NCBI RefSeq assembly: GCF_003325355.1
Contig: NZ_CP030850.1
Coordinates: 1,426,001 to 1,490,000, forward strand
Direction of reading: 5' to 3'
Origin: Runella rosea
GTDB lineage: Bacteria; Bacteroidota; Bacteroidia; Cytophagales; Spirosomataceae
Length of the DNA stretch: 64,000 bases
The notes beneath the pieces were generated by a model. It made no database searches and had not been told where the DNA came from. It saw nothing but the letters and a program-made list of their open reading frames with translations. The translations under genes and the position numbers were made by a program. Of this stretch, positions 1 to 64,000 are shown piece by piece (the stretch's first letter is position 1; each line of letters begins with the position of its first letter).

Positions 1-1192
1 AAAGTGTTTTTTCGTTGAATGAGACGGCCTCCTGAATTCCAAAATTCCAAACCGCCAAATCAATGTGCGCGTGTGCGGAGTGTCCCACGGGCGACACGTC
101 TCCGGGACCGTGCCAAGCCGTTTTGATATTAAACCATTCGCCCAGCCTAGCCACTTTCATGGCGGGCGTAATTCCCCCGATTTGGGAGACGTGTATACGA
201 ATGTAATCAAACCATTGGTTGACCATCGGCTCCACAAATTCATTGATGTTATTGAACAACTCTCCCATTGCAATCGGCACCGAAGTACTGGCCCTCAGTT
301 GCTTAAACCACTTCATATTCTCGGGGGAAAAAGGATCTTCAATAAAAAACGGACGGTAATCTTCCAATTTTTTTATCATGTTGATAGCATCCATCGGCTG
401 AACCCGCTCATGGATGTCGTGCAGCAATTCTATCTCATCGCCGCAACCTTTCCGGACGGCTTCAAACAATTTCGGAATGGATTTCAGATACGTCCGTTCA
501 TTCATGTAATTGTCGGTTTCTCCGCCAAAACCTGCTGCTTTAAAATCGGGTTTTTGTTCGGTACTGCCTACAGCACCGTAGCCGCCCTGCTGGATTCGGA
601 TGTACTTAAATCCGCGCTCCATGATGCTTTTTACGCTCTCAATCGTTGCCTCGGGGGTATTGCCGTTGGCGTGCGTATAGCACGGAATCGCAAAACGTGA
701 TTTTCCACCGAGCAATTGGTAGAGCGGCATTCCCGCCCGTTTACCTTTGATGTCCCAAAGCGCTTGGTCCAAACCGCTGAGGGCGTTGTTCAACACGGGT
801 CCGTTGCGCCAGTAAGAACTCACGTACGCTGCCTGCCACATGTCTTCGATATTGTCCACATCTTTTCCCACACAAAACTCATTGAGGTAGGTGTTGATGG
901 CCACAATCACGGTGGCTGCGCGTTGGGTAAAGGTAGCACAACCCAAACCGTACAATCCCGGTTCAGAGGTTTCTACTTTGACCACAATCAAATTTGAACC
1001 CTGCGGAGCCGTTGCGATGGCCTTGACATTGGTGATTTTGATGGGCTTCATCGCTTTGGCGTACGATGGCGTGCCTTTTTCTTCACGTGCTTGGGCGTTG
1101 GATACGCCGCCGAAAAGTCCAAGGAGTCCAGCAGAGCCACCAAGGCCCAGCATTTTCATGGTTTCCCGACGGTTTACGTCTGTTTTATTCAT
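1..1192 (-). CDS. ManD/RspA-like enolase-superfamily dehydratase, Tat-exported (3' end cut off by window)
   Basis: The minus-strand frame runs open from ATG at 1192 to the window edge (397 codons), so the C-terminus is missing. The N-terminus has a twin-arginine signal (NRRETMKMLGLGG, residues 8-20) ending near SNAQA, so the enzyme is probably exported folded. The body is mandelate racemase/enolase superfamily. NNALSGLDQALWDIKG lies at about 135-150, and metal ligands fit D259 (LLHD), E285 (FIEDP) and E311 (MGE). H261 and H361 (AWHGPGDVSPVGH) match the D-mannonate dehydratase/RspA group. The family dehydrates sugar acids; substrate here is unknown. It sits 50 bp downstream of a SusC/SusD pair on the same strand, so it may process the sugar acid imported by that pair. 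Family assignment is strong; mannonate specificity is inference. Confidence 0.88.
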   Translation of the reverse strand, partial: MNKTDVNRRETMKMLGLGGSAGLLGLFGGVSNAQAREEKGTPSYAKAMKPIKITNVKAIATAPQGSNLIVVKVETSEPGLYGLGCATFTQRAATVIVAINTYLNEFCVGKDVDNIEDMWQAAYVSSYWRNGPVLNNALSGLDQALWDIKGKRAGMPLYQLLGGKSRFAIPCYTHANGNTPEATIESVKSIMERGFKYIRIQQGGYGAVGSTEQKPDFKAAGFGGETDNYMNERTYLKSIPKLFEAVRKGCGDEIELLHDIHERVQPMDAINMIKKLEDYRPFFIEDPFSPENMKWFKQLRASTSVPIAMGELFNNINEFVEPMVNQWFDYIRIHVSQIGGITPAMKVARLGEWFNIKTAWHGPGDVSPVGHSAHAHIDLAVWNFGIQEAVSFNEKTL

Positions 1193-1242
1193 AACCGGTT
1201 TAATAAGAGTTTAGGAAAATAAAAGGCCTCAAAATCAGAATT

Positions 1243-2787
1243 TTACTTTTTATCCCACCATACACGCGTGTCCATGTCGTTGGCTCCTTGACGGGTAATG
1301 GCCTCGTTCATATTACCCGAGTTGACCACAATTTCGCTGTCGGGATACGGCATTCGGCGGATAAAATCTCCTTTGATTTCGGAACCGGGATACGGATTTT
1401 TCTTGAGCGCGGGAAAATCGCTGCGGCGAAAATTGGCAAAGGCTTCATTTCCGTCCAAAAAGGCCGCTACCCAATATTGGGTATTGATTTGCTCAAGGGC
1501 TTTGGCGGGGTCTAGCGGGTTGGCCTTTAAGTAGGTCTGAATAGCATCTTCTTTGATGGCTGCCGAAGCATCGTACAGCGCCATTTGCTCCAAATTCGCT
1601 CTGATGCCCTTACTGTAATAGTCGGCGGCGGCGCCCGAAACCCACCCGCGAACGGCGGCTTCGGCCAATAAAAGCTGCACTTGCGAATAGGTGATGTGAA
1701 ATTCGGGGGCATCCAATTTAAGCACGGTATTGAGGTTGACCTGCGAGAAATCCCAAATGCTCGCCACGCCATTTTGCTGCAATACGCCCGTGATGGTCAC
1801 GTCGTTGTATCCCATCGGCATTCCGATTTGGACTTTGGGGTCGGTCGAGGCGCGAGCTGCTACCTGCTCAGGGCCGCCTTTGGCTCCCACGTACCGAACC
1901 GCAATGGACGCCAGACGGGGGTCATTGTTCTCCTTTAAAAAATTCACAAAAGGAGCCGCAAGATAAAAATTGGTTTTTTCCCGAGCGGCCAAATGATTGG
2001 CAATGTAATTGTTGAAAATAGCCGTGTGACGAATGACCGAATTGTCATCGTTGGACTGCAATACGCCACCTGCTACTGCTTTTGTCACGTAGGTTTTAGC
2101 CGTGGCAGGGTCTACTTTTGTCAAACGCATGGCGGCTCTCAGCATCATTGAGTACCCCAATTTTTTCCATTTAGCTACGTTGCCGCCGTACAAAATATCC
2201 GTTGTCACGGCCGCCTGCGTCGTGGTCAGGGCCGAAGATGCCTCGTCGAGTTCCTTTAAAATATCCTTATAAATGGCCTGTTGGGCGTCATATTTGGGGC
2301 TGATTACCTCCGTAATGTAACCTTGACCCGCCTCAAAATAAGGAATATCACCGTAGGTATCGGTCAAAATCATAAAAGTATAGGCTTTCCAAATGCGGGC
2401 ACAATGGTAGGTATTTGATTGCAGCGGGTCGCTTTTGGTCTGGTCTACCACGGCCACGATTTGCTTGACCACATTGCGGTAAGAATTGATCCATACTTGG
2501 GAAGTATTCCCGTTGTTTACCTGATTGTAATTGCCGCCCGAAAGGGAGCTTCCGTAGGGTGTAATGATTTGCTGGACAATGCCGAAATTATAGCACAACA
2601 TCCCCAAAGTAGAAAACCCGTCGAGGTAGGTCGTACTGATGATGGCCTTATTGAGTATCAACGAAGGGGCCAATGAGGTAGGATCAACTTTGTTGGTATT
2701 TACCTCGTCAAAAGTTTGGTCACAACTGGTCATTACGCTCACTGTGAGGAGCAATCCCAGGATATATTTTAGATGATTCGTTCTCAT
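1243..2787 (-). CDS. SusD/RagB-family nutrient-binding outer-membrane lipoprotein
   Basis: This 514-aa protein starts with a lipoprotein signal whose lipobox VMTSC puts the lipidated Cys at residue 22. The helical TPR-like body resembles the SusD-like group that begins DPTSLAPSLILNKAI and carries the late motif FLDGNEAFANFRRSDFPAL. SusD lipoproteins cap a SusC barrel on the cell surface and capture oligosaccharides or other nutrients. The SusC partner starts 22 bp upstream of this start codon and both read leftward, the usual susC-susD order. Substrate cannot be read from sequence; the adjacent ManD-like enzyme hints at a sugar acid or uronate-containing glycan. Confidence 0.93.
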   Translation of the reverse strand: MRTNHLKYILGLLLTVSVMTSCDQTFDEVNTNKVDPTSLAPSLILNKAIISTTYLDGFSTLGMLCYNFGIVQQIITPYGSSLSGGNYNQVNNGNTSQVWINSYRNVVKQIVAVVDQTKSDPLQSNTYHCARIWKAYTFMILTDTYGDIPYFEAGQGYITEVISPKYDAQQAIYKDILKELDEASSALTTTQAAVTTDILYGGNVAKWKKLGYSMMLRAAMRLTKVDPATAKTYVTKAVAGGVLQSNDDNSVIRHTAIFNNYIANHLAAREKTNFYLAAPFVNFLKENNDPRLASIAVRYVGAKGGPEQVAARASTDPKVQIGMPMGYNDVTITGVLQQNGVASIWDFSQVNLNTVLKLDAPEFHITYSQVQLLLAEAAVRGWVSGAAADYYSKGIRANLEQMALYDASAAIKEDAIQTYLKANPLDPAKALEQINTQYWVAAFLDGNEAFANFRRSDFPALKKNPYPGSEIKGDFIRRMPYPDSEIVVNSGNMNEAITRQGANDMDTRVWWDKK

Positions 2788-2808
2788 AATTTTGTCGGAT
2801 GTTTACTG

Positions 2809-5800
2809 TTAAAACTTCAAATTCAAGTTGAAACCAACACTGCGGGTAGGCGGCAGACCGGGCCAAAAATCAAGGCCTACGCCATTGTCGGACGATACCA
2901 GCGCTTCTTCTGGATCCATGTTTTCGGTCCATTTTTTGATGACCAACACGTTGTTGGCAACGGCGCTGAGGCGGGCTCCTTTTACAAAGAATTTCGCAGG
3001 CAAAAGTTTGCCAAAATCATAGCCCAACGTAATCTGACGCAGTTTCCAAAACCCTGCATTAGACACAAAATCTTCGTTGATTCCCAGCGGGTTGACTGAT
3101 TCATAAAAAGGCTGAACCGCCGACTTTGTTTGGTTTATTTCGCCGTTTGGATTCACCCCGTTGCCAATCACAAAACCTTCGGCGCGGCCCGGCAAAGTAC
3201 GCTTAGACAAGCCATGACGCAGGTAGTTGATGTTGCGCCCCGCAATCATTTTGTGCCCCAATTTGAAATCAATCAACGTCGACAAAATGATATTTTTGTA
3301 ATTGAAGGTATTGGTAATTCCCCCAAAATATTTTGGCAACGCACTCCCGACATTGACCAAGGTGTTGTTGCGCAGAGGCAAACCGCTATTCCTGTCAAAC
3401 ACCTGTCGTCCTTGTGCGTCGCGTAGGTAAAAGAACGTATAAATTTGACCAATGGGCTTACCCACCACTTGGTTTAAATTACGCCCGCCGCCGCTGCTCA
3501 CTGTAATGACGGTGTCTTTTTCAGACAAGCCTAATTGCAATACTTTAGAGGTATTGTAAGACACGTTGGCGCTCAAATCCCAACGGAAAGACTTCGTTTT
3601 AACGGGTGAAATTGTAAACAAAATCTCAAGCCCCCGGTTCATGCTTCGACCCACGTTGATGAGTTTACTGGTGTAGGAAGACGCATCAGACACTTGCGCG
3701 GCGAGAATTTGGTCTTCGGTAATTTTATGATAATACGTAAAATCAAGGCCTACGGAGTTATTAAACAGCTTCAATTCCAGACCCGCTTCGGCCTCTTTTA
3801 TCCGTAGCGGGCGTAGGTTTTTGTTGGGCACCACGGTAGCATTTACACCACCCACGGGCACCAACTGCCCTGAAGGATTGGGAAAGGAGTTGTTGTCAAC
3901 GGCATAAAACAGTGCGTTGGAGTAAGGGTTTACGTTGTCAGAACCCACTTGGGCGTAGGCAGCCCGCAACTTGCCAAACGATATCCACGCCGGTAGGTTA
4001 GGAAATGCCTGTGAAAAAATAAAACTCCCCGTGGCAGAAGGGTACAAAATACTGCGATTTGAAGGTGCTAAGGTCGAAAACCAGTCATTGCGAGCCGTTA
4101 CGTTCAGAAATAAATAGTCGTTGTAGGAAATGGTCGCAGCCCCAAAAAGCGAATTAATCTTCTTCTCCGACAGGCTGTAAAGCGGGTTTTTTATCCGACC
4201 ATTCATGACGGTATAGAGATTTGGCTGGATAAAATCCTGAACCGTCACACTGTTGTAGTCCATGCGGGCGTAGCGTTGGTTTCCTCCGAGCGTAAAATCC
4301 ACCCCGATTTTCCCAAAATTCTTGTTCCCTCCCAAAATCAAGTCAAGGTTTCTTTCCGTATTTTGTCTGACATCCTGCGTAAAAGAGCCATTTACGTAGC
4401 CTACAGGCGCTTTTGGAATGGGCGCGTAGCCGTTTGGAATGTTGTAATCCTGATTACGTACGTAAAAATCTTCTGCCAATCTTCCCTGCACATAAAGCCA
4501 ATCCGCTACCTGATATTTGAGCGAAATATTGCCAAAAATACGGTTACGAACTACGTTTTCGAAGTGTTTGCTCAGTGAGTAATACGGGTTATTGCGCACC
4601 AAAAACCGTGAAAACACAAACTCATCGCCGTTGGGCAGGGTCTGATTGTCGCGGAGTGCATCAAAAGGCATGGAATTGGCTAAGGTAAAAATCACCGTTG
4701 AAACCGAAAAATCCTGCGTGTTGATCTGGGGCGGATTGATATTGTTTTCTTTTGAATAATTAATGTTGCCCGAAGCTGTCAGTTTTTTGGTGATGTTTTG
4801 GGTAAATCCAAGGTTGATAATCTTACGGTTAAAGGTATTATTTGCCATGATGCCCTTGTTGTCGGTATTGGCCAACGACAAGCTAAACCCACCGTTTTGT
4901 CCACTGTTTGAGACCGTTACGGTGTTTGTCAGGTTAGTTCCCACGTTAAAAAACTGTTTTACGCGGTTGTAAACTGGCTCGTAGGGGTAGGTTTTATTGT
5001 CAAACAAAATCTGGGTCATTCCTGGTTGAAATTTCTCCCCAAAACTCCACACACCCGACGTCGGATTTGGCGTAGTTGGTCGCTTTCCACCTTCTCCCTG
5101 ACCGTATTCGTACTGAAAATCGGTAAAATCCAGCGGCGTATCGGTGGTATAATTTACGTTGTATTCCACCCCAAAACCTTTGCCAGTGCCTTTGCTTTTG
5201 GTGGTAATCATAACCACGCCGTCTTTCGCCCGCGAACCGTACAATGCCGCAGCAGTTGCGCCTTTCAACACCGTCATGGTCTCAATGTCGTCGGGATTGA
5301 TGCTAGAAAGACCATCGCCGCCGTCTGAACTATTGGCCGCCCGCGTCCCGTAATCGCCGCCGAGTGAGTAGTTTTGGTTATCAATCGGCACCCCGTTGAC
5401 CACGATAAGCGGGTTGTTTTGACCACTGAACGAAGATTGTCCCCGGATACGGATTTTGGCCGTTCCCCCTGGGCCCGACGAAAGCGTAGAGATATTTACC
5501 CCCGCCATTTTTCCTTGAAGACCACTAACCACGTTGGGCGAGCGGTTGGTTGAAATCTCTTCGGCATTGACCGTAGCCGTGGCATAGCCTAGCGTCTTAG
5601 CTTCTTTTTTTATCCCTAAGGCCGTGACCACCACCTCATTAAGGTTTTTTTCTTCCTGGGCCATTTTTAAATCTATGATGGAGCGAGCGTTTACTTTGAT
5701 GGTTTGACTCACATAGCCAATGTAAGAAAACACCAATTGGCCATCGGCTGGGGCCTCAAGTGTGTACTTGCCAGTTGCGTCGGTGGTTGTGCCTTTGTTG

Positions 5801-5943
5801 GTGCCATCGACCAGAATATTTACGCCAGGAATTCCTTCGTTGGCTTGGTCAGTCACCTTACCCGTAATTTTTATACTCTGCGCAAAAGCAATGCTTTGAT
5901 ACAGACATAAAAAGAGAAGAATGGATGTTAAATTTATTTTCAT
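2809..5943 (-). CDS. SusC/RagA-family TonB-linked outer-membrane transporter
   Basis: At 1044 aa this is a typical SusC length. A signal peptide (MKINLTSILLFLCLYQSIAFAQ) is followed by a carboxypeptidase-regulatory-like beta domain (GKVTDQANEGIPGVNILVDG), a TonB-box-like segment LNEVVVTALGI near residue 100, the plug domain (LKGATAAALYGSRAKDGVV near 230) and a C-terminal barrel ending in an aromatic residue (NLNLKF). It imports a ligand delivered by its SusD partner using TonB energy. It is first in a minus-strand unit with SusD and the ManD-like gene. Its promoter must lie in the 1.3-kb region to its right, which holds two LacI-type palindromes. Confidence 0.95.
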   Translation of the reverse strand: MKINLTSILLFLCLYQSIAFAQSIKITGKVTDQANEGIPGVNILVDGTNKGTTTDATGKYTLEAPADGQLVFSYIGYVSQTIKVNARSIIDLKMAQEEKNLNEVVVTALGIKKEAKTLGYATATVNAEEISTNRSPNVVSGLQGKMAGVNISTLSSGPGGTAKIRIRGQSSFSGQNNPLIVVNGVPIDNQNYSLGGDYGTRAANSSDGGDGLSSINPDDIETMTVLKGATAAALYGSRAKDGVVMITTKSKGTGKGFGVEYNVNYTTDTPLDFTDFQYEYGQGEGGKRPTTPNPTSGVWSFGEKFQPGMTQILFDNKTYPYEPVYNRVKQFFNVGTNLTNTVTVSNSGQNGGFSLSLANTDNKGIMANNTFNRKIINLGFTQNITKKLTASGNINYSKENNINPPQINTQDFSVSTVIFTLANSMPFDALRDNQTLPNGDEFVFSRFLVRNNPYYSLSKHFENVVRNRIFGNISLKYQVADWLYVQGRLAEDFYVRNQDYNIPNGYAPIPKAPVGYVNGSFTQDVRQNTERNLDLILGGNKNFGKIGVDFTLGGNQRYARMDYNSVTVQDFIQPNLYTVMNGRIKNPLYSLSEKKINSLFGAATISYNDYLFLNVTARNDWFSTLAPSNRSILYPSATGSFIFSQAFPNLPAWISFGKLRAAYAQVGSDNVNPYSNALFYAVDNNSFPNPSGQLVPVGGVNATVVPNKNLRPLRIKEAEAGLELKLFNNSVGLDFTYYHKITEDQILAAQVSDASSYTSKLINVGRSMNRGLEILFTISPVKTKSFRWDLSANVSYNTSKVLQLGLSEKDTVITVSSGGGRNLNQVVGKPIGQIYTFFYLRDAQGRQVFDRNSGLPLRNNTLVNVGSALPKYFGGITNTFNYKNIILSTLIDFKLGHKMIAGRNINYLRHGLSKRTLPGRAEGFVIGNGVNPNGEINQTKSAVQPFYESVNPLGINEDFVSNAGFWKLRQITLGYDFGKLLPAKFFVKGARLSAVANNVLVIKKWTENMDPEEALVSSDNGVGLDFWPGLPPTRSVGFNLNLKF

Positions 5944-6296
5944 CAGTACATAGGGGTTTAGGAGGACCCTTTAGGTCCGTGGTGTAAAAGGATAGACATA
6001 CATTTGAATTTTAGGCAATAAAAATCCTGCGCTCACCGAAGGTGTGAGCCTGCTTATTTCAAATCACGTTACTGTTTAAAACCTTTATTGCGCAAACAAA
6101 TCACCTAACGCTAATTAATATACGCAACAAAGTAGTGTCACTATCGTACAGGATAATGGGTGGCAATGGCAACAAAATCACATTTTACGGGAAGGAATCG
6201 GCGGCAGACAGCCGCTTTTAGCTCCAAAAACCTTTTTAGTAGTGCATAGGCATCTTTTTAAAATAATGGTTTGAAGTAACTAATCTACTATTTTTT

Positions 6297-6312
6297 GTTT
6301 AAACGTTTAAGC
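6297..6312. promoter_or_regulatory. LacI-type operator-like palindrome (copy 1)
   Basis: GTTTAAACGTTTAAGC is one base off a perfect 16-bp palindrome. It is centred on CpG, the usual arrangement for LacI/GalR-family operators. It lies about 350 bp upstream of the minus-strand SusC start and 228 bp from a perfect second copy. Confidence 0.5.
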
Positions 6313-6524
6313 AATTGGATATAAAAAAATATTCGTCACTAAAGGTTATTTCTCACCACTTCAGTACTCACTTCTCCGTTTTAAAACTAAAATACTCGAA
6401 TTTATGTCCCGTCACTTAGGCAACTATCAGGCTAATAAATGGTCAATTATGAATCTACACCCTTCCATGAGGGGATTTGTTGGATTTTACTATGTAAAAA
6501 TTGAAGGATTTAATACAAATGTAA

Positions 6525-6540
6525 GTTTAAACGTTTAAAC
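6525..6540. promoter_or_regulatory. LacI-type operator-like palindrome (copy 2, perfect)
   Basis: GTTTAAACGTTTAAAC is a perfect 16-bp palindrome centred on CpG. With copy 1 it could allow looping by one LacI-family regulator over the shared control region. No LacI-family gene is visible in the window. Confidence 0.55.
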
Positions 6541-6691
6541 AAAAAATTTTTTATCATTTTTTTTACATTTTTTCTTCAAAAGATACAGAGAAAGCAATAC
6601 GAGGGCATATCGGCAAAAATTGGGAAGAAAAAAGCCAGCACTTTCTCCATCCCCAAACAACGAAGAAACTGTCGGCCTATTTAAAAAGTAA

Positions 6692-6720
6692 ATAGCCGCA
6701 AGACAAGGTCCTGCGGCTAT
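6692..6720. other. 9-bp-stem hairpin before a mini-ORF
   Basis: ATAGCCGCA and TGCGGCTAT form a perfect 9-bp stem with an 11-nt loop. On the plus strand the hairpin precedes a short reading frame at 6745-6765 (MRIFIY and stop). On the minus strand it is followed by a T-rich run, so it could be a terminator in that direction. It could also be a 5' leader structure left from a lost SusC-type gene; the sequence does not decide. Confidence 0.4.
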
Positions 6721-7188
6721 AATTCTTAACCTAAACTAAATCGTATGAGAATTTTTATCTATTAATACCTGCAAATGTTTACTTCGTACTATTAAATGTG
6801 CATTTGCATTTAGAAAGTCATTGTTGATTGATGGGACAAAGCTCCAGAAAAAAAACATGCAGCAAATCACCCTAATTGCGCCATTTTTAGCCCGTTATTT
6901 TCTAGACAAAAGTAGTTTTCGGAGCTTAATGTATCTGCATTTCATCTGTTAGGCTTTCTTTATGTTTTTTTCCCTCCCTAACTATAGGGGTAACCGTAAA
7001 TGAGGGATATGACGGTAGAATATTTCATTTTTTGGTCAACAAGCACCCTTCCCCAACTATACAATTCTGCTCAATGCACAAAAAATTCGCCCTTTTGGGC
7101 CAAAATCCAACTTCATATTTGGGTAATATCGTCGCTAATAAACCCCTATAAATGGGTGATTTTTAACAAAATTGAATTGGAGAACTTT

Positions 7189-7220
7189 GTTGTCAGCAAT
7201 CATAAAAGATTGCTGACAAC
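7189..7220 (+). promoter_or_regulatory. 13-bp perfect inverted repeat in the leader of the 7251 SusC gene
   Basis: GTTGTCAGCAATC and GATTGCTGACAAC are perfect inverted copies separated by ATAAAA. The repeat ends 30 bp before the SusC start codon, leaving room for a ribosome site. It is either a stable 5'-UTR hairpin or a protein-binding dyad. No T-tract follows, so it is not an obvious intrinsic terminator. Confidence 0.6.
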
Positions 7221-7250
7221 AGATTAAAAAACCAAATTTTCAATTCATTT

Positions 7251-10200
7251 ATGAAAAAAAGTTTATTGTTCCTGATGCTTGGGGTTTTCCTGAGTGTCAT
7301 CCACGGTCATGCCCAAAATCGCACCGTTTCGGGCAAAGTGACCGCCGCCTCCGATGCAACCCCGCTACCGGGCGTTAACGTCGTCATCAAAGGCTCTGCC
7401 ACGGGCAGCACCACCAACTCCGACGGGACCTTCCAAATTCAGGTTCCCAACAACGCCACGCTAGTGTTCAGCTTTATCGGTTATTCCTCCAAAGAAGTGG
7501 CCGTCGGTGCCCAAACCACCATTAACGTTATTCTCAGCGACGACGTCAAGCAATTGACCGAAGTGGTAGTAACGGCCGTCGGGATTGAGCGCAGCAACAA
7601 ATCTCTGGGCTATTCAGTGGAGCGCCTCTCGGCCGATAAGTTGGTGCAGAAATCAGAACCCGATGTATTGAAAGCCATGCAGGGCAAGATTCCCGGGGTT
7701 AACATCAATGGCTCCGGAGGGGCAGCGGGGAGTTCGTCGCGGATTACCATTCGGGGAGCCAACTCTTTTTTTGGTAGCAACCAACCGCTTTTTGTGGTAG
7801 ATGGTATTCCGTACAACAACGACCTAAACGAAAGTGGCAGTTTCCGTGACAACGGAGCCGCCTTCTCTAGCCGCATCGCCGACCTTGACCCCAACAACAT
7901 CGCCTCCATGACGGTCTTGAAAGGGGCCGCCGCCGCCGCCCTGTACGGAACCCGCGCCGCCAACGGGGTAATTGTGATTACGACCAAATCGGGCACCAAC
8001 AAGCTGTCAAAGAAAGGATTGGAAATTACATACAATACGTCATACTCCGCCGAGAAAATCGCGAGTTATCCTGATTTCCAGAACAAATATGGTTCTGGTT
8101 CGCAGCAAGTCTACGCCAACGCCAACGGAACTTGGGGCCCCGCATTCGGCCTAGGCCGCACCTACAACGCGGCAGGTGGTTGGGCCAATTCTACCGCCCC
8201 CGTCGACTCCATTCCGATTTGGGTGGGATACAACACCTACGCAACCAACTACCCCGCACTGGCCGCGCAATATGGCCTGCGCCCTGGCGGAAACGTGGCG
8301 TACCAAGCATATCCCGACAACGTGAAGAATTTCTTCCGCACGGGGAGTGTCTACGAAAATTCGGTCAGCATCACGGGGGGCGGCCCCAAAGCCAGCGTTA
8401 CGTCAGTGATTTCGCGTACCGACCAGCAGAGTTTTTTCCCAGGCTCAGGTTTTGAACGGACCAACATCAGCGTGGGCGGAAATACTACCCTCGACAACGG
8501 CTTTATCGTCGGGGCCAACTTAGCTTATACAAATACCATTCAAAACAGCCCTCTCTTTGGGGGCGATGGTACCTCTCCACTGGCGCGGATGTTTCAGCAA
8601 CCTCGTAACTGGCCACTCGACCAACTGCCCTACGAAGACCCGTTTGGCAATGGTGTCTTTTTCTTCCCGTTTGGACAGGCCGACAACCCGTATTGGTCCG
8701 TTAACAACAGCATTTTTACGAGCAAAGTAAACCGCATTGCCCTGAATGGCAGCATTTTGTATGACATTACCAATTGGTTGAACGTAACTTACAAAGGAGG
8801 TTTCAACAGCTACAACGACAACCGTTTTCAGCGTATTTCGGCGGGTTCGCTTTCGGGCGCTCAGGGGGTTGGAAGTATGCAGTTTGACGCCATTGAATTT
8901 CAAGAACAAGACCACAACGTGCTGTTTAATCTCACGCAAAACTTAACCTCGGACATTAATCTGCGGGCCATTGTAGGCGCCAACTACAACCAACGCGGCA
9001 GCGACCAAACGAGCGTAAACGGGCTAGGCATAGTAACCCGAGGCATCGATTTGATTACCAACGTCAGTACCGTAACGCCCAACACTGGCAATACTGGCAT
9101 CAACAAGCGCCGGATGTACGCGGCCTTTACTGACATGACCTTGGGGTACAAAAATTACTTATTCTTAAACCTCACGGGCCGTAATGACTGGTCGTCTACC
9201 CTGCCAGCATCTAATCGCAGTTATTTTTACTATTCTGGCAGTGCTTCATTCATTTTGACCGAGGCGTTCAATATCAAATCCAAAGCCCTGACAAACGCAA
9301 AACTGCGGTTGGGTTACGCCAAAGTAGGTCGCGATGCCGACCCTTACCAAACGCTCAATACCTTCAGAATCAATTTCGGAGAAAGCTCGGGACAGACGGG
9401 TTCCACCCGCTATAATGATTATCCCTTCAACGGTCAGCCGGGCGCATCGGTGGCTTCTTCGGCATTCGACCCCAACCTAAAACCTGAATTTACGAAAGAG
9501 ATTGAACTCGGAACCAACCTTGAGTTTTTCGGCGGTAGAGCAGTGATTGATTTTACGTACTACAATCGCCTCAGTACCGATATTATCGCCCGTCGTTCGT
9601 TGCCGCAGTCATCGGGTTACACTTCTTTTGTAACCAACTTCGGTTCGATTCGTAACTCAGGCATCGAAGCGGGGATTACCTTGGTGCCGATTCAACTCGC
9701 AAATAGTTTTAAATGGGATATTTTTGCCGCGTACACCCAAAATAAAAACATCGTAGAATCACTGGCCGACGGCGTCGAAGAAGTGACATTGCGTAATATT
9801 TTTACCAACAACCCGATTCCCGTGGTTCGCCCCGGCGAGTGGTTTGGGGTATTGCGTGGAACGGCCGTGGCCCGCGACGAAAAGGGCAACGCCCTCATCA
9901 ATCCCAATACGGGTCTGACCATTCCTGACATCCAACAGAAAATCATCGCCAACCCCAATCCCAAATTTATTTTGGCGGTAACCAACACGTTGAAATACAA
10001 AGGCTTTACCCTCAGCGGCGTGGTTGATTATCGCCACGGCGGCGACCTGTATTCATGGACAAACCAGTTTTTGCTGGGTCGTGGGGTAACGCAGGACACC
10101 GAAGACCGTGAAGTTCCTAAAGTAGTAGCTGGCGTATTGGGAGATGCCAACACCCTCAAACCACTGCTTGGCGGCGACGGACAACCCATCCCCAACAACA

Positions 10201-10541
10201 TTCAGGTAATGGAAAACAACCTGTGGTTTCAGGCAGCGGGCGGAGCATTGGCTATCAACGGCCCCAATGAATTCTCGGTGTGGGATGCATCTGTGGTCCG
10301 CTTACGCGAAATCACCTTAGGATATTCTCTACCAAAAACGTTGTTGTCAAAAACGCCATTTGGCGCGGTGAGCCTCACACTAAGCGGACGCAACCTGTGG
10401 TATTTTGCGCCCCACTTCCCCAAACACGCCAACTTCGACCCTGAAGTCAACACGTTTGGCAACACCAATACCCAAGGAATTGACTTTTTCTCAGCTCCGT
10501 CCGTGCGTCGTTTCGGGGTCAATTTGAGCGTTACATTCTAA
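7251..10541 (+). CDS. SusC/RagA-family TonB-linked outer-membrane transporter
   Basis: This 1096-aa protein has a signal peptide ending HGHAQ, a carboxypeptidase-regulatory-like domain (GKVTAASDATPLPGVNVVIKG), a TonB-box-like LTEVVVTAVGIE near residue 105, a plug domain (LKGAAAAALYGTRAANGVIVI near 225) and a large C-terminal barrel ending NLSVTF. It is paired with the SusD-like gene 100 bp downstream and reads away from the other SusC/SusD unit. Codon use is GC-richer than in the right-hand array. The two SusC proteins are paralogues of different length, so they probably take different ligands. The 13-bp inverted repeat just upstream suggests leader-level control. Confidence 0.95.
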   Translation: MKKSLLFLMLGVFLSVIHGHAQNRTVSGKVTAASDATPLPGVNVVIKGSATGSTTNSDGTFQIQVPNNATLVFSFIGYSSKEVAVGAQTTINVILSDDVKQLTEVVVTAVGIERSNKSLGYSVERLSADKLVQKSEPDVLKAMQGKIPGVNINGSGGAAGSSSRITIRGANSFFGSNQPLFVVDGIPYNNDLNESGSFRDNGAAFSSRIADLDPNNIASMTVLKGAAAAALYGTRAANGVIVITTKSGTNKLSKKGLEITYNTSYSAEKIASYPDFQNKYGSGSQQVYANANGTWGPAFGLGRTYNAAGGWANSTAPVDSIPIWVGYNTYATNYPALAAQYGLRPGGNVAYQAYPDNVKNFFRTGSVYENSVSITGGGPKASVTSVISRTDQQSFFPGSGFERTNISVGGNTTLDNGFIVGANLAYTNTIQNSPLFGGDGTSPLARMFQQPRNWPLDQLPYEDPFGNGVFFFPFGQADNPYWSVNNSIFTSKVNRIALNGSILYDITNWLNVTYKGGFNSYNDNRFQRISAGSLSGAQGVGSMQFDAIEFQEQDHNVLFNLTQNLTSDINLRAIVGANYNQRGSDQTSVNGLGIVTRGIDLITNVSTVTPNTGNTGINKRRMYAAFTDMTLGYKNYLFLNLTGRNDWSSTLPASNRSYFYYSGSASFILTEAFNIKSKALTNAKLRLGYAKVGRDADPYQTLNTFRINFGESSGQTGSTRYNDYPFNGQPGASVASSAFDPNLKPEFTKEIELGTNLEFFGGRAVIDFTYYNRLSTDIIARRSLPQSSGYTSFVTNFGSIRNSGIEAGITLVPIQLANSFKWDIFAAYTQNKNIVESLADGVEEVTLRNIFTNNPIPVVRPGEWFGVLRGTAVARDEKGNALINPNTGLTIPDIQQKIIANPNPKFILAVTNTLKYKGFTLSGVVDYRHGGDLYSWTNQFLLGRGVTQDTEDREVPKVVAGVLGDANTLKPLLGGDGQPIPNNIQVMENNLWFQAAGGALAINGPNEFSVWDASVVRLREITLGYSLPKTLLSKTPFGAVSLTLSGRNLWYFAPHFPKHANFDPEVNTFGNTNTQGIDFFSAPSVRRFGVNLSVTF

Positions 10542-10642
10542 ACGGAAAACGGAAATATGGAGAACGAAAAATACAATCGTAAATCCAAAATTCCGTAAAA
10601 CGGACAACGGTAAATGACTACATCACTTAATTCTGAAACACA

Positions 10643-12253
10643 ATGAACCGAATAAATCATTATATAAAATATGGCGTGCTGACGTTGGCCATGCTGCTGC
10701 TGAACGCCTGTAATCTCGACATCAATACGGACCCCAATAACCCTTCGGCAGTCTCAACAGCCCAGTTGCTGACCAATGCGCAATTGGACATTGTCAACTC
10801 AATTGGGTCAGGGTCTCCAGGATTGTCCAACCCTGCGGGGGTTTTTGTACATCAGGTCACCCAACGTAGCACCAATGACCAATATGCCATTACAGGGCAG
10901 GATTTTGCAGGAACACAGGCCTGGGCCAATCTCTACCGTGCCATCCAAAACCTGAATGTACTATCTGACCAAGCCACTGCTAGCCAACAGTTTACCTACG
11001 CTGGCGTGGCCCAAATTATGAAAGCACTGGCGTTTAGTTACATGGTCGATGTATGGGGGGATGTACCGTTTACGGAAGCCAGTACTGCGGCCAAAATTCA
11101 ATTCCCGAAGTTTGATAAAGGGCAGGATATTTATCCGCAGCTCTTTACCCTGATTGACGAAGGAATTGCCAACCTCGCCAAAACGTCGGCGCTCAGCCCC
11201 CGTACCGATGATTTAATTTATGCGGGCAATTTGGTGCGTTGGCGGCAGTTTGCCAAATCCTTAAAACTAAAACTGTACAACCAAATTCGGTTGGTACAAA
11301 ATGTAAGTGCGCCTGTGAATGCGCTGATTGCTGAAGATGATTTAATGAAGGCAGGGGGAAACTTTTCGCTAAACTACGGCACCTCAAGCGCCCCCGATAA
11401 CCGTCACCCTGCGTTCAGGGAAGATTACAACATCACCACCACGGGGCGTGACAATTACATCAGTCCGTATTTTCACGAAATCCTGCTCGGAACAAGTACA
11501 TTGAATCCCATTTTGACGGGTATCCAAGACCCCCGGATTCCGTATTATTATTTCAATCAACTTTCGGCGGCGCGTCCCAACGCCCAAAACGCGGTAGAAT
11601 ATCGAAACGGCAACTTTGTCTCCATTTATTTTTCGTCGCAAGGACCGAACCAAGGATTTGACCAATCTTCATCCATCGCAATTATAGGGCTTTACTACTG
11701 TGGCGGGCGTTTTGACGACGGAAATGGCGTAAGCGCTGCCGGGGTAAGCGGAGCCTCCGCACGCGGCGACGGTCCACAGCGTATTTTGCCGTATCACTCG
11801 CACTTATTTACCCGGGCCGAGCTGGCCCAAACGGGGGTGAGTACGGGCAATGCCAAACAGCTTTTCAGCGACGCCATCAACGCGGCATTTGCCGAAGTCA
11901 ATGCCTCCGCCGCACGGGGCGGAGCGCCTGCCATCACGGCGGCGGCCATCAAAGAATACGTTGATGCGGTGTTGGTTAAGTACGACGCGGCTTCCGACAG
12001 CGGTAAGTTGGAGCTAATCATGACCGAAAAGTGGATTTCAAATTTTGGTTTCGCACTTGAATCTTACAACGATATTCGTCGGACGGGGTTTCCAAAAATT
12101 TACGACCCCAACACCGACGGCATCCCCTTTACCAACGTAAATCGGGGCTATCCGCAATCGTACCCCTATCCTACTCCTGGAGAGCTGCAACTGAACCCCA
12201 ATGCCCCCCCGCAACGCGTGGTAGCAAACGACAAAGTGTTCTGGCAAAAGTAG
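10643..12253 (+). CDS. SusD/RagB-family nutrient-binding outer-membrane lipoprotein
   Basis: The protein is 536 aa with a lipobox LLNAC (lipidated Cys23). Typical SusD helical features include AIQNLNVLSDQ and MKALAFSYMVDVWGDVPFTEA near residues 115-155, plus the late KWISNFGFALESYNDIRRTGFP. It should work as surface lid and ligand binder for the SusC barrel encoded 101 bp upstream. It is followed 50 bp later by a small lipoprotein gene that probably belongs to the same transcript and ends at a terminator at 12878. Confidence 0.93.
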   Translation: MNRINHYIKYGVLTLAMLLLNACNLDINTDPNNPSAVSTAQLLTNAQLDIVNSIGSGSPGLSNPAGVFVHQVTQRSTNDQYAITGQDFAGTQAWANLYRAIQNLNVLSDQATASQQFTYAGVAQIMKALAFSYMVDVWGDVPFTEASTAAKIQFPKFDKGQDIYPQLFTLIDEGIANLAKTSALSPRTDDLIYAGNLVRWRQFAKSLKLKLYNQIRLVQNVSAPVNALIAEDDLMKAGGNFSLNYGTSSAPDNRHPAFREDYNITTTGRDNYISPYFHEILLGTSTLNPILTGIQDPRIPYYYFNQLSAARPNAQNAVEYRNGNFVSIYFSSQGPNQGFDQSSSIAIIGLYYCGGRFDDGNGVSAAGVSGASARGDGPQRILPYHSHLFTRAELAQTGVSTGNAKQLFSDAINAAFAEVNASAARGGAPAITAAAIKEYVDAVLVKYDAASDSGKLELIMTEKWISNFGFALESYNDIRRTGFPKIYDPNTDGIPFTNVNRGYPQSYPYPTPGELQLNPNAPPQRVVANDKVFWQK

Positions 12254-12303
12254 TTGGCTCTTGAAGAGTGACTCCTTATTTGTTAATCAATAATGAAAAA
12301 ATC

Positions 12304-12855
12304 ATGAAAAATAGCATAAAAATATCCTTTGTTGGCACATTACTGGCCATTGCTTTTTGGGGCTGCGAGCAGAAAAGCCCTTTTCCTGAAATCAAAAACG
12401 GTGCCCATTTCGTGGCATTGCCCGACCCGCTGCCCACGGCCGTTACCGCCGCCAATGTCAACACCATCCCCGTGCCGTTGACAGGTGTGGCCTCAGCCTC
12501 GATGAGTTTTACCACCAAAAGCCAAAACGCGGTTGAAATTGAGAAAGTGGACGCTTACGTCAGCCACGTCAGAGGAACCGTCGTTACGCCAGCGGCGACT
12601 ACAAGCGCCCCGCATGGAGTGATGGTAAAGTCTATTACGGCACTCAACGGTAAAGAGCAAATCTCGGTCAATGAGTTACTGACCAAGACGGGATTTGCGA
12701 CCGCCAACTTGCGCGCCAACGACCGTATTCGGGTGCGTTTTGTGGCCACCATGAAAGATGGCCGGGTATTTTCATGGCAAAATTCAGGGCCAGGAATCAC
12801 CGTCAACCCACTCGGTAGTACCTTTACGCCCCTGCTTGATGTCTTGTTACAGTAA
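12304..12855 (+). CDS. Small lipoprotein downstream of SusC/SusD
   Basis: I take ATG 12304 as the start because it opens directly into a lipoprotein signal with lipobox FWGC (Cys21). A longer frame from 12268 would put a polar stretch ahead of the signal. The mature part (about 160 aa) is beta-rich and includes NDRIRVRFVATMKDGRVFSWQ near the end, resembling an Ig-like or surface glycan-binding fold. Genes in this position often encode accessory surface binders for the SusCD ligand. I recognise no named family, so function is inferred from position only. Confidence 0.75.
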   Translation: MKNSIKISFVGTLLAIAFWGCEQKSPFPEIKNGAHFVALPDPLPTAVTAANVNTIPVPLTGVASASMSFTTKSQNAVEIEKVDAYVSHVRGTVVTPAATTSAPHGVMVKSITALNGKEQISVNELLTKTGFATANLRANDRIRVRFVATMKDGRVFSWQNSGPGITVNPLGSTFTPLLDVLLQ

Positions 12856-12877
12856 CACAAAATCAAAATACATTCAG

Positions 12878-12907
12878 CGGCCCGTGGATTCACGGGCCGT
12901 TTTTTTA
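12878..12907 (+). terminator. Intrinsic terminator after the SusC/SusD/lipoprotein operon
   Basis: CGGCCCGTG and CACGGGCCG form a perfect 9-bp GC-rich stem with a GATT loop, followed by seven or more T. It lies 23 bp after the lipoprotein stop codon. Confidence 0.92.
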
Positions 12908-13020
12908 TGTCCTAGCCCATTGATGCACTCAAACATAACACACATTAATACGCTATTATACAGACACTTAACCGAAAAATAAATTCATTTAACTCAATAA
13001 ATGAACGATTTTAAGGAAGC

Positions 13021-13045
13021 AATTGTAATATATACAATTACAATT
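13021..13045. promoter_or_regulatory. Operator-like inverted repeat upstream of the nitroreductase
   Basis: AATTGTAAT and ATTACAATT are perfect inverted 9-mers with a 7-nt spacer, ending 15 bp before the preferred start codon at 13061. The position suits a repressor dyad overlapping a promoter or leader, as seen for MarR- or HxlR-type control of nitroreductases. That link is inference. Confidence 0.45.
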
Positions 13046-13060
13046 AATGTATTTACAGAT

Positions 13061-13693
13061 ATGAGCTTACTTGAAAATTTGCAGTGGCGCTACGCCACTA
13101 AGAAAATGACGGGAGAGAAAATTCCACAAGAAAAAATTGACTATATACTGGAAGCTATACGCCTGTCGCCCTCTTCGTCGGGTTTACAACCTTACGAGAT
13201 TTTGGTCATTACAAATCTAGAATTGAAAGAAAAAATACGGCCCATTGCCTTTGACCAAAGCCAAATCACCGATGCCTCACATTTGTTGGTTTTTGCCGCT
13301 TGGGATAAATATACCGAGCAACGTATCAATGATTTCTTTGCTTTTTCAAACGCCGAAAGAGGTTTGCCAGACAGCGCGACGGATGCCTACCGTACGCGGT
13401 TGATTACGATGACCACGACGCAAACACCCGAACAAAATTTTGCACATACCGCCAAACAGTCAGCCATTGCCTTGAGTATTGCGATGCTGGCCGCAGCTGA
13501 ACAAAAAGTAGATGCCACCCCGATGGAAGGCTTCAATGCCGCAGCATTGGATGAGCTTTTGGGCTTGAAAGACAAAGGATTAAAAAGCACCGCCATCTTG
13601 GCTTTAGGCTACCGCGATGAGGCAAACGACTGGTTGGCAAAGCTCAAAAAAGTTAGAACGCCTAGCGAGTTGCTGTACACCCACTTGAACTAA
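13061..13693 (+). CDS. Nitroreductase-family NAD(P)H-dependent oxidoreductase
   Basis: The start at ATG 13061 gives MSLLENLQWRYATKKM, the normal nitroreductase N-terminus; the frame also opens at 13001 with 20 unrelated residues. The 210-aa protein shows FMN-binding features: RYATKKM (phosphate contact), SPSSSGLQPYEILVI near 40-55, and the late GLKSTAILALGYRDEANDW. The family reduces nitroaromatics, quinones or flavins with NAD(P)H as a dimer in the cytoplasm. It is monocistronic, with an operator-like dyad just upstream and a strong terminator downstream. Confidence 0.92.
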   Translation: MSLLENLQWRYATKKMTGEKIPQEKIDYILEAIRLSPSSSGLQPYEILVITNLELKEKIRPIAFDQSQITDASHLLVFAAWDKYTEQRINDFFAFSNAERGLPDSATDAYRTRLITMTTTQTPEQNFAHTAKQSAIALSIAMLAAAEQKVDATPMEGFNAAALDELLGLKDKGLKSTAILALGYRDEANDWLAKLKKVRTPSELLYTHLN

Positions 13694-13749
13694 TAAACCC
13701 TTTACGGGTTTATATTCAGCATTTTACCTGTGTTTTTTTACTAATACTT

Positions 13750-13783
13750 ATGCTCTCTGTTTCGCCGCAGAGAGCATTTTTTG
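13750..13783 (+). terminator. Intrinsic terminator after the nitroreductase gene
   Basis: ATGCTCTCTG and CAGAGAGCAT form a perfect 10-bp stem around an 8-nt loop, followed by a T-tract. A second hairpin (13693-13713, 8-bp stem, no T-tract) lies just upstream. Confidence 0.92.
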
Positions 13784-13871
13784 TATTCATGAAGCAACAC
13801 CCTGAACTGACGAAAGGAAACCCCACACATTGGTGTAAAAAACGGACATTACTTCAACTCCTGTCCCTGAA

Positions 13872-14489
13872 TTATTCCTCTTCCAATGCTTCCAACACAT
13901 CCATTAATTCCCCGAATTCTTTGTAACCCGGACGAATTTCGTCGCTTCCGCGCAGGACAATACCTGCAATATTTACATCATCGAGGAGAAAATCTGCGTT
14001 GTCAACCGTAACTCCGAAGCCTAATAAAATGGAAAAACGAGTAGACAGTGTGTTCAAAAATGACGGCCAGTCACCATCTAAAGCGGTGTCTGAACTTGAT
14101 TCGAGCAAAAAATACGTCGCGTAGGCCGTATAATTGGTCATGATTTCTTCAATGGTGTCGGCATCCTGATCGGCTTCAATGCGGAGGATAAGGGGCTTAC
14201 TGGTTTCACTTTTAAGCCAAGGCAACAATTCGGCATGACTCACCTGAATCGCATCGGGCTGGTACTGAATCAACTTTTCTAACAATGTTTCGGCCTCAAG
14301 GGAGTCCGTTTCGGCTACAATTTGAACCCCAGATACCCAAGACCGAATATCTTGAAAACGCTTTAAGTCAACATAAGTATCACTTGTTTCATCAATCGAA
14401 AATCCAAGCATCTCAACCCCCATCCCCGCGCAATAGCGGGCGTCTGACAGGTTGGTAACATTACTGATTTTTACAATGGTTTTTAGCAT
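13872..14489 (-). CDS. TrpF-like (phosphoribosylanthranilate isomerase fold) protein, catalytic residues altered
   Basis: The 205-aa protein begins MLKTIVKISNVTNLSDARYC and has GVEMLGFSI, clearly parallel to TrpF (KICGITN...DA...GAD.LGF), and a TIM-barrel-like pattern to the end. The catalytic Cys of the KIC motif is Ser here (KIS, residue 9). The late FLLDS/GGTG and SSGVE-type motifs are replaced by FLLESS and LRGSDE. No trp genes are nearby. It is therefore probably a TrpF-fold paralogue with another or lost activity. It lies downstream of the giant surface-protein gene with a strong hairpin between them. Confidence 0.7.
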   Translation of the reverse strand: MLKTIVKISNVTNLSDARYCAGMGVEMLGFSIDETSDTYVDLKRFQDIRSWVSGVQIVAETDSLEAETLLEKLIQYQPDAIQVSHAELLPWLKSETSKPLILRIEADQDADTIEEIMTNYTAYATYFLLESSSDTALDGDWPSFLNTLSTRFSILLGFGVTVDNADFLLDDVNIAGIVLRGSDEIRPGYKEFGELMDVLEALEEE

Positions 14490-14528
14490 ACTTCCATAAA
14501 ATTGAAGGACAAATATACGGCTGAAAAT

Positions 14529-14565
14529 GAGAAATCACTGCGGGAAATGCCCACAGTGATTTCTC
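14529..14565 (-). terminator. Hairpin after the giant surface-protein gene
   Basis: GAGAAATCACTG and CAGTGATTTCTC form a perfect 12-bp stem. It lies 35 bp past the stop codon of the minus-strand gene ending at 14600. The following T-run is weak, so termination is likely but not textbook. Confidence 0.6.
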
Positions 14566-14599
14566 TACGAATATACCTACGCCCGCAATTACGTTCTCC

Positions 14600-17500
14600 T
14601 TACTTCTTTTTGACCTTTTGAATGGTAAACGGAATGCATAAATCCTCAGGACAACAATTGACACCCGGCTCAATGATGATCGGGCAACAGCCATTGGCAG
14701 GACATGTTTGATTGGAAGCCGTGAAAGTATACGTGCCTATTTCAGTCAATAACACGGTGTTGCCAGCGGCAATCGGGGCTGTTCCTCCGTTTTTAAACCA
14801 TTGCACATTGGTTAAAAACACTGGGACATTGACCTCCACTTTTTCAGTTGGACACAGCTTGAATGGCACCGTAAAACACTGACTTTCGATGTCATCCTCT
14901 CCCAGTTTACCATCTCCTGGGGTCGAGTCAATGTCTTTTTCATTGGTCTTGCTGATTTCTGCCGTGTTAAAATGAACCCCTTCCTGAACAGCTTTTACTT
15001 TGTACGTCAGCGTAACTGTGTCGCCATTGGCTCCTGCGTTGGCCGCAATACCGCCAATCGTCCACGTAATCACATTACCACTAATGGATGCGCTGCCGCG
15101 ACTGGCCACAAAACTACCCGCTACAAACTGTACCGTCGTGGCAATGCTATCGGCCACTTCCACACCCGTTGCCGCTGTGTTGGATTGATTGAAAACCTTA
15201 ATCGTATACGTCAGCGTATCGCCAATCTGTGCTATCTTAGTATTAATGGACTTCCTAAGCGCCAAATCTACTTCAACGGTACAGTTTTGTGCGTTGATGG
15301 TGACTGCTACCCGCCCAGTGCTGATGGCGGCGGGGCAACTAGTATCAGTGCTGCGGGCCTGTGCGTAGAAGACGGTATCGCCAGTAACGCTTCCCACTGG
15401 TTTATAGTTTAGGCCTGTAAAGACTGCCGCTCCGCCAGATGCCGCAGTAAACCACTCGACCGTGGCCAAACCAACGACGGTTGCTTTGATGGTCGGGAAG
15501 GTATCGCCAATACAAGCGGTTAAACTTGGGGTAATCAATACTGGTAACGGTGGATTACAGTTACAGTTTGGCCCCGTAATCAGGGTGTCGAATTTACACA
15601 CTGCACTCAGGCTATCGGTGATTTTCAACGTAGCTCCCGTCGGAATACCCGTTACGGTGTAAGGGTTATTTCCTGTCAACACACCTTTGTCAACTTTTAC
15701 CATACCCATTTTATTGGTAACACTGAAAGTCAGGCTGTAGGTTTGCACATCGGGCGAACAAACAGGCGCAGTCGTCAAGGTGATGTTTGATTTGATACAA
15801 GGAACTACCAGACCTGCATCAACCGTCAGATTATTGGTCGCCAAGCTATCAGCAGGTGTCGTTGGATTAAAGACTGGAGCAAGCGTAATGACCTGGCTCA
15901 AGCCCGAACTTGGGTTAAAATCAGAATCTTTGGTATCGTCGCTTAGGGTATTTTGTTTGGTTGTAATAACACAGGTATCTGGCAAACTCGTTTGGTCGAT
16001 TTCGACGATGTAGTCGCCTGCGGACAGATTTCTGAACAAATATAATCCGTCATTGTCGGTGGTTTTTGTTTGCAATACGGGGCCTGTTTTGGTGCCTCCC
16101 GAAGCTGCGTACAAGTTTACTTTCACGCCCACTACGCCTTTTTCGGTTGGTAAATCCTGCAAGCCGTTGTCGTTAGCATCTTTCCAAATCAAATCGCCAA
16201 TGCTACCCACAGGCTTGTCGCAAGCGGGAGCCGTGACCGTGATGCTGTCTTTGCAACCGCCCGCACCTGTGATGATAAGTTTAACACTCGCGGTGGTCAA
16301 TGGAATGTTGGCAATGCTATCACCCGTAATGGTCAAACTTGGCACCGTCGTCACCGTGCCACCTGTGGCGGTAAACTTGATAGTGTAAGCCGTACCGTTT
16401 AAGCGGCAGGCAGGAAAACTACTCGCCGTGGCAATGGTCGGTTTGGGATTGACCGTTACTACTACACTCGCCGTGTCTTTACAACCAGAAGCATTTTCGG
16501 CTACCAATACATAGGTGGTAGTGGTGATGGGGCTTACATTTGTGGGCGTTGAGACTGATGTACCGCCAGCGGTGGCAATGGTCCACGTTGGGTTAAGTAA
16601 AGAAGCATAGTCAATGATTTTTGAAGTCAAATCCACGGTTTCGCCTTCGCAAATGGTGGCTGCGCCGTCAGCGATAATTGGTTTAGCATTGACGGTTAAC
16701 GTTACAAAAGCAGTATCGGCACATGTTGAATCACCAGTGGTATTGATAATAACAGCATAGTATTTAGTACCTGCGGTTGTGAGCGCAGTACCTGTTGGGG
16801 TATAAGAGGCCGTAGTCTGACCCGCAATTGCCGTTCCCAAATTGCTCGTTGTATCGGCCAATGGGCCGTACCATTTATAATCTACGCCTGTACTTGGCGC
16901 AACAGTATATGCGGAGGCATTATCTCCCGCACAAATTGTTTGGCTTTTGACACTAACTACGGCTATGGGTTTAATGCACAACTCAACACACTCATAAGTG
17001 TACGTCACTTTTGCACTTGCGTAGGCTCTTGTACGCTGGATGGCAAAGATGTTGCCACCACCACCGCTCAACGAAAGACCTGATAATGTACTGACATTCA
17101 GAGGAACGTTTCCTGTACCGATAAATGGGGCTAAATCGCCAACAGTTGTATAGGTGAATGAACCCTTTGCCGTATCTTCAACCATCGGAACAAGGAGCAT
17201 ATCATCGTCATTAACGGCATTGCCCGTGGCATTGGTTACCCATCTTGGGTCCGTCCGTGGGTCTTTGAATAAAGTTAGATAATCACTCACCCAAGACGAC
17301 ATACGACCCAAAGTAGTTAGGGTACTACCCTGTAAAACATCCCCTAACCAATTGCCGCTCGCGGGCACCAAAATACCCCCTGGCAGCGTCGTTTCAGGAA
17401 TAGGCATCGTCAATGAGGAATTAGCAATCTCCACACCATTTAGTTCAATAAAAGCATCCGACGTTCCAGTTGCTTCAAACGTTTGTGATTGGGCCGCACG

Positions 17501-19351
17501 ATTTTCAAAAACGAACGTAGTCTTACCGCCTACTACGTACTCCAACTTAACTGATTTCAAAACTCTTGTGCCACCTTGCTCATCAAACTTGGGAATTATT
17601 ATTGGTAATTTATCAAGATCAGTTACATCAACTTGAGTAGCATATTCGTAACTAACGGTGCTTGGAGTACCCTCTACGCAGGCTACTGCACAAGTGCCAG
17701 AGTCAATAATGGTGAGGGTTGTCGAACAGCCCGTTACATTATCGGTAATGGTAAGCGTGACATTGCCTTTGCCAGCGCTACCCATGGGAGTACGCAGCGC
17801 AGCCTCTAAGCCACAGTTGAGCGATGTTGCAGGGCTACCGTTAGAAAGCGTTACTGCCAAAGGATTGCCGCCCTGCGTAGCCGTAACGGTAAAAGTATGC
17901 AAACTGATGGGCGTGTCGGCTACATTAATGCTGAACGTCATGTAGTCATCGGTAGCATCTTCTGGCGTTCCGTTGGCATGACAAGCTGCCGTAGCCGCAG
18001 GCACACTGATCACGGGCAGCGCCGCTACCGTTACCGTAGTGTCTTTGAAACAATCGTTGGCCCCGTTGAAAACCCGAATTGTAAAGGTTGAATCAGCCGC
18101 GTGACTGATGTTGTTTTTTAAAATTACTGACAATGTACCTACCGCCGTGGCCGCCGCATAGGCTGGCCCTGTATAGGTATTGCCTTTACTTATACCGTAT
18201 TTATCTCCGTTGGTCGCCGTCAATTCGATTTTGCCGGGTATGGTGCACGTAGGATTGGTGGCTACTACAGTGCGAGTAGGTTGTGTACATACGGGAGCGC
18301 TTCCACAATCTGTTATTGAACAATCAACGGTGTAGACAACCGTTGTCGCTTGATTGTTGGCATTCACTACATCAAAAGCATTTCCAGCGGTGTTTTGATC
18401 ACAAAACTTCATGTTTGTACCGTTGAAACCCCCACTGACCGAAATAGTACTCGTGCCGTTTAAGACCACTATCCGCCCATTTGTTCCGGTAACCAGTTTG
18501 TTGATTGTCAGGTTACCATCTTCGATAATGAGCGTACCCTCGTTCAACTTACCTGGACCGTTGAAATTCACATTACCCTTCACTTTTACACACCCACTAT
18601 TGATGTATTCTTTCCCTGGCCCTTTATCTCCGACAATAAACTCACACGCAACTGAGCCAAAGTTGCCACAAATTGTTTCGGTCAACCCCTCATTCAAAAA
18701 AGCCCCATGATTATAAAAGTAACGGCCTATTGTAATCTTGCCACTGGCATCATTATAAAAACGAAAGGCTTCTTCGTTCTCTAAGTTGGACACTGTAAAA
18801 ATGCCGTAATTCTCAAAAGTATTGCCATTACCAATCTTAAACAAAGACGTAGCGGTAGCGGTCATTATCGACGTCGGAGTGTCGTTGTAGAGTTGGAATG
18901 TACCTTGATTGTTGATGCCAGACGTTGCCGTCCAAGTCATTGTACTGCTGTTGCGGATAATTACCCCTGAGCCAAAACCCTGGGAGTCGGTGTTGAGGGT
19001 AGCCCCCGCATTATTATTTACCTCCATTGTGCCACCACCATTAATATTATAGCTACCGTTCATGTTGAAAGTACCATAATTATTGATGACGAGGTTTCCA
19101 CTAACGTTAAAGCCAAAAGCCTGCGTCCATGATACCCCCGGCGATATACATATCGTATTGACCCCCGACCCATTGAAATTGATGTTTAATCCACTGGGTG
19201 CATTTCCCGTAATACAAAGCGTCTCCCCGCCATTTAGGGTAAAGTTGGTACTTCCTGAACCATTGTAAGTATAGGTGCAAGTGCCAGGACATTGCGCGTT
19301 GAGGTTTAGAAAGGCACTTAAAAATAAAAAAATAGTAAACAGTATTTTCAT
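14600..19351 (-). CDS. Giant secreted surface protein with SdrD B-like and DUF11 domains
   Basis: I place the start at ATG 19351, which opens straight into a signal peptide (MKILFTIFLFLSAFLNLNAQ); an in-frame ATG at 19408 adds an odd polar leader. The mature protein has about 1560 residues. The first 300 are Asn/Gly-rich with repeated short strands, suggesting a beta-helix. Ig-like repeats follow (for example ICEGETVDLT). An SdrD B-like domain (GSIGDLIWKDANDNGLQD) lies near 1046-1160, a DUF11 domain near 1360-1470, and a Cys-rich tail ends KKK. This is adhesin or extracellular-matrix architecture. No clear T9SS sorting domain is seen. The neighbouring lysyl oxidase makes cross-linking of this protein an attractive inference. 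Confidence 0.88.
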   Translation of the reverse strand: MKILFTIFLFLSAFLNLNAQCPGTCTYTYNGSGSTNFTLNGGETLCITGNAPSGLNINFNGSGVNTICISPGVSWTQAFGFNVSGNLVINNYGTFNMNGSYNINGGGTMEVNNNAGATLNTDSQGFGSGVIIRNSSTMTWTATSGINNQGTFQLYNDTPTSIMTATATSLFKIGNGNTFENYGIFTVSNLENEEAFRFYNDASGKITIGRYFYNHGAFLNEGLTETICGNFGSVACEFIVGDKGPGKEYINSGCVKVKGNVNFNGPGKLNEGTLIIEDGNLTINKLVTGTNGRIVVLNGTSTISVSGGFNGTNMKFCDQNTAGNAFDVVNANNQATTVVYTVDCSITDCGSAPVCTQPTRTVVATNPTCTIPGKIELTATNGDKYGISKGNTYTGPAYAAATAVGTLSVILKNNISHAADSTFTIRVFNGANDCFKDTTVTVAALPVISVPAATAACHANGTPEDATDDYMTFSINVADTPISLHTFTVTATQGGNPLAVTLSNGSPATSLNCGLEAALRTPMGSAGKGNVTLTITDNVTGCSTTLTIIDSGTCAVACVEGTPSTVSYEYATQVDVTDLDKLPIIIPKFDEQGGTRVLKSVKLEYVVGGKTTFVFENRAAQSQTFEATGTSDAFIELNGVEIANSSLTMPIPETTLPGGILVPASGNWLGDVLQGSTLTTLGRMSSWVSDYLTLFKDPRTDPRWVTNATGNAVNDDDMLLVPMVEDTAKGSFTYTTVGDLAPFIGTGNVPLNVSTLSGLSLSGGGGNIFAIQRTRAYASAKVTYTYECVELCIKPIAVVSVKSQTICAGDNASAYTVAPSTGVDYKWYGPLADTTSNLGTAIAGQTTASYTPTGTALTTAGTKYYAVIINTTGDSTCADTAFVTLTVNAKPIIADGAATICEGETVDLTSKIIDYASLLNPTWTIATAGGTSVSTPTNVSPITTTTYVLVAENASGCKDTASVVVTVNPKPTIATASSFPACRLNGTAYTIKFTATGGTVTTVPSLTITGDSIANIPLTTASVKLIITGAGGCKDSITVTAPACDKPVGSIGDLIWKDANDNGLQDLPTEKGVVGVKVNLYAASGGTKTGPVLQTKTTDNDGLYLFRNLSAGDYIVEIDQTSLPDTCVITTKQNTLSDDTKDSDFNPSSGLSQVITLAPVFNPTTPADSLATNNLTVDAGLVVPCIKSNITLTTAPVCSPDVQTYSLTFSVTNKMGMVKVDKGVLTGNNPYTVTGIPTGATLKITDSLSAVCKFDTLITGPNCNCNPPLPVLITPSLTACIGDTFPTIKATVVGLATVEWFTAASGGAAVFTGLNYKPVGSVTGDTVFYAQARSTDTSCPAAISTGRVAVTINAQNCTVEVDLALRKSINTKIAQIGDTLTYTIKVFNQSNTAATGVEVADSIATTVQFVAGSFVASRGSASISGNVITWTIGGIAANAGANGDTVTLTYKVKAVQEGVHFNTAEISKTNEKDIDSTPGDGKLGEDDIESQCFTVPFKLCPTEKVEVNVPVFLTNVQWFKNGGTAPIAAGNTVLLTEIGTYTFTASNQTCPANGCCPIIIEPGVNCCPEDLCIPFTIQKVKKK

Positions 19352-19634
19352 GATTTTAGGCTTTTGTACATTCCCTAAAAACATACCAACTATCCTGCCA
19401 AAAAACACAAAACATTAACAATAAATATGCCTATTAATACAAAAAAGCCCAATCAAATGGGCATAAAAACCTAAATATCAATGACTTATATTCCAATACG
19501 TTCAATAAATTTAATAACAAAAAAAAGTATATATTTTAAAAAAATATATACCCAATAGGTTTATCCTTATCTAAACCTTCTCTTCTAATGAATTATTGTT
19601 TATTTAACAGAATCCATGCCAAATAGCAATTTTA

Positions 19635-20975
19635 TCAACTCTGTTTTGAAATGACCACTGGCATCGTAAATAAGTTATTGCTGCGTTTTTTCTCTTTATA
19701 AATCCTTGAAGGGTCTATTTCTATCTCTAAAAAGTATTGACCACTTTTTAAATTTTTGGGTAGTTGGATGTATTGCCCTTCATACATCATTCCATATGTA
19801 TCATAGCCTCCAACACTAATTCCCTGCTTTTTAGATTTGCAGTCTACATAATTACCCATTCCATAGTTGGGCAGGTTTTTTTGCCCAAAATTCACCGAGT
19901 CTACTTGACACAGGCCATCGTTATTACAAATTCCTGAATCAAATAAGCAATAACTCACTTTTCGGCTCTTACCAACCACTACTTTTTTCACGAAAAGCCC
20001 TTTTTTTTGCTTCTTTATCAATCTAAACTCCACCCATCCATCTACGTGAAAATGATTATGACCGGGCTGGTCGTCAAAGTAATTGGTGCCAGCATCATAG
20101 TCATGCCATTCAATTTTGTCCCCATTTTTTTTATATACACGCTGGTATAACTTTTGCCTTGGGAAAGCCCCATTTGCGCATTTAGAAGCCGAATCCACAC
20201 GGGTATCTCCGCAATACCATTCTCCTTTGCCAACCGTTTCCAGGGGACCATCGCCAATATTGGCAATAGAAGCCGCAAAACGTAATTGACCTGGATAGTA
20301 GGGGTCATCTTTGGGATATTCTTTCCACTGTGTCTGCGTAAATGTAGGAAGAATGATAAAATCTGGTAAAAGTTCGCACGATGCCCCTTCCTCTTCACAA
20401 CTACATCCAGCTCCGTTTTCGATACTACATGGACCTTTGACTAAGTCGGGCATGGGATTTGAGGAAAACTCAAGGGTAAAGAAATTCAGGCTTCCTCTTG
20501 CCCCTGTCTTCAGATCTGAAATAAGAAGTTTCCAAGTTCCATTAGGATTGGTATGATTGTTAAGAAACTCAAAACGTCCGTTGGGCGTATATTCTCCCTC
20601 AAAAGGAGCCTTTCCATCTTGAATATACCCAGAGAAACCATTGGCCCGAAAGCAAGTTCCGTTATAATTGGCACCAACATCTCCTCCGTTTCGATTACTC
20701 AGCCAAATACTTGCCCCAGCGGGATTAATAAGTTCAATTTTTAGGTCAGATACTTTACTGTGTGTAATGTCAAAGCAAACTTTTGTCAAACCAAAATTCA
20801 TATCTATTTGTGGGGGCAACCCCTTGATTTGGACAGAAAATGTATCAGCTAGCTCTTTACCGTTAAAATCAGCTATACGCCCTCCTTGCGCATAAAAAGT
20901 CTGAGCAAAGCTATCTGTAACCAAAGTTACCCAAAGAAGCAGTGTACCAATAGTATGTACAATTACAAATCTCAT
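19635..20975 (-). CDS. Secreted lysyl oxidase fused to an N-terminal P-like domain
   Basis: The 446-aa protein has a signal peptide ending DSFAQ. Residues 30-175 look like a proprotein-convertase P domain (KVSDLKIELINPAG, NPNGTWKLLISD). Residues 205-440 match lysyl oxidase. The copper site GHNHFH gives H306-x-H308-x-H310. KVSYC puts a Lys at 339 and YDTYG a Tyr at 391, the positions of the Lys and Tyr that form the LTQ cofactor. EIDPSRIYKEKKRSNN matches the conserved end of the family. Lysyl oxidases oxidise lysine amino groups of extracellular proteins to aldehydes, giving cross-links. It reads toward the giant surface-protein gene, 280 bp away. Family and site conservation are clear by eye; activity is inferred. 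Confidence 0.88.
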   Translation of the reverse strand: MRFVIVHTIGTLLLWVTLVTDSFAQTFYAQGGRIADFNGKELADTFSVQIKGLPPQIDMNFGLTKVCFDITHSKVSDLKIELINPAGASIWLSNRNGGDVGANYNGTCFRANGFSGYIQDGKAPFEGEYTPNGRFEFLNNHTNPNGTWKLLISDLKTGARGSLNFFTLEFSSNPMPDLVKGPCSIENGAGCSCEEEGASCELLPDFIILPTFTQTQWKEYPKDDPYYPGQLRFAASIANIGDGPLETVGKGEWYCGDTRVDSASKCANGAFPRQKLYQRVYKKNGDKIEWHDYDAGTNYFDDQPGHNHFHVDGWVEFRLIKKQKKGLFVKKVVVGKSRKVSYCLFDSGICNNDGLCQVDSVNFGQKNLPNYGMGNYVDCKSKKQGISVGGYDTYGMMYEGQYIQLPKNLKSGQYFLEIEIDPSRIYKEKKRSNNLFTMPVVISKQS

Positions 20976-21129
20976 TATTCGTATGAAATACTTTAAGGAA
21001 AAGCCACATCAGATTCTAAACGCGTGGCATAGTCATAATCAAGTTCATCAATATGTTTCAAAAGTCTTTTTGAAGCACTTCCAAGAAATATAAAATGTGT
21101 TTTCTTAATCGCCTATAAAAGCTCAATCC

Positions 21130-21972
21130 TTAAATACCTTCCCCAACCGACACTTCGGCCAGCAACGTAGACTTGGCCCGACCTCTAAACACCCCCGTGA
21201 CAGGGGCAATCAGCACTGGGTCGGCAGAGGCCGCTAAATGTACGTGATTATTAATTACCGCATTGCCTTCTGTCGGGTCAAATCCCCTCCAGCCTGCTCC
21301 GGGCAAAAAGACCTCAGCCCAAGCGTGTAAATCATGCTCTTGAAGGGCATTTCCGTACAAATAACCGCTGACAAAACGTGCGGCAATGCCCAAAGCGCGG
21401 CAACACGCCACAAAAAGCTGTGCAAAATCGCGGCAAGTGCCCTTACGGCCAATAAGGGTGTGTTCGGGCAACATCGGAGGACCAACCTCCCGACGCTCGT
21501 ACATAAAACTTTGAGAAATATCGCGACACAATGCCGTCAGAAAAGCAACGGTCTTCCAACGTTCGGAAGCCGCCGTTTGACGCGCATATTGCTCCACATA
21601 CGTAGTTACGCCTTCCCGCACCAGATAAGGTTGAAGCAGTTTTTTTAGTGACTCGGGATATTGAAAAGGAATTTGCTCAGTTTCAAATGGAAACAAGACA
21701 AAGCCAAACAGATTAAAGTCATCCGAACGTACTGCCATTTGGACCGAAACGGTCAACGAAGTGGTAGCCTCCCGAAAATAGGCAATATGCTGGTGGTTTC
21801 CTTCGGCGTCGATGTTTTGAACCAACATGGAGGGTACGGGGTCAACCGTCATCGAATAACTGACGATTTGTTGGTGCGGATACGCTTTAGGAAAAAGGTA
21901 AAACGTATGCGGTTCTAAAATTACCGATTCAGAATACGTGTAAAATAGCCGATGACTGACGTTCAGAATCAT
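21130..21972 (-). CDS. Transglutaminase-like cysteine peptidase of the Anbu locus
   Basis: The 280-aa protein has the transglutaminase N-terminal beta region (residues 1-95) and the catalytic core: Cys180 in GRKGTCRDF, His216 in HDLHAWAEVF and Asp232 in FDPTEG. This group is regularly encoded with Anbu and alpha-E domain proteins and is thought to act on peptide or isopeptide bonds. It sits 66 bp downstream of the Anbu gene on the same strand. A strong hairpin with a T-rich tail lies between them, so read-through may be partial. There is no signal peptide, so it is cytoplasmic. Confidence 0.9.
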   Translation of the reverse strand: MILNVSHRLFYTYSESVILEPHTFYLFPKAYPHQQIVSYSMTVDPVPSMLVQNIDAEGNHQHIAYFREATTSLTVSVQMAVRSDDFNLFGFVLFPFETEQIPFQYPESLKKLLQPYLVREGVTTYVEQYARQTAASERWKTVAFLTALCRDISQSFMYERREVGPPMLPEHTLIGRKGTCRDFAQLFVACCRALGIAARFVSGYLYGNALQEHDLHAWAEVFLPGAGWRGFDPTEGNAVINNHVHLAASADPVLIAPVTGVFRGRAKSTLLAEVSVGEGI

Positions 21973-22011
21973 AATGTTGAGCCTTCCTTTCTCGATAAAC
22001 TTAAAACAAAA

Positions 22012-22032
22012 CGGCAGGGAAAACCCCTGCCG
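22012..22032 (-). terminator. Intrinsic terminator between the Anbu and transglutaminase genes
   Basis: CGGCAGGG and CCCTGCCG form an 8-bp perfect GC-rich stem with a 5-nt loop. On the minus strand it is followed by TTTTGTTTTAAG. It lies 5 bp beyond the Anbu stop codon. Confidence 0.8.
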
Positions 22033-22037
22033 CTACT

Positions 22038-22772
22038 TTAGACTTTTTCACGTAGTTTTTCAAAAACTGGGTCCATCCAGTCATTGGGTAAGCGCTGGAC
22101 GGAATTTTGGAGCAACATGCTCCATTGCAGCGACAGGTGAGCCAAGTCATCTTTCTGAAAACGATGCTCCGTGACGTGAAAACTATCCCGCTCATACATC
22201 ACCACATCAATCGGATAATCCACATCATTGGCACTTACCCGGGTTGAGTCAAAGGATAGAAATCCAACTTTCAGCGCCTCCGCCAAGGAAGAGCCATACT
22301 TCAAACTCCTGAAAAGCAACGGCTTACCATAATTAGAATTTCCAATCACAAAAAAAGGAGAGGTTTCACCCACCTCCACCCAGTTTCCTTCAGGATAAAG
22401 CAAATACAGCATGTGCTCGCCATCGTCTTCCAGTTGCCCGCCAACAATGGCATGTAAATTAAACCGCAACCCAGCTGCATCCAGCGCCTCTTTGTCTTCG
22501 TTCGCCACCCGACGAACCTGCTGCCCGAAAGCATTCACGGCCTTGTATAGTTTATTAAAACTATGGTCCTGTTCTTCCAGTACTTCCCGAAAATACGTCA
22601 CCGCTTTGTCACGTACCGAACGCAACCCCGATGTCATGATAAACATTGAGTGGTGCTCCAACTGGTGAACGGAGATTTTTTTATTGGTACTGACCTCCGT
22701 GCCCGAAGTGAGCCGGGTGTCGGCAATCGCCACCAAGCCTGATGCGACTTTAATACCAAGACAATACGTCAT
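22038..22772 (-). CDS. Anbu-type proteasome homologue (HslV-related Ntn peptidase)
   Basis: The 244-aa protein begins MTYCLGIKVASGLVAIADTR, matching the Anbu N-terminus. Removal of Met would expose the Thr2 nucleophile of an N-terminal-nucleophile hydrolase. TSGTEVSTNKKI and MFIMTSGLRSVRD follow the proteasome beta-fold pattern. Anbu forms large self-assembled particles of uncertain substrate and typically sits with a transglutaminase, an alpha-E protein and a circularly permuted ATP-grasp. The first two flank it here; the ATP-grasp is not found next to them. Confidence 0.88.
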   Translation of the reverse strand: MTYCLGIKVASGLVAIADTRLTSGTEVSTNKKISVHQLEHHSMFIMTSGLRSVRDKAVTYFREVLEEQDHSFNKLYKAVNAFGQQVRRVANEDKEALDAAGLRFNLHAIVGGQLEDDGEHMLYLLYPEGNWVEVGETSPFFVIGNSNYGKPLLFRSLKYGSSLAEALKVGFLSFDSTRVSANDVDYPIDVVMYERDSFHVTEHRFQKDDLAHLSLQWSMLLQNSVQRLPNDWMDPVFEKLREKV

Positions 22773-22879
22773 AATCTTATAAATAAAAGAGTAAATTCAA
22801 ATGCACTCATTTTGGCAGCAAATGGATATTTGTACCAAAAATCATTGACTGAATGTAGAAAGAGTAATAAAATACCTCC

Positions 22880-23848
22880 TTACTGTTCAACAGGTTTTAT
22901 ATCAAAATAGGTTTCAAAAATACTTTTACTTACTTCATTTCCTCTGATTTGGAACTGGTCGAGGTATTGGTGTAAGCCCAATTTGAAAATATCTTCTACT
23001 TCCGTAAATTCAATTTCTGAACGGAGTTTACCCATCATTTTTTCAGCTTGATTGCTGAAACGGTTGGTAATCGGCGTTCCTGATATTTCGTACAAAGATA
23101 ACTCTGCTTGACGAATACAATGCGCCATTGCACGAGGAAAAAGTTTATCCAAAATCAAAAACTCCACGATATGTGTTGGGGTAAGGGTCTGATACTGTTG
23201 ACGGTACATATTGTAGGCACTTACCGATTTAAGCACAGCAGTCCACAAAACCAGCTCCAAAGTACTGCCCGTAACGTCAGAATCAGGCAATAATGTAAAG
23301 TAAGAGACATCCAAAAAACGCGAAGTTTTATCGGCGCGCTCCATAAAACGCCCCAATCTGCCAAAATGCCAAGCTTCGTTACGCGTAATGGTCGCATCCA
23401 CAACGCCGTAGTAAAGTTGGGTCCCGTTGCGCACCTGCGTATAAAAATTCTGCATGTGGTTGAGGTCCCATTCTGACTGTGGCTTTACATCCTTAATCCA
23501 GAGATAAAGTTCGTTCAGGTTTTCCCACATTTCTTTCGAAATACACTCCCGAATGGTCCGACCATTTTCCCGGGCCAACATCAAACAACTGTAAATCGAG
23601 TTGGGATTTCGCTTATCAAACGTCATAAAATTGATGACATTCTCACGGGTAGGTTCGTCGTAGTGTTGATAAAAAAGGTAATTGTCGGCAGTAGCGATCA
23701 AAAGAGGCTCCCATTGTTCGTTCACGTTGGGCGGTAAATCAAATGCCAAATTAAAATTGACTCCTATGAAGCGTGCATAATTTTCGGCTCGCTCGATGTA
23801 GCGATTCATCCAGTAAATGGAATCAGCAACGCGGCTTAACATGGCCAT
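22880..23848 (-). CDS. Alpha-E domain protein (DUF403) of the Anbu locus
   Basis: The 322-aa, all-helical protein begins MAMLSRVADSIYWMNRYIERAENYARF, the diagnostic start of the alpha-E (DUF403) family. NSIYSCLMLARENGRTIRECIS near 130-150 is also typical. The family is encoded beside Anbu, transglutaminase and ATP-grasp genes, and some members join in peptide-forming pathways. It is the first gene of the minus-strand Anbu group, 107 bp ahead of Anbu. It has no signal peptide. Its own biochemical role is not settled. Confidence 0.92.
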   Translation of the reverse strand: MAMLSRVADSIYWMNRYIERAENYARFIGVNFNLAFDLPPNVNEQWEPLLIATADNYLFYQHYDEPTRENVINFMTFDKRNPNSIYSCLMLARENGRTIRECISKEMWENLNELYLWIKDVKPQSEWDLNHMQNFYTQVRNGTQLYYGVVDATITRNEAWHFGRLGRFMERADKTSRFLDVSYFTLLPDSDVTGSTLELVLWTAVLKSVSAYNMYRQQYQTLTPTHIVEFLILDKLFPRAMAHCIRQAELSLYEISGTPITNRFSNQAEKMMGKLRSEIEFTEVEDIFKLGLHQYLDQFQIRGNEVSKSIFETYFDIKPVEQ

Positions 23849-24020
23849 ATCAGTAAGGTGGGGGTTGGTTTATTGACAATCGCTAAACTAATGCAATAAT
23901 CCGATATTTGGCAACTTTTGGCGGTAAATGTTAAGATTGAAGCGAAAATGCAAGAAAAAAAATGAGCACATAACACCCAACAAGATGCTAGAAATCAATT
24001 AATTAATATTAAAACAGTGC

Positions 24021-24052
24021 GCCGAAGAAAACCAACTAGCGGCTTCTTCGGC
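24021..24052 (-). terminator. Probable terminator after the mutarotase gene
   Basis: GCCGAAGAA and TTCTTCGGC form a perfect 9-bp stem 10 bp beyond the stop codon of the minus-strand mutarotase. The trailing T-run on that strand (GTTTTAAT) is offset by a few bases. Confidence 0.6.
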
Positions 24053-24061
24053 TTAAAAAAT

Positions 24062-25222
24062 TTATTTTGTTGAAAACTTATAAACCGTTTTGGTCTTGTA
24101 AACTTCCCCTGGGCGCAACACTACGCTTGGGAACGATGCTTGGTTGGGAGAATCAGGAAAATGCTCGGTTTCGAGACAAAAACCAGAGCGTTTGGTGTAG
24201 GTAACACCGTTTTTACCCGTAATTGAGCCATTCAGAAAATTGCCCGTATAAAACTGTACGCCTGGCTCAGTCGTAAATGCTTCCAGTACCCTACCCGACG
24301 TAGGCTCGTACACCGTGGCGGTCAGGGCAAGAGAATCAGCCCCCTTATTGATTACCCAGCAATGGTCATAGCCACCGCCAAATTTAATTTGCTCATCCTT
24401 CGGGTCGTCGATGCGCGCACCGATTTCGGTAGCATTCAAAAAATCAAAAGGCGTTCCTTTTACATCACGCAATTCTCCCGTTGGAATCAGGGTTTTGTCA
24501 ACGGGTACAAATTTATCGGCGTTCAACTGTACCTTATGCCCCAATACATCTCGCTTCCCACCTGTCATGTTAAAATAGGTATGGTTGGTCAGGTTGACAA
24601 TGGTAGGTTTGTCGGTAGTAGCCTTGTACTCAATTTCTAGGGCGTTATCTTCGGTCAATCGGTAGGTTACTTCCGCAGATAGGGCTCCAGGGAAACCTTC
24701 ATCGCCATCGGGACTGGTATGGGTCAGTTTCAGCGTTTTGGTATCTTCCAAAATCTCGGCTTTCCAGATTACTTTGTCAAATCCGACTTTCCCGCCGTGC
24801 AGGCTATTAGGGCCATTGTTGGCCGCCAATGTGTAGGTCTTGCCGTCAAGGGTAAATTTTGCATTTCCGATGCGGTTGCCATAACGTCCCACCAATGCCC
24901 CAAAAAAAGGACTGGCTTTTAAGTAGCCGCTCAGGGAGTCATACCCCAAGACCATGTCTTCAAAAACACCGTTTTTGTCGGCAGCAGTCCAGTGCGTAAT
25001 TAGCCCTCCGTAATTTGTAATCTTAACTTCTGTACCTTTTGAATTACGAAGCGTAAAATGGTCGGCCGTTTGGCCATCAGGCAGTTGCCCGAAAGTAGTT
25101 TTTGTAATCGTGCTCATAGTATCGACAGAGGTGGTTTCGGCTTTCTGATTGGAGCCACCACAGGATAAAAATAAATACGCAATTGTGCAGAATGACAACG
25201 CAGAAACAGCAAGAGGACGCAT
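24062..25222 (-). CDS. Aldose 1-epimerase (galactose mutarotase), lipoprotein form
   Basis: The 386-aa protein has a lipoprotein signal (YLFLSC, lipidated Cys21) and then a full mutarotase domain. It shows GRYGNRIGNAKFTLDGKTY, the active-site His in VNLTNHTYFN, GGYDHCWV, and the C-terminal catalytic Glu region CLETEHFPDSPNQ. It converts alpha- and beta-anomers of sugars such as galactose or glucose. Lipidation places it in the periplasm or at a membrane, fitting sugar uptake in Bacteroidota. It is monocistronic with a probable terminator downstream. Confidence 0.94.
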   Translation of the reverse strand: MRPLAVSALSFCTIAYLFLSCGGSNQKAETTSVDTMSTITKTTFGQLPDGQTADHFTLRNSKGTEVKITNYGGLITHWTAADKNGVFEDMVLGYDSLSGYLKASPFFGALVGRYGNRIGNAKFTLDGKTYTLAANNGPNSLHGGKVGFDKVIWKAEILEDTKTLKLTHTSPDGDEGFPGALSAEVTYRLTEDNALEIEYKATTDKPTIVNLTNHTYFNMTGGKRDVLGHKVQLNADKFVPVDKTLIPTGELRDVKGTPFDFLNATEIGARIDDPKDEQIKFGGGYDHCWVINKGADSLALTATVYEPTSGRVLEAFTTEPGVQFYTGNFLNGSITGKNGVTYTKRSGFCLETEHFPDSPNQASFPSVVLRPGEVYKTKTVYKFSTK

Positions 25223-25344
25223 AGAAATCGGATTTAGTAGAACCCTACAAAAAGCATCCGGGCTTTTCTTTCCTACTCACAGATTCGTTAAGTTCTTTGG
25301 TAAACAGAAAAGCCCTTGCCCTACTTCTTTATATGCTTCAGCGT

Positions 25345-26604
25345 TTACGTTCCGCTTTTGGGGCGTGGAGAGCCCGCAGAACGAGGCTTGTTGCTCCGCT
25401 GTTTAAACGGTTTTTTCTTACGTGGAGGGCTCGAATTTACTTCACTCCCGCCCGAGTGGTAGCTCGGACCCGCCCCCAAAGCCGCTGGCAACGACATTTT
25501 AGGGATTTCTTTCCCAATCATTCGCTCAATGGCCACAAATTTTCGTTGGTCTTTATCATTGATAAAGGTAATCGCGGTACCAGTCGTTTCGGCCCTTGCT
25601 GTGCGTCCAATCCGGTGAATATAATCTTCGGGGTCGTGAGGCACGTTATAGTTTACCACCAAACTGATTCCCTCCACATCAATTCCCCGCGACAGAATAT
25701 CGGTTCCAATCAAAATCGGCAGGGCTTTATTTTTGAATTCCCTCAGAATTCCTTCTCGTTCTTTTTGGTCTAAATCAGAATGGAATGCTTTAGCAGTCAG
25801 CTTATTACGACGCAGTTCTTCATCCAATTTTTTAACATTCTCTTTGGTTGAAGCAAATATAATTACGCTGCCAAACTGTCCTTCTTTGAGAATATTTTTG
25901 AGCAATGCTATTTTTTGCTCGTCGTAAACCAAATAAGCAAGTTGTAAAATCCCTTCGGCAGGTTTGGCCACGGCGATGCTGATCTGCTCAGGCTTGTTCA
26001 GAATTGTGTTGGCCAACGTTCTGATTTTCGGCGGCATCGTGGCCGAAAACAGCAATGTTTGCCTTTTCTGGGGTAAATAACTAATAATCCGAATAATATC
26101 GTCGTAGAAACCCATGTCCAACATGCGGTCTGCTTCGTCCAAAATAAGGTGTTGGAGGTTTCCAAAGTTTATTTCACCCATTTGCAACAACGCAATCAAA
26201 CGTCCTGGCGTGGCAATTATCACCTCACTACCTTCGGCCAATGCTTTGCGTTGCTGACTCCAAGCCGCCCCGTCTCCTCCTCCATAAATCGCGATAGAAC
26301 TTACGCCCGTAAAGTACCCCAATCCTTCAATTTGTTGGTCAATCTGAATCGCCAACTCCCGCGTAGGAGCGAGGATGAGCGTATTAAGATGTCGGTTATC
26401 AGGAGAGGCGTCAATGATTTTATTTAAAACGGGCAAAAGATAAGCCGCCGTTTTGCCAGTACCCGTTTGGGCGCAGGCAATTAAATCTTTATTATTTAAT
26501 ATGACTGGAATTGCTTGAGCTTGTATAGGAGTTGGCTGATTAAACCCCATTGAGTGCAGTCCATCTAAAAGTTCTTCGTCAAAATCAAAATCGTCAAAAG
26601 TCAA
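25345..26604 (-). CDS. DEAD-box RNA helicase (RhlE-like)
   Basis: The 419-aa protein carries the complete DEAD-box set in order: Q motif (FNQPTPIQ), Walker A AQTGTGKT (about 45-52), PTRELA, GG, TPGR, DEAD, SAT, and the C-terminal lobe with GTDILSRGID and HRIGRTAR. A basic tail (PPRKKKPFKQRSNKPRS) follows, as in RhlE/cold-shock type helicases that unwind structured RNA in ribosome assembly or decay. It is single, minus strand, with 422 bp of non-coding sequence upstream. Confidence 0.95.
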   Translation of the reverse strand: MTFDDFDFDEELLDGLHSMGFNQPTPIQAQAIPVILNNKDLIACAQTGTGKTAAYLLPVLNKIIDASPDNRHLNTLILAPTRELAIQIDQQIEGLGYFTGVSSIAIYGGGDGAAWSQQRKALAEGSEVIIATPGRLIALLQMGEINFGNLQHLILDEADRMLDMGFYDDIIRIISYLPQKRQTLLFSATMPPKIRTLANTILNKPEQISIAVAKPAEGILQLAYLVYDEQKIALLKNILKEGQFGSVIIFASTKENVKKLDEELRRNKLTAKAFHSDLDQKEREGILREFKNKALPILIGTDILSRGIDVEGISLVVNYNVPHDPEDYIHRIGRTARAETTGTAITFINDKDQRKFVAIERMIGKEIPKMSLPAALGAGPSYHSGGSEVNSSPPRKKKPFKQRSNKPRSAGSPRPKSGT

Positions 26605-27027
26605 GTGGTGAAGCGTTAGAGGTGAAAGAATAAGGAAAATAACCCTAGGGCAATTAATGCCATTCCGAAGTTTACAAACGATTAACCTCTAAACCAAAAA
26701 TGACTCCCAAAAGATAGGTAACATATAATGCAACATATAAAACGAGTACAGGTTGGCGGCGAAGTTAGTGCTTATTTCCTTAGTAAGGCTTTGTTTTTCG
26801 CGAATTTAACATAATTCTTCCATTTTTTAAAATCGAATTTTAACTATCTCATTGCTTTCTTGCACATCCTTATGTTTATTATATAAAATAAATATTATCC
26901 CAAAACAAAAGTCATTATTACATAATATAGGTTTATATTGCTACCAATTTGGGATATAAACACTCCTACTATAATTGTTAACACACCTTTCAGATAGCCT
27001 ATTTTATTTAGTTAATACAACAACGTT
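26605..27027. other. 423-bp AT-rich intergenic region between divergent genes
   Basis: It lies between the DEAD-box gene (leftward) and the AraC gene (rightward) and should hold both promoters. I see no coding frame, RNA gene or convincing long palindrome in it. Confidence 0.5.
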
Positions 27028-28071
27028 ATGGAAATTCTCTTAGGACTTAGGCCCTCCCACAACTGGATGGCACAAGTAGCTGAGCAATTTGGCACAGTAC
27101 CTCAATCACCTAATGAGTTTAGTTATGAAAAAGATAATTTATTATTTAAATTAAATTCCCTCATTATTGAACCCGAAAAAGTCGCCGTTATTTTGGGAGA
27201 AATACGTTGGGAAGCCTCGCTCAATACGTTAAAAAAATCAATTGATACCAACGATTATTGGATTTTAAGTTTTATCCTTTCCGAAGCCCCTCACACGTAC
27301 TCTTTCATCCACAACAACACAAAACACCAGATAAAGGCGCTTAAATCAACTCTTTTTTACAGTTCAAAAATGACCGTAGATACGATTTGGCCCGCCGGCA
27401 AACGTTCTCGTTTTATCACCATCGGATTCCACCGGGATTGGATTTGTGAAAAACTCGGGGTGGATGCAGGCACCTCGTCCAACGCGCCATTTATCTCCAT
27501 GTTGCAGTCCGAAAATGGTGTTTATTTTCAGGGAATCTCCCTTTTTGAACGAATTGTTTCCTTTGATACCCTCTTTAGCGATTCCCGTTCTTTGAATTGG
27601 GCGCTTTCGGTAGAAGCACAATGCTACGAACTAATCGTTGATTTTATCGGCCAAATTGCCACCATAAAATCCCACCTATCCGACAACAAATTCAGTCCTT
27701 GCGACATCAAGAGAGTGATGGAGGTAGAAAATCGTCACTTCATTGCTACCGGAATGCTCCCTGCACTTACGTTTTTAGCGAGCGAAGCCAACATGAGTTT
27801 ATCAAAATTCAAGAAATGCTTCCGGCAGATTTACGGCTCGGCTCCTTATGAATACCACCTCAATCTTAAACTAGACATTGCCAAAAAACTCCTTTTACAG
27901 AACAAATGGACGGTGGCGGAAATCGCCACCCAATTGGGTTATTCAAGCATTGCAAGTTTTAATAAGGTGTTCAAAAAGAAATATAATATGAACCCCACCG
28001 CGATTGTCAATGAGCATTTAAATCAATTAGTCTATCGGATTAAATCTCCAGATGAGAATCAACCAGAGTAA
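27028..28071 (+). CDS. AraC-family transcriptional regulator
   Basis: The 347-aa protein has an N-terminal region of about 230 residues without a recognisable ligand-domain motif. The C-terminal double helix-turn-helix spans about 250-335: LASEANMSLSKFKKCFRQIYG and VAEIATQLGYSSIASFNKVFKKKY, the two AraC helices. The family activates or represses nearby genes in response to a small molecule. It is followed after 145 bp by an S9 peptidase gene on the same strand with its own promoter-like element, so it may regulate that gene or act elsewhere. Confidence 0.9.
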   Translation: MEILLGLRPSHNWMAQVAEQFGTVPQSPNEFSYEKDNLLFKLNSLIIEPEKVAVILGEIRWEASLNTLKKSIDTNDYWILSFILSEAPHTYSFIHNNTKHQIKALKSTLFYSSKMTVDTIWPAGKRSRFITIGFHRDWICEKLGVDAGTSSNAPFISMLQSENGVYFQGISLFERIVSFDTLFSDSRSLNWALSVEAQCYELIVDFIGQIATIKSHLSDNKFSPCDIKRVMEVENRHFIATGMLPALTFLASEANMSLSKFKKCFRQIYGSAPYEYHLNLKLDIAKKLLLQNKWTVAEIATQLGYSSIASFNKVFKKKYNMNPTAIVNEHLNQLVYRIKSPDENQPE

Positions 28072-28184
28072 GCACCATTCAGTCATACATTAAAATAGGT
28101 CGGTGATTTTGTGGCAGTAGCACAAAAGTTAAAATAGTATCTTATTTAGGCAAAAAGAGGGGAGAATTACCCAAAAAAGTCGCC

Positions 28185-28192
28185 TAAATTTG
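28185..28192 (+). promoter_or_regulatory. Bacteroidota -7 promoter element of the S9 peptidase gene
   Basis: TAAATTTG matches the TAnnTTTG consensus exactly and lies 24 bp before the start codon at 28216. A -33 TTTG at normal spacing is not evident. Confidence 0.4.
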
Positions 28193-28215
28193 TAGTATCT
28201 TAACCATTTCATCCC

Positions 28216-30507
28216 ATGCTTTTTCTGACGCCTCCCCCTCATCCCAAACGGTTGCTTTTTCTGGTACTGCTTATTCTTTTAAACTTTCCTTCCCAATCCC
28301 CACAAGCACAGGGGCGTTTGGAAGATTATCAACGTTCCGAGACCCTCAAAAACCGTCTGAAGGATAAAGTCTACAACGCCCCCGCGTTGGTCAACTGGTC
28401 GGCGAGCAGTCAATGGGCTTGGTACCTCGTGCAAACCGTTCGCGGAAAAGAATTCATGGCTGTTAATCCCGCAAACAAAACCCGCCAAGCGGCCTTTGAC
28501 CACGCACAATTGGCCCAGAAACTCTCCGAGGCAACCAATAAAAAAATAGCCCCATACGCACTACCATTTAGTACATTTACATATAGTAAAGACGACAAAG
28601 AAATCGAATTCAGCGCCGAGGGATTGGTGTGGAATTACGGCCTCACTTCCAACACATTACGCAAAAAAGAACCCGTCCGCCCCGAAGAGCGGCGATATTG
28701 GGGCGCGGGCGCCAACGACCAAAATGACAAACCCGTTTTCTCGCCCGACAGCACCCGAACGGCTTATATTAAGAATTATAACGTGTACGTTCGTTTTGAG
28801 AAAACCAAAAAAGAGACCCAACTCAGCTTCGACGGCTCCGAAGGCGACTATTATTCGGGCTACGTTCAGTGGTCGCCCGATTCCAAAAAACTGATTTCGT
28901 TTAAGGTTCGGCCCAACCAAAAACACTTGATTTACTTCGTGCGCTCATCGCCAGAAGACCAACTCCAACCCAAACTCGAAAGCCGCGAATACCTCAAACC
29001 TGGTGATGCACTGCCAGTACGCCGACCTCAGTTATTTTTGGTCGATGAGCAGAAACAACTCCCCGTTGATGATGCCTTGTTTAACCACCAATACGGTTTG
29101 TCGCGCTCGGAATGGCGCAAAGACAGCCGTGCATTTACGTTTGAGTACAACCAACGTGGCCATCAGGTGTACCGAGTATTGGAAATAAATGCCGCAACGG
29201 GCGCGGTTCGGGCGCTGATTGAGGAGCAAAGCAAAACCTTCATTGATTACAGCGGCAAACGCTATCGTTACGACGCAGCCGACGGCAAAGAAATCATCTG
29301 GGCCTCCGAGCGCGACGGCTGGAACCACCTTTATCTGTACGACGGTCTGACCGGAAAAATCAAAAAACAAATCACCAAAGGTGAATGGGTAGTACGCAAT
29401 GTGGTCAACGTCGACGAAGAAAAAAGGAGCATTACCTTTGCCGCAAGCGGCATGAATCCCCAGCAGGACCCGTACTTTGTGCAGTATTATCGCATCAATT
29501 TTGACGGCACCGGCCTGACCGCCCTGACTTCCGAGAACGCCAATCATACTGGCTATTTTTCAACAGACAAAAAATATTTTGTTGATACTTATTCACGTGT
29601 TGACCTGCCGCAATTGACCGTTCTACGCTCCGCAGTCGACGGCTCAGTCGTTATGGAATTGGAGAAAGCCGATATTTCAGAATGGCAAAAAGCGGGTTGG
29701 AAAGCCCCAGAAGTATTTACGGCCAAAGGACGCGACGGCAAAACCGACATTTGGGGTATTATCGTTCGCCCTACCAATTTTGACCCCACAAAAAAATACC
29801 CAGTCATTGAAAATATCTACGCGGGTCCACACAGTTCGTTTACGCCTAAATCGTTTATGGCTTACAACCGTTCGATGTTTGAACTTGCCGAATTGGGTTT
29901 TATCGTGGTGCAACTCGACGGTATGGGTACATCCAACCGCTCCAAAGCTTTTCACGATGTATGTTGGCAAAATCTAAAAGACGCAGGCTTTCCTGACCGG
30001 ATGTTATGGATGCAAGAAGCAGCAAAAAAATATCCCTCACTCGACCTCAGTCGTGTAGGAATCTACGGCACCTCAGCCGGCGGTCAAAGCTCCACGGGTG
30101 GACTATTATTTTATCCTGATTTTTATAAAGTGGGCGTTTCTTCCTGCGGTTGCCACGACAACCGAATGGATAAAATCTGGTGGAACGAACAATGGATGGG
30201 TTACCCCATCGGGCCGCATTATGCCGACTGCTCCAACGTGACCCACGCCGAAAAACTACAAGGTAAACTGCTGCTAATTCTGGGTGAAGTAGACGACAAT
30301 GTTGACCCCGCGTCGACCATGCAGTTGGTCAATGCGCTCATCAAAGCCAACAAAGATTTTGACTTTTTGATGGTACCCAACATGGCCCACTCCAACGGCG
30401 GCGAGTACGGTGAGCGCAAGCGGCGGGATTTCTTTGTGCGACATTTGCTGGGAATTGAGCCACCAGCATGGACCTTGCCGATTACTGTGAATGAAGGCAC
30501 GAAATAA
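28216..30507 (+). CDS. Secreted S9-family peptidase (dipeptidyl peptidase IV type)
   Basis: The 763-aa protein has a signal peptide (residues 1-31, ending SPQAQG). An eight-bladed propeller-like region (DPPIV N-terminal type) with [13 protein letters not shown] and [12 protein letters not shown] leads into an alpha/beta-hydrolase domain. The catalytic triad fits Ser620 (GTSAGG), Asp693/694 (GEVDDNVDP) and His725 (NMAHSNGG). It should remove X-Pro or similar dipeptides from peptides in the periplasm. A good terminator follows at 30536. Confidence 0.93.
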
Positions 30508-30535
30508 ATCGGTACAGAAAGTAACTCGGAAATAA

Positions 30536-30567
30536 CGGCGGTATCCCGTTTCACCCGCCGCTTTTTC
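30536..30567 (+). terminator. Intrinsic terminator after the S9 peptidase gene
   Basis: CGGCGG and CCGCCG form the stem, followed by CTTTTTCC. It lies 29 bp after the stop codon. Confidence 0.75.
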
Positions 30568-30642
30568 CGTTTCATCAATTTCATGGTTGGTTGTGTGAGG
30601 AAGGGTGGGCAATTTTGCCCTGAACAAAAAAAACAGCCAATC

Positions 30643-31377
30643 ATGAAAACATTGCTCTACGCCGCCTTGGCGCTGCTATCATCTTGCATTCCTCCCCACG
30701 CACACGTGCATCCAGATTCGGACAGCCCCAAAAAAGGGATTGTTTCGGGCCGCGTCGTTGACACCAGCGGTAAGCCCTTGGCCAACGCCGATATAGTAGT
30801 CAACAATTCTCAATTTTATAACAATAACATCTTGGGAAAAACCGATGCCAACGGGCATTACAGTCTATCGGTCAATGCTGGCTCATGGTACGTTCGTGGT
30901 ACAGTGACCGTCCGTTTTGACAACAAAACCTACGTCCTTGATTTATTTCCCGAAACCACGGGGGCATTTGCGGGCACCGAAGGCGCTATTCGTAACCTGC
31001 GTTGGAAGTTGACGGGAGAAAAGCCAAAAGAGTTTGGCATGTCGGGACACTACGGTGGGTCATTGGACGTGTACGGTGCCATCGGAGAATTCTTCGACAC
31101 CGACAACGTGGAATTTACCTTTAAGCCAGTGGGAACGCTCATTGACGGTAGCACGGGCAAAACCTTGACGGTAAAAACGGGCGATGAAAATGCCAAGGAC
31201 ATTCCTCTCGGAAAATATACCGTTACGGCCCGTTATCTGCCCACCAATCAACCGATGCTACTCCGTCAGCGCAATGCCAATCAATCATACAAAAACTCGG
31301 TCACGGCTAGTTTTGACCCTACTTATCCAGGCGCTACCGGCAGTTATCAACTCACCTTGGAAGTAAAGCTCCCCTAG
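30643..31377 (+). CDS. Lipoprotein with carboxypeptidase-regulatory-like domain
   Basis: ATG 30643 opens into a short lipoprotein signal (LLSSC, Cys15); the frame is open further upstream without a signal. The 244-aa protein has a regulatory-like beta-sandwich domain (GRVVDTSGKPLANADIVVNN) at about residues 35-110 with TDANGHYSLSV. A second beta domain covers residues 130-244. Such domains bind glycans or act as structural modules on surface proteins. No enzyme signature is seen. The gene lies between a peptidase and a glycosidase gene but is separated by a terminator from the former. Confidence 0.8.
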   Translation: MKTLLYAALALLSSCIPPHAHVHPDSDSPKKGIVSGRVVDTSGKPLANADIVVNNSQFYNNNILGKTDANGHYSLSVNAGSWYVRGTVTVRFDNKTYVLDLFPETTGAFAGTEGAIRNLRWKLTGEKPKEFGMSGHYGGSLDVYGAIGEFFDTDNVEFTFKPVGTLIDGSTGKTLTVKTGDENAKDIPLGKYTVTARYLPTNQPMLLRQRNANQSYKNSVTASFDPTYPGATGSYQLTLEVKLP

Positions 31378-31511
31378 CCAAATCCGTTATCGCAAAAGAA
31401 AAGCAGTACTGCCTCCCTATTTGCCAATTTTATGTGAATTAAACCGAGATTATCATTATTTTTGAACACCGCAAAAACAGTTTTTTTCAGAATGATAAAG
31501 TCGGATTCCTA

Positions 31512-33914
31512 ATGATAAACATGGTAAAAATAAAAACGGCAGTCCTCTTTTGTTTCGTTATTAGCGTCACGAACCCCGTAAAAAGCCAACCCAAGGGAGA
31601 TTATCCAATTAAGCCTGTTCCGTTTACGGCGGTGAAAGTCAGTGATCAGTTTTGGGCACCGCGCATCAAACGCAACCATGATGTTACGATTCCGATTGCC
31701 TTAGAGCAGTGCTACAATACGGGGCGCGTCAACAATTTTTTGTTTGCCGCCAAAATCAAATCGGGCAAGTTTTGCACCGAATACCCTTTTGACGATACCG
31801 ATATTTACAAAATTTTGGAAGGAGCGAGTTTTTCGTTACAAACATTTCCCGACAAGCAATTGGAAGCCCGCCTTGACACGCTCATTGAATACGTAGGTAA
31901 AGCGCAGGAACCCGACGGATATTTATATACCAATCGAACCATCGACCCCCTACACACGCACCCTTGGTCAGGTTTGAAACGCTGGGAAAAAGAGTCTGAT
32001 TTGAGCCATGAATTGTACAACAGCGGGCATTTGATTGAGGCCGCTGTGGCACATTTTCAGGCCACAGGCAAAAAAACGTTGTTAAACATTGCCATCAAAA
32101 ACGCGGATTTACTCTGCCGAGAATTTGGCCCCGGCAAGCTAGACCACGCACCTGGCCATCAAATCATCGAAATGGCGCTGGTAAAACTCTACCGCACCAC
32201 AAACCAGAAGAAGTACCTTGATTTGGCCAAGTTTTTTCTAGACGTGCGGGGCAAAGGCAAAGAATACAGCCAGGACCATAAAAAAGTAACGGAACAAACG
32301 GAGGCCGTCGGGCACGCCGTTCGCGCCACTTACATGTACGCTGGCATGGCCGACGTAGCCGCCATCACGGGCGACAAAGCATACCTCAACGCCATTGATA
32401 AAATCTGGGAAGACATCATCGACGACAAGTTTTACCTCACGGGTGGCATCGGTGCAGCGGGTGGCCATGAAGGATTTGGTGCTCCTTACGAATTGCCCAA
32501 TATGTCGGCCTACAACGAAACCTGCGCCTCTATTGGTAATATTTACTGGAATTACCGCCTTTTTCTACTCCACGGAGATGCCCGTTTTTACGATGTGCTG
32601 GAGCGAACGCTCTACAACGGCATGGTGTCGGGTGTGTCACTCAGCGGCGACCGCTTTTTTTATCCCAATCCGCTCGAATCTTTGGGGCAACATTCACGGA
32701 GTGCGTGGTTTGGCTGCGCCTGTTGCCCAAGCAATGTGTGTCGGTTTATTCCGTCTGTTCCAGGCTACGTTTATGCCCAACAAAATGACCGCATTTTTGC
32801 CAATTTGTTTATGAGCAGTACCGCCGAAATCATGCTCAGCGGAACCGCCGTTCAAATTGCCCAAACGACCAACTATCCGTGGAACGGCACCGTTGACTTC
32901 ACCTTGAACCCCGCCAAACACAAAAATTTTGAGATGGCCATTCGGATACCCGGCTGGGCGCAAAACCAACCACTACCGAGCGATTTGTATTCTTTCACCA
33001 AGAAAGATGACACTCCTTTTACATTGATGGTCAACGGCAAACCCGCCGCGTACCGACTCGAAAATGGCTACGCCATTCTCAAAAGGGAATGGAAAAAAGG
33101 TGACGTTATCCACCTGACATTACCGATGCCCGTTAGGCAAGTAGCCGCCAATACGAAAGTAGTTGCAGACCAAAACAAAATTGCGCTTCAACGCGGCCCG
33201 ATTGTGTATTGTGCCGAATGGCCCGAGCATTCAGAAGGTCGGGTGCTCAACTTAGTGGTCAACCCCGAAACTGCTTTTACGGCCAGTTATCGTCCCGATT
33301 TTCTGGATGGTGTCACCGTGATTAAAGCGGAAGTTGAACAATCCAAACGGACAATGGACAATCAAATTAATGTCTCCAAAGCTACTTTTGAAGCCATTCC
33401 GTACTATGCTTGGGCTAACCGTGGGCCAGGTGAAATGGCCGTTTGGTTTGGAACAAAACCCTCCGCTTCGCGCCCTCTTCCCGCTCCTACTATCGCATCC
33501 AGAAGTAAGCTTTCGGCCTCGCACGTTACCAAAACGCTCATCGCACTCAACGACCAAGCTGAGCCCAAAAACTCCAACGACCACGACAATATTTACTACC
33601 ACTGGTGGCCCATGAAAGATACGCTTCAATGGGTTCAATACACGTTTGATAAACCCGAAACCATTTCATCCACCAACGTTTATTGGTTTGACGACGGACC
33701 GTGGGGCGGGTGTCGCGTGCCTGCTTCGTGGCGGTTACTATACCAAAACGACGCAGGAGAATGGAAACCCGTTCAACCAAAAGGTGCATTTGGGATAGCA
33801 AAAGACCAATACAATGAGCTCTACTTTGAACCCGTAACGGCCAAAGCTTTGAAAATGGAAGTAATGTTGCCTAAGGAGTACGCTGGAGGAATTATTGAAT
33901 GGTCAGTAAAGTAA
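31512..33914 (+). CDS. GH127-family glycosidase (beta-L-arabinofuranosidase type)
   Basis: The 800-aa protein has a signal peptide ending NPVKSQ; an in-frame ATG at 31521 would also serve. The alpha/alpha barrel matches GH127 (formerly DUF1680): QFWAPRIKRNHDVTIP, then GHEGFG with E320, NETC with E336 and C338, and CACCPSN with C404/C405. The spacing fits the family's acid/base Glu and the zinc site that holds the Cys nucleophile. The family removes terminal beta-L-arabinofuranose. After about residue 640 an extra C-terminal domain (YNELYFEPVTAKALKMEVM) looks like a discoidin-type carbohydrate-binding module. Activity is inferred from conserved residues. Confidence 0.92.
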   Translation: MINMVKIKTAVLFCFVISVTNPVKSQPKGDYPIKPVPFTAVKVSDQFWAPRIKRNHDVTIPIALEQCYNTGRVNNFLFAAKIKSGKFCTEYPFDDTDIYKILEGASFSLQTFPDKQLEARLDTLIEYVGKAQEPDGYLYTNRTIDPLHTHPWSGLKRWEKESDLSHELYNSGHLIEAAVAHFQATGKKTLLNIAIKNADLLCREFGPGKLDHAPGHQIIEMALVKLYRTTNQKKYLDLAKFFLDVRGKGKEYSQDHKKVTEQTEAVGHAVRATYMYAGMADVAAITGDKAYLNAIDKIWEDIIDDKFYLTGGIGAAGGHEGFGAPYELPNMSAYNETCASIGNIYWNYRLFLLHGDARFYDVLERTLYNGMVSGVSLSGDRFFYPNPLESLGQHSRSAWFGCACCPSNVCRFIPSVPGYVYAQQNDRIFANLFMSSTAEIMLSGTAVQIAQTTNYPWNGTVDFTLNPAKHKNFEMAIRIPGWAQNQPLPSDLYSFTKKDDTPFTLMVNGKPAAYRLENGYAILKREWKKGDVIHLTLPMPVRQVAANTKVVADQNKIALQRGPIVYCAEWPEHSEGRVLNLVVNPETAFTASYRPDFLDGVTVIKAEVEQSKRTMDNQINVSKATFEAIPYYAWANRGPGEMAVWFGTKPSASRPLPAPTIASRSKLSASHVTKTLIALNDQAEPKNSNDHDNIYYHWWPMKDTLQWVQYTFDKPETISSTNVYWFDDGPWGGCRVPASWRLLYQNDAGEWKPVQPKGAFGIAKDQYNELYFEPVTAKALKMEVMLPKEYAGGIIEWSVK

Positions 33915-33974
33915 TATGAGGGATTTTTTGCACTTTTTCCCATAAAAATATTATTTTGCCGCCTTACACAACCT

Positions 33975-35993
33975 ATGATGAATATTCCCGACACCTCTGG
34001 TACGCATACGCGCGACGCGTACGTGAAAGATTGGCGTAACACCTACCATCTTCATCTTGCTGATTATGAGCGCTCCAGGGCCTCTTTTGTGGCTGGTTTA
34101 TTGCCTGAATTCGCCGTCAAATTCGACGTTTTTCAGGTGTTAAACATCCTGCAAAAAAAACTCGGCACCGAGACAATGCTGCGGGCACTCAACCCAAACG
34201 AAACAATTTTATCCCCATTAGCCACACAAAAAGACAGCCAATGGCTCAAAAAATCCAACATGGTCGGCGTCAATGTGCGGACCATTGGTAGTTTTTGGAA
34301 CGTCGTCGGCTATGCGCTTACCCTGCCCAAGTTCCATGATTCCATTCACCTTCTACCCATTTGGGAGCCCGGTGTAGTGGGAAGTTTGTACGGAAAAGTA
34401 AGCTGGAACATCAACCAAGAGTTTTATAGCTGGCCGCTTCAACAAGCCATTCCGTGGTTGGATACCGTAGAAAAACAACTGAAAGCGGTCGTTAATTTAC
34501 TGCACGCGCTGGGCAAAACTGTAGGCTTGGACGTGATACCGCACACCGACCGTTTTTCAGAAATTGCGCTGATTCATCCCCGCCTTTTTGAGTGGGTTCG
34601 CCGCGATGGTGGCCGACTAACCGACCATTCGGAGCATGTTTGGCAACAGGTAGAAGAAGTGATTTGGCAGCACCTCCACTACTGCGGCACCGCCGACGGC
34701 AGTGGATTGTATTTTGACAAATCCATCCTTTTTGACCCGAGCATTCCCTTGCTAAGTGATAAACGGCGACAGGAAATTATTTTTGGTTTTGACCAACAAC
34801 AACGATTGCACCGACGCATTGAGTTGATGAAGGATTTGCTTGCCCACGGCTTCGAAACCCTACCCATGACCATGGCGCCACCCTACCGAGGACTGCATAT
34901 CAATCCAGAAGTTTTTGTGCTTGATGAACGCGGAACGCAGTGGTTTCAATACGATTTTGACCATCCTGAGGGTATGTCAAGGGTGTTTGGACCACTAACA
35001 CGCTACCGTTTTTATCATTCCAAAAATGACAATCAGCACTGGGAGCTGGATTTTGAACGCCCAAACATGGATGCGTGGAATTACTTCTCGCGTAAATACC
35101 TTGAATGCCAACAGGAATTCAATTTTGATTTTATGCGCGGCGACATGGCCCACGTACAAATGCGCCCCGATGGTGTTCCTGCCCAACCTGATGCATTTTA
35201 CGACCCACTAAGCGCCGTTAAAAAATATATTCAGCGGCGCGGAACACCCCACTTTGCGTTTTACGCCGAGACCTTCATTGCTCCCCCCAATGTAATGGGC
35301 TACGGCGATGAGTTTGACCATTTAGAAGCCATTCACGCCGACGCTACGCTCGGGGATTTGCAAGCGGCGGTCATCGACTCCCCCGAATTCCGGGAGCGTT
35401 TTACGTTGTACGACCAATTGCTCCGCAGTCGCACTTTTGCTCCTAGTTTTACGATTATCACGGCCGACAAAGACGACCCGCGTTTTGATGAATTTTACCG
35501 AACGGGCAACCTCATTCGCTATTTTGTTGGAATATTCTTAACGGATATGCCAAGTTATTACAGCCTTGGATTTGAAGTGCGAAACCTTCACTTAACGCGG
35601 GGGAAAAACGAAGAATATACCAAACTGTACGTTTTTCAAATCCATGACGATGCTGAAACCGACAAAGTAACCCACGGACCCTTTGAATGGGGTGAAAACA
35701 TGGAGCAGTTTCAGGAAATCAACGACTTACGTATTTTTGCGGAAACGATTTGGAAACAAATCGCCGACCTAGAAATCAAGTGGCTCTTGCCGCCCGATGC
35801 CATAAAAACACTTGTCGCATGGACCCAAGCCACCGCCCCCACCTACCTTTTCATTGCTAATTTTGACAGTCAATTGAGCGCATCTTTGGAAGAAATCAAC
35901 CTTACTGGTTACGATTTGGTGTTTCAAACTGCTCCCGCAGCGGAGGGCCAAATTGCTCCAGCCAGTGGGCAGGTGTATAAAATCAGAAAGTAA
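33975..35993 (+). CDS. GH13-like (alpha-amylase superfamily) protein, unusual N-terminus
   Basis: The 672-aa protein has no signal peptide and starts MMNIPDTSGTHTRDAYVKDW 60 bp after the GH127 gene. The middle resembles a GH13 TIM barrel. HLLPIWEPGVVGSLYG occurs early, DFMRGDMAHVQMRPD gives a candidate nucleophile D390, and HFAFYAETF a candidate acid/base E432. GYGDEFDHLEAIHADATLGDL may hold the third acidic residue. A beta-rich C-terminal segment ends the protein. The motifs depart from textbook amylases, so substrate is unknown. Proximity to GH127 suggests the two share a transcript and a glycan pathway. Confidence 0.65.
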   Translation: MMNIPDTSGTHTRDAYVKDWRNTYHLHLADYERSRASFVAGLLPEFAVKFDVFQVLNILQKKLGTETMLRALNPNETILSPLATQKDSQWLKKSNMVGVNVRTIGSFWNVVGYALTLPKFHDSIHLLPIWEPGVVGSLYGKVSWNINQEFYSWPLQQAIPWLDTVEKQLKAVVNLLHALGKTVGLDVIPHTDRFSEIALIHPRLFEWVRRDGGRLTDHSEHVWQQVEEVIWQHLHYCGTADGSGLYFDKSILFDPSIPLLSDKRRQEIIFGFDQQQRLHRRIELMKDLLAHGFETLPMTMAPPYRGLHINPEVFVLDERGTQWFQYDFDHPEGMSRVFGPLTRYRFYHSKNDNQHWELDFERPNMDAWNYFSRKYLECQQEFNFDFMRGDMAHVQMRPDGVPAQPDAFYDPLSAVKKYIQRRGTPHFAFYAETFIAPPNVMGYGDEFDHLEAIHADATLGDLQAAVIDSPEFRERFTLYDQLLRSRTFAPSFTIITADKDDPRFDEFYRTGNLIRYFVGIFLTDMPSYYSLGFEVRNLHLTRGKNEEYTKLYVFQIHDDAETDKVTHGPFEWGENMEQFQEINDLRIFAETIWKQIADLEIKWLLPPDAIKTLVAWTQATAPTYLFIANFDSQLSASLEEINLTGYDLVFQTAPAAEGQIAPASGQVYKIRK

Positions 35994-36087
35994 ATTCCAA
36001 CCAAAAAAGGGTCAGTTGCGTCTTTTCATTGCCCCTACATTGACAAATCATGCAGGGTCATTAAACAACAAAAAAACGCTTTTAGCC

Positions 36088-36567
36088 ATGATTAAAATCC
36101 CCTTTTTTGCCGTGCTATTGCTCCTGTGCGTGAGCTGTGCGAAAACGAACGTTACGATTGAAGATGAATTGCAAGCCGCCAAAAACGTCACCAATGCCCG
36201 GGTAAATTTCAATAAATTGTCTGGAAAATGGACATTTACGGAATACCTGAAAGACAAAACGGTCCCCGCCGACGGCGAAGCCTCCATCGAATTTGCCGCT
36301 TCCGAGACCACTGACAAATTGCAAGTGAACGGACGCGCATTCGTAAATTTTTACAATACTCATTTTACGTTTAATGAAGCTAAATCCAGCATTGAGTTCG
36401 TCGCGCCAGTCAGTACTACCAAAATGGCCGGCACGCCCGAAATGATGAAAGCCGAGTTTAATTTCCTTAATAACCTAAAAAATGTGACCAAATTTTCGGT
36501 CGATGGAACGTCACTTAAACTTTACGTAGGGGAGCCCGTTTCGGAAATTATGTATTTCAAGAAATAA
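36088..36567 (+). CDS. Small lipoprotein, unknown function
   Basis: ATG 36088 opens into a lipoprotein signal with lipobox LCVSC (Cys17); the frame is open back to 35953 but without a signal and overlapping the previous gene. The mature 140 residues contain LSGKWTFTEYLKDKTV and DKLQVNGRAFVNFYN, resembling lipocalin-like or META/HslJ-type small lipoproteins of Bacteroidota. No catalytic motif is seen. It follows the GH13-like gene by 95 bp. Confidence 0.75.
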   Translation: MIKIPFFAVLLLLCVSCAKTNVTIEDELQAAKNVTNARVNFNKLSGKWTFTEYLKDKTVPADGEASIEFAASETTDKLQVNGRAFVNFYNTHFTFNEAKSSIEFVAPVSTTKMAGTPEMMKAEFNFLNNLKNVTKFSVDGTSLKLYVGEPVSEIMYFKK

Positions 36568-36683
36568 ACAATGTCTTTTCACATCCACTTTGAAAGTAAC
36601 CTGTTTATAGTTTAGGTTAAATTCCTAATCTCGACAAAGAACCAAACTTCTTGATTTTAAGGACATAATCATGATATTTAATA

Positions 36684-36742
36684 AACCAGCATGAAGATTG
36701 AGTTCTGGTTTTTTAATCCTGAACTCAACCTTCATGCTGGTT
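36684..36742. repeat. 25-bp near-perfect inverted repeat (long hairpin)
   Basis: Arms 36684-36708 and 36718-36742 are inverted copies with two mismatches in 25 and a 9-nt T-rich loop. The arms begin AACCAGCATGAAG. It is longer than a usual terminator stem. It may be a bidirectional terminator between the plus-strand genes on the left and the minus-strand genes on the right, or a relic of a small mobile element. Confidence 0.6.
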
Positions 36743-37167
36743 CTAAGCAGGCCAGCATTATGCCTTCATTCGCTTTTGCTACCACTTTTTGCCATGTCAG
36801 GGGCATTATGCGCAGGATGGTTTTATTAACCTCCGATAACACAAAATTGAACATTAGCTTTCTCGGCAACTCCAACGTAGACCAGCCCAATGCATCATTC
36901 TCTGTCTATTATGACGAACATGCTACTTGGTTGGCCCCTTTGCCTCAATCCTATGCCAATCCTGCCACTCTCTTTAAATTTGGCTCAGTTATTCAACCTA
37001 ATCAGAGCGCTACGATGGTGATTAATCGGTATTTTTTTAATAGATATGAACAAAATTTAACCCTTTCAGGTCATTGGCAATTCAAATCCATTCCTACTTT
37101 TCAGGCATTTACATCCCTAAAAAATCAGATTGACAAAAAAGCCTATGTTAGCGTTCTAAGCCGATAA
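36691..37167 (+). CDS. Hypothetical protein, doubtful
   Basis: The frame codes for 158 aa, but its first ATG lies inside the 25-bp inverted repeat. If real, it more likely starts at ATG 36760 (MPSFAFATTF, 135 aa). No signal, membrane segment or family was recognised. The later part (SVYYDEHATWLAPLPQSY) looks protein-like, so a small gene or the remains of a larger one is possible. Confidence 0.35.
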   Translation: MKIEFWFFNPELNLHAGSKQASIMPSFAFATTFCHVRGIMRRMVLLTSDNTKLNISFLGNSNVDQPNASFSVYYDEHATWLAPLPQSYANPATLFKFGSVIQPNQSATMVINRYFFNRYEQNLTLSGHWQFKSIPTFQAFTSLKNQIDKKAYVSVLSR

Positions 37168-37288
37168 AGAAAGGTTTGTCCCCGTGCGGAGGGTTGCTCA
37201 CAACCAGCTAGACTGTTTACCTACTATTTCAAATGCCCTAAAATTTATGCTTAAGTTCTTAAAATGCTAAGTGAAGTAAGGCCGAATA

Positions 37289-37906
37289 TTAAGGGCAACT
37301 AATCTGTGTTCGAACAAAATTTCCCGCATCGTCAATTGTAACCCGCCAACAAAATCCGCTGGGTGATTTTAAAATAATTCCTCGGTTCGGGTTGTCGATA
37401 TACACATCTCCGTTGCTGATCTGTAATTTAGATTTTGGTGTTTGACCGCCTATTCCTACATTCCCCACTTCATCAATTCTCATTCTTTCCAATGAAAAAT
37501 TACCGGCAGGATCATTCCCTGTCATAAATTTTATAATGCCATTTGGGTTTTGCGAACTGCCCGAACGTAAAATCAATCCATTGTCTCGTGCATATAGTTG
37601 TCCGAACCCTGCAAAAGCACCATTGGCCTGTGGAAAATTATATTCCCTTGCCTGATGTGACAGAAATGTTGATGCCGAAGCACCACCGCTACCAGCCGAC
37701 AGCTCCACAGAGACTAGAGAAGAAGGAATGGTCGCATCATTTCTTAATTTCAAATAGGTTCTTGTATCACCCGTTGGAGAAAACGGCGTCAGTCCATTAT
37801 TCCCTTTCATGAGTAGAAAATTATTGATACTCTCTGATGATTGCCCCGACACAGCATACGCGATAAACATAAAAGATAGCGTGCAGAATAAAAATGTTTT
37901 TTTCAT
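37289..37906 (-). CDS. Secreted protein with tail-fibre-like C-terminal motif
   Basis: The 205-aa protein has a signal peptide (MKKTFLFCTLSFMFIAYAVSGQ). The mature part is Gly/Ser/Asn-rich. It carries ERMRIDEVGNVGIGGQTPKSKLQI at about 140-165, the beta-structured motif common in phage-tail-fibre-like and surface proteins of Bacteroidota. It lies 4 bp downstream of the GT39-like gene on the same strand and is probably cotranscribed with the polysaccharide block. Role unknown. Confidence 0.7.
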   Translation of the reverse strand: MKKTFLFCTLSFMFIAYAVSGQSSESINNFLLMKGNNGLTPFSPTGDTRTYLKLRNDATIPSSLVSVELSAGSGGASASTFLSHQAREYNFPQANGAFAGFGQLYARDNGLILRSGSSQNPNGIIKFMTGNDPAGNFSLERMRIDEVGNVGIGGQTPKSKLQISNGDVYIDNPNRGIILKSPSGFCWRVTIDDAGNFVRTQISCP

Positions 37907-37910
37907 CGAG

Positions 37911-39215
37911 TTAGCTCTTTACTTTTTTCGACTGTTTTTTTATATAAACCACAATGGGTGCAAATAAGATCAGCGAAATCACCAGATAGGGGTACTTATA
38001 ACGAAGATTTCCCTGCGACCCAACGTAGGTCATCAGAAAGCCTAAAAAAGTAAAACCATTGATGATCCAAACAATCAGCGGGGCGGTGTAGCGGCGACGC
38101 CAATAATAAACCAATTGATACCCCCACAATCCTAACAGCAGCAAGTAATACGTACATTGAAAGGTATGAATTGCCAGAAAAGCACCACAATAGACCAACG
38201 ATTGTTGCCAAAACTGCCGCTGTTGGCGAGGCAGTCGGGCATCTTTGATAAAACGTTCAAAACGCCAATTTGGATTTCCCAACAGCGGGCTAATGGCGAT
38301 GTCATCGTTTACAAAGGTGGTCTTAATTTTATGAGGCCAAAAGGAAAGCCATTTTGTCGGATGACTCACAATCCATTGTACAGCACGCGCTTGGATGTAT
38401 TCCCCTTTTTCATAAAATGTTTTTTTGGATAGATAAACCGAATCATTTTTGAGAATGGAATCATTGTACACGCCCGTAGCTCCGTCAAACCCACTCATAA
38501 GCAGATTGATCGGCCCCGTGGTGGTCGAATACACAAACTGCCCCGTTTGCGACTTGCTGTACATGCCCATCGGCACCACAAACAGCAATACGCCCAAGAC
38601 AATTCCTATCAGTTGTGTGTAGTTATTCTGTTTTTTATACCTCCAAGTCCACAGCCACACCAATCCATACACCAACAGTAATGCCACAATCAACGGACGA
38701 CACCCCAAAGCAAATCCCGCCATCAGTCCCGACAAAAGGCCCCACGTAAACACAGGTTTCTGAACATAAAACCAAATACAGAGCAACGTACAGGCCGTAA
38801 ACGTCAATTCACTTAAATTGAGCACCACCAACCCCAAGCTGTTCAGGTACAGCACGTACATCCACGCCGCTATCCAAGCGCTTTGTTCTCCAAAAAATTT
38901 GAGGGTAAGCCGATACACCAAATACAATTGTGTCAAATTGGCGGCAACGTTCAACAAATGCAGCGTTACGGGTGCGTTATGGATGCGCAAGAATAAGGCT
39001 CCTAAATTGACGTGAAACAGGCTTGCCAGCCAAGGATCATAAATGGTTTGTGGATACGGAAACCACGTATGCATTTGGGCTGCCTGGCTGGCCCACGTAA
39101 AGTAAATCAATGAATCACTATAAAGAGGGTACTGGCGAAACACCGCAAAAACCACGCAGATAACGGCATATACGCCAAACAACCACCAAAAACGTTTAGT
39201 CGGTTTAGTGTCCAT
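37911..39215 (-). CDS. GT39-like membrane glycosyltransferase
   Basis: I prefer the start at ATG 39215 (MDTKPTKRFWWLFG), which avoids overlap with the upstream gene; an in-frame ATG also lies at 39242. The roughly 434-aa protein is polytopic with 9-11 hydrophobic segments. An early luminal acidic motif PLYSDSLIYF resembles the catalytic loop of PMT/ArnT-type (GT39-like) enzymes. These transfer sugars from polyprenyl-phosphate carriers on the outer face of the inner membrane. It ends a four-gene minus-strand surface-polysaccharide block. Confidence 0.75.
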   Translation of the reverse strand: MDTKPTKRFWWLFGVYAVICVVFAVFRQYPLYSDSLIYFTWASQAAQMHTWFPYPQTIYDPWLASLFHVNLGALFLRIHNAPVTLHLLNVAANLTQLYLVYRLTLKFFGEQSAWIAAWMYVLYLNSLGLVVLNLSELTFTACTLLCIWFYVQKPVFTWGLLSGLMAGFALGCRPLIVALLLVYGLVWLWTWRYKKQNNYTQLIGIVLGVLLFVVPMGMYSKSQTGQFVYSTTTGPINLLMSGFDGATGVYNDSILKNDSVYLSKKTFYEKGEYIQARAVQWIVSHPTKWLSFWPHKIKTTFVNDDIAISPLLGNPNWRFERFIKDARLPRQQRQFWQQSLVYCGAFLAIHTFQCTYYLLLLGLWGYQLVYYWRRRYTAPLIVWIINGFTFLGFLMTYVGSQGNLRYKYPYLVISLILFAPIVVYIKKQSKKVKS

Positions 39216-39226
39216 GACCTGTGCTG

Positions 39227-39889
39227 TCAAATGTCTAAACAATTTGTATCTCGGTAAAAAATTGTGGTGCAGGTAAGGTGCGATACAATAGGAGCCATTC
39301 CGTAAAAATCAATCCAACGAAATCCAAGGGCACGCATAAACCCCTTGACTTCGGCATAACTTTCCCGCTCAGAATTATCTAAAATCAAGACACCGTCGGA
39401 GGTTAAAAAATCCACAGAAAACCGCATACAATCTACGCGCTTTCGGCCATCAACGACGATGATTTGATACTTTTTACCCGATATTTGAACGGCGCTGACG
39501 TATTTTTCGCCCAATGCTCGGTAGGTAACCTCGGCATTGGCTGGAAGTTGGCGCGCTACTTCCTTTACCCATTCTTCATCGTGCTCTACTGCCTGCACCG
39601 ACTGTACCTGAGCGGCATACCAGCGGGTAGAGTTACCCGAGCCGTACTCAAACACTTCAAAATGGTTTTTCAAACGCGGTTGAATAAACGCAATAAACGG
39701 GTATGTACACCAAGGAAGCGGGTTTCCGGCGGCATCCACCGAGCGCTTGGTATGATAACTTCTAAACCAACCGTTATTTTTCAACTCACTTTCTAAATAC
39801 AACTGTACACTCCCTCCCAATTTCAACGCGTTCAGCCATTGCCAAACCTGTTTTTTTAATGCCTTAATCATTGTCTGATTATCTATCAA
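39227..39889 (-). CDS. Class I methyltransferase-like protein in polysaccharide block
   Basis: The 220-aa protein shows an SAM-fold pattern: FEVFEYGSGNSTRWYA (motif I, about 77-92), VQAVEHDEEWVKEV (motif II) and YQIIVVDGRKRVDC (post-motif, about 142-155), followed by DGVLILDNSER. It resembles FkbM-like or sugar-associated methyltransferases. It sits 13 bp after the flippase gene and just before the GT39-like gene, so modification of the polysaccharide is likely. Acceptor unknown. Confidence 0.75.
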   Translation of the reverse strand: MIDNQTMIKALKKQVWQWLNALKLGGSVQLYLESELKNNGWFRSYHTKRSVDAAGNPLPWCTYPFIAFIQPRLKNHFEVFEYGSGNSTRWYAAQVQSVQAVEHDEEWVKEVARQLPANAEVTYRALGEKYVSAVQISGKKYQIIVVDGRKRVDCMRFSVDFLTSDGVLILDNSERESYAEVKGFMRALGFRWIDFYGMAPIVSHLTCTTIFYRDTNCLDI

Positions 39890-39902
39890 TTTTTAATAAA
39901 AA

Positions 39903-41399
39903 TTACTTAAATCGCGCCAAAACCGTGTCAATTAGACCGTTAATTTCTTCCGAAATACGCCATTTCCACACATAAAAACCCAACAGACCACAAACTACAC
40001 CCGTACGAGCCACAATCCATGCCATGGCCATCAGGGGCGTTTGGGTATGCGCAGGTACCAGATACGAAAACAAAAATACTACTCCAAACACTGCTAAAAT
40101 CTGAATACTTTGCGCCGAATACGGTGAAATACCAAAACGATATTTGATATATCCCACCCGCAATACTGAATAGACCAACGTTGTAAACGAGGTGGCAATC
40201 GCGGCCCCGATAAAACCATAAGAAGAAATCAGCCAAAGATTCAGAAAAAATCCCAACAGGGCCGTAAAAATGATGATCCAAGTGGCCATCCGATAATATT
40301 TTGAGTACAGAATGATTTCGGTATTGAGTCCAGCCGCCATGTCAAACAGCTTCGTTATCAGCAGAAAAAGAACCACGTATTTTCCTTCGCCGTACACATT
40401 ACTTTTGGGCAATAAATAAAAAATATCATCAATGTTGACCCATATCAGCAGAAAAACCAACCCGCCACTGAGCAATAAATGCAAGGCCGTTTTACGGTTC
40501 ATTTTTTCCAATTGCACAAAATCATCATTGCGTAAATGCTGCGTCAGGATCGGAATGGAAATCTGGGCCAATGCCTTTCGTGGGATTTCGATGACGCTCG
40601 CCATGTAAGAAGCCACAATGAAAATTCCCGCATTGACCAAATCACGCTCTCCCGCCAGCATGGTTCGGTCAATGAATAAAATAACGTTTACGCCCAACGC
40701 ACCCAAAACAGTAAATGAGCCATATCCCAGCATTTGTTTAAAAAGCGGTCGGGTAAGAATCGTCCGGTTGGGCCAGCGCCAATAGCCTTTCCCTAAAATA
40801 CCAATGTAAATAATCAACAAAATCACCGCAAATCCGTAAGCGGCGATAATGAGGTAGAGCATCCAGTCAAAACTAATCCAGCCTATCCCAAAAATAACCA
40901 CCAACAAGGCATTGGCTACCCGCAAATATACCTCCCGAATAAACATCGGTACGGCAATGCGGGAGTTGTTTCGGCAATAGGCATCTAAGACCGTAATGTA
41001 AATCCAAAAAACGGTTAGCGGAATTACCAAGAAATGATAATCAACCAATAAGGCGGAGTTTTTGGAAAAATACCCCACAATCAAGGGGGTAAACAACCAA
41101 TACACGAGCGCAAAAAGAATAACGCCCACCAAAGGCAACATCAACAAAAAGCTCAGAATACCACCGTGTTTTTCGTCATCGTTTCGAAACAAACTAAAGT
41201 ATCGGTCTACAATGAAAGGAGTGCCCAAATGCGCAAAGGAGGCAAACAAAAGACTATTCTCAAAAAGAATACGCGACAAAGCATACTGCTCTACCGACAA
41301 AAACTCGGTAGAAACGTACATCTGATTGATTACTCCTACCAACACGCCCAAATAGGAGCCTACACCAGCTTTGAGGCTTTGACGAACAACAATACCCAC
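39903..41399 (-). CDS. Polysaccharide flippase (Wzx/MOP family)
   Basis: The 498-aa protein has about 12-14 hydrophobic helices spread over its length and starts MGIVVRQSLKAGVGSYLGVLVGVINQMYV, a typical Wzx first helix. AGIFIVASYMASVIEIPRKALAQISIPIL near residues 250-280 is a conserved MOP-family segment. It should flip lipid-linked sugar repeat units across the inner membrane. It sits in a tight minus-strand run with the epimerase (28 bp upstream) and methyltransferase (13 bp downstream). Confidence 0.88.
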   Translation of the reverse strand: MGIVVRQSLKAGVGSYLGVLVGVINQMYVSTEFLSVEQYALSRILFENSLLFASFAHLGTPFIVDRYFSLFRNDDEKHGGILSFLLMLPLVGVILFALVYWLFTPLIVGYFSKNSALLVDYHFLVIPLTVFWIYITVLDAYCRNNSRIAVPMFIREVYLRVANALLVVIFGIGWISFDWMLYLIIAAYGFAVILLIIYIGILGKGYWRWPNRTILTRPLFKQMLGYGSFTVLGALGVNVILFIDRTMLAGERDLVNAGIFIVASYMASVIEIPRKALAQISIPILTQHLRNDDFVQLEKMNRKTALHLLLSGGLVFLLIWVNIDDIFYLLPKSNVYGEGKYVVLFLLITKLFDMAAGLNTEIILYSKYYRMATWIIIFTALLGFFLNLWLISSYGFIGAAIATSFTTLVYSVLRVGYIKYRFGISPYSAQSIQILAVFGVVFLFSYLVPAHTQTPLMAMAWIVARTGVVCGLLGFYVWKWRISEEINGLIDTVLARFK

Positions 41400-41427
41400 A
41401 GGCGTTTGTTATGGTTAAATAAGATCG

Positions 41428-42528
41428 TTATTGATTGAATTTTTGCACTAACACCTCCGCAATCCGCTCGGCGGCGTGGCCATCCCAAAGCGGCGGAATA
41501 ACCCCTTTTTTGGCCCGACCTTCGAGGGTTTCTATTACTTTTTCGTGTACAGTCACGGGATTCAAATCGGCCAATAATTGATTGGTTCCGAGGTCGACCG
41601 TCACGGGGCGCTCCGTGCTATCACGGAATGTCAGGCATGGCACCTGCAAATAGGTCGTTTCTTCCTGAATACCGCCCGAGTCAGTAATGACCAAAGCCGA
41701 ATTTTCCATCAAATGCAAAAACTCCAAATAACCCTGCGGCTCGGTCAAAATCAATCCTTGGATAGCATCTAATTTTGCTGTTAAGCCAAATCGCTCAATG
41801 TTATTTTTGGTCCGTGGGTGAATCGGAAACAGTACTTTTTTGTACGGTGTCGTGTTTTCGATAATCTGCAAAATACTCGTCAGCCCTTCGGCGGTATCGA
41901 CATTGGCGGGTCGGTGCATGGTCATGAGCACAAAATCATCTTTAGCTACGCCCAATGAAGGCATGATGTCCAAAAGACCGGCCTTTTGACGATAATAAAC
42001 CAGAGAATCAATCATGCAATTGCCCACCATAAATACTTTTTCGTCGGGTACACCTTCGTGTTTGAGGTTGTCAATCCCCGCCTGTTCGGTCACAAACAGA
42101 TAATCCGAAATACTGTCGGTCAAAATACGATTGATTTCTTCGGGCATTCGGCGGTCGCCGCTCCGCAATCCCGCTTCTACGTGCGCAATCGGAATGTGCA
42201 TTTTGGTCGCCACCAAAGCGCAGGCAATGGTGGAGGTCACATCGCCCACCACCAACACCAAATCTGGCTGCTCGGCTTCCACCACTTTTTCAAACTCCAA
42301 CATGATTTTGGCCGTTTGTTGGGTGTGTGAACCGCCGCCAATTCCTAGAAAATAATCGGGCTTGGGCAATTCGAGTTGGTTAAAAAATACGTCCGACATC
42401 TTGGCATCATAATGCTGCCCCGTGTGGACAATTTTTGATTCAATCTCGCTTTTTTTCTGAAAAGCACGATGCAGCGGCGCTACTTTCATAAAATTAGGCC
42501 GTGCGCCTACGATGTTAAGAATCTTCAT
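41428..42528 (-). CDS. wecB: Non-hydrolysing UDP-N-acetylglucosamine 2-epimerase
   Basis: The 366-aa protein matches WecB throughout: IVGARPNFMKVAPLHRAF at the N-terminus, HTGQHYD (35-41), GDVTSTIACALVATK, HVEAGLRSGDRRMPEEINR with the conserved acid-base region, and TDSGGIQEE near 280 binding UDP. It interconverts UDP-GlcNAc and UDP-ManNAc to supply ManNAc for surface polysaccharide. It is the first gene of the four-gene minus-strand block, with its promoter in the 230 bp before the acylase gene. Confidence 0.95.
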   Translation of the reverse strand: MKILNIVGARPNFMKVAPLHRAFQKKSEIESKIVHTGQHYDAKMSDVFFNQLELPKPDYFLGIGGGSHTQQTAKIMLEFEKVVEAEQPDLVLVVGDVTSTIACALVATKMHIPIAHVEAGLRSGDRRMPEEINRILTDSISDYLFVTEQAGIDNLKHEGVPDEKVFMVGNCMIDSLVYYRQKAGLLDIMPSLGVAKDDFVLMTMHRPANVDTAEGLTSILQIIENTTPYKKVLFPIHPRTKNNIERFGLTAKLDAIQGLILTEPQGYLEFLHLMENSALVITDSGGIQEETTYLQVPCLTFRDSTERPVTVDLGTNQLLADLNPVTVHEKVIETLEGRAKKGVIPPLWDGHAAERIAEVLVQKFNQ

Positions 42529-42758
42529 TTTTTGTTTACGAATTCAAATAGGTTCCGATACCCTTCAATGGCCCACCCCAAGCAGCATACCTGAATGGAA
42601 TATCACACGCATTTAGCTTAAACCCAAGCCACCGAATTTCCAATAAAAGAACGGATGCAATGTTAGGGTATAAAAAATTAAAATAACACCTACGGGCTTT
42701 CTGGTGACGATTAAAAAATCCCGTCAACGTTATTTTTGAGGCGCAAATGTACAAATTT

Positions 42759-45158
42759 CTAGTTAGGCTTCAGCGTCCATGTTCGGTCGGCTACTTGCTT
42801 AATTTTGTCTTTGGAAAAATAAACGGGGAAATAACCGTCTTTGGCCCATAATTCAAACAAATCGGCATAATGTGGGTCGTCGGGGTTGGCCGATTGGCCC
42901 GGACTGTTGATTCCCAAGGTTTTGTCCCAGTTTTCGGTATCCACCAAAATCCGAAACGAAGCGCCATGCTCCTGATTGAGGTTATTGCCGGTATTGCCCA
43001 CCACCTCGCCGTAGCCACCGCGCGGCAAAGGCCCGAGGTTAATTTTGGCGCGTTGCTCCTCGCCTACCCACTCGCTGAGTGCGTGCGTGAGCTTGATGTG
43101 TTTATTTTTGGCTTGACCGTACTGCCATTGGTCCATGTCATTACCTAATCGCGCGTTTAGCGCCTGAATCGCCTTTTCTAAACTACTCACAAACAGTTCA
43201 TTACGTGCTTTAATGGGATCTTCGCCAAACTCAGGACGGGGCGTAACGACCCAATCTACCATTCGCTTAGTGGGCAAAGTTTTAAAATACGTCTGAATAT
43301 TTTGGGGGACGGTCAGTTGATACACCGTTTTCTTTAATTCTGTCTCCCACTGTACATAAATGGCCGCCGCTACCGAATTGGGCTTTAATTGATGGTCCCA
43401 CGCCTGCAAAAGCGCCTTGGCTTTCGCTACTTCGTTGCTTTCTTTGGCCGCATTGGCATTGAGCGCATTGATTAAAACAGGCACCAACGTTCGGGCCGTT
43501 CCAGACAGATAATCAGTTTGCAAGGTCGCGAAATCCTGCAACGACATGCGCTTTCCAGCGTTCAGTACTTCTTCGATGCGGTGCGCCCGCACAGGGTTGG
43601 CCCACGTCCAGCCAATGGCGTTGCGGTTGGGAAAATCAACGGGTGTCATGTTGTTGTTGGCCGTGACCACGTAGCCTTCGGCGGGGTCTTTTTTGTTGGG
43701 CAACAGCTGAATGGGTAAATAACCCGCCCACTCATAGCGCCCGTCGCCAGGCACGGGCACAAGACCCGTCCAGTTTTTACGGATAGGCGAAATCCCCACC
43801 GCCTGCCAGCCGATATGACCGTTTTTGTCGGCATAAATCATGTTTTCGCCGGGTATACGGCTAAAACTGCACGCGGTCCGAAACTCTTCCCATGTACGCG
43901 CCTGATTCATGCGCAAACTCGCCAAATAGGGCGCACAACCCACCTCCAGCCACCCCGCCCGCACGGCATACAGTTTGTTTTTACCTCCCTCTTCAAACAC
44001 CACCGGCCCGTGGCGGGTGTACTTGAGCGTTACTATTTCGGGCTGCTGCCCCGCAATGTTAACCGTGTCTTTCAGGATTTTGAGGTTTTCCCATTTTCCT
44101 TGATATTTATACTGATTTGGATTTTGGGGATTGGTTTCGTAGACGTACAGGTCTTCATTGTCGGTTTCAAAAATGGTCAATCCCCACGAAGCAACTTGGT
44201 TGTGCCCAATCGAAACGCCCGGCAAAGAAGGTTCGCCCGCCCCCACAACGTTCCAGCCGGGAGCATGCAAATGCACCCAATACCGCAACGACGGCACCGA
44301 TTGCGCCCGGTGGGGGTCATTGGCCAACATCGGATAGCCGCTTTGGGCGCGGTTGCCGCTGATAATCCAGTTGTTGGAGCCGACGTTGGCCTTTTCTTCT
44401 TCATACCAACTGTCAAAATCAAACGCGGGTGTTCGGCTCGCTTTTTTATCGTCTTTGACAAATTTCAAAGGCGCCCGGAAGGCTTCGTATAATTCGAGAA
44501 TGGGTTGAAAAAGGTCTTCACCTTGGACGAGTTTGTCCAAGCTCAAATCGGGTTCATTATCGGTTTTAGTGGGGTGAAACCACTGCAACTCACGCAGCTT
44601 TTCGGCACCCACCAACTGCACAATTCGAGCATTATTAAGTTCGTCTTTGACGTTGCTCAGCAATCCCTGGTGCCGACTGATAACGATTTCGGGCGTCCAG
44701 TAGTCGGGCAGGGTGTTTAAGACTTTAAACTCAAACGGAAGTTTTTCGGGCGTTTGGCGCATCTCGCGGATGTAGGCGTTGATTCCTTCCACAAAGGCAT
44801 TGATGATGAGCGCACTGCGCGGATGATAGTGGGCCAACTCGGTCGTAAGATTGCCCCTAAATTTAAACAATCTACTGCCAATGTCGCGTTTCAATTCTTT
44901 TTTTCCGAGCAGTTCAGCCACCGTTCCCGTGGCTTGGCGCCGCCAGATTTCGAGTTGAAACAGGCGGTCGGAAGCGGCCACGTAGCCCTGCGCCATAAAC
45001 AGGTCGTGGTCGTTTTGGGCGTAAATGTGGGAGATTCCCCAGCGGTCGCGGATGACCTCAACGGGTTGTTGGAGGCCTTTGATGGTGAGGGTTTGGGCGC
45101 AGGAAGCCGTGCAACGCACGAACACCCCCACCGCAAGCAGCATTATAAACGGTTTCAA
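42759..45158 (-). CDS. Penicillin-acylase family N-terminal-nucleophile hydrolase
   Basis: The 799-aa protein has a signal sequence (through about SCAQ, residue 22). An alpha-chain region has GISHIYAQNDHDLFMAQGYV and DRLFQLEIWRR. The autoprocessing site ANVG/SNNWIISG makes Ser261 the new N-terminal nucleophile. The beta chain has NDPHRAQSVPS, GVSIGHNQVASWGLT and GDGRYEWAGYLP. The family hydrolyses amide bonds of beta-lactams or acyl-homoserine lactones after self-cleavage in the periplasm. Native substrate is unknown; quorum-signal or peptide acylamides are possible. It is a single gene. Confidence 0.92.
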   Translation of the reverse strand: MKPFIMLLAVGVFVRCTASCAQTLTIKGLQQPVEVIRDRWGISHIYAQNDHDLFMAQGYVAASDRLFQLEIWRRQATGTVAELLGKKELKRDIGSRLFKFRGNLTTELAHYHPRSALIINAFVEGINAYIREMRQTPEKLPFEFKVLNTLPDYWTPEIVISRHQGLLSNVKDELNNARIVQLVGAEKLRELQWFHPTKTDNEPDLSLDKLVQGEDLFQPILELYEAFRAPLKFVKDDKKASRTPAFDFDSWYEEEKANVGSNNWIISGNRAQSGYPMLANDPHRAQSVPSLRYWVHLHAPGWNVVGAGEPSLPGVSIGHNQVASWGLTIFETDNEDLYVYETNPQNPNQYKYQGKWENLKILKDTVNIAGQQPEIVTLKYTRHGPVVFEEGGKNKLYAVRAGWLEVGCAPYLASLRMNQARTWEEFRTACSFSRIPGENMIYADKNGHIGWQAVGISPIRKNWTGLVPVPGDGRYEWAGYLPIQLLPNKKDPAEGYVVTANNNMTPVDFPNRNAIGWTWANPVRAHRIEEVLNAGKRMSLQDFATLQTDYLSGTARTLVPVLINALNANAAKESNEVAKAKALLQAWDHQLKPNSVAAAIYVQWETELKKTVYQLTVPQNIQTYFKTLPTKRMVDWVVTPRPEFGEDPIKARNELFVSSLEKAIQALNARLGNDMDQWQYGQAKNKHIKLTHALSEWVGEEQRAKINLGPLPRGGYGEVVGNTGNNLNQEHGASFRILVDTENWDKTLGINSPGQSANPDDPHYADLFELWAKDGYFPVYFSKDKIKQVADRTWTLKPN

Positions 45159-45297
45159 GGATAGCGTTAGGTTAATGAAACTTAATGTTAGTGAAATTTG
45201 GGAGAATTCTCAAGAAATAGCGACGAAACCGTTTTGATGAGTGACTATTTAAACAGAATGTGTTCTAAATAGCATATTGTCACTAATTTATTTCAAT

Positions 45298-45645
45298 ATG
45301 AGAGGACTTAACCGCGTAACTCTAATTGGAAACCTTGGAAATGTGCCTGAATTTCAGACCTTAGAAGGCGGCGTAAGCGTAGCTAAGTTTTCGCTGGCCA
45401 CCACTGAAATTTTCAAAGACAAAAATGGTCAAAACCACAGTCAAACCGATTGGCACAATATCGTTGTATGGCGTAGCTTGGCAGATTTTGCAGCCAAATA
45501 TCTCCAAAAAGGAAGTTTGGTTTATGTCGAAGGTAAAATTAAAACACGTAATTATGAAGATAAAGACGGCAGCAAAAGATACGTAACCGAGATCATTGTT
45601 GAGCAATTGATTATGCTTGATAAAAAGCCAGGAGAGACGCTATAA
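45298..45645 (+). CDS. ssb: Short single-stranded DNA-binding protein (SSB)
   Basis: The start at ATG 45298 gives MRGLNRVTLIGNLG, the standard SSB N-terminus. The 115-aa OB-fold domain includes DWHNIVVWRSLADFAAKYLQKGSLVYVEGK and YVTEIIVEQLIML. It stops at KKPGETL, so the acidic C-terminal tip used to recruit replication proteins is absent. This marks a specialised or accessory SSB. It lies 83 bp upstream of the tyrosine recombinase gene on the same strand. Because integron-type sites recombine as folded single strands, an SSB in this position may take part; that is inference. Confidence 0.92.
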   Translation: MRGLNRVTLIGNLGNVPEFQTLEGGVSVAKFSLATTEIFKDKNGQNHSQTDWHNIVVWRSLADFAAKYLQKGSLVYVEGKIKTRNYEDKDGSKRYVTEIIVEQLIMLDKKPGETL

Positions 45646-45728
45646 AACCTTGATTGTCGGTTATAACCAGTGATTCACCCATAATTTGTTTCGTATATAC
45701 ATCGTTTTAAGACTACTTTACGCTACTG

Positions 45729-47339
45729 ATGATCAAAGCGAGCAAAATACTCCATCGAAACGAAGAGCGCATCAAAGTGGATTTTCCGTACAATCGCGAA
45801 ATCAGTCTTGTACTAAAGCAAATCCCCGATGTACAATGGAGCAAAAGCCACAGTGCGTGGCATATTCCCTACACAAAAAAGGCTTTTGAACTGCTGAAAA
45901 GCCTTTTTCCCGACATTGAAATCATTTCTCTCAAAGAAACACCCACCGCTCAGGCCCCGCTGGCCGCCGAGCCGTCTCCCCTTCCTACCCAGAGCAGCAT
46001 TGTGATTGAGCTTTTGAACAAAACCCTCTTGCTGCGCATGCCCAAATCTGACGCGGATGTTCAATTTGTGTTGAAATTTAAGTATGTACGCTGGGATAAA
46101 GAGCGCCGTACGTGGCTCATTCCGCATACCGCGACCAACCTACACGCGCTGCAAGTCTATTTTGGTGGACGAATATCGCAGTTTATCGAACACAAAACCG
46201 CAATTGAAAACGCTCGGGATGAAACACCCCTGCCAATCGAAGGCGAATTGGTCTTGGTGAGAGTAAACGCCCACAGGTTGCGCGTGATTATTGCCTATAA
46301 CCCCCAATTGGTGAAAGAAATCAAACAGTTACCATTTGCCAAATGGGATGACAAAAACAGATGGTGGAGTGTACCGTTTTCTGACAAAATCGTGCAACAA
46401 ATCAAGGATACGGCCCTGACCCACCGGCTCAAATTTACGTATAACGAAACCCTCTCGCCACTCGCGGTCATTCCCCGAAAGGCAAAAGAGCTCATGGTCA
46501 ACCCACGTCCGTGCCCTACCGATATGATACTAAAAATGAAAGAGTTACGCTACAGCGAAGCTACCATCAAATCCTACGGAGCAGCTTTTGAGGAGTTTAT
46601 CAATCATTTTCCGCTTGATGCCATTGATGAGATAGACGAAAAGAAAATCATTGAATTCTGTCGCTATTTGGTCCTTGATCGCAAGGTGTCTGCTTCTACC
46701 CAAAACACGGCCATCAATGCCATCAAGTTTTATTATGAAAAAGTCTTGGGCGGTAAGCGGCGGTTTTATGCTCTCCAACGGCCTCAACGCGACAAAGCCC
46801 TGCCAGTGGTGCTCAGCAGCGATGAGGTACAGCGGATATTGAATACGGTTCAGAACCTCAAGCACAAAATGATTCTAAGCCTTATTTACGCATCGGGATT
46901 ACGAATCAGTGAAGCGATTCGACTCAAAATCAAAGACATAGACTCCCATCGAATGCAAATACGCATAGAGCAGTCAAAGGGCAAAAAAGACCGTTATACG
47001 CTGCTATCGCCCAAAGCCTTGGAATTGTTACGAAAGTATTACGTACAGTACAAACCCATCGATTATTTGTTTGAGGGGCAAGATACGCCCATGTATTCGA
47101 CGCGTTCCATCCAACAAATTCTGAAAGTAGCTTGCCAAAAAGCAGGCATAAAAAAAAACGTTACGGTACATACGCTGCGACACAGTTTTGCGACTCACCT
47201 CCTAGAAAACGGCACCGATTTGCGCTACATCCAACTCCTGTTGGGGCATGAAAGCAGCAAGACTACTGAAATTTATACCCACCTTACTACCAAAGGGTTT
47301 GACCAAATAAAAAGCCCTTTAGATACCTTGGAAATATAA
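45729..47339 (+). CDS. Tyrosine recombinase with three N-terminal W-repeats, candidate cassette integrase
   Basis: This 536-aa protein ends in a XerC/D-like domain: core-binding region about 262-350, then catalytic R392 (SGLRISE), K417 (SKGKKDR), H481 and R484 (HTLRHSFATH), H507 (LLGHES) and Y516 (TEIYTHL). Between K417 and H481 there is no extra segment, so the insertion typical of integron IntI proteins is absent. Residues 15-228 hold three degenerate copies of a W-x6-W-x2-P motif (W37/W44/P47, W122/W129/P132, W206/W213/P216). They recall HARP-type annealing-helicase repeats, which would suit handling of structured single strands. It directly precedes the hairpin-site cassette array, same orientation. 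Its role as the array integrase is inferred from position. Confidence 0.88.
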   Translation: MIKASKILHRNEERIKVDFPYNREISLVLKQIPDVQWSKSHSAWHIPYTKKAFELLKSLFPDIEIISLKETPTAQAPLAAEPSPLPTQSSIVIELLNKTLLLRMPKSDADVQFVLKFKYVRWDKERRTWLIPHTATNLHALQVYFGGRISQFIEHKTAIENARDETPLPIEGELVLVRVNAHRLRVIIAYNPQLVKEIKQLPFAKWDDKNRWWSVPFSDKIVQQIKDTALTHRLKFTYNETLSPLAVIPRKAKELMVNPRPCPTDMILKMKELRYSEATIKSYGAAFEEFINHFPLDAIDEIDEKKIIEFCRYLVLDRKVSASTQNTAINAIKFYYEKVLGGKRRFYALQRPQRDKALPVVLSSDEVQRILNTVQNLKHKMILSLIYASGLRISEAIRLKIKDIDSHRMQIRIEQSKGKKDRYTLLSPKALELLRKYYVQYKPIDYLFEGQDTPMYSTRSIQQILKVACQKAGIKKNVTVHTLRHSFATHLLENGTDLRYIQLLLGHESSKTTEIYTHLTTKGFDQIKSPLDTLEI

Positions 47340-47411
47340 ATTGAGGATGGTATGTTTGTTATTAACAATCAATCACTTTGTAAAACTACTTTCCATCTCG
47401 CTCAATGCCAA

Positions 47412-47459
47412 TATATACGCAATAGCAAAGAGAAAGTAGCGTATATACAGATGTTGTGC
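47412..47459 (+). other. attI-like primary insertion site
   Basis: TATATACGC (47412-47420) and GCGTATATA (47439-47447) are perfect inverted 9-mers. They end 6 bp before the first cassette boundary G47453|T47454 (GTTGTGC). The arrangement fits paired recombinase sites beside a recombination point. The GTTGTGC half is complementary to the GCACAAC arm at the 3' end of cassette 1, as expected if that cassette was inserted here. Confidence 0.6.
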
Positions 47460-47484
47460 GTCAGCTTACAGAAACAGTTACTAA

Positions 47485-48186
47485 ATGACAGACGAACTGA
47501 AAATAGAAATTGAAAATTTATACTCGACATTTTCGACTTATAATTTTAAATCGACAATCGAGGGATGTCCTTGTTGTGTATCAGACACTGACAAAGAAAA
47601 AATTCATTCAAAACAATTAAGAGAACTTACGGAAGAAGACCTTTCAAGGTATACAGCAAAAGCTATGACAACTTGGGGAGATGAAGACGATTTTCGACAT
47701 TTTCTTCCAAGAATTTTAGAACTATTATCAACGACAAATTTTATTGTTTCGACTTTTATTGTATTGGGAAAACTTGAATATGGACAATGGAGAGAATGGA
47801 AAGAGAATGAACAAGTTGCAATCGAGAAATTTTTAATTGCTTGGTGGGCAGAATTGATAAAAAATAAAAACTCTTTTGACCACGAAGCCTTTATTGAAAT
47901 TTCAAAACTTACTGACAACATTGACGAATTACTTAAACATTGGACAATTGATTTTGACAATTACAGTTTTGCAAATTATGTTGACTTTGTTTATACATAT
48001 TACAACGACTTGAATTCAAAGAGAACAGAATTCAAAGAATTAAGTAAAGAAACATGTGACAAGATACTTAAATGGACAAAAGAAAAATCTAACATTTTAG
48101 AAAAAGGATTTTTCGAGTATGCAGACAAAGACAAAGATTTTGCTGAAAGAATATCTATAACACAATACATATTTGAACGAACTTAA
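47485..48186 (+). CDS. Cassette 1: soluble hypothetical protein
   Basis: The 233-aa protein has no signal or membrane segment and is rich in acidic and aromatic residues. It has a Cys cluster (GCPCC, residues 27-31). DDFRHFLPRILELLS near 68-82 and helical content throughout suggest a compact cytosolic fold; I recognise no named family. The AT-rich codons differ from the chromosome to the left. The cassette spans 47454-48330 with a 31-nt leader before the start codon. Confidence 0.75.
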   Translation: MTDELKIEIENLYSTFSTYNFKSTIEGCPCCVSDTDKEKIHSKQLRELTEEDLSRYTAKAMTTWGDEDDFRHFLPRILELLSTTNFIVSTFIVLGKLEYGQWREWKENEQVAIEKFLIAWWAELIKNKNSFDHEAFIEISKLTDNIDELLKHWTIDFDNYSFANYVDFVYTYYNDLNSKRTEFKELSKETCDKILKWTKEKSNILEKGFFEYADKDKDFAERISITQYIFERT

Positions 48187-48203
48187 ATAACAAAAAGCCG
48201 AAC

Positions 48204-48336
48204 GCACAACATGGGTTTGGCAAAAGTGGGGCTTTTGTGCTAAATTGAACATTTGTACTTTCTATTAGCTTTTGTGCTAAATTTGAACTTTAGTACTTTT
48301 TAATCCCCACCTTCGCCAAGCCCAAAAACGTTATGC
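48204..48336 (+). repeat. attC-like site 1
   Basis: The outer arms are R'' GCACAAC (48204-48210) and R' GTTATGC (48330-48336). The inner stem GGGTTTGGC...GTGGGG pairs with CCCCAC...GCCAAGCCC, with unpaired AAAA opposite CTTC. The boundary is G48330|T48331. The upstream cassette's own start (GTTGTGCGT) is complementary to this R'' over 9 bases. Confidence 0.88.
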
Positions 48337-48370
48337 GGCATTTTGAAAAGACCGACACCAAAAGAATAGA

Positions 48371-49015
48371 ATGCTAAAAAAGTCATTTAAATATCTGATT
48401 ATATCGACAGTTAACCTAATCGTGTTGACTACTCTACTTGCAATCTGGACAGACAAGCTTGAACTAACATTTAACGAGCTTGTTAGACCATTTGAGTTTT
48501 TAAAAATACTTGGCTTTACGATACTTTCGCTTATCGGTATGAGAATACTAGTTTTTTACTTCCAAAAGAAAAATATAAAAGCGACAAGAACCAAATTAAA
48601 ATTAGCAATGCTACTGACATTATTAATCTCATCTTACTTGTATGTTGACTATTCTATAAAGCTTGTAGAGAATGTGATAGTAAACAGACAATTTAGAAAC
48701 AAAATTGCGTGTAAAATAAAACCATCAAACGGTCTTGCTAACGGGACTACAGCAGAGAATTTGACAATCAAAGAGTATCAACAAATTGCCAGTATGAACT
48801 GGTTTCCAAAATTACCAATAGAAGCAACAAATATTATGTACGACTATCAATATGACGGATTTTTACCTGACTATTTTTTCTCGCTAACGTATGACTTACC
48901 ACAGGAAATGAAAGTTGACACAATAAATTATACGAGCGGAGACTTTACAAGATATCAGACATTTAAACTTATAGACAATAAAAAACGGGTTACTTACAAT
49001 GAAGGAGAACATTAA
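48371..49015 (+). CDS. Cassette 2: membrane protein of unknown function
   Basis: The 214-aa protein has three hydrophobic segments in its first half (about 8-25, 45-65, 78-96), then a soluble C-terminal part of about 115 residues containing EYQQIASMNWFPKLP. No family recognised. The 5' leader of this cassette (GGCATTTT...AAAGACCGACACCA) is nearly the same as in cassette 8, suggesting common origin or a conserved leader function. It is expressed in the array direction. Confidence 0.72.
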   Translation: MLKKSFKYLIISTVNLIVLTTLLAIWTDKLELTFNELVRPFEFLKILGFTILSLIGMRILVFYFQKKNIKATRTKLKLAMLLTLLISSYLYVDYSIKLVENVIVNRQFRNKIACKIKPSNGLANGTTAENLTIKEYQQIASMNWFPKLPIEATNIMYDYQYDGFLPDYFFSLTYDLPQEMKVDTINYTSGDFTRYQTFKLIDNKKRVTYNEGEH

Positions 49016-49023
49016 AAAACGCC

Positions 49024-49155
49024 GCATAACAGCACCTACCCAAAAGGCGGGGTTTTGTGCACAAAAGACAGATTTGTAGTGAACGAAACTTTAGTACTTT
49101 TAATCAACATTTGTGGTGAATCGCCCGCCCTTCGGGTAGCTGCAAAACGTTGGCA
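49024..49155 (+). repeat. attC-like site 2
   Basis: R'' is GCATAAC, extended to GCCGCATAAC from 49021; R' is GTTGGCA (49149-49155). The inner stem CTACCC-AAAA-GGCGGG pairs with CCCGCC-CTTC-GGGTAG. R'' is complementary over 10 bases to cassette 2's own start at 48330. The boundary is G49149|T49150. Confidence 0.88.
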
Positions 49156-49160
49156 GCAAT

Positions 49161-49754
49161 ATGAATAAGAACTTAAGACATACAAATAGGAGGAATAGAC
49201 TTTCAAATCTTTTTCCACTACTTACGATAGTTGGTGTCGGAATTCTTGTATTTGTTGCCTCGAGCTATGAACCAAATTGGATATATAACTGGAATGGAAT
49301 AAGAAAAGAAATAAAAGATTCTATCCTACTAGTTGAAATGCATGGCATAACAAGTGGCATTGCAGGTAATGGAATTTCAAGTCAAAACGAAGTCGAACGA
49401 AGAAAGAAGATAATGAATACCGCTTCTCAAGCGGAGCTTATGAAACTACTTCAATATCCAAATGGAAGTGTTAGAGCAACTGCATATGAAGGGATGTTGA
49501 AAAAAGATGATTTCAAGGGAAAAACAGATTTGATTATTCAAGCTATAAATGACACTACATTTTTAATTAATTATCATTCAGGTTGTTTCGTTTGGGACAG
49601 AGAGATTGGAGAATACATCGTTCAAGATGTGCTAATGATTGATGATCAAATGCCTCCGCCGTCCAAGAATTCAATAGAAAACTTTAATCTTTCCAAGTCA
49701 GATATCTACAAAATATTAAAAGAGTTTAAAAAACGTCCAAAAAATGACTTCTAA
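49161..49754 (+). CDS. Cassette 3: membrane-anchored protein, unknown function
   Basis: The 197-aa protein has one N-terminal membrane segment (LFPLLTIVGVGILVFVA, about 17-33) and a soluble domain. YPNGSVRATAYEGMLKKDDF near 98-117 resembles a HEAT-type repeat turn. The start codon lies only 11 bp past the cassette boundary, so the ribosome site must overlap the R' arm. No enzyme motif seen. Confidence 0.72.
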   Translation: MNKNLRHTNRRNRLSNLFPLLTIVGVGILVFVASSYEPNWIYNWNGIRKEIKDSILLVEMHGITSGIAGNGISSQNEVERRKKIMNTASQAELMKLLQYPNGSVRATAYEGMLKKDDFKGKTDLIIQAINDTTFLINYHSGCFVWDREIGEYIVQDVLMIDDQMPPPSKNSIENFNLSKSDIYKILKEFKKRPKNDF

Positions 49755-49758
49755 TACT

Positions 49759-49895
49759 GCTGCCAACACGCGTTTGGCTGCAATGGGGGTATTAGTGCTA
49801 AACTGAAACCTTTTCGTACTTTAGTACATCGTGCTAGCAATCAAGTATGGTGCTCCTAAATCCCCCACTGCGCCAAGCGCGAGAACGTTATAGGC
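49759..49895 (+). repeat. attC-like site 3
   Basis: R'' GCTGCCAAC matches cassette 3's own start GTTGGCAGC; R' is GTTATAGGC (49887-49895). The inner stem CGCGTTTGGC...TGGGGG pairs with CCCCCA...GCCAAGCGCG. Confidence 0.88.
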
Positions 49896-49920
49896 AATGC
49901 TATCCCGAAACAACAGAAAA

Positions 49921-50685
49921 ATGAAAATAAGTCAAATTTTACAAATTATTTTACTAAATATTCTACTAACAAATTGCAACAGTAAAGATGAAATTTATGC
50001 TTCAATTGAAAAGTTTGACAATTCTTTAGATTACTTAATTACTCAAAAAACATATGATAGGGCTAAATATTTGGTTTTTCAAGCCGACACATTGAAAAAT
50101 AATCCCAAAGAAATTATAGAATCCTGTTATTTAATGACAAGTCAAAAAGATTCTATGAAAATAGATGCAAATTGCCATATATATAAATTTATAAATAATG
50201 AATTGTTTATTAATGCAAGCGAAGACCAATTAGGTAATAAATTTGTTCAAAAAAATATGTATTTTAATAATAAAATAGATAACAAATTATTAGACAATTT
50301 AAGAAAGCAAAAATCTGATACAGTTTATATTGGAAATCTAAAAAAATATGACGAAAAAGGTAATTTAGTAAAAATGATTAGAGCAACTGAATGGAAGAAT
50401 ATACAAAGTGATGGCACGATATTAATTAATGATAATAGATTGTTAGAAGTATATTCTAAAAATAAAAATGGAGATATAAAAGCGTACAGAAAAGAATATT
50501 TTAATAAAAAATATAATGTTGATAGTTTAAAGAATGTGAAAAAACAAGAATTTGCAACGACTAATTTGTGGAATAATGACAAAAAATAATATTCTTACAA
50601 ATTTGACAAATATGGAAATTGGATTATGAAAAGAAAATTAAACAGTAAATACCCTGAAGTTTATTATCGAACTTATAAATATTAA
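49921..50685 (+). pseudogene. Cassette 4: lipoprotein gene with an in-frame stop
   Basis: ATG 49921 opens into a lipoprotein signal (LLTNC, about Cys19). The frame meets TAA at 50587-50589 after 222 codons. It then continues in the same frame for 31 more sense codons (YSYKFDKYGNWIMK ... YYRTYKY) to a stop at 50683-50685. The downstream piece looks like the natural end of a YD-repeat-like Bacteroidota lipoprotein. A recent nonsense mutation is therefore likely; the shorter product may still be made. Function unknown. Very AT-rich. Confidence 0.72.
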
Positions 50686-50692
50686 AAGCACT

Positions 50693-50829
50693 GCCTATAA
50701 CAAGGGTTTTGCGTCAGGCGGGCTGAAGTGCAAAACTCAACGGTAGTTTTTCAATTAAACTTTAGTAATAAAACCAGCTTTTGTGCTTCGATTTCCCGCC
50801 CGAACGCAAAGCCCCAAAACGTTAGTACA
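50693..50829 (+). repeat. attC-like site 4
   Basis: R'' GCCTATAAC matches cassette 4's own start GTTATAGGC, with a further TGCT match after one mismatch. R' is GTTAGTACA (50821-50829). The inner stem GGGTTTTGCG...GGCGGG pairs with CCCGCC...CGCAAAGCCC. Confidence 0.88.
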
Positions 50830-50864
50830 CATTATAGAATGAAAAACCATAATAAATAATTAGA

Positions 50865-52007
50865 ATGAAAATAATTAGTGTTGCATTTTTTGTTTTATTT
50901 ACGACATATCTATCATTTGGACAATTGCTCCCGCATAAACAAGCCTACCCACTGAACGTTAAGCAACTTCATAGTGGGCATAGCTTAACTGACCCTTTGT
51001 TTAGTGACGGCCACCTTCGGCACCTAGTCGGTAATATTTTAGGTGGTCCTGTAGCGAACATAGGTAAATCAACTATTCCAGGGTCGTCTATGAAACATAG
51101 ATGGGAAAACCAGCCTCTATGGGGAGAACCTTCTGCCAGACACGCTATAGCAAACTGGGAACTTTTGTCTATTACAGAAGGAGTACCACTATCGTACGAA
51201 GGAGGAAGTACAACGAGGTCGTATCTCGATCGCATTCAAGAGCAAAAACAATACTTATCTTTGTTTGTAAACAATGCATGGAATAATGGTAACAACAGAA
51301 ATGGAGCACCTACACTTCTATGGACAACCTGGACTGGTATTGACAAAATCAACAGTAACGGCCCATGGCGACAAATGCTGGATCTACAAGGTGCAGAATG
51401 GGAAAGAATGCAAGACTATGCAAATGCAAACAAACCAACTGCTGCAACACCAGTATTTATCATTCCCGGGCATAAAATGATGGCAAGATTGTATGATGAT
51501 ATTCAACTTGGAAAGGTGCCAGGTATTACAAATATTAATCAGTTTTTTTTAGACGCCATACATACCAATTCCCTTGGTAACTACGCTATAACAATGATTC
51601 ATTATGCTTGCATATATAATAAAAGTCCAGTAGGATTAACAAATAACCTATTTGCATCTTCTAATACTAGTCCTATACCATCTATTGCACTTGCCACTTA
51701 TTTACAAACTATGATTTGGGAAGTAGTAACAAGTTATCCCAGAACTGGAATTAGTAATAATCCAATATTGAGCGTTTTACCTGAGGGTTCAACCAAAGAG
51801 AATTTTATTATTTATCCAAATCCAGTTAATAACATTGTACATTTAGACAAAAACATAATTGACAAAAATACACAGATAAGAATCTATGATACACTTGGCA
51901 AACTAATGTATTCAGGTAATGAATTATCAATTGATGTAAGTCAATTTCCTTCAGGTCTTTATTTGCTTAAATATAAAACGGTAATTGTTAAAATCGTTAA
52001 ACAATAA
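50865..52007 (+). CDS. Cassette 5: secreted SGNH-hydrolase-like protein with T9SS sorting domain
   Basis: The 380-aa protein has a signal peptide (MKIISVAFFVLFTTYLSFGQ). A domain with SGHSLTD (candidate Ser40) and DAIHTNSLGNYA (candidate D230/H233) fits the block pattern of SGNH/GDSL hydrolases. Residues about 310-380 (FIIYPNPVNNIVHLDK ... FPSGLYLLKYK) are a type A T9SS C-terminal domain. The product is therefore likely exported across the outer membrane by a Bacteroidota-specific system, which indicates a cassette of Bacteroidota origin. Substrate unknown; carbohydrate esters are usual. Confidence 0.82.
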   Translation: MKIISVAFFVLFTTYLSFGQLLPHKQAYPLNVKQLHSGHSLTDPLFSDGHLRHLVGNILGGPVANIGKSTIPGSSMKHRWENQPLWGEPSARHAIANWELLSITEGVPLSYEGGSTTRSYLDRIQEQKQYLSLFVNNAWNNGNNRNGAPTLLWTTWTGIDKINSNGPWRQMLDLQGAEWERMQDYANANKPTAATPVFIIPGHKMMARLYDDIQLGKVPGITNINQFFLDAIHTNSLGNYAITMIHYACIYNKSPVGLTNNLFASSNTSPIPSIALATYLQTMIWEVVTSYPRTGISNNPILSVLPEGSTKENFIIYPNPVNNIVHLDKNIIDKNTQIRIYDTLGKLMYSGNELSIDVSQFPSGLYLLKYKTVIVKIVKQ

Positions 52008-52022
52008 TTGTAAGTAATACCG

Positions 52023-52222
52023 TGTACTAACATGGGTTTGTGGCAAGTGGGGGCTGACGGAAGTAATTGAACATGTGGAATTTTATTGTACTTTTGTTGT
52101 CGGCGGACGTAACCCTTTTGAACTTTTGTAAGTAATTGAACAGCAGTAATTTATATCGGCAGACGTTCCAGCATACGAGTTTCAAAACCCCCACCTGACC
52201 ACAAGCCCTGTACGTTAGCGGC
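52023..52222 (+). repeat. attC-like site 5 (long form)
   Basis: R'' TGTACTAAC matches cassette 5's own start GTTAGTACA; R' is GTTAGCGGC (52214-52222). The inner stem GGGTTTGTGG...GTGGGG pairs with CCCCCAC...CCACAAGCCC. At 200 bp it is longer than most sites because of a larger apical region. Confidence 0.87.
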
Positions 52223-52270
52223 AAGGTGACCGCAGAGACTGAAAAATATGACATTTAACGAAAATCTAAA

Positions 52271-53476
52271 ATGAAAGTGAAAGTGAAATTCGCATTGACG
52301 CTATTTTTAACAACAACTATATTTTGTAAAAATATAGTGGGACAATCTACTAGCAAAACGACACCAAAGACTTCAATAGATAGTTTTATTGAAAGCAAGA
52401 TGAGCGAAACAGGAATAGTTGGCATTGGAGCATCTATCATCGTAGATAAAAAAATAGTTTGGACAAATGGTTACGGCTATGCTGATAAGGAAACCAAAAC
52501 TCCTTTTACCCCTTCGACTATTATGAATATTGCATCCATAAGTAAAACTTTTACAGGTTTCTGTATTATGAAAGCTGTTGAAGAAGGAAAAGTTTCACTT
52601 GACGAGGACATTAATAGTTACTTGCCTTTCAAAGTGATTAATCCAAATTTTCCCAATGGAAAAATAACATTAAGACATTTGGCAACGCATACATCAAGTA
52701 TAATTGACCGTCATCCCATTTATTCTGAAACTTATTATTATGGTGGAAATAAACCAGAACCATTAGGAGATTTCTTAAAAAACTATTTTGTAGAAGGAGG
52801 AAAATATTACTCAAAAGATAATTTTCTTAATGCAAAGCCAGCAACAAATAGAGATTACTCAAATATTGGTGCAGGGTTAGCGGGATATATAGTTGAATTA
52901 AGAACAGGAAAAAAATTAAATGAATACGCAAAAGAACATATTTTCAACCCTTTGAAAATGCAAAATTCAGGTTGGAGTTTGACTGAAATAGACCTAAATA
53001 AACATACTAAACTTTATGAGAAAAAGGGCGACAGTATAGTGCAAGTACAATTATACGAAGGTACAACCTACCCTGACGGTGGTGTTAGAACTTCTGTAAA
53101 TGAACTGTCTAATTTTTTCATAAGTCTACTTAACGAGGGGAAATTCAAGAAAACAAGAATTCTAAAAAAAGAAACAATTCAAGAAATGCTTAGATTTCAA
53201 TATACAGAAACAAATAAACCTGAAAATGTAAAATTAAATAAAGTTAATCAAGGTATTTTCTGGGCTACTAAGTTAGGAGCTACTCGTATTGGACACAATG
53301 GTTCTGACCCGGGTGTTAGAACTTTTATGCTTTCAGATTTGAATAAGGAATATGCAGTAATTGTTTTTTTTAATACTTCATTAGAAGAAAAGTATGAAGG
53401 CGATTTTTTTGACATTTATGAGGAACTCTACAAATACGCAAAAGACTTGAAGGCGAAACAAACAACCAGCCGCTAA
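52271..53476 (+). CDS. Cassette 6: class C beta-lactamase-like serine hydrolase
   Basis: The 401-aa protein has a signal peptide (to about residue 25). The family motifs are SISK (Ser89-x-x-Lys92), Tyr196-Ser-Asn198 (DYSN) and HNGSDPG near the C-terminus in place of KTG. This group covers esterases, D-aminopeptidases and penicillin-binding-like enzymes as well as class C beta-lactamases, so resistance cannot be assumed. Its stop codon TAA forms part of the R'' core of the following site. It is transcribed in the array direction from the 5' leader at 52215. Confidence 0.9.
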   Translation: MKVKVKFALTLFLTTTIFCKNIVGQSTSKTTPKTSIDSFIESKMSETGIVGIGASIIVDKKIVWTNGYGYADKETKTPFTPSTIMNIASISKTFTGFCIMKAVEEGKVSLDEDINSYLPFKVINPNFPNGKITLRHLATHTSSIIDRHPIYSETYYYGGNKPEPLGDFLKNYFVEGGKYYSKDNFLNAKPATNRDYSNIGAGLAGYIVELRTGKKLNEYAKEHIFNPLKMQNSGWSLTEIDLNKHTKLYEKKGDSIVQVQLYEGTTYPDGGVRTSVNELSNFFISLLNEGKFKKTRILKKETIQEMLRFQYTETNKPENVKLNKVNQGIFWATKLGATRIGHNGSDPGVRTFMLSDLNKEYAVIVFFNTSLEEKYEGDFFDIYEELYKYAKDLKAKQTTSR

Positions 53477-53605
53477 CAAGGTATTGCCAAAAGCGGGGCT
53501 GACGGAATTCTAATCAACATTTGTACTAAAACAAACATAAGGAATTCTAATCAACTTCAGTGCTAAAAGTCCCCGCCTTCGGCAATACCCGTACCGTTAC
53601 AAGCC
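53469..53605 (+). repeat. attC-like site 6
   Basis: R'' GCCGCTAAC contains the stop codon of the preceding gene and matches cassette 6's own start GTTAGCGGC. R' is GTTACAAGCC (53596-53605). The inner stem GGTATTGCC-AAAA-GCGGGG pairs with CCCCGC-CTTC-GGCAATACC. Confidence 0.9.
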
Positions 53606-53610
53606 ATTTT

Positions 53611-54240
53611 ATGAGAAACATCCTACTCTTAATTTGCATTTCGACTTTTTCCTGTACAAACAATAACACTTCTACTGCGACAAAGCTCTCACAGTACGAC
53701 TCAATTCTTGTAGCAGAAAACTTCGACACAACAATTACAAACGCTGACAAAAGTTGCCTGTATTACAAAGGCAAACCTCTTTTAGCCTTTGGACAAGATA
53801 TAAAACTGTTTGACACAACATTTTCTTTTAGATACGACCCCAATGGTGCTTATCAGGACTTTTTCAACCAAGACATTACTGACTATTTATCACTTGATGA
53901 CTTTTATAGCACAAAGTTGTCGACAGGTACAATTGACGGTGCATTATATTTTTCTGCTGACAATAAAAAGAGAGTTTTCAAGCTTAAAGCAACTTTTGGA
54001 ATTGAAGGCGACTTGTTAGACACATCAGGAATGGAAATTATGAGCTATTTACACGACAAATATTTTCCTTGCTTACCAGCTGACTTTAAAGGCAAAAAAA
54101 CATTTGAATTGACACATAAATATTTTGTCGAGCAATTTCATTTATATCCATCGCCAGACAGTGCAGATGTAGAACATGGTTTTAAACCACATTGGGCTTT
54201 GGACTATACAATTAGACCGACGAAAAAAAACGGCTTGTAA
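53611..54240 (+). CDS. Cassette 7: lipoprotein of unknown function
   Basis: ATG 53611, 15 bp past the cassette boundary, opens into a lipoprotein signal (STFSC, Cys15). The mature part of about 195 residues contains DYLSLDDFYSTKLSTGTIDG and ends KPHWALDYTIRPTKKNGL. No family recognised; it is probably periplasm-facing or surface-exposed. The stop codon is embedded in the R'' of site 7. An upstream in-frame ATG at 53560 lies inside site 6 and is unlikely to be used. Confidence 0.75.
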   Translation: MRNILLLICISTFSCTNNNTSTATKLSQYDSILVAENFDTTITNADKSCLYYKGKPLLAFGQDIKLFDTTFSFRYDPNGAYQDFFNQDITDYLSLDDFYSTKLSTGTIDGALYFSADNKKRVFKLKATFGIEGDLLDTSGMEIMSYLHDKYFPCLPADFKGKKTFELTHKYFVEQFHLYPSPDSADVEHGFKPHWALDYTIRPTKKNGL

Positions 54241-54439
54241 CAAAAGGTTTGGCGTTATGTCGGCGGACTATAACGCAAACTTCAACTTTGGTACATGTGG
54301 CATCTGTAGTTCCAAGCTTGACGGATATCGCCGAACAACAAAATCTTAACTTCAACTTTTATTTCTTTAATCAACTATCGTAACGGGCTGACGGTTTTTC
54401 AAATTCCGCCACAACGCCAAGCCCCGAACGTTATGTGGC
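54232..54439 (+). repeat. attC-like site 7 (long form)
   Basis: R'' GGCTTGTAAC (containing the previous stop codon) matches cassette 7's own start GTTACAAGCC, plus TTTT after one mismatch. R' is GTTATGTGGC (54430-54439). The inner stem GGTTTGGCGT pairs with ACGCCAAGCC, and GGCGG with CCGCC. Confidence 0.87.
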
Positions 54440-54461
54440 ATTTTAAAGACCGACACCACGA

Positions 54462-54983
54462 ATGATAATTGAAGCTGAAATTATAAGTCAACCATATTCG
54501 GGAGAATACACCGAAAGAATTTACGACAATGAAAGTGCGTGGAATTCTCAAAGTTGGACTTTTATAAAATTTACCAATGACGACTATTCAGAATGGTGCG
54601 GACAATTTCGTGGCTTCCCAAGACAAGTGGCTATCTCGACACAGAATAAGATTGTTTTGGTTTTGACTTCTGACTATTTATTTCAGCTTGACATTGAAAA
54701 AGCAAACTTGGTTGACATTGAAGACCAACCCCAATATCACAACTTGACAGTTGCACCAAATGGAGATTTCATTCTCGCTGACTATTACAACTTTGAAAAA
54801 GTTGCGACAAACATTAAAGATAAAGAACCAATTGAAAGCCCAATTCAAATGGACATAATTGAATTCAAAAAATGGGACAATGAAAAACTTGAGTTTACCT
54901 GTGACGAATTTTTAAATTGGGACAGACACTTAACAATGGTTTATGACAGCGGAACGAATAAAATTGAAATAGTAAATGGTTAA
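54462..54983 (+). CDS. Cassette 8, gene A: soluble hypothetical protein
   Basis: The 173-aa protein has no signal peptide. It contains WSFTKFT-like aromatic strands, EWCGQFRGFPRQVAIS near 46-61, and a beta-propeller-like VLTSDYLFQLDIE. No named family recognised; it resembles small immunity- or sensor-type proteins found alone in Bacteroidota. It overlaps the next gene by 8 bp (ATGGTTAA), so the two are translationally coupled. That makes this a two-gene cassette. Confidence 0.72.
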   Translation: MIIEAEIISQPYSGEYTERIYDNESAWNSQSWTFIKFTNDDYSEWCGQFRGFPRQVAISTQNKIVLVLTSDYLFQLDIEKANLVDIEDQPQYHNLTVAPNGDFILADYYNFEKVATNIKDKEPIESPIQMDIIEFKKWDNEKLEFTCDEFLNWDRHLTMVYDSGTNKIEIVNG

Positions 54984-55248
54984 GTTTAAAATACGGTTTG
55001 TTGACGTTGTTTATGGTATAGCTATAATCGGAGCAGACTTATTTGTATTTATATTACTTGGACTTTTACTTATGGGTTATGACGATTGTTATGACAGTTC
55101 AAAAGGTGAATACTGGAGTTTAGCAAGTATGAACTCGACCGAAAAAATAATTTACATTTGTTACAACGCTTGGATAATTTTAAACATAATAGCACTTGTT
55201 TATATTGGACGAAAAATATACAGAAAGACAAAGAAAAACGCCACATAA
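54976..55248 (+). CDS. Cassette 8, gene B: small two-helix membrane protein
   Basis: The 90-aa protein has hydrophobic segments at about 8-32 and 58-80 and a basic C-terminus. It overlaps the upstream gene by 8 bp. Its stop codon TAA lies within the R'' core (CACATAAC) of site 8. The pairing of a soluble and a small membrane protein on one cassette suggests they act together, possibly as a toxin/immunity or sensor pair; no motif proves this. Confidence 0.7.
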   Translation: MVKFKIRFVDVVYGIAIIGADLFVFILLGLLLMGYDDCYDSSKGEYWSLASMNSTEKIIYICYNAWIILNIIALVYIGRKIYRKTKKNAT

Positions 55249-55376
55249 CAGCACCTACAAGAAATTGGCGGTTCAGTGGTTAAATGAAACTTTGTGCTTC
55301 GTATCAAGTTCAGTGGTGGCAGACAGTTTTGTGCTTCGAAATCGCCAACTTCTTGTAGCTGCAAACCGTTATGTGA
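55240..55376 (+). repeat. attC-like site 8
   Basis: R'' GCCACATAAC matches cassette 8's own start GTTATGTGGC. R' is GTTATGTGA (55368-55376). The inner stem CTACAAGAA...TTGGCG pairs perfectly with CGCCAA...TTCTTGTAG around single opposed bases. Confidence 0.9.
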
Positions 55377-55397
55377 TATTATAACCCAACAATACGA

Positions 55398-56468
55398 ATG
55401 AAATTTATTCCAAGAAGAGAACCTGAATACTTTAAAGACTTAAATCTAAGTATTGACAATTATCAAAGGTATTTTAGACAAATCCGACCTGACATAATTA
55501 GAGAATTTAATAATAAGTGTGGTTATTGTGAATGTGATTTAAATCTCACAAGCTTGCCTAACATTGATAACTTTTATCCCAAAAGCATTTATCCTGAAAA
55601 AGCCTTTGAATGGAATAATTTAATTCTTTGTTGTCAAGTATGTAATATTAGTAAAGCAAACCGCTTTCCTCAGGACGAAAATGGAAATTCATTATTAATT
55701 AATCCGTCAATTGAAAATCCAGATGAACACATAGAATTAGACGCTAATTCTGGTTTGTTAAATGGGTTAACTGAAAAAGGAAAAGTTACAATATCAACCC
55801 TTGGTTTAAATAGACAGGAATTAGTTGAATTCAGAAGGAGAAATGAAAATGTCCAACAAATTCAATCATTATTCCCAAGTATAAATATTGAACAGGACAG
55901 GAACACAATTTATCAGACATTTATAGATAACACGAAAATGATTTCTGATGTAAATAGTAAATTAAAATATAATTCTAACGAAGACACACTTATTGCATAT
56001 TTACTTTACGCAAATATCATCACATCACTCGAAACTTATTTAGCTGATATTTTTATTAACACAATTTTTCATAACACACTATACCTAAGAAAGTTTGTGG
56101 AGACTTATCCTAAATTCAAAGGAAATGAGAATGGACATAAGTTTACGCTTTCTGAAATCTATAATAAATATGATAAAATTGAAGAAATAGTTACTGACGA
56201 GATACTAGGAATTATCTACCATAATCTTCAAACTATCAAGCCGATGTTTAAAGACACATTTGAAGTACAATTTCCAAAAGATATGAGAAATATATTTATC
56301 GCTATTCAAGTTCGACACGACATCGTTCATAGGAATGGAAAAACAAAAATCGACAAAGAAACTAAGTCATTTACTGAACATACAATTGGAAAAGTAGAAA
56401 TTGAAAATTTAATTATTGAAACATCAAAATTTGTTGAGGAAATTGATAAACAAATGATGAAATTATAA
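55398..56468 (+). CDS. Cassette 9: HNH-type zinc domain fused to HEPN-like domain, candidate defence nuclease
   Basis: The 356-aa protein has an N-terminal zinc-bound HNH-like module of the PtuB/TIGR02646 kind: C41-x2-C44, NIDNFYPKS at 55-63, W72-NNL, C79-x2-C82 with N83 and K86, then RFP. The His normally found before F.PKS is Asn58 here, so DNA cleavage may be altered or lost. The C-terminal half (about 190-350) is helical and ends with RHDIVHRNG, giving R306-x4-H311, the HEPN ribonuclease signature. Nuclease pairs of this kind occur in anti-phage systems, including Septu PtuB for the HNH part. It is very AT-rich and stands alone on its cassette. Defence role is inference. Confidence 0.75.
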   Translation: MKFIPRREPEYFKDLNLSIDNYQRYFRQIRPDIIREFNNKCGYCECDLNLTSLPNIDNFYPKSIYPEKAFEWNNLILCCQVCNISKANRFPQDENGNSLLINPSIENPDEHIELDANSGLLNGLTEKGKVTISTLGLNRQELVEFRRRNENVQQIQSLFPSINIEQDRNTIYQTFIDNTKMISDVNSKLKYNSNEDTLIAYLLYANIITSLETYLADIFINTIFHNTLYLRKFVETYPKFKGNENGHKFTLSEIYNKYDKIEEIVTDEILGIIYHNLQTIKPMFKDTFEVQFPKDMRNIFIAIQVRHDIVHRNGKTKIDKETKSFTEHTIGKVEIENLIIETSKFVEEIDKQMMKL

Positions 56469-56472
56469 TAAC

Positions 56473-56609
56473 ATCACATAACAGCAGTTTGGCAAAATGG
56501 CGGGTTTAGTGCTATATTCAAGTTCAGTTCTTAGATTGAACTTTTGTACAAAACTGAACATTTGTGCTTCGATTTCCGCCACTTCGCCAAGCTGCAAACC
56601 GTTAGCAGC
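56473..56609 (+). repeat. attC-like site 9
   Basis: R'' TCACATAAC matches cassette 9's own start GTTATGTGA. R' is GTTAGCAGC (56601-56609). The inner stem GCAGTTTGGC-AAAA-TGGCGG pairs with CCGCCA-CTTC-GCCAAGCTGC. Confidence 0.9.
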
Positions 56610-56627
56610 AATTTTTCGACAGACACA

Positions 56628-57416
56628 GTGAAACATAAATTATATCAAATAGACGCTTTTACCGACACAATTTTTGGAGGAAATCCTGCTTGTGTGGTGC
56701 CACTTGACAAATGGTTGCCTGACAAAATCTTGTTGAAAATAGCAAAAGAAAACGCAGTTGCTGAAACTGCTTTTTTTGTTGACAAAGGAGAAAAAATTCA
56801 TTTACGATGGTTTACGCCTGAAATTGAAATGGATTTGTGCGGTCACGCTACACTTGCAACAGCTCACAGTTTAGCGACAATTCTTGACTATAAGAAAGAT
56901 AAAATTGTATTTGAAACTTTAAGTGGCGACTTAATTGTCAAAATTGAAAATGGGCACTATAAAATGGACTTCCCATCAAGAATGCCTATTGCCGACATCT
57001 TACCACCGACAATTTCAAAATCTTTGAATATTCAACCGAAAGAAATTTTGAAAGCAAGAGATTATGTTTTGGTGTATGAAAACGAAGCTGAAATCAGAAA
57101 TATTAAAATTGACAGACAATTGCTCGACCAAATAAATCTCGACCCAGGAGGTGTAATTGTAACAGCAGTAGGAAATAACTGCGATTTCGTTTCAAGGTTT
57201 TTTACACCACAAGCATCAATATTAGAAGACCCCGTAACAGGTTCAGCACATTGTTCTCTAATTCCATTTTGGGCTAATAGACTCAATAAAAAAGAACTTT
57301 ATGCTCAACAAGTTTCTGAACGATTAGGGAAATTGTATTGTGAAGACAGAGGAGAACGAGTGATTATTAGTGGACAAGCAAAAACATATTCAATTGGAGA
57401 ATTTTGGACAGAATAA
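56628..57416 (+). CDS. Cassette 10: PhzF-family isomerase/epimerase-like enzyme
   Basis: I choose the GTG start at 56628 (VKHKLYQIDAFTDTIFGGNP), the canonical PhzF N-terminus, 27 bp past the cassette boundary; the frame is open further upstream inside site 9. The 262-aa protein has GNPACVVPL, the catalytic Glu region NAVAETAFFV, LCGHATLATAHSLA, and the second-lobe motif DPVTGSAHCSLIPFWA. PhzF proteins isomerise or epimerise small metabolites. The family is common in bacterial genomes and gives no clear phenotype on its own. Confidence 0.92.
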   Translation: MKHKLYQIDAFTDTIFGGNPACVVPLDKWLPDKILLKIAKENAVAETAFFVDKGEKIHLRWFTPEIEMDLCGHATLATAHSLATILDYKKDKIVFETLSGDLIVKIENGHYKMDFPSRMPIADILPPTISKSLNIQPKEILKARDYVLVYENEAEIRNIKIDRQLLDQINLDPGGVIVTAVGNNCDFVSRFFTPQASILEDPVTGSAHCSLIPFWANRLNKKELYAQQVSERLGKLYCEDRGERVIISGQAKTYSIGEFWTE

Positions 57417-57421
57417 AACAA

Positions 57422-57555
57422 CTGCTAACATGAGTTTGGCAATATGACGGCTGAAATACTACTATGAAACGTTAGTACAAGGTTTAACACTAGGAATTCT
57501 ATTGAACTTTTGTGCTAAAATCCGCCACATCTCAAAGCTAAAAAACGTTAGCAGC
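57422..57555 (+). repeat. attC-like site 10
   Basis: R'' CTGCTAAC matches cassette 10's own start GTTAGCAG over 8 bases. R' is GTTAGCAGC (57547-57555). The inner stem is weaker than in sites 1-9 (AGTTT/AAAGCT plus CGG/CCG). Confidence 0.78.
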
Positions 57556-57599
57556 AACGTTGGTGGTAAGGGTAACAGACGACAATAACATACAAAAAA

Positions 57600-58181
57600 A
57601 TGCAAGACATATTATTTGACTTTATATCAAAATACGTTTCTCTCACAGAAGATGAAAAGAACGCAATCGTTTCTTTGGACATATTTCGCTCGGTAAAGAA
57701 AGGGACGACTTTACTCAAAGAAGGACAAAAATCAAAACATAGCTACTTTGTTCTAAAAGGCTGTATACGAACATATTATGTTTTAGATGGTGAAGAAAAA
57801 ACTACTGGTTTCTACACAGAAATGGACGCTTTGACTCCCCCTTGTGTAATAAGCAAAACTCCTTCTCAATATTTTATTAGTTGTGTTGAAGACAGTATAC
57901 TTTTAGTTTCAAATTCTGATATGGAAGTAGAAGTAAACAGTAAATTTCCAAAGTTTGAAATAATGTGTAGAATATTGTCAGAAGAATTGTTAGCTAAACA
58001 ACGTATAGACTTTGACGAATTTAAGACCTCTTCACCCGAACAACGATACCTGAACTTAATACAAAAAAGACCTGACCTTATTCAACGTGTGCCACAACAC
58101 CAATTGGCGAGCTATTTAGGTATCAAACCTCAATCTTTAAGCAGGTTAAGAGCAAGAATTATAGAGAAAGATAAAGGGTAA
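57600..58181 (+). CDS. Cassette 11, gene A: Crp/Fnr-family regulator
   Basis: The 193-aa protein has a cyclic-nucleotide-binding beta-roll: VKKGTTLLKEGQKSKHSYFVLKGCIRTYYVLDGEEKT at about 32-68 and FYTEMDALTPPCV. The C-terminal winged helix-turn-helix has HQLASYLGIKPQSLSRLRARI near 168-188. It is a typical Bacteroidota Crp-like transcription factor; the Arg/Ser set for cAMP is not obvious. It heads a longer composite cassette and is followed by two secreted paralogues sharing the same promoter block, which may be its targets. Confidence 0.92.
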   Translation: MQDILFDFISKYVSLTEDEKNAIVSLDIFRSVKKGTTLLKEGQKSKHSYFVLKGCIRTYYVLDGEEKTTGFYTEMDALTPPCVISKTPSQYFISCVEDSILLVSNSDMEVEVNSKFPKFEIMCRILSEELLAKQRIDFDEFKTSSPEQRYLNLIQKRPDLIQRVPQHQLASYLGIKPQSLSRLRARIIEKDKG

Positions 58182-58185
58182 GCTG

Positions 58186-58236
58186 CATTTCTTAACTTAA
58201 GTGAACGAGTTATTGTATCTAGCCAATCTACTTTTG
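58186..58236 (+). promoter_or_regulatory. Promoter-operator block, copy 1
   Basis: A 23-nt block (58186-58208) containing the palindrome CTTAACTTAAG is followed, 20 nt later, by the -7 element TACTTTTG and GCATCATC. The same block, spacing and -7 sequence occur at 59022-59072. No consensus -33 box is seen, so the block may bind an activator such as the adjacent Crp-like protein. Confidence 0.6.
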
Positions 58237-58266
58237 CATCATCGTTTAACATCAATTAAAACAGCT

Positions 58267-58884
58267 ATGCAAAAGAAAATTTTACTGTTCGCTTTGGCCT
58301 TAATCATAACAAGCACTTTACAAGTTAAAGCACAAAATGACAAACAAGTCAGCACCTATAAAAGGTGGTTCATTGGAAGTACACTCTTGTTGTTTGGAAA
58401 TTTAGACAAAACAAACAATCCCGAGTATGTACAATTAAATGTTGGATATAGGATAACACCTAAAGATGTTGTTCAATTTAGATTTAAAAGGTCCATTTAT
58501 GCTTGGCCATTAGGTATCCCTTTTGGCCCTTCATTTGATGCGCCTGGACTAAACTATCCAGGACGTGCACGCATACTTGCTCCTCAAATAGGATACCAGC
58601 GGTTTTGGTGGAAAGGAGTCTACACATCCCTTTATGCATTGAATGCTTTTGAAAAATATATGGATGAGAACAATAAAAAGATTGGAAATGGATACACTTT
58701 ATATCTTGACTTCTATTTAGGTTATCAGTTTAAGTTTTTTAAAGACCGCTTCTTTTTTGAACCAGCTATTGGAATTAGTTATTGGCCTGTAAGAACTAAC
58801 GTTCCAGCATCTTTTAAAGCAGTAGAACAAAAATGGCCTAACCACTTTATTCAACCTGGGCTTGATTTTGGATTTAAGTTTTAA
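58267..58884 (+). CDS. Cassette 11, gene B: secreted protein, paralogue 1
   Basis: ATG 58267 opens a signal peptide ending LQVKAQ; an earlier in-frame ATG at 58201 lies in the promoter block. The 205-aa protein has STYKRWFIGSTLLLFGNL, LNVGYRITPKDVVQFRF and HFIQPGLDFGFKF at the end, an eight-strand-like outer-membrane or secreted beta pattern. It is about 40-50% alike by eye to the 59102 product, so the pair is a tandem duplication. Function unknown. Confidence 0.78.
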   Translation: MQKKILLFALALIITSTLQVKAQNDKQVSTYKRWFIGSTLLLFGNLDKTNNPEYVQLNVGYRITPKDVVQFRFKRSIYAWPLGIPFGPSFDAPGLNYPGRARILAPQIGYQRFWWKGVYTSLYALNAFEKYMDENNKKIGNGYTLYLDFYLGYQFKFFKDRFFFEPAIGISYWPVRTNVPASFKAVEQKWPNHFIQPGLDFGFKF

Positions 58885-58899
58885 AACTACAACGATTAG

Positions 58900-59031
58900 A
58901 TGAAAGCAGTTATTTGCAACAAATATGGACCTCCTGAAGTTTTGCGACTTCAGGAGGTTTCTAAACCAATACCCAAAGACAGTCAAATTCTTGACAAAAT
59001 AGTTGCTACTGCCGTCAACTTCATTTCTTAA
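58900..59031 (+). pseudogene. Zinc-type alcohol dehydrogenase/quinone oxidoreductase, N-terminal fragment
   Basis: Forty-three codons read [20 protein letters not shown] and continue to VATAVNFIS and stop. This is the usual N-terminus of NAD(P)-dependent quinone oxidoreductases, truncated at the point where promoter block 2 begins. It shows that a longer gene was lost by a deletion during duplication of the flanking promoter and secreted-protein genes. Confidence 0.75.
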
Positions 59032-59072
59032 CTTAAGTGAACGATTTTAAGGCTTTTGCCAATTTACCTTTG
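59022..59072 (+). promoter_or_regulatory. Promoter-operator block, copy 2
   Basis: The block is identical over 23 nt to copy 1, with the same 20-nt gap to the -7 element TACCTTTG and then GCATCATC. It lies 30 bp before the start of paralogue 2. Confidence 0.6.
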
Positions 59073-59101
59073 CATCATCTTCTAACATAAAAAGTAAAGA
59101 A

Positions 59102-59725
59102 ATGCAAAAGAAAATTTTATTCATTGGTTTTGTCTTAATGATGACAAGTACGCTCCACCTCAAAGCACAATACTCTAAAACAGACAGTACTTACAAACGG
59201 TGGTTCGTTGGTAGCACTTTGTTTTTAGTAGGTAATCTAGCTCCCGTAAACCCTCCCAACTTCGCTCAACTCAATTTAGGATATCGGATTACAGGAAAGG
59301 ATGTAATTTCACTTGAACTAATAACTTGGAAATATGCCTGGCCACTTGGTATTAACCCATTTTTTAACAAATCATACGGCAAGCCAGAAGAGAAATTCCC
59401 TGGTTATATAAGAGATTATGGTATTGCTCTTGCTTATCAAAGGTTTTTTTGGAAAGGCCTTTATGCAGCAGTACACGTAATGCCTATGTGGCAAACATTT
59501 GTGAATGACGACGGTAAAAAGGTGGATAATGGTTTTCATCTATTCAACTCTTATCGGGTTGGCTATCACATTAAACTCTTTAAGGATAGGTTTTTTTTAC
59601 AACCATCACTTGGTATAGCTGGCCGTCCTTATCACACTAAAATGCCTAATGGTTTTAAAGAAAAAGATGACAAGTGGTCAAAATACACGCCTGAACCAGG
59701 GCTGCATTTCGGATATAATTTTTAG
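59102..59725 (+). CDS. Cassette 11, gene C: secreted protein, paralogue 2
   Basis: The 207-aa protein has a signal peptide ending LHLKAQ. STYKRWFVGSTLFLVGNL, LNLGYRITGKDVISLEL, AYQRFFWKGLYAAVHV and a closing GLHFGYNF parallel the 58267 product along its whole length. Likely a small beta-barrel or periplasmic protein. It ends 9 bp before the next start codon, so it is coupled to the DUF6326-like gene. Confidence 0.8.
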   Translation: MQKKILFIGFVLMMTSTLHLKAQYSKTDSTYKRWFVGSTLFLVGNLAPVNPPNFAQLNLGYRITGKDVISLELITWKYAWPLGINPFFNKSYGKPEEKFPGYIRDYGIALAYQRFFWKGLYAAVHVMPMWQTFVNDDGKKVDNGFHLFNSYRVGYHIKLFKDRFFLQPSLGIAGRPYHTKMPNGFKEKDDKWSKYTPEPGLHFGYNF

Positions 59726-59734
59726 TTGATAATT

Positions 59735-60184
59735 ATGAATACGCAAAAAACATCACAAAATGCACTAGAGGAAATCAAAGTCAGTTTGAAACTAAAGCTG
59801 GCAGCGCTGTGGGCAAGTTTAATGTTTCTCTATATCTATGTAGATTATTTCCACTTATTTATGCCAGGTACACTACAGGATATGTTAGCAGGCAAGGTAT
59901 TTGTATTTGATATTACGCAAGGGTTTCTTTTGGCAGCACTCGCCTCAATGACAATTCCAGCACTGATGATTTTCCTTTCTGTTGCCCTGCCAGCTAAAGT
60001 AAATCGCTTTACAAACATAATCGTGGCTACGATTTATATTCCCTATACTTTGTTTAATTTGGCTGGTGAAGCTTGGATGCACATGTTATTTGGCGCTGTT
60101 GTAGAAGTCGTTCTTCTTTGTCTAATTATCAGTTATGCATGGAAATGGCCTCGCACCCAACTTAGCGCTTTGACTGAAAACTAA
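59735..60184 (+). CDS. Cassette 11, gene D: four-helix membrane protein (DUF6326-like)
   Basis: ATG 59735 follows the previous stop codon by 9 bp; a TTG at 59726 is a less likely start. The 149-aa protein has four hydrophobic segments (about 24-42, 55-80, 88-108, 113-135). LWASLMFLYIYVDYF near residue 28 and LFNLAGEAWMHM fit the small DUF6326 membrane family. Function unknown. Its downstream boundary is disturbed by an IS91-family remnant. Confidence 0.8.
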   Translation: MNTQKTSQNALEEIKVSLKLKLAALWASLMFLYIYVDYFHLFMPGTLQDMLAGKVFVFDITQGFLLAALASMTIPALMIFLSVALPAKVNRFTNIIVATIYIPYTLFNLAGEAWMHMLFGAVVEVVLLCLIISYAWKWPRTQLSALTEN

Positions 60185-60214
60185 AACTTTCCATCGGCAC
60201 ATAGGTTTTGCCAT

Positions 60215-60790
60215 TTGCATGTACCCCCTGCCGGGAACTATGCAGTGTAGGTGTGGATGCAGTGATAAATTTTGTCCTCACGTATGAAAAACGGTAATCA
60301 TGCCCATCTGCAAGCCCTTATTTCTGCCAAACGTTTCCATGCTTTGCCATGCCGAACCAAACAAAGTATCATAGATCTATTTGGGCTGATGGAGTGTTAG
60401 TTGATTCAATTCAGAGGGAAGCGTAAAGACCACATGGAAGGATGGCACAGGCAATAAATCGCCCCCCCGTGCCTGTATCCATTCTTCCCGTTTGTGGCCT
60501 TGGCACTTTGGACAGTGTCTAATGAGGCAAAAATTATAGCTAATGCTGATGTTTCCGCAAAGCATCACAGGCGTCCAAATGAACGCCCATAACCGAAGTA
60601 TCGCCCGCAAGGTGCGCAGTTGCAAGCCGTTTAACTCCAATACTTCAATGCCTGCTCCCAAACAATCCAGCACATGGGCAACTTCACGGCATGGCTGCAT
60701 TCCAAAAACTCAAAACGTTGGATTATTTCCTGAAAGCTGGGCACTTCTCTGCCGGCACGATTGATAAGCTTATTCGCATGTAGCTCATCA
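60215..60790 (-). pseudogene. IS91-family transposase remnant
   Basis: Read on the minus strand, the segment gives CGNISISYN, RHCPKCQGHKREEWIQAR, LLPVPSFHVVFTLPSELNQL, then YDTLFGSAWQ, MGMITVFHT and GQNLSLHPHLHCIVPG. All are signatures of IS91-type Y2 rolling-circle transposases (zinc region and start of the catalytic region). TAG and TGA stops interrupt the frame after HQPK and HT, and an upstream frameshift hides HLDACDA. The C-terminal catalytic tyrosines are missing. It is a dead fragment in the region where cassette 11's 3' hairpin should be. Confidence 0.85.
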
Positions 60791-60871
60791 AAATTCTTTT
60801 TTTGTCATGCTAAAGTTAAAATTGGCCTTACAATTAAGCCTTTTGTCGCGATATAGCTACCGAAGGATTTG

Positions 60872-60990
60872 TTCAACAGACGTTTGTGGCAAGTGGGGGT
60901 TCAGTGCTTCGTATGACAGTTTTTCTTAACTTCGTATGAAACATGGTGGCAAAATCGACACCTTCGCAAAGCCCGAAAACGCTGTATGCC
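60872..60990 (+). repeat. attC-like site 11 (degenerate)
   Basis: The left part TTCAAC...GTTTGTGGC...GTGGGGG and the right part CACCTTCGCAAAGCCC...GCTGTATGCC keep the layout but pair poorly. GTT has become GCT at the boundary. The R'' arm does not match cassette 11's start, consistent with loss of the original arm near the IS91 fragment. Confidence 0.6.
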
Positions 60991-61022
60991 ATTAAAAGAA
61001 TAGCCAAAAATATAAAAATCCG

Positions 61023-61739
61023 ATGCAAATCATTATGTTGAATAAACTTGAGCAATATTATTATGAAGCAAAGGGAAACAAATGGTATGGCTACTTTGCC
61101 ATATTTTGCCGTTTGGCTTTGGCTGTTGCATGGGTAATTTCAGGATTAGTAAAAATTAAAGGAGAACGCTTTGCAGCAGGTTTATCTTCCAATCATCCAT
61201 TAGGACAGTATTTTGATGCTTTACTCAATACTGGATACTATTATACATTTATTGGTGTAGGGCAGGTAATAGTTGCTCTCCTATTACTCATTCCAAGAAC
61301 TGCACTACTCGGTGCCATTAGCAGCTTCCCTATTATACTGAATATTTGTGTACTGACATATTCTGTTCGGTTTGAAGGCACTCGTGCAGCAACATTTATG
61401 TTATTGGCCAATTTATTTTTATTATGTTGGGACTACAACCGCTTAAAATCTATTCTTCCATTCAAACAAGATAAATTGGATGCACACTCTATTAAAGAAA
61501 AACCCTTAAAAAGCAGGTTCCCATTTTTATTTTTTGGAGGGGTTGTGGCAACTCTTGCTTTAGTTGTATTTTTAAACAATATCATATATGACATTCGACC
61601 TGGTAATTCACCAGAGGAATGTACAAATGGTTGTCCTGATAATAGTAATCCAAAGGCTTGTCAAGAATTTTGTGATTGTATTCATAACAAAGGAAAACCT
61701 ATTGGTAAATGTTTAGAAGAGTACGAAAAGGCAAAATAA
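61023..61739 (+). CDS. Cassette 12: DoxX/MauE-like membrane protein with Cys-rich tail
   Basis: The 238-aa protein has four to five membrane segments. CRLALAVAWVISGLVKIKGERFAAGL near 28-53 is the DoxX/MauE entry motif, and GVGQVIVALLLLIPRTALLGA follows. After about residue 195 a periplasmic tail has seven Cys (ECTNGCPDNS, KACQEFCDC, GKCLEE). Such proteins help quinone-linked disulfide or respiratory maturation. The Cys tail could be redox-active or metal-binding; this is inference. Confidence 0.8.
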   Translation: MQIIMLNKLEQYYYEAKGNKWYGYFAIFCRLALAVAWVISGLVKIKGERFAAGLSSNHPLGQYFDALLNTGYYYTFIGVGQVIVALLLLIPRTALLGAISSFPIILNICVLTYSVRFEGTRAATFMLLANLFLLCWDYNRLKSILPFKQDKLDAHSIKEKPLKSRFPFLFFGGVVATLALVVFLNNIIYDIRPGNSPEECTNGCPDNSNPKACQEFCDCIHNKGKPIGKCLEEYEKAK

Positions 61740-61785
61740 AGTGAAAATCAGGAATTTGAAGAAAATACCTGACAAATAAACTGCT

Positions 61786-61983
61786 CCCAACATTTGATTT
61801 TGAGCAAGTTGGGCAGACAGAATAACAATGAGCATTTATAATTCTGTTGGGCTTTTGTTCGGGCCAGACGTATATCGCTGAAGTTTAGTTTTTATCTTTA
61901 ACTTAATATTTTCAATCAGCAGCGGTTCTGGGCAGATGTTTTTCAAAATCCCACCTTTGCCAAGCCCAAAAACCTTATCGGTC
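61786..61983 (+). repeat. attC-like site 12 (degenerate, chimeric)
   Basis: The right arm CCCAC...GCCAAGCCC and boundary CTTATCGGTC resemble other sites, with G changed to C. The left arm CTGCTCCCAAC implies a partner cassette starting GTTGGGAGCA. That is not the start of cassette 12 (GCTGTATGCC), so two cassettes appear fused. Confidence 0.55.
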
Positions 61984-62024
61984 ATTGTAGAGCGACAGTA
62001 CTGAACAATAAAAAGAATAAAATT

Positions 62025-62243
62025 ATGTCATTTCAAGCTTACATAGACAACATTAAAGCCAAGACAGGTAAGACACCTGATGACTTCAAAAAACTTGCCG
62101 AAGAAAAAGGATTTTTGCAAAATGGACAACTTGTAAAAACTGTGAAAGCCACTGAAATTACAAATTGGCTTAAAGAGGAATTTGAATTGGGATATGGACA
62201 CGCAATGGCAGTATATGCAACCTTCAAGGGGAAAACTGAATGA
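62025..62243 (+). CDS. Cassette 13, gene A: DUF4287-type small protein
   Basis: The 72-aa protein begins MSFQAYIDNIKAKTGKTPDDF and continues with LKEEFELGYGHAMAVYATFKG, the DUF4287 pattern (a helical DNA/RNA-related small domain often next to DUF1801/DUF5655 proteins). It overlaps the following gene by ATGA, so the two are coupled. Function unknown. Confidence 0.85.
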   Translation: MSFQAYIDNIKAKTGKTPDDFKKLAEEKGFLQNGQLVKTVKATEITNWLKEEFELGYGHAMAVYATFKGKTE

Positions 62244-62698
62244 TAATAAATACAACCAATCGTAATATTATTATGAACATACAAGAACAAATCAAAAAGT
62301 ATATTGACAGCCAACCTGAACCCAAACGTTCTGAAATAGAAGCGTTGCACCTACTTATACTTCAAGCCTTATCAAATTGCAAACTATGGTTCATAGACGG
62401 AAAAGACGAGAAAGGAAAAATTGTTTCTAATCCTCAAATAGGATATGGTCTTCAAACAATAAAATATGCTGATGGAAAGACCAAAGAGTTTTACCAAATT
62501 GGTATAAGTGCAAACACTACAGGAATTTCAATTTATATTATGGGCATTGAAGACAAAAAGTATTTGCCCGAAACCTATGGAACAACAATAGGTAAGGCAA
62601 ATGTAACGGGCTATTGCGTCAAGTTCACAAGGCTAAAAGACATAAACATTGATATACTTGAAAAGGCAATACGTGATGGTGTTAAGCAAACAAGTTAA
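62240..62698 (+). CDS. Cassette 13, gene B: DUF1801 (YdhG-like) domain protein
   Basis: The 152-aa frame starts at ATG 62240, overlapping the stop of DUF4287; an alternative start is ATG 62273 (MNIQEQIKKYIDSQPEPKR), which is the usual family beginning. SEIEALHLLILQAL and FYQIGISANTTGISIYIMG fit the DUF1801/YdhG fold. The two-gene order DUF4287-DUF1801 is common in Bacteroidota. Function unknown; stress or detoxification roles have been suggested for relatives. Confidence 0.85.
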   Translation: MIINTTNRNIIMNIQEQIKKYIDSQPEPKRSEIEALHLLILQALSNCKLWFIDGKDEKGKIVSNPQIGYGLQTIKYADGKTKEFYQIGISANTTGISIYIMGIEDKKYLPETYGTTIGKANVTGYCVKFTRLKDINIDILEKAIRDGVKQTS

Positions 62699-62716
62699 CT
62701 GACAATATTTAAGCAA

Positions 62717-62827
62717 GCACATAACATCGGTTGGGAAATATATCGGGTTGAGTGCTTTTATGGAATCCCGAAATCAATCAAAATGCTAAAAATCCCCCAC
62801 ATGGCCAAGCCCCAAACCGAAGCGGTC
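62717..62827 (+). repeat. attC-like site 13 (degenerate)
   Basis: R'' GCACATAAC is followed by GGTTGGG...TCGGG; the right side is CCCCCAC...GGCCAAGCCCC with a boundary GAAGCGGTC that seems to have lost a base from GTTAGCGGTC. R'' does not match cassette 13's start. Confidence 0.6.
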
Positions 62828-62879
62828 ATTGTAAAAAGACGGTAACAAGCCACAGAAAACAATAAAAAAATAGAACTAT

Positions 62880-63473
62880 ATGAGAAAAATAATTTCATTT
62901 ATGCACATATCGCTTGACGGCTTTGTTGCAGGACCAAACGGAGAAATGGACTGGATTAAAGCTGATGAAGAAATTTTTGATTATGTCGGTAAGCGGATAA
63001 GCGAAAGCGACACTGCATTGTATGGACGAGTAACTTATGAGATAATGGAAAATTACTGGCCTACCGCAGCAAATAAGCCAACAGCAACCAAGCACGACAT
63101 TGAACATTCAAAATGGTATAGCAAAGTTCACAAAGTTGTTTTATCAAAAACAATGAAAGACACAGGTTTGACTAACACAAAAATGATTAGTGACAACCTT
63201 TCGGATAGCATATATGAAATAAAACAATCCCGTTCCGCATCAGGCGGAAGCGAGAGCAAAGACATCTTGCTTTTTGGTAGCCCTACAGCAACACATTCAC
63301 TTATGCAGCAGAATTTAATTGACGGCTATTGGTTATTTGTTAATCCTATTATTCTTGGACAAGGCATTCCATTGTTTGTAGACATCAAAGACAAAATAAA
63401 ACTAAAATTATTGACTACTCAACCATTTACTTGCGGAGTAACTGAGCTGAATTACACAGTGGAAAGGCAATAA
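62880..63473 (+). CDS. Cassette 14: dihydrofolate-reductase-like (RibD C-terminal) protein
   Basis: The 197-aa protein begins MRKIISFMHISLDGFVAGPNGEMDWI and has DTALYGRVTYEIMENYWP, KVVLSKTM, ILLFGSPTATHSLMQQNLIDGYWLFVNPIILGQGIPLF, the standard RibD_C/YyaP-type reductase layout with an NADPH-binding loop. Small stand-alone members of this family reduce pterins or other small molecules; some confer drug tolerance, but that cannot be read here. Confidence 0.9.
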   Translation: MRKIISFMHISLDGFVAGPNGEMDWIKADEEIFDYVGKRISESDTALYGRVTYEIMENYWPTAANKPTATKHDIEHSKWYSKVHKVVLSKTMKDTGLTNTKMISDNLSDSIYEIKQSRSASGGSESKDILLFGSPTATHSLMQQNLIDGYWLFVNPIILGQGIPLFVDIKDKIKLKLLTTQPFTCGVTELNYTVERQ

Positions 63474-63479
63474 CTATGA

Positions 63480-63610
63480 ACCGCTAGCATGGGGTTTGTT
63501 ACTATGCTGGCAAGTGAATAAATATTCTTGTTTTATTCGTTATGAGCAACGGTTCCAGGCAGACGGAATTCTATTCAGCTTTTAAGAGAACCCACTAATA
63601 TTTCAAGCAT
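63480..63610 (+). repeat. attC-like site 14 (degenerate; right half unclear)
   Basis: R'' ACCGCTAGC pairs with cassette 14's own start over about six bases (AGCGGT). The left arm GGGGTTTG...GCTGGC is recognisable. The right half ends in GAACCCACT...TTTCAAGC without a clear GTT boundary. Confidence 0.45.
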
Positions 63611-63612
63611 AT

Positions 63613-64000
63613 ATGAAAATAAAGAAAATTCATTATATTTCAGGACTGGCAATTACGCTTTTTGTAGGTATTCATTTGTTTAATCATTCCTTGAGCGTTT
63701 GGGGGGATGACAGGCACATTGAAATGATGAATACTTTGCGAATATTTTATCGCAATATTTTTGTTGAAACAATTTTATTAGTTGCCGTATTTACACAAAT
63801 TGTTTCAGGCCTGAAACTTTTTAAAACGAACAGAAAAACAGCCGTTTCTTATTTTGAAAAACTTCAAATTTGGACAGGGCTTTACTTAGCTTTTTTTTTC
63901 ATCATTCATTTAAGTGCCGTTTTGGGTGGGCGGTACGTTCTGCAACTTGACACAAATTTTTATTTTGGAGTAGCAGGCCTGAATACATTTCCTCTTAACC
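63613..64000 (+). CDS. Membrane protein, partial (cut by window end)
   Basis: From ATG 63613 the frame is open to the window end (129 codons). Three hydrophobic segments (about 8-25, 47-68, 87-104) carry histidines inside or at helix ends (GIHLFNHS, IIHLSAV), a pattern seen in cytochrome-b-like or succinate-dehydrogenase-anchor-like proteins. Family not assigned. It continues the plus-strand array and shows that the array is longer than the window. Confidence 0.7.
   Translation, partial: MKIKKIHYISGLAITLFVGIHLFNHSLSVWGDDRHIEMMNTLRIFYRNIFVETILLVAVFTQIVSGLKLFKTNRKTAVSYFEKLQIWTGLYLAFFFIIHLSAVLGGRYVLQLDTNFYFGVAGLNTFPLN

Follow-up and report, generated by a model that had tools for sequence, protein, structure and literature searches.

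The 64,000-nucleotide stretch of the Runella rosea genome analysed here (the window) very likely contains a distinct kind of chromosomal integron, one which is common in Bacteroidota. Judged from the sequence, a tyrosine recombinase without the insertion of IntI integrases would capture and excise the cassettes downstream of its gene. For this purpose, it would recombine hairpin attC-like sites with an attI-like palindrome that lies just behind the integrase stop codon, and the exchange would take place at a conserved GTT or next to it.

The presumed integrase consists of 536 residues, in which Pfam recognised the domains Phage_integrase (residues 361-521, E 5.7e-42) and Phage_int_SAM_4 (residues 266-341). 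The following features were assigned to the gene and its recombinase core:

45729-47339, forward strand: predicted cassette integrase, a tyrosine recombinase without the IntI insertion, 536 aa (ORF, domain and profile matches)
46524-46751, forward strand: core-binding domain, Phage_int_SAM_4 (Pfam)
46809-47291, forward strand: catalytic domain, K417-H481 spacing of 64 residues (Pfam, alignment)

The preliminary description of this DNA had proposed a cassette integrase with a complete R-K-H-R-H-Y set, lacking the IntI insertion between K417 and H481. Both features were confirmed. In an alignment of 48 relatives, none of the residues R392, K417, H481, R484, H507 and Y516 varied. The K417-H481 distance amounts to 64 residues, a XerD-like spacing, as compared to 106 in IntI1 of a class 1 integron. 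Spacings of 140-146 obtained for three relatives (L060, L100 and L114) were rejected, as the search pattern had probably taken the wrong lysine; these sequences carry no insertion. The best curated family for the window integrase was the NCBIfam integron-integrase model TIGR02249 with 233 bits, which is below the cut-off of 265. Its alignment comprised model positions 8-177 and 240-315, leaving the insertion region (178-239) unmatched. The model NF040815 (XerA/integron integrase) scored above its own cut-off with 227.7 bits, and the curated XerD model reached 188.8 bits, below its cut-off of 329.6. VchIntI (2a3v) is the nearest solved structure both by sequence and by fold; in the fold search with the whole integrase, the recombinase core dominated the matches. 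A collection of viral sequences yielded only four relatives, all of them distant, and there is thus little sign of a phage-borne integrase.

The C-terminal end of the integrase family is SPLD-like, a feature common to IntI. Together with the best profile and structure matches, which are to IntI, this end is in agreement with an origin of the family from a true IntI through loss of the insertion instead of an earlier branching. Such a loss would be compatible with a distinct integron, and we consider it possible rather than probable, as IntI1 forms a long branch separate from the group in a tree that contains this single IntI, since sampling of plasmid IntI provided only IntI1 copies.

Downstream of the integrase gene, nine consecutive cassettes begin with GTTNNNNNNN and terminate with the reverse complement of this sequence, with a match of 9-10 of 10 bases. 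The hairpin sites between the cassettes span 118-188 nt and occur either in a form of about 118 nt or in a long form of about 182-188 nt. In the following list of the putative attI and the array, E-values refer to a covariance model and are rough; some of the window sites belonged to its training set:

47411-47455, forward strand: attI-like site, inverted repeat ATATATACGC...GCGTATATAC-AGAT, then the GTT insertion point at 47453 (conservation)
47453-48329, forward strand: cassette 1, ORF 47485-48186 (start/end complementarity 9/10)
48201-48339, forward strand: attC-like site 1 (stem; E 2.2e-23 on the bottom strand; in training set)
49021-49158, forward strand: attC-like site 2, end of cassette 2 starting at 48330 (linkage 10/10; E 3.7e-17; in training set)
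49758-49896, forward strand: attC-like site 3, end of cassette 3 starting at 49149 (linkage 10/10; E 1.3e-16; not in training set)
50692-50830, forward strand: attC-like site 4, end of cassette 4 starting at 49887 (linkage 10/10; E 2.3e-17; not in training set)
52022-52223, forward strand: attC-like site 5, long form of 182 nt, end of cassette 5 starting at 50821 (linkage 10/10; E 6.5e-5)
53468-53605, forward strand: attC-like site 6, end of cassette 6 starting at 52214 (linkage 9/10; E 3.6e-17; in training set)
54232-54439, forward strand: attC-like site 7, long form of 188 nt, end of cassette 7 starting at 53596 (linkage 10/10; stem; weak partial model match)
55240-55377, forward strand: attC-like site 8, end of cassette 8 starting at 54430 (linkage 10/10; E 1.3e-23; in training set)
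56473-56610, forward strand: attC-like site 9, end of cassette 9 starting at 55368 (linkage 10/10; E 1.4e-23; in training set)
56601-57549, forward strand: cassette 10, PhzF-like ORF (92% identical copy in another Runella genome, L133)
57420-57556, forward strand: attC-like site 10 (E 1.2e-14; not in training set)

Scanned for stems over its entire length of 64 kb, the window yielded 7 sites, all of them within the array, as compared to about 0.3 per 19 kb of shuffled sequence. No Rfam family matched the attC-like sites. Over many arrays, 69% of the cassettes had a start that agreed with the end of the same cassette at no fewer than 6 of the 7 informative bases; when starts and ends were mispaired, this share was 9%. 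A chain search relying on 9/10 ten-base links alone proved too permissive, with shuffled sequences reaching chains of 7; it was replaced by stem sites, the covariance model and a permutation test of cassette starts and ends.

Several further observations concern the sites and their surroundings. The words AGCACNAAA and GTTCA recur in the inner part of the attC-like sites, and the long form exceeds the other by about 64 nt, as if by duplication of one unit. Past the clear array, degenerate site-like stretches are present at 60880-63600 of the window, and two paralogous ORFs (58201-58884 and 59102-59725) have flanking repeats in common. Sites of the same type were also detected elsewhere in the Runella rosea genome, on contig C1 at 1181640-1184319, 1393020, 1514034, 1557448, 1610263, 2797862-2799553 and 6636358, and on the small contig C6 at 20498.

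The attI-like palindrome ATATATACGC...GCGTATATACAGAT lies shortly after the integrase stop codon in a region kept in three Runella genomes, which agree up to the GTT after the palindrome and diverge immediately beyond it. Palindromes of different sequence occupy the same position after the integrase in many other genera. By position and conservation, this element is a candidate attI adjoining the integrase. The BLAST match between cassette 10 and its copy in the other Runella genome begins at cassette base 1, and in other genera sites of 84-92% identity are joined to unrelated cassettes. At one related locus (L177), 4 of 7 sites are followed by identical GTTGAAGAAG where the start specific to a cassette would be expected, which looks like repeated insertion of one element into these sites.

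Comparison of 46 sites from many genomes revealed changes on both sides that keep the pairing at 24 of 29 proposed pairs. The covariation score of 0.537 decreased to 0.18 for shuffled and 0.10-0.15 for slid alignments; sliding the partner by one base was sufficient to abolish the signal. The sites thus covary as a fixed two-block hairpin in which AAC and GTT are invariant, and doubly linked AAC..GTT pairs collected without a stem filter showed a length peak at 117-120 nt. Extrahelical single bases were present in the left arm of all six canonical class 1 attC controls. In contrast, 85 of 110 new sites aligned without any gap and 8 of 110 showed extra bases in the left arm alone, counts for which an ungapped stem filter was used that favours bulge-free sites. 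Among 43 sites selected by linkage only, 16 were fully ungapped, and many gaps were located in the variable end or in the right arm. Because of this filter and of the lower proportion among linkage-selected sites, the absence of extrahelical bases should be taken as a general tendency with exceptions.

Mismatches within the sites are one-sided, with A in the left arm facing G in the right arm in 174 cases and the reverse in 17. A G.T wobble was found at one pair in 43 of 46 sites. As it corresponds to an A.C mismatch on the other strand, the two strands fold differently; the covariance model scored 121 bits on one strand versus 28 bits on the other, and the bottom strand was predicted to be more stable in 84 of 110 sites. 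The integrase presumably acts on this folded bottom strand. The polarity of the strand would most likely be read from the asymmetric spacer adjoining the R boxes together with the near-invariant wobble, which exists only in one of the folded strands.

Around related integrase loci, we found 0.305 sites per kb downstream and 0.007 per kb upstream of the integrase (90 versus 4 sites). Where at least 2 kb of downstream sequence was available, a site was detected at 27 of 36 loci; L050, L076 and L089 belong to the loci without any site downstream of the integrase. In the Runella rosea genome, eight further loci with other recombinases (20 kb each, 160 kb) contained one chance-like site, and the covariance model gave nothing significant at these loci or on a class 1 integron. 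The preliminary description had suggested surveying co-occurrence of the integrase architecture with hairpin-site arrays and had regarded a consistent absence of such arrays as a possible refutation; homologues of the same architecture were indeed found next to them. Among 198 Bacteroidota genomes, sites were present in 61 of the 68 integrase-positive genomes and in 42 of the 130 others (Fisher test, p 1.3e-15, taking genomes as independent although some are related). The sites in these 42 genomes, which have no close integrase, imply that sites outlast or outnumber integrases. A relative encoded on the Chryseobacterium plasmid NZ_CP041688.1 (L155), annotated as tyrosine recombinase/integron integrase, is followed by sites of 118 nt, which indicates that the system also travels on plasmids.

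The occurrence of sites in Bacteroidota genomes without a close integrase and of same-type sites scattered elsewhere in the Runella genome would also fit dispersed hairpin elements, such as terminators or MITE-like sequences, with an Xer-type resolvase adjacent by chance. This explanation is highly improbable in view of the agreement between the start and the end of the same cassette, which is mostly missing between different cassettes, the position of the sites downstream and not upstream of the integrase, and the covarying two-block structure without a counterpart in Rfam. An array worked by a canonical IntI encoded elsewhere in the genome or on a plasmid, with the local integrase as a bystander, is hardly conceivable either. 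It is generally common to find attC clusters that have no integrase of their own (CALIN). However, an IntI scoring above the curated cut-off, which the preliminary description had named as a further possible refutation, was found neither in the Runella rosea genome (99.98% complete) nor in 222 genomes of the family. Furthermore, most sites lack the extrahelical bases read by IntI, and the local integrase lies directly beside the putative attI and has relatives that accompany arrays throughout the phylum. With a real array downstream and array-linked homologues, the window protein is very probably a cassette integrase of an insertion-less type, as had been proposed.

The N-terminal part of the integrase contains the motifs W37-x6-W44-x2-P47, W122-x6-W129-x2-P132 and W206-x6-W213-x2-P216. 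Each repeat is predicted to fold as strand-strand-helix-strand-strand-helix (ββαββα; residues 3-59, 91-148 and 173-231; pLDDT mostly 85-95). According to this structural model, the three W-motifs are homologous repeats and not chance motifs:

45735-45908, forward strand: HARP-like repeat 1, residues 3-60 (predicted fold, repeat profile)
45996-46172, forward strand: HARP-like repeat 2, residues 90-148 (predicted fold, repeat profile)
46245-46424, forward strand: HARP-like repeat 3, residues 173-232, with the Pfam HARP match (Pfam, predicted fold, profile)

The resemblance of these repeats to HARP modules, noted earlier from the motif pattern, is supported by profile comparisons and weakly by fold. 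Pfam HARP matched residues 185-219 with E 1.2e-4 and 22.0 bits, as compared to a gathering score of 25, and 14 of 48 integrase relatives gave HARP matches at E<0.01 (best 1.5e-7). The suggested profile comparison of the N-terminal repeats led from repeat 3 to the solved HARP domain of SMARCAL1 (4o66) with E 6.5e-6. A fold search with the N-terminal part alone returned nothing below E 0.001; its model showed likeness to a part of XPB (probability 0.99, E 0.047) and to SMARCAL1 HARP (0.85, E 0.14). These domains of XPB and SMARCAL1 bind forked or mismatched DNA, and HARP is reportedly kin to mismatch-recognition domains. The Runella protein shares with SMARCAL1 HARP the profile match and the predicted order of strands and helices; it differs by carrying three predicted HARP-like copies fused to a recombinase, without a helicase motor.

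The preliminary description had further assumed that the W-repeats take the place of the IntI insertion in reading the folded strand. The HARP homology of the repeats, the likeness of the N-terminal model to XPB and SMARCAL1, and the conserved mismatches of the cassette sites are consistent with such a reader. However, array-linked integrases contain three, two, one or no detectable HARP repeats, and those of loci L177, L178, L180 and L182 (278-306 aa) possess neither a detectable repeat nor the insertion. One of them (L178) is accompanied by eleven sites of the same type on the strand opposite to the integrase, which corresponds to the classical divergent layout, and 7 of its 10 cassettes show a start/end match of 9-10 of 10. 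As these insertion-less integrases without HARP are also linked to arrays, the repeats cannot be an obligatory substitute for the IntI insertion. The assumed replacement was not supported, and we regard it as unlikely. A simpler account is provided by the sites themselves, most of which lack the extrahelical bases read by the IntI insertion. In the insertion-less integron proposed here, the repeats may help with folded or single-stranded DNA, probably as accessory modules holding or exposing folded single strands, in a system which can exist without them.

A second candidate accessory factor is encoded beside the integrase gene:

45301-45645, forward strand: short single-stranded-DNA-binding protein (SSB), 114 aa from ATG, OB fold only (PF00436, E 5.4e-37)

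This SSB ends with MLDKKPGETL and lacks an acidic tip, whereas another SSB of the genome ends with DDDLPF. Homologous genes adjoin the integrase in Runella, Spirosoma, Arcicella, Arundinibacter and other Cytophagales, located either before or after it. At one Runella locus (L133), SSB and integrase are fused through an apparent deletion. Melting of attC hairpins by SSB is known and is counteracted by the integrase (PMC8946536); a dedicated tailless SSB is therefore a plausible helper of the integrase. In the Cytophagales clade it would probably serve, like the repeats, to hold or expose folded single strands.

The same integrase family is found next to the resistance gene tet(X3). The adjacent gene, known as xerD in the literature and also designated TnpF (L152, L153 and L154; Acinetobacter and uncultured plasmids), encodes a protein 68% identical to residues 310-536 of the window integrase, and it branches within the family of the latter in the tree. 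Unlike the full-length Runella integrase, it is truncated and lies next to ISVsa3, which belongs to the IS91-like/ISCR2-type elements. Between this fragment and tet(X3) there is an attI-like palindrome with a GTT behind it, and tet(X3) is followed by the left half of an attC-like site, with 79% identity to window site 1 over 61 nt. The ends of the tet(X3) stretch match partly (7/10 by eye). This arrangement suggests that tet(X3) was formerly a cassette in such an integron and was later moved by an ISCR2-type element; because the two ends match only partly, further steps may have contributed to its history. A study on tet(X14) described no integron nearby (PMC7473080). If the integron works as argued, our results point to a concrete source of the 'xerD-tet(X)' arrangement, the role of which was an open question (PMC7473080).

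IntI integrases possess a specific additional domain around patch III, and IntegronFinder requires its profile (PMC9668308). With this insertion treated as defining for integrons, an insertion-less class is filtered out. Bacteroidota are listed among the integron phyla in reviews (PMC8618304), and IntegronFinder reported integrase-only elements in Bacteroidota as well as a complete integron in Salinibacter (PMC9024848); a survey of attC sites in 11 taxa did not mention Bacteroidota (PMC8352920). A search of the open literature, outside of which most subscription journals and all preprints fall, did not retrieve any account of integrases that lack the insertion and have sites marked by a wobble. 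We conclude that the Runella system represents a distinct, little-recognised integron variant. Attaching sites of this type to such a variant has consequences for a considerable part of the phylum, because attC-like sites were detected in 103 of the 198 sampled genomes: if the system works as argued, about half of the sampled Bacteroidota hold sites which are called integrase-less or are missed by standard searches. We cautiously favour the wider interpretation that it constitutes a second solution for folded single-stranded sites, a major cassette system of Bacteroidota in which G.T wobbles and spacer asymmetry take over strand choice from extrahelical bases and the integrase needs no IntI insertion, and the source of tet(X3)-like cassettes. 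It also provides a natural comparison for studying the purpose of the IntI insertion and of extrahelical bases.

Compared to known systems, the Runella locus shares with IntI integrons (VchIntIA, IntI1) a tyrosine recombinase located by an attI or attI-like site, a cassette array, and complementary cassette starts and ends. Common to both are also imperfect palindromic hairpins with R and L boxes, AAC/GTT R boxes and a junction at GTT. The differences are the missing additional domain, as reflected by the K-H distance, the lack of the two extrahelical bases of canonical attC in most sites, and the orientation of the new-type integrase, which is usually read in the direction of the cassettes and faces the array with its 3' end. 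Moreover, HARP repeats are added in the new type, and one clade has an additional SSB gene. Archaeal XerA and bacterial XerD resemble the Runella integrase in the equal size of the core and the absence of an insertion, in agreement with a score above the cut-off of NF040815. However, Xer recombinases act on dif, whereas the Runella integrase family, which does not reach the XerD cut-off, is tied to attC-like arrays.
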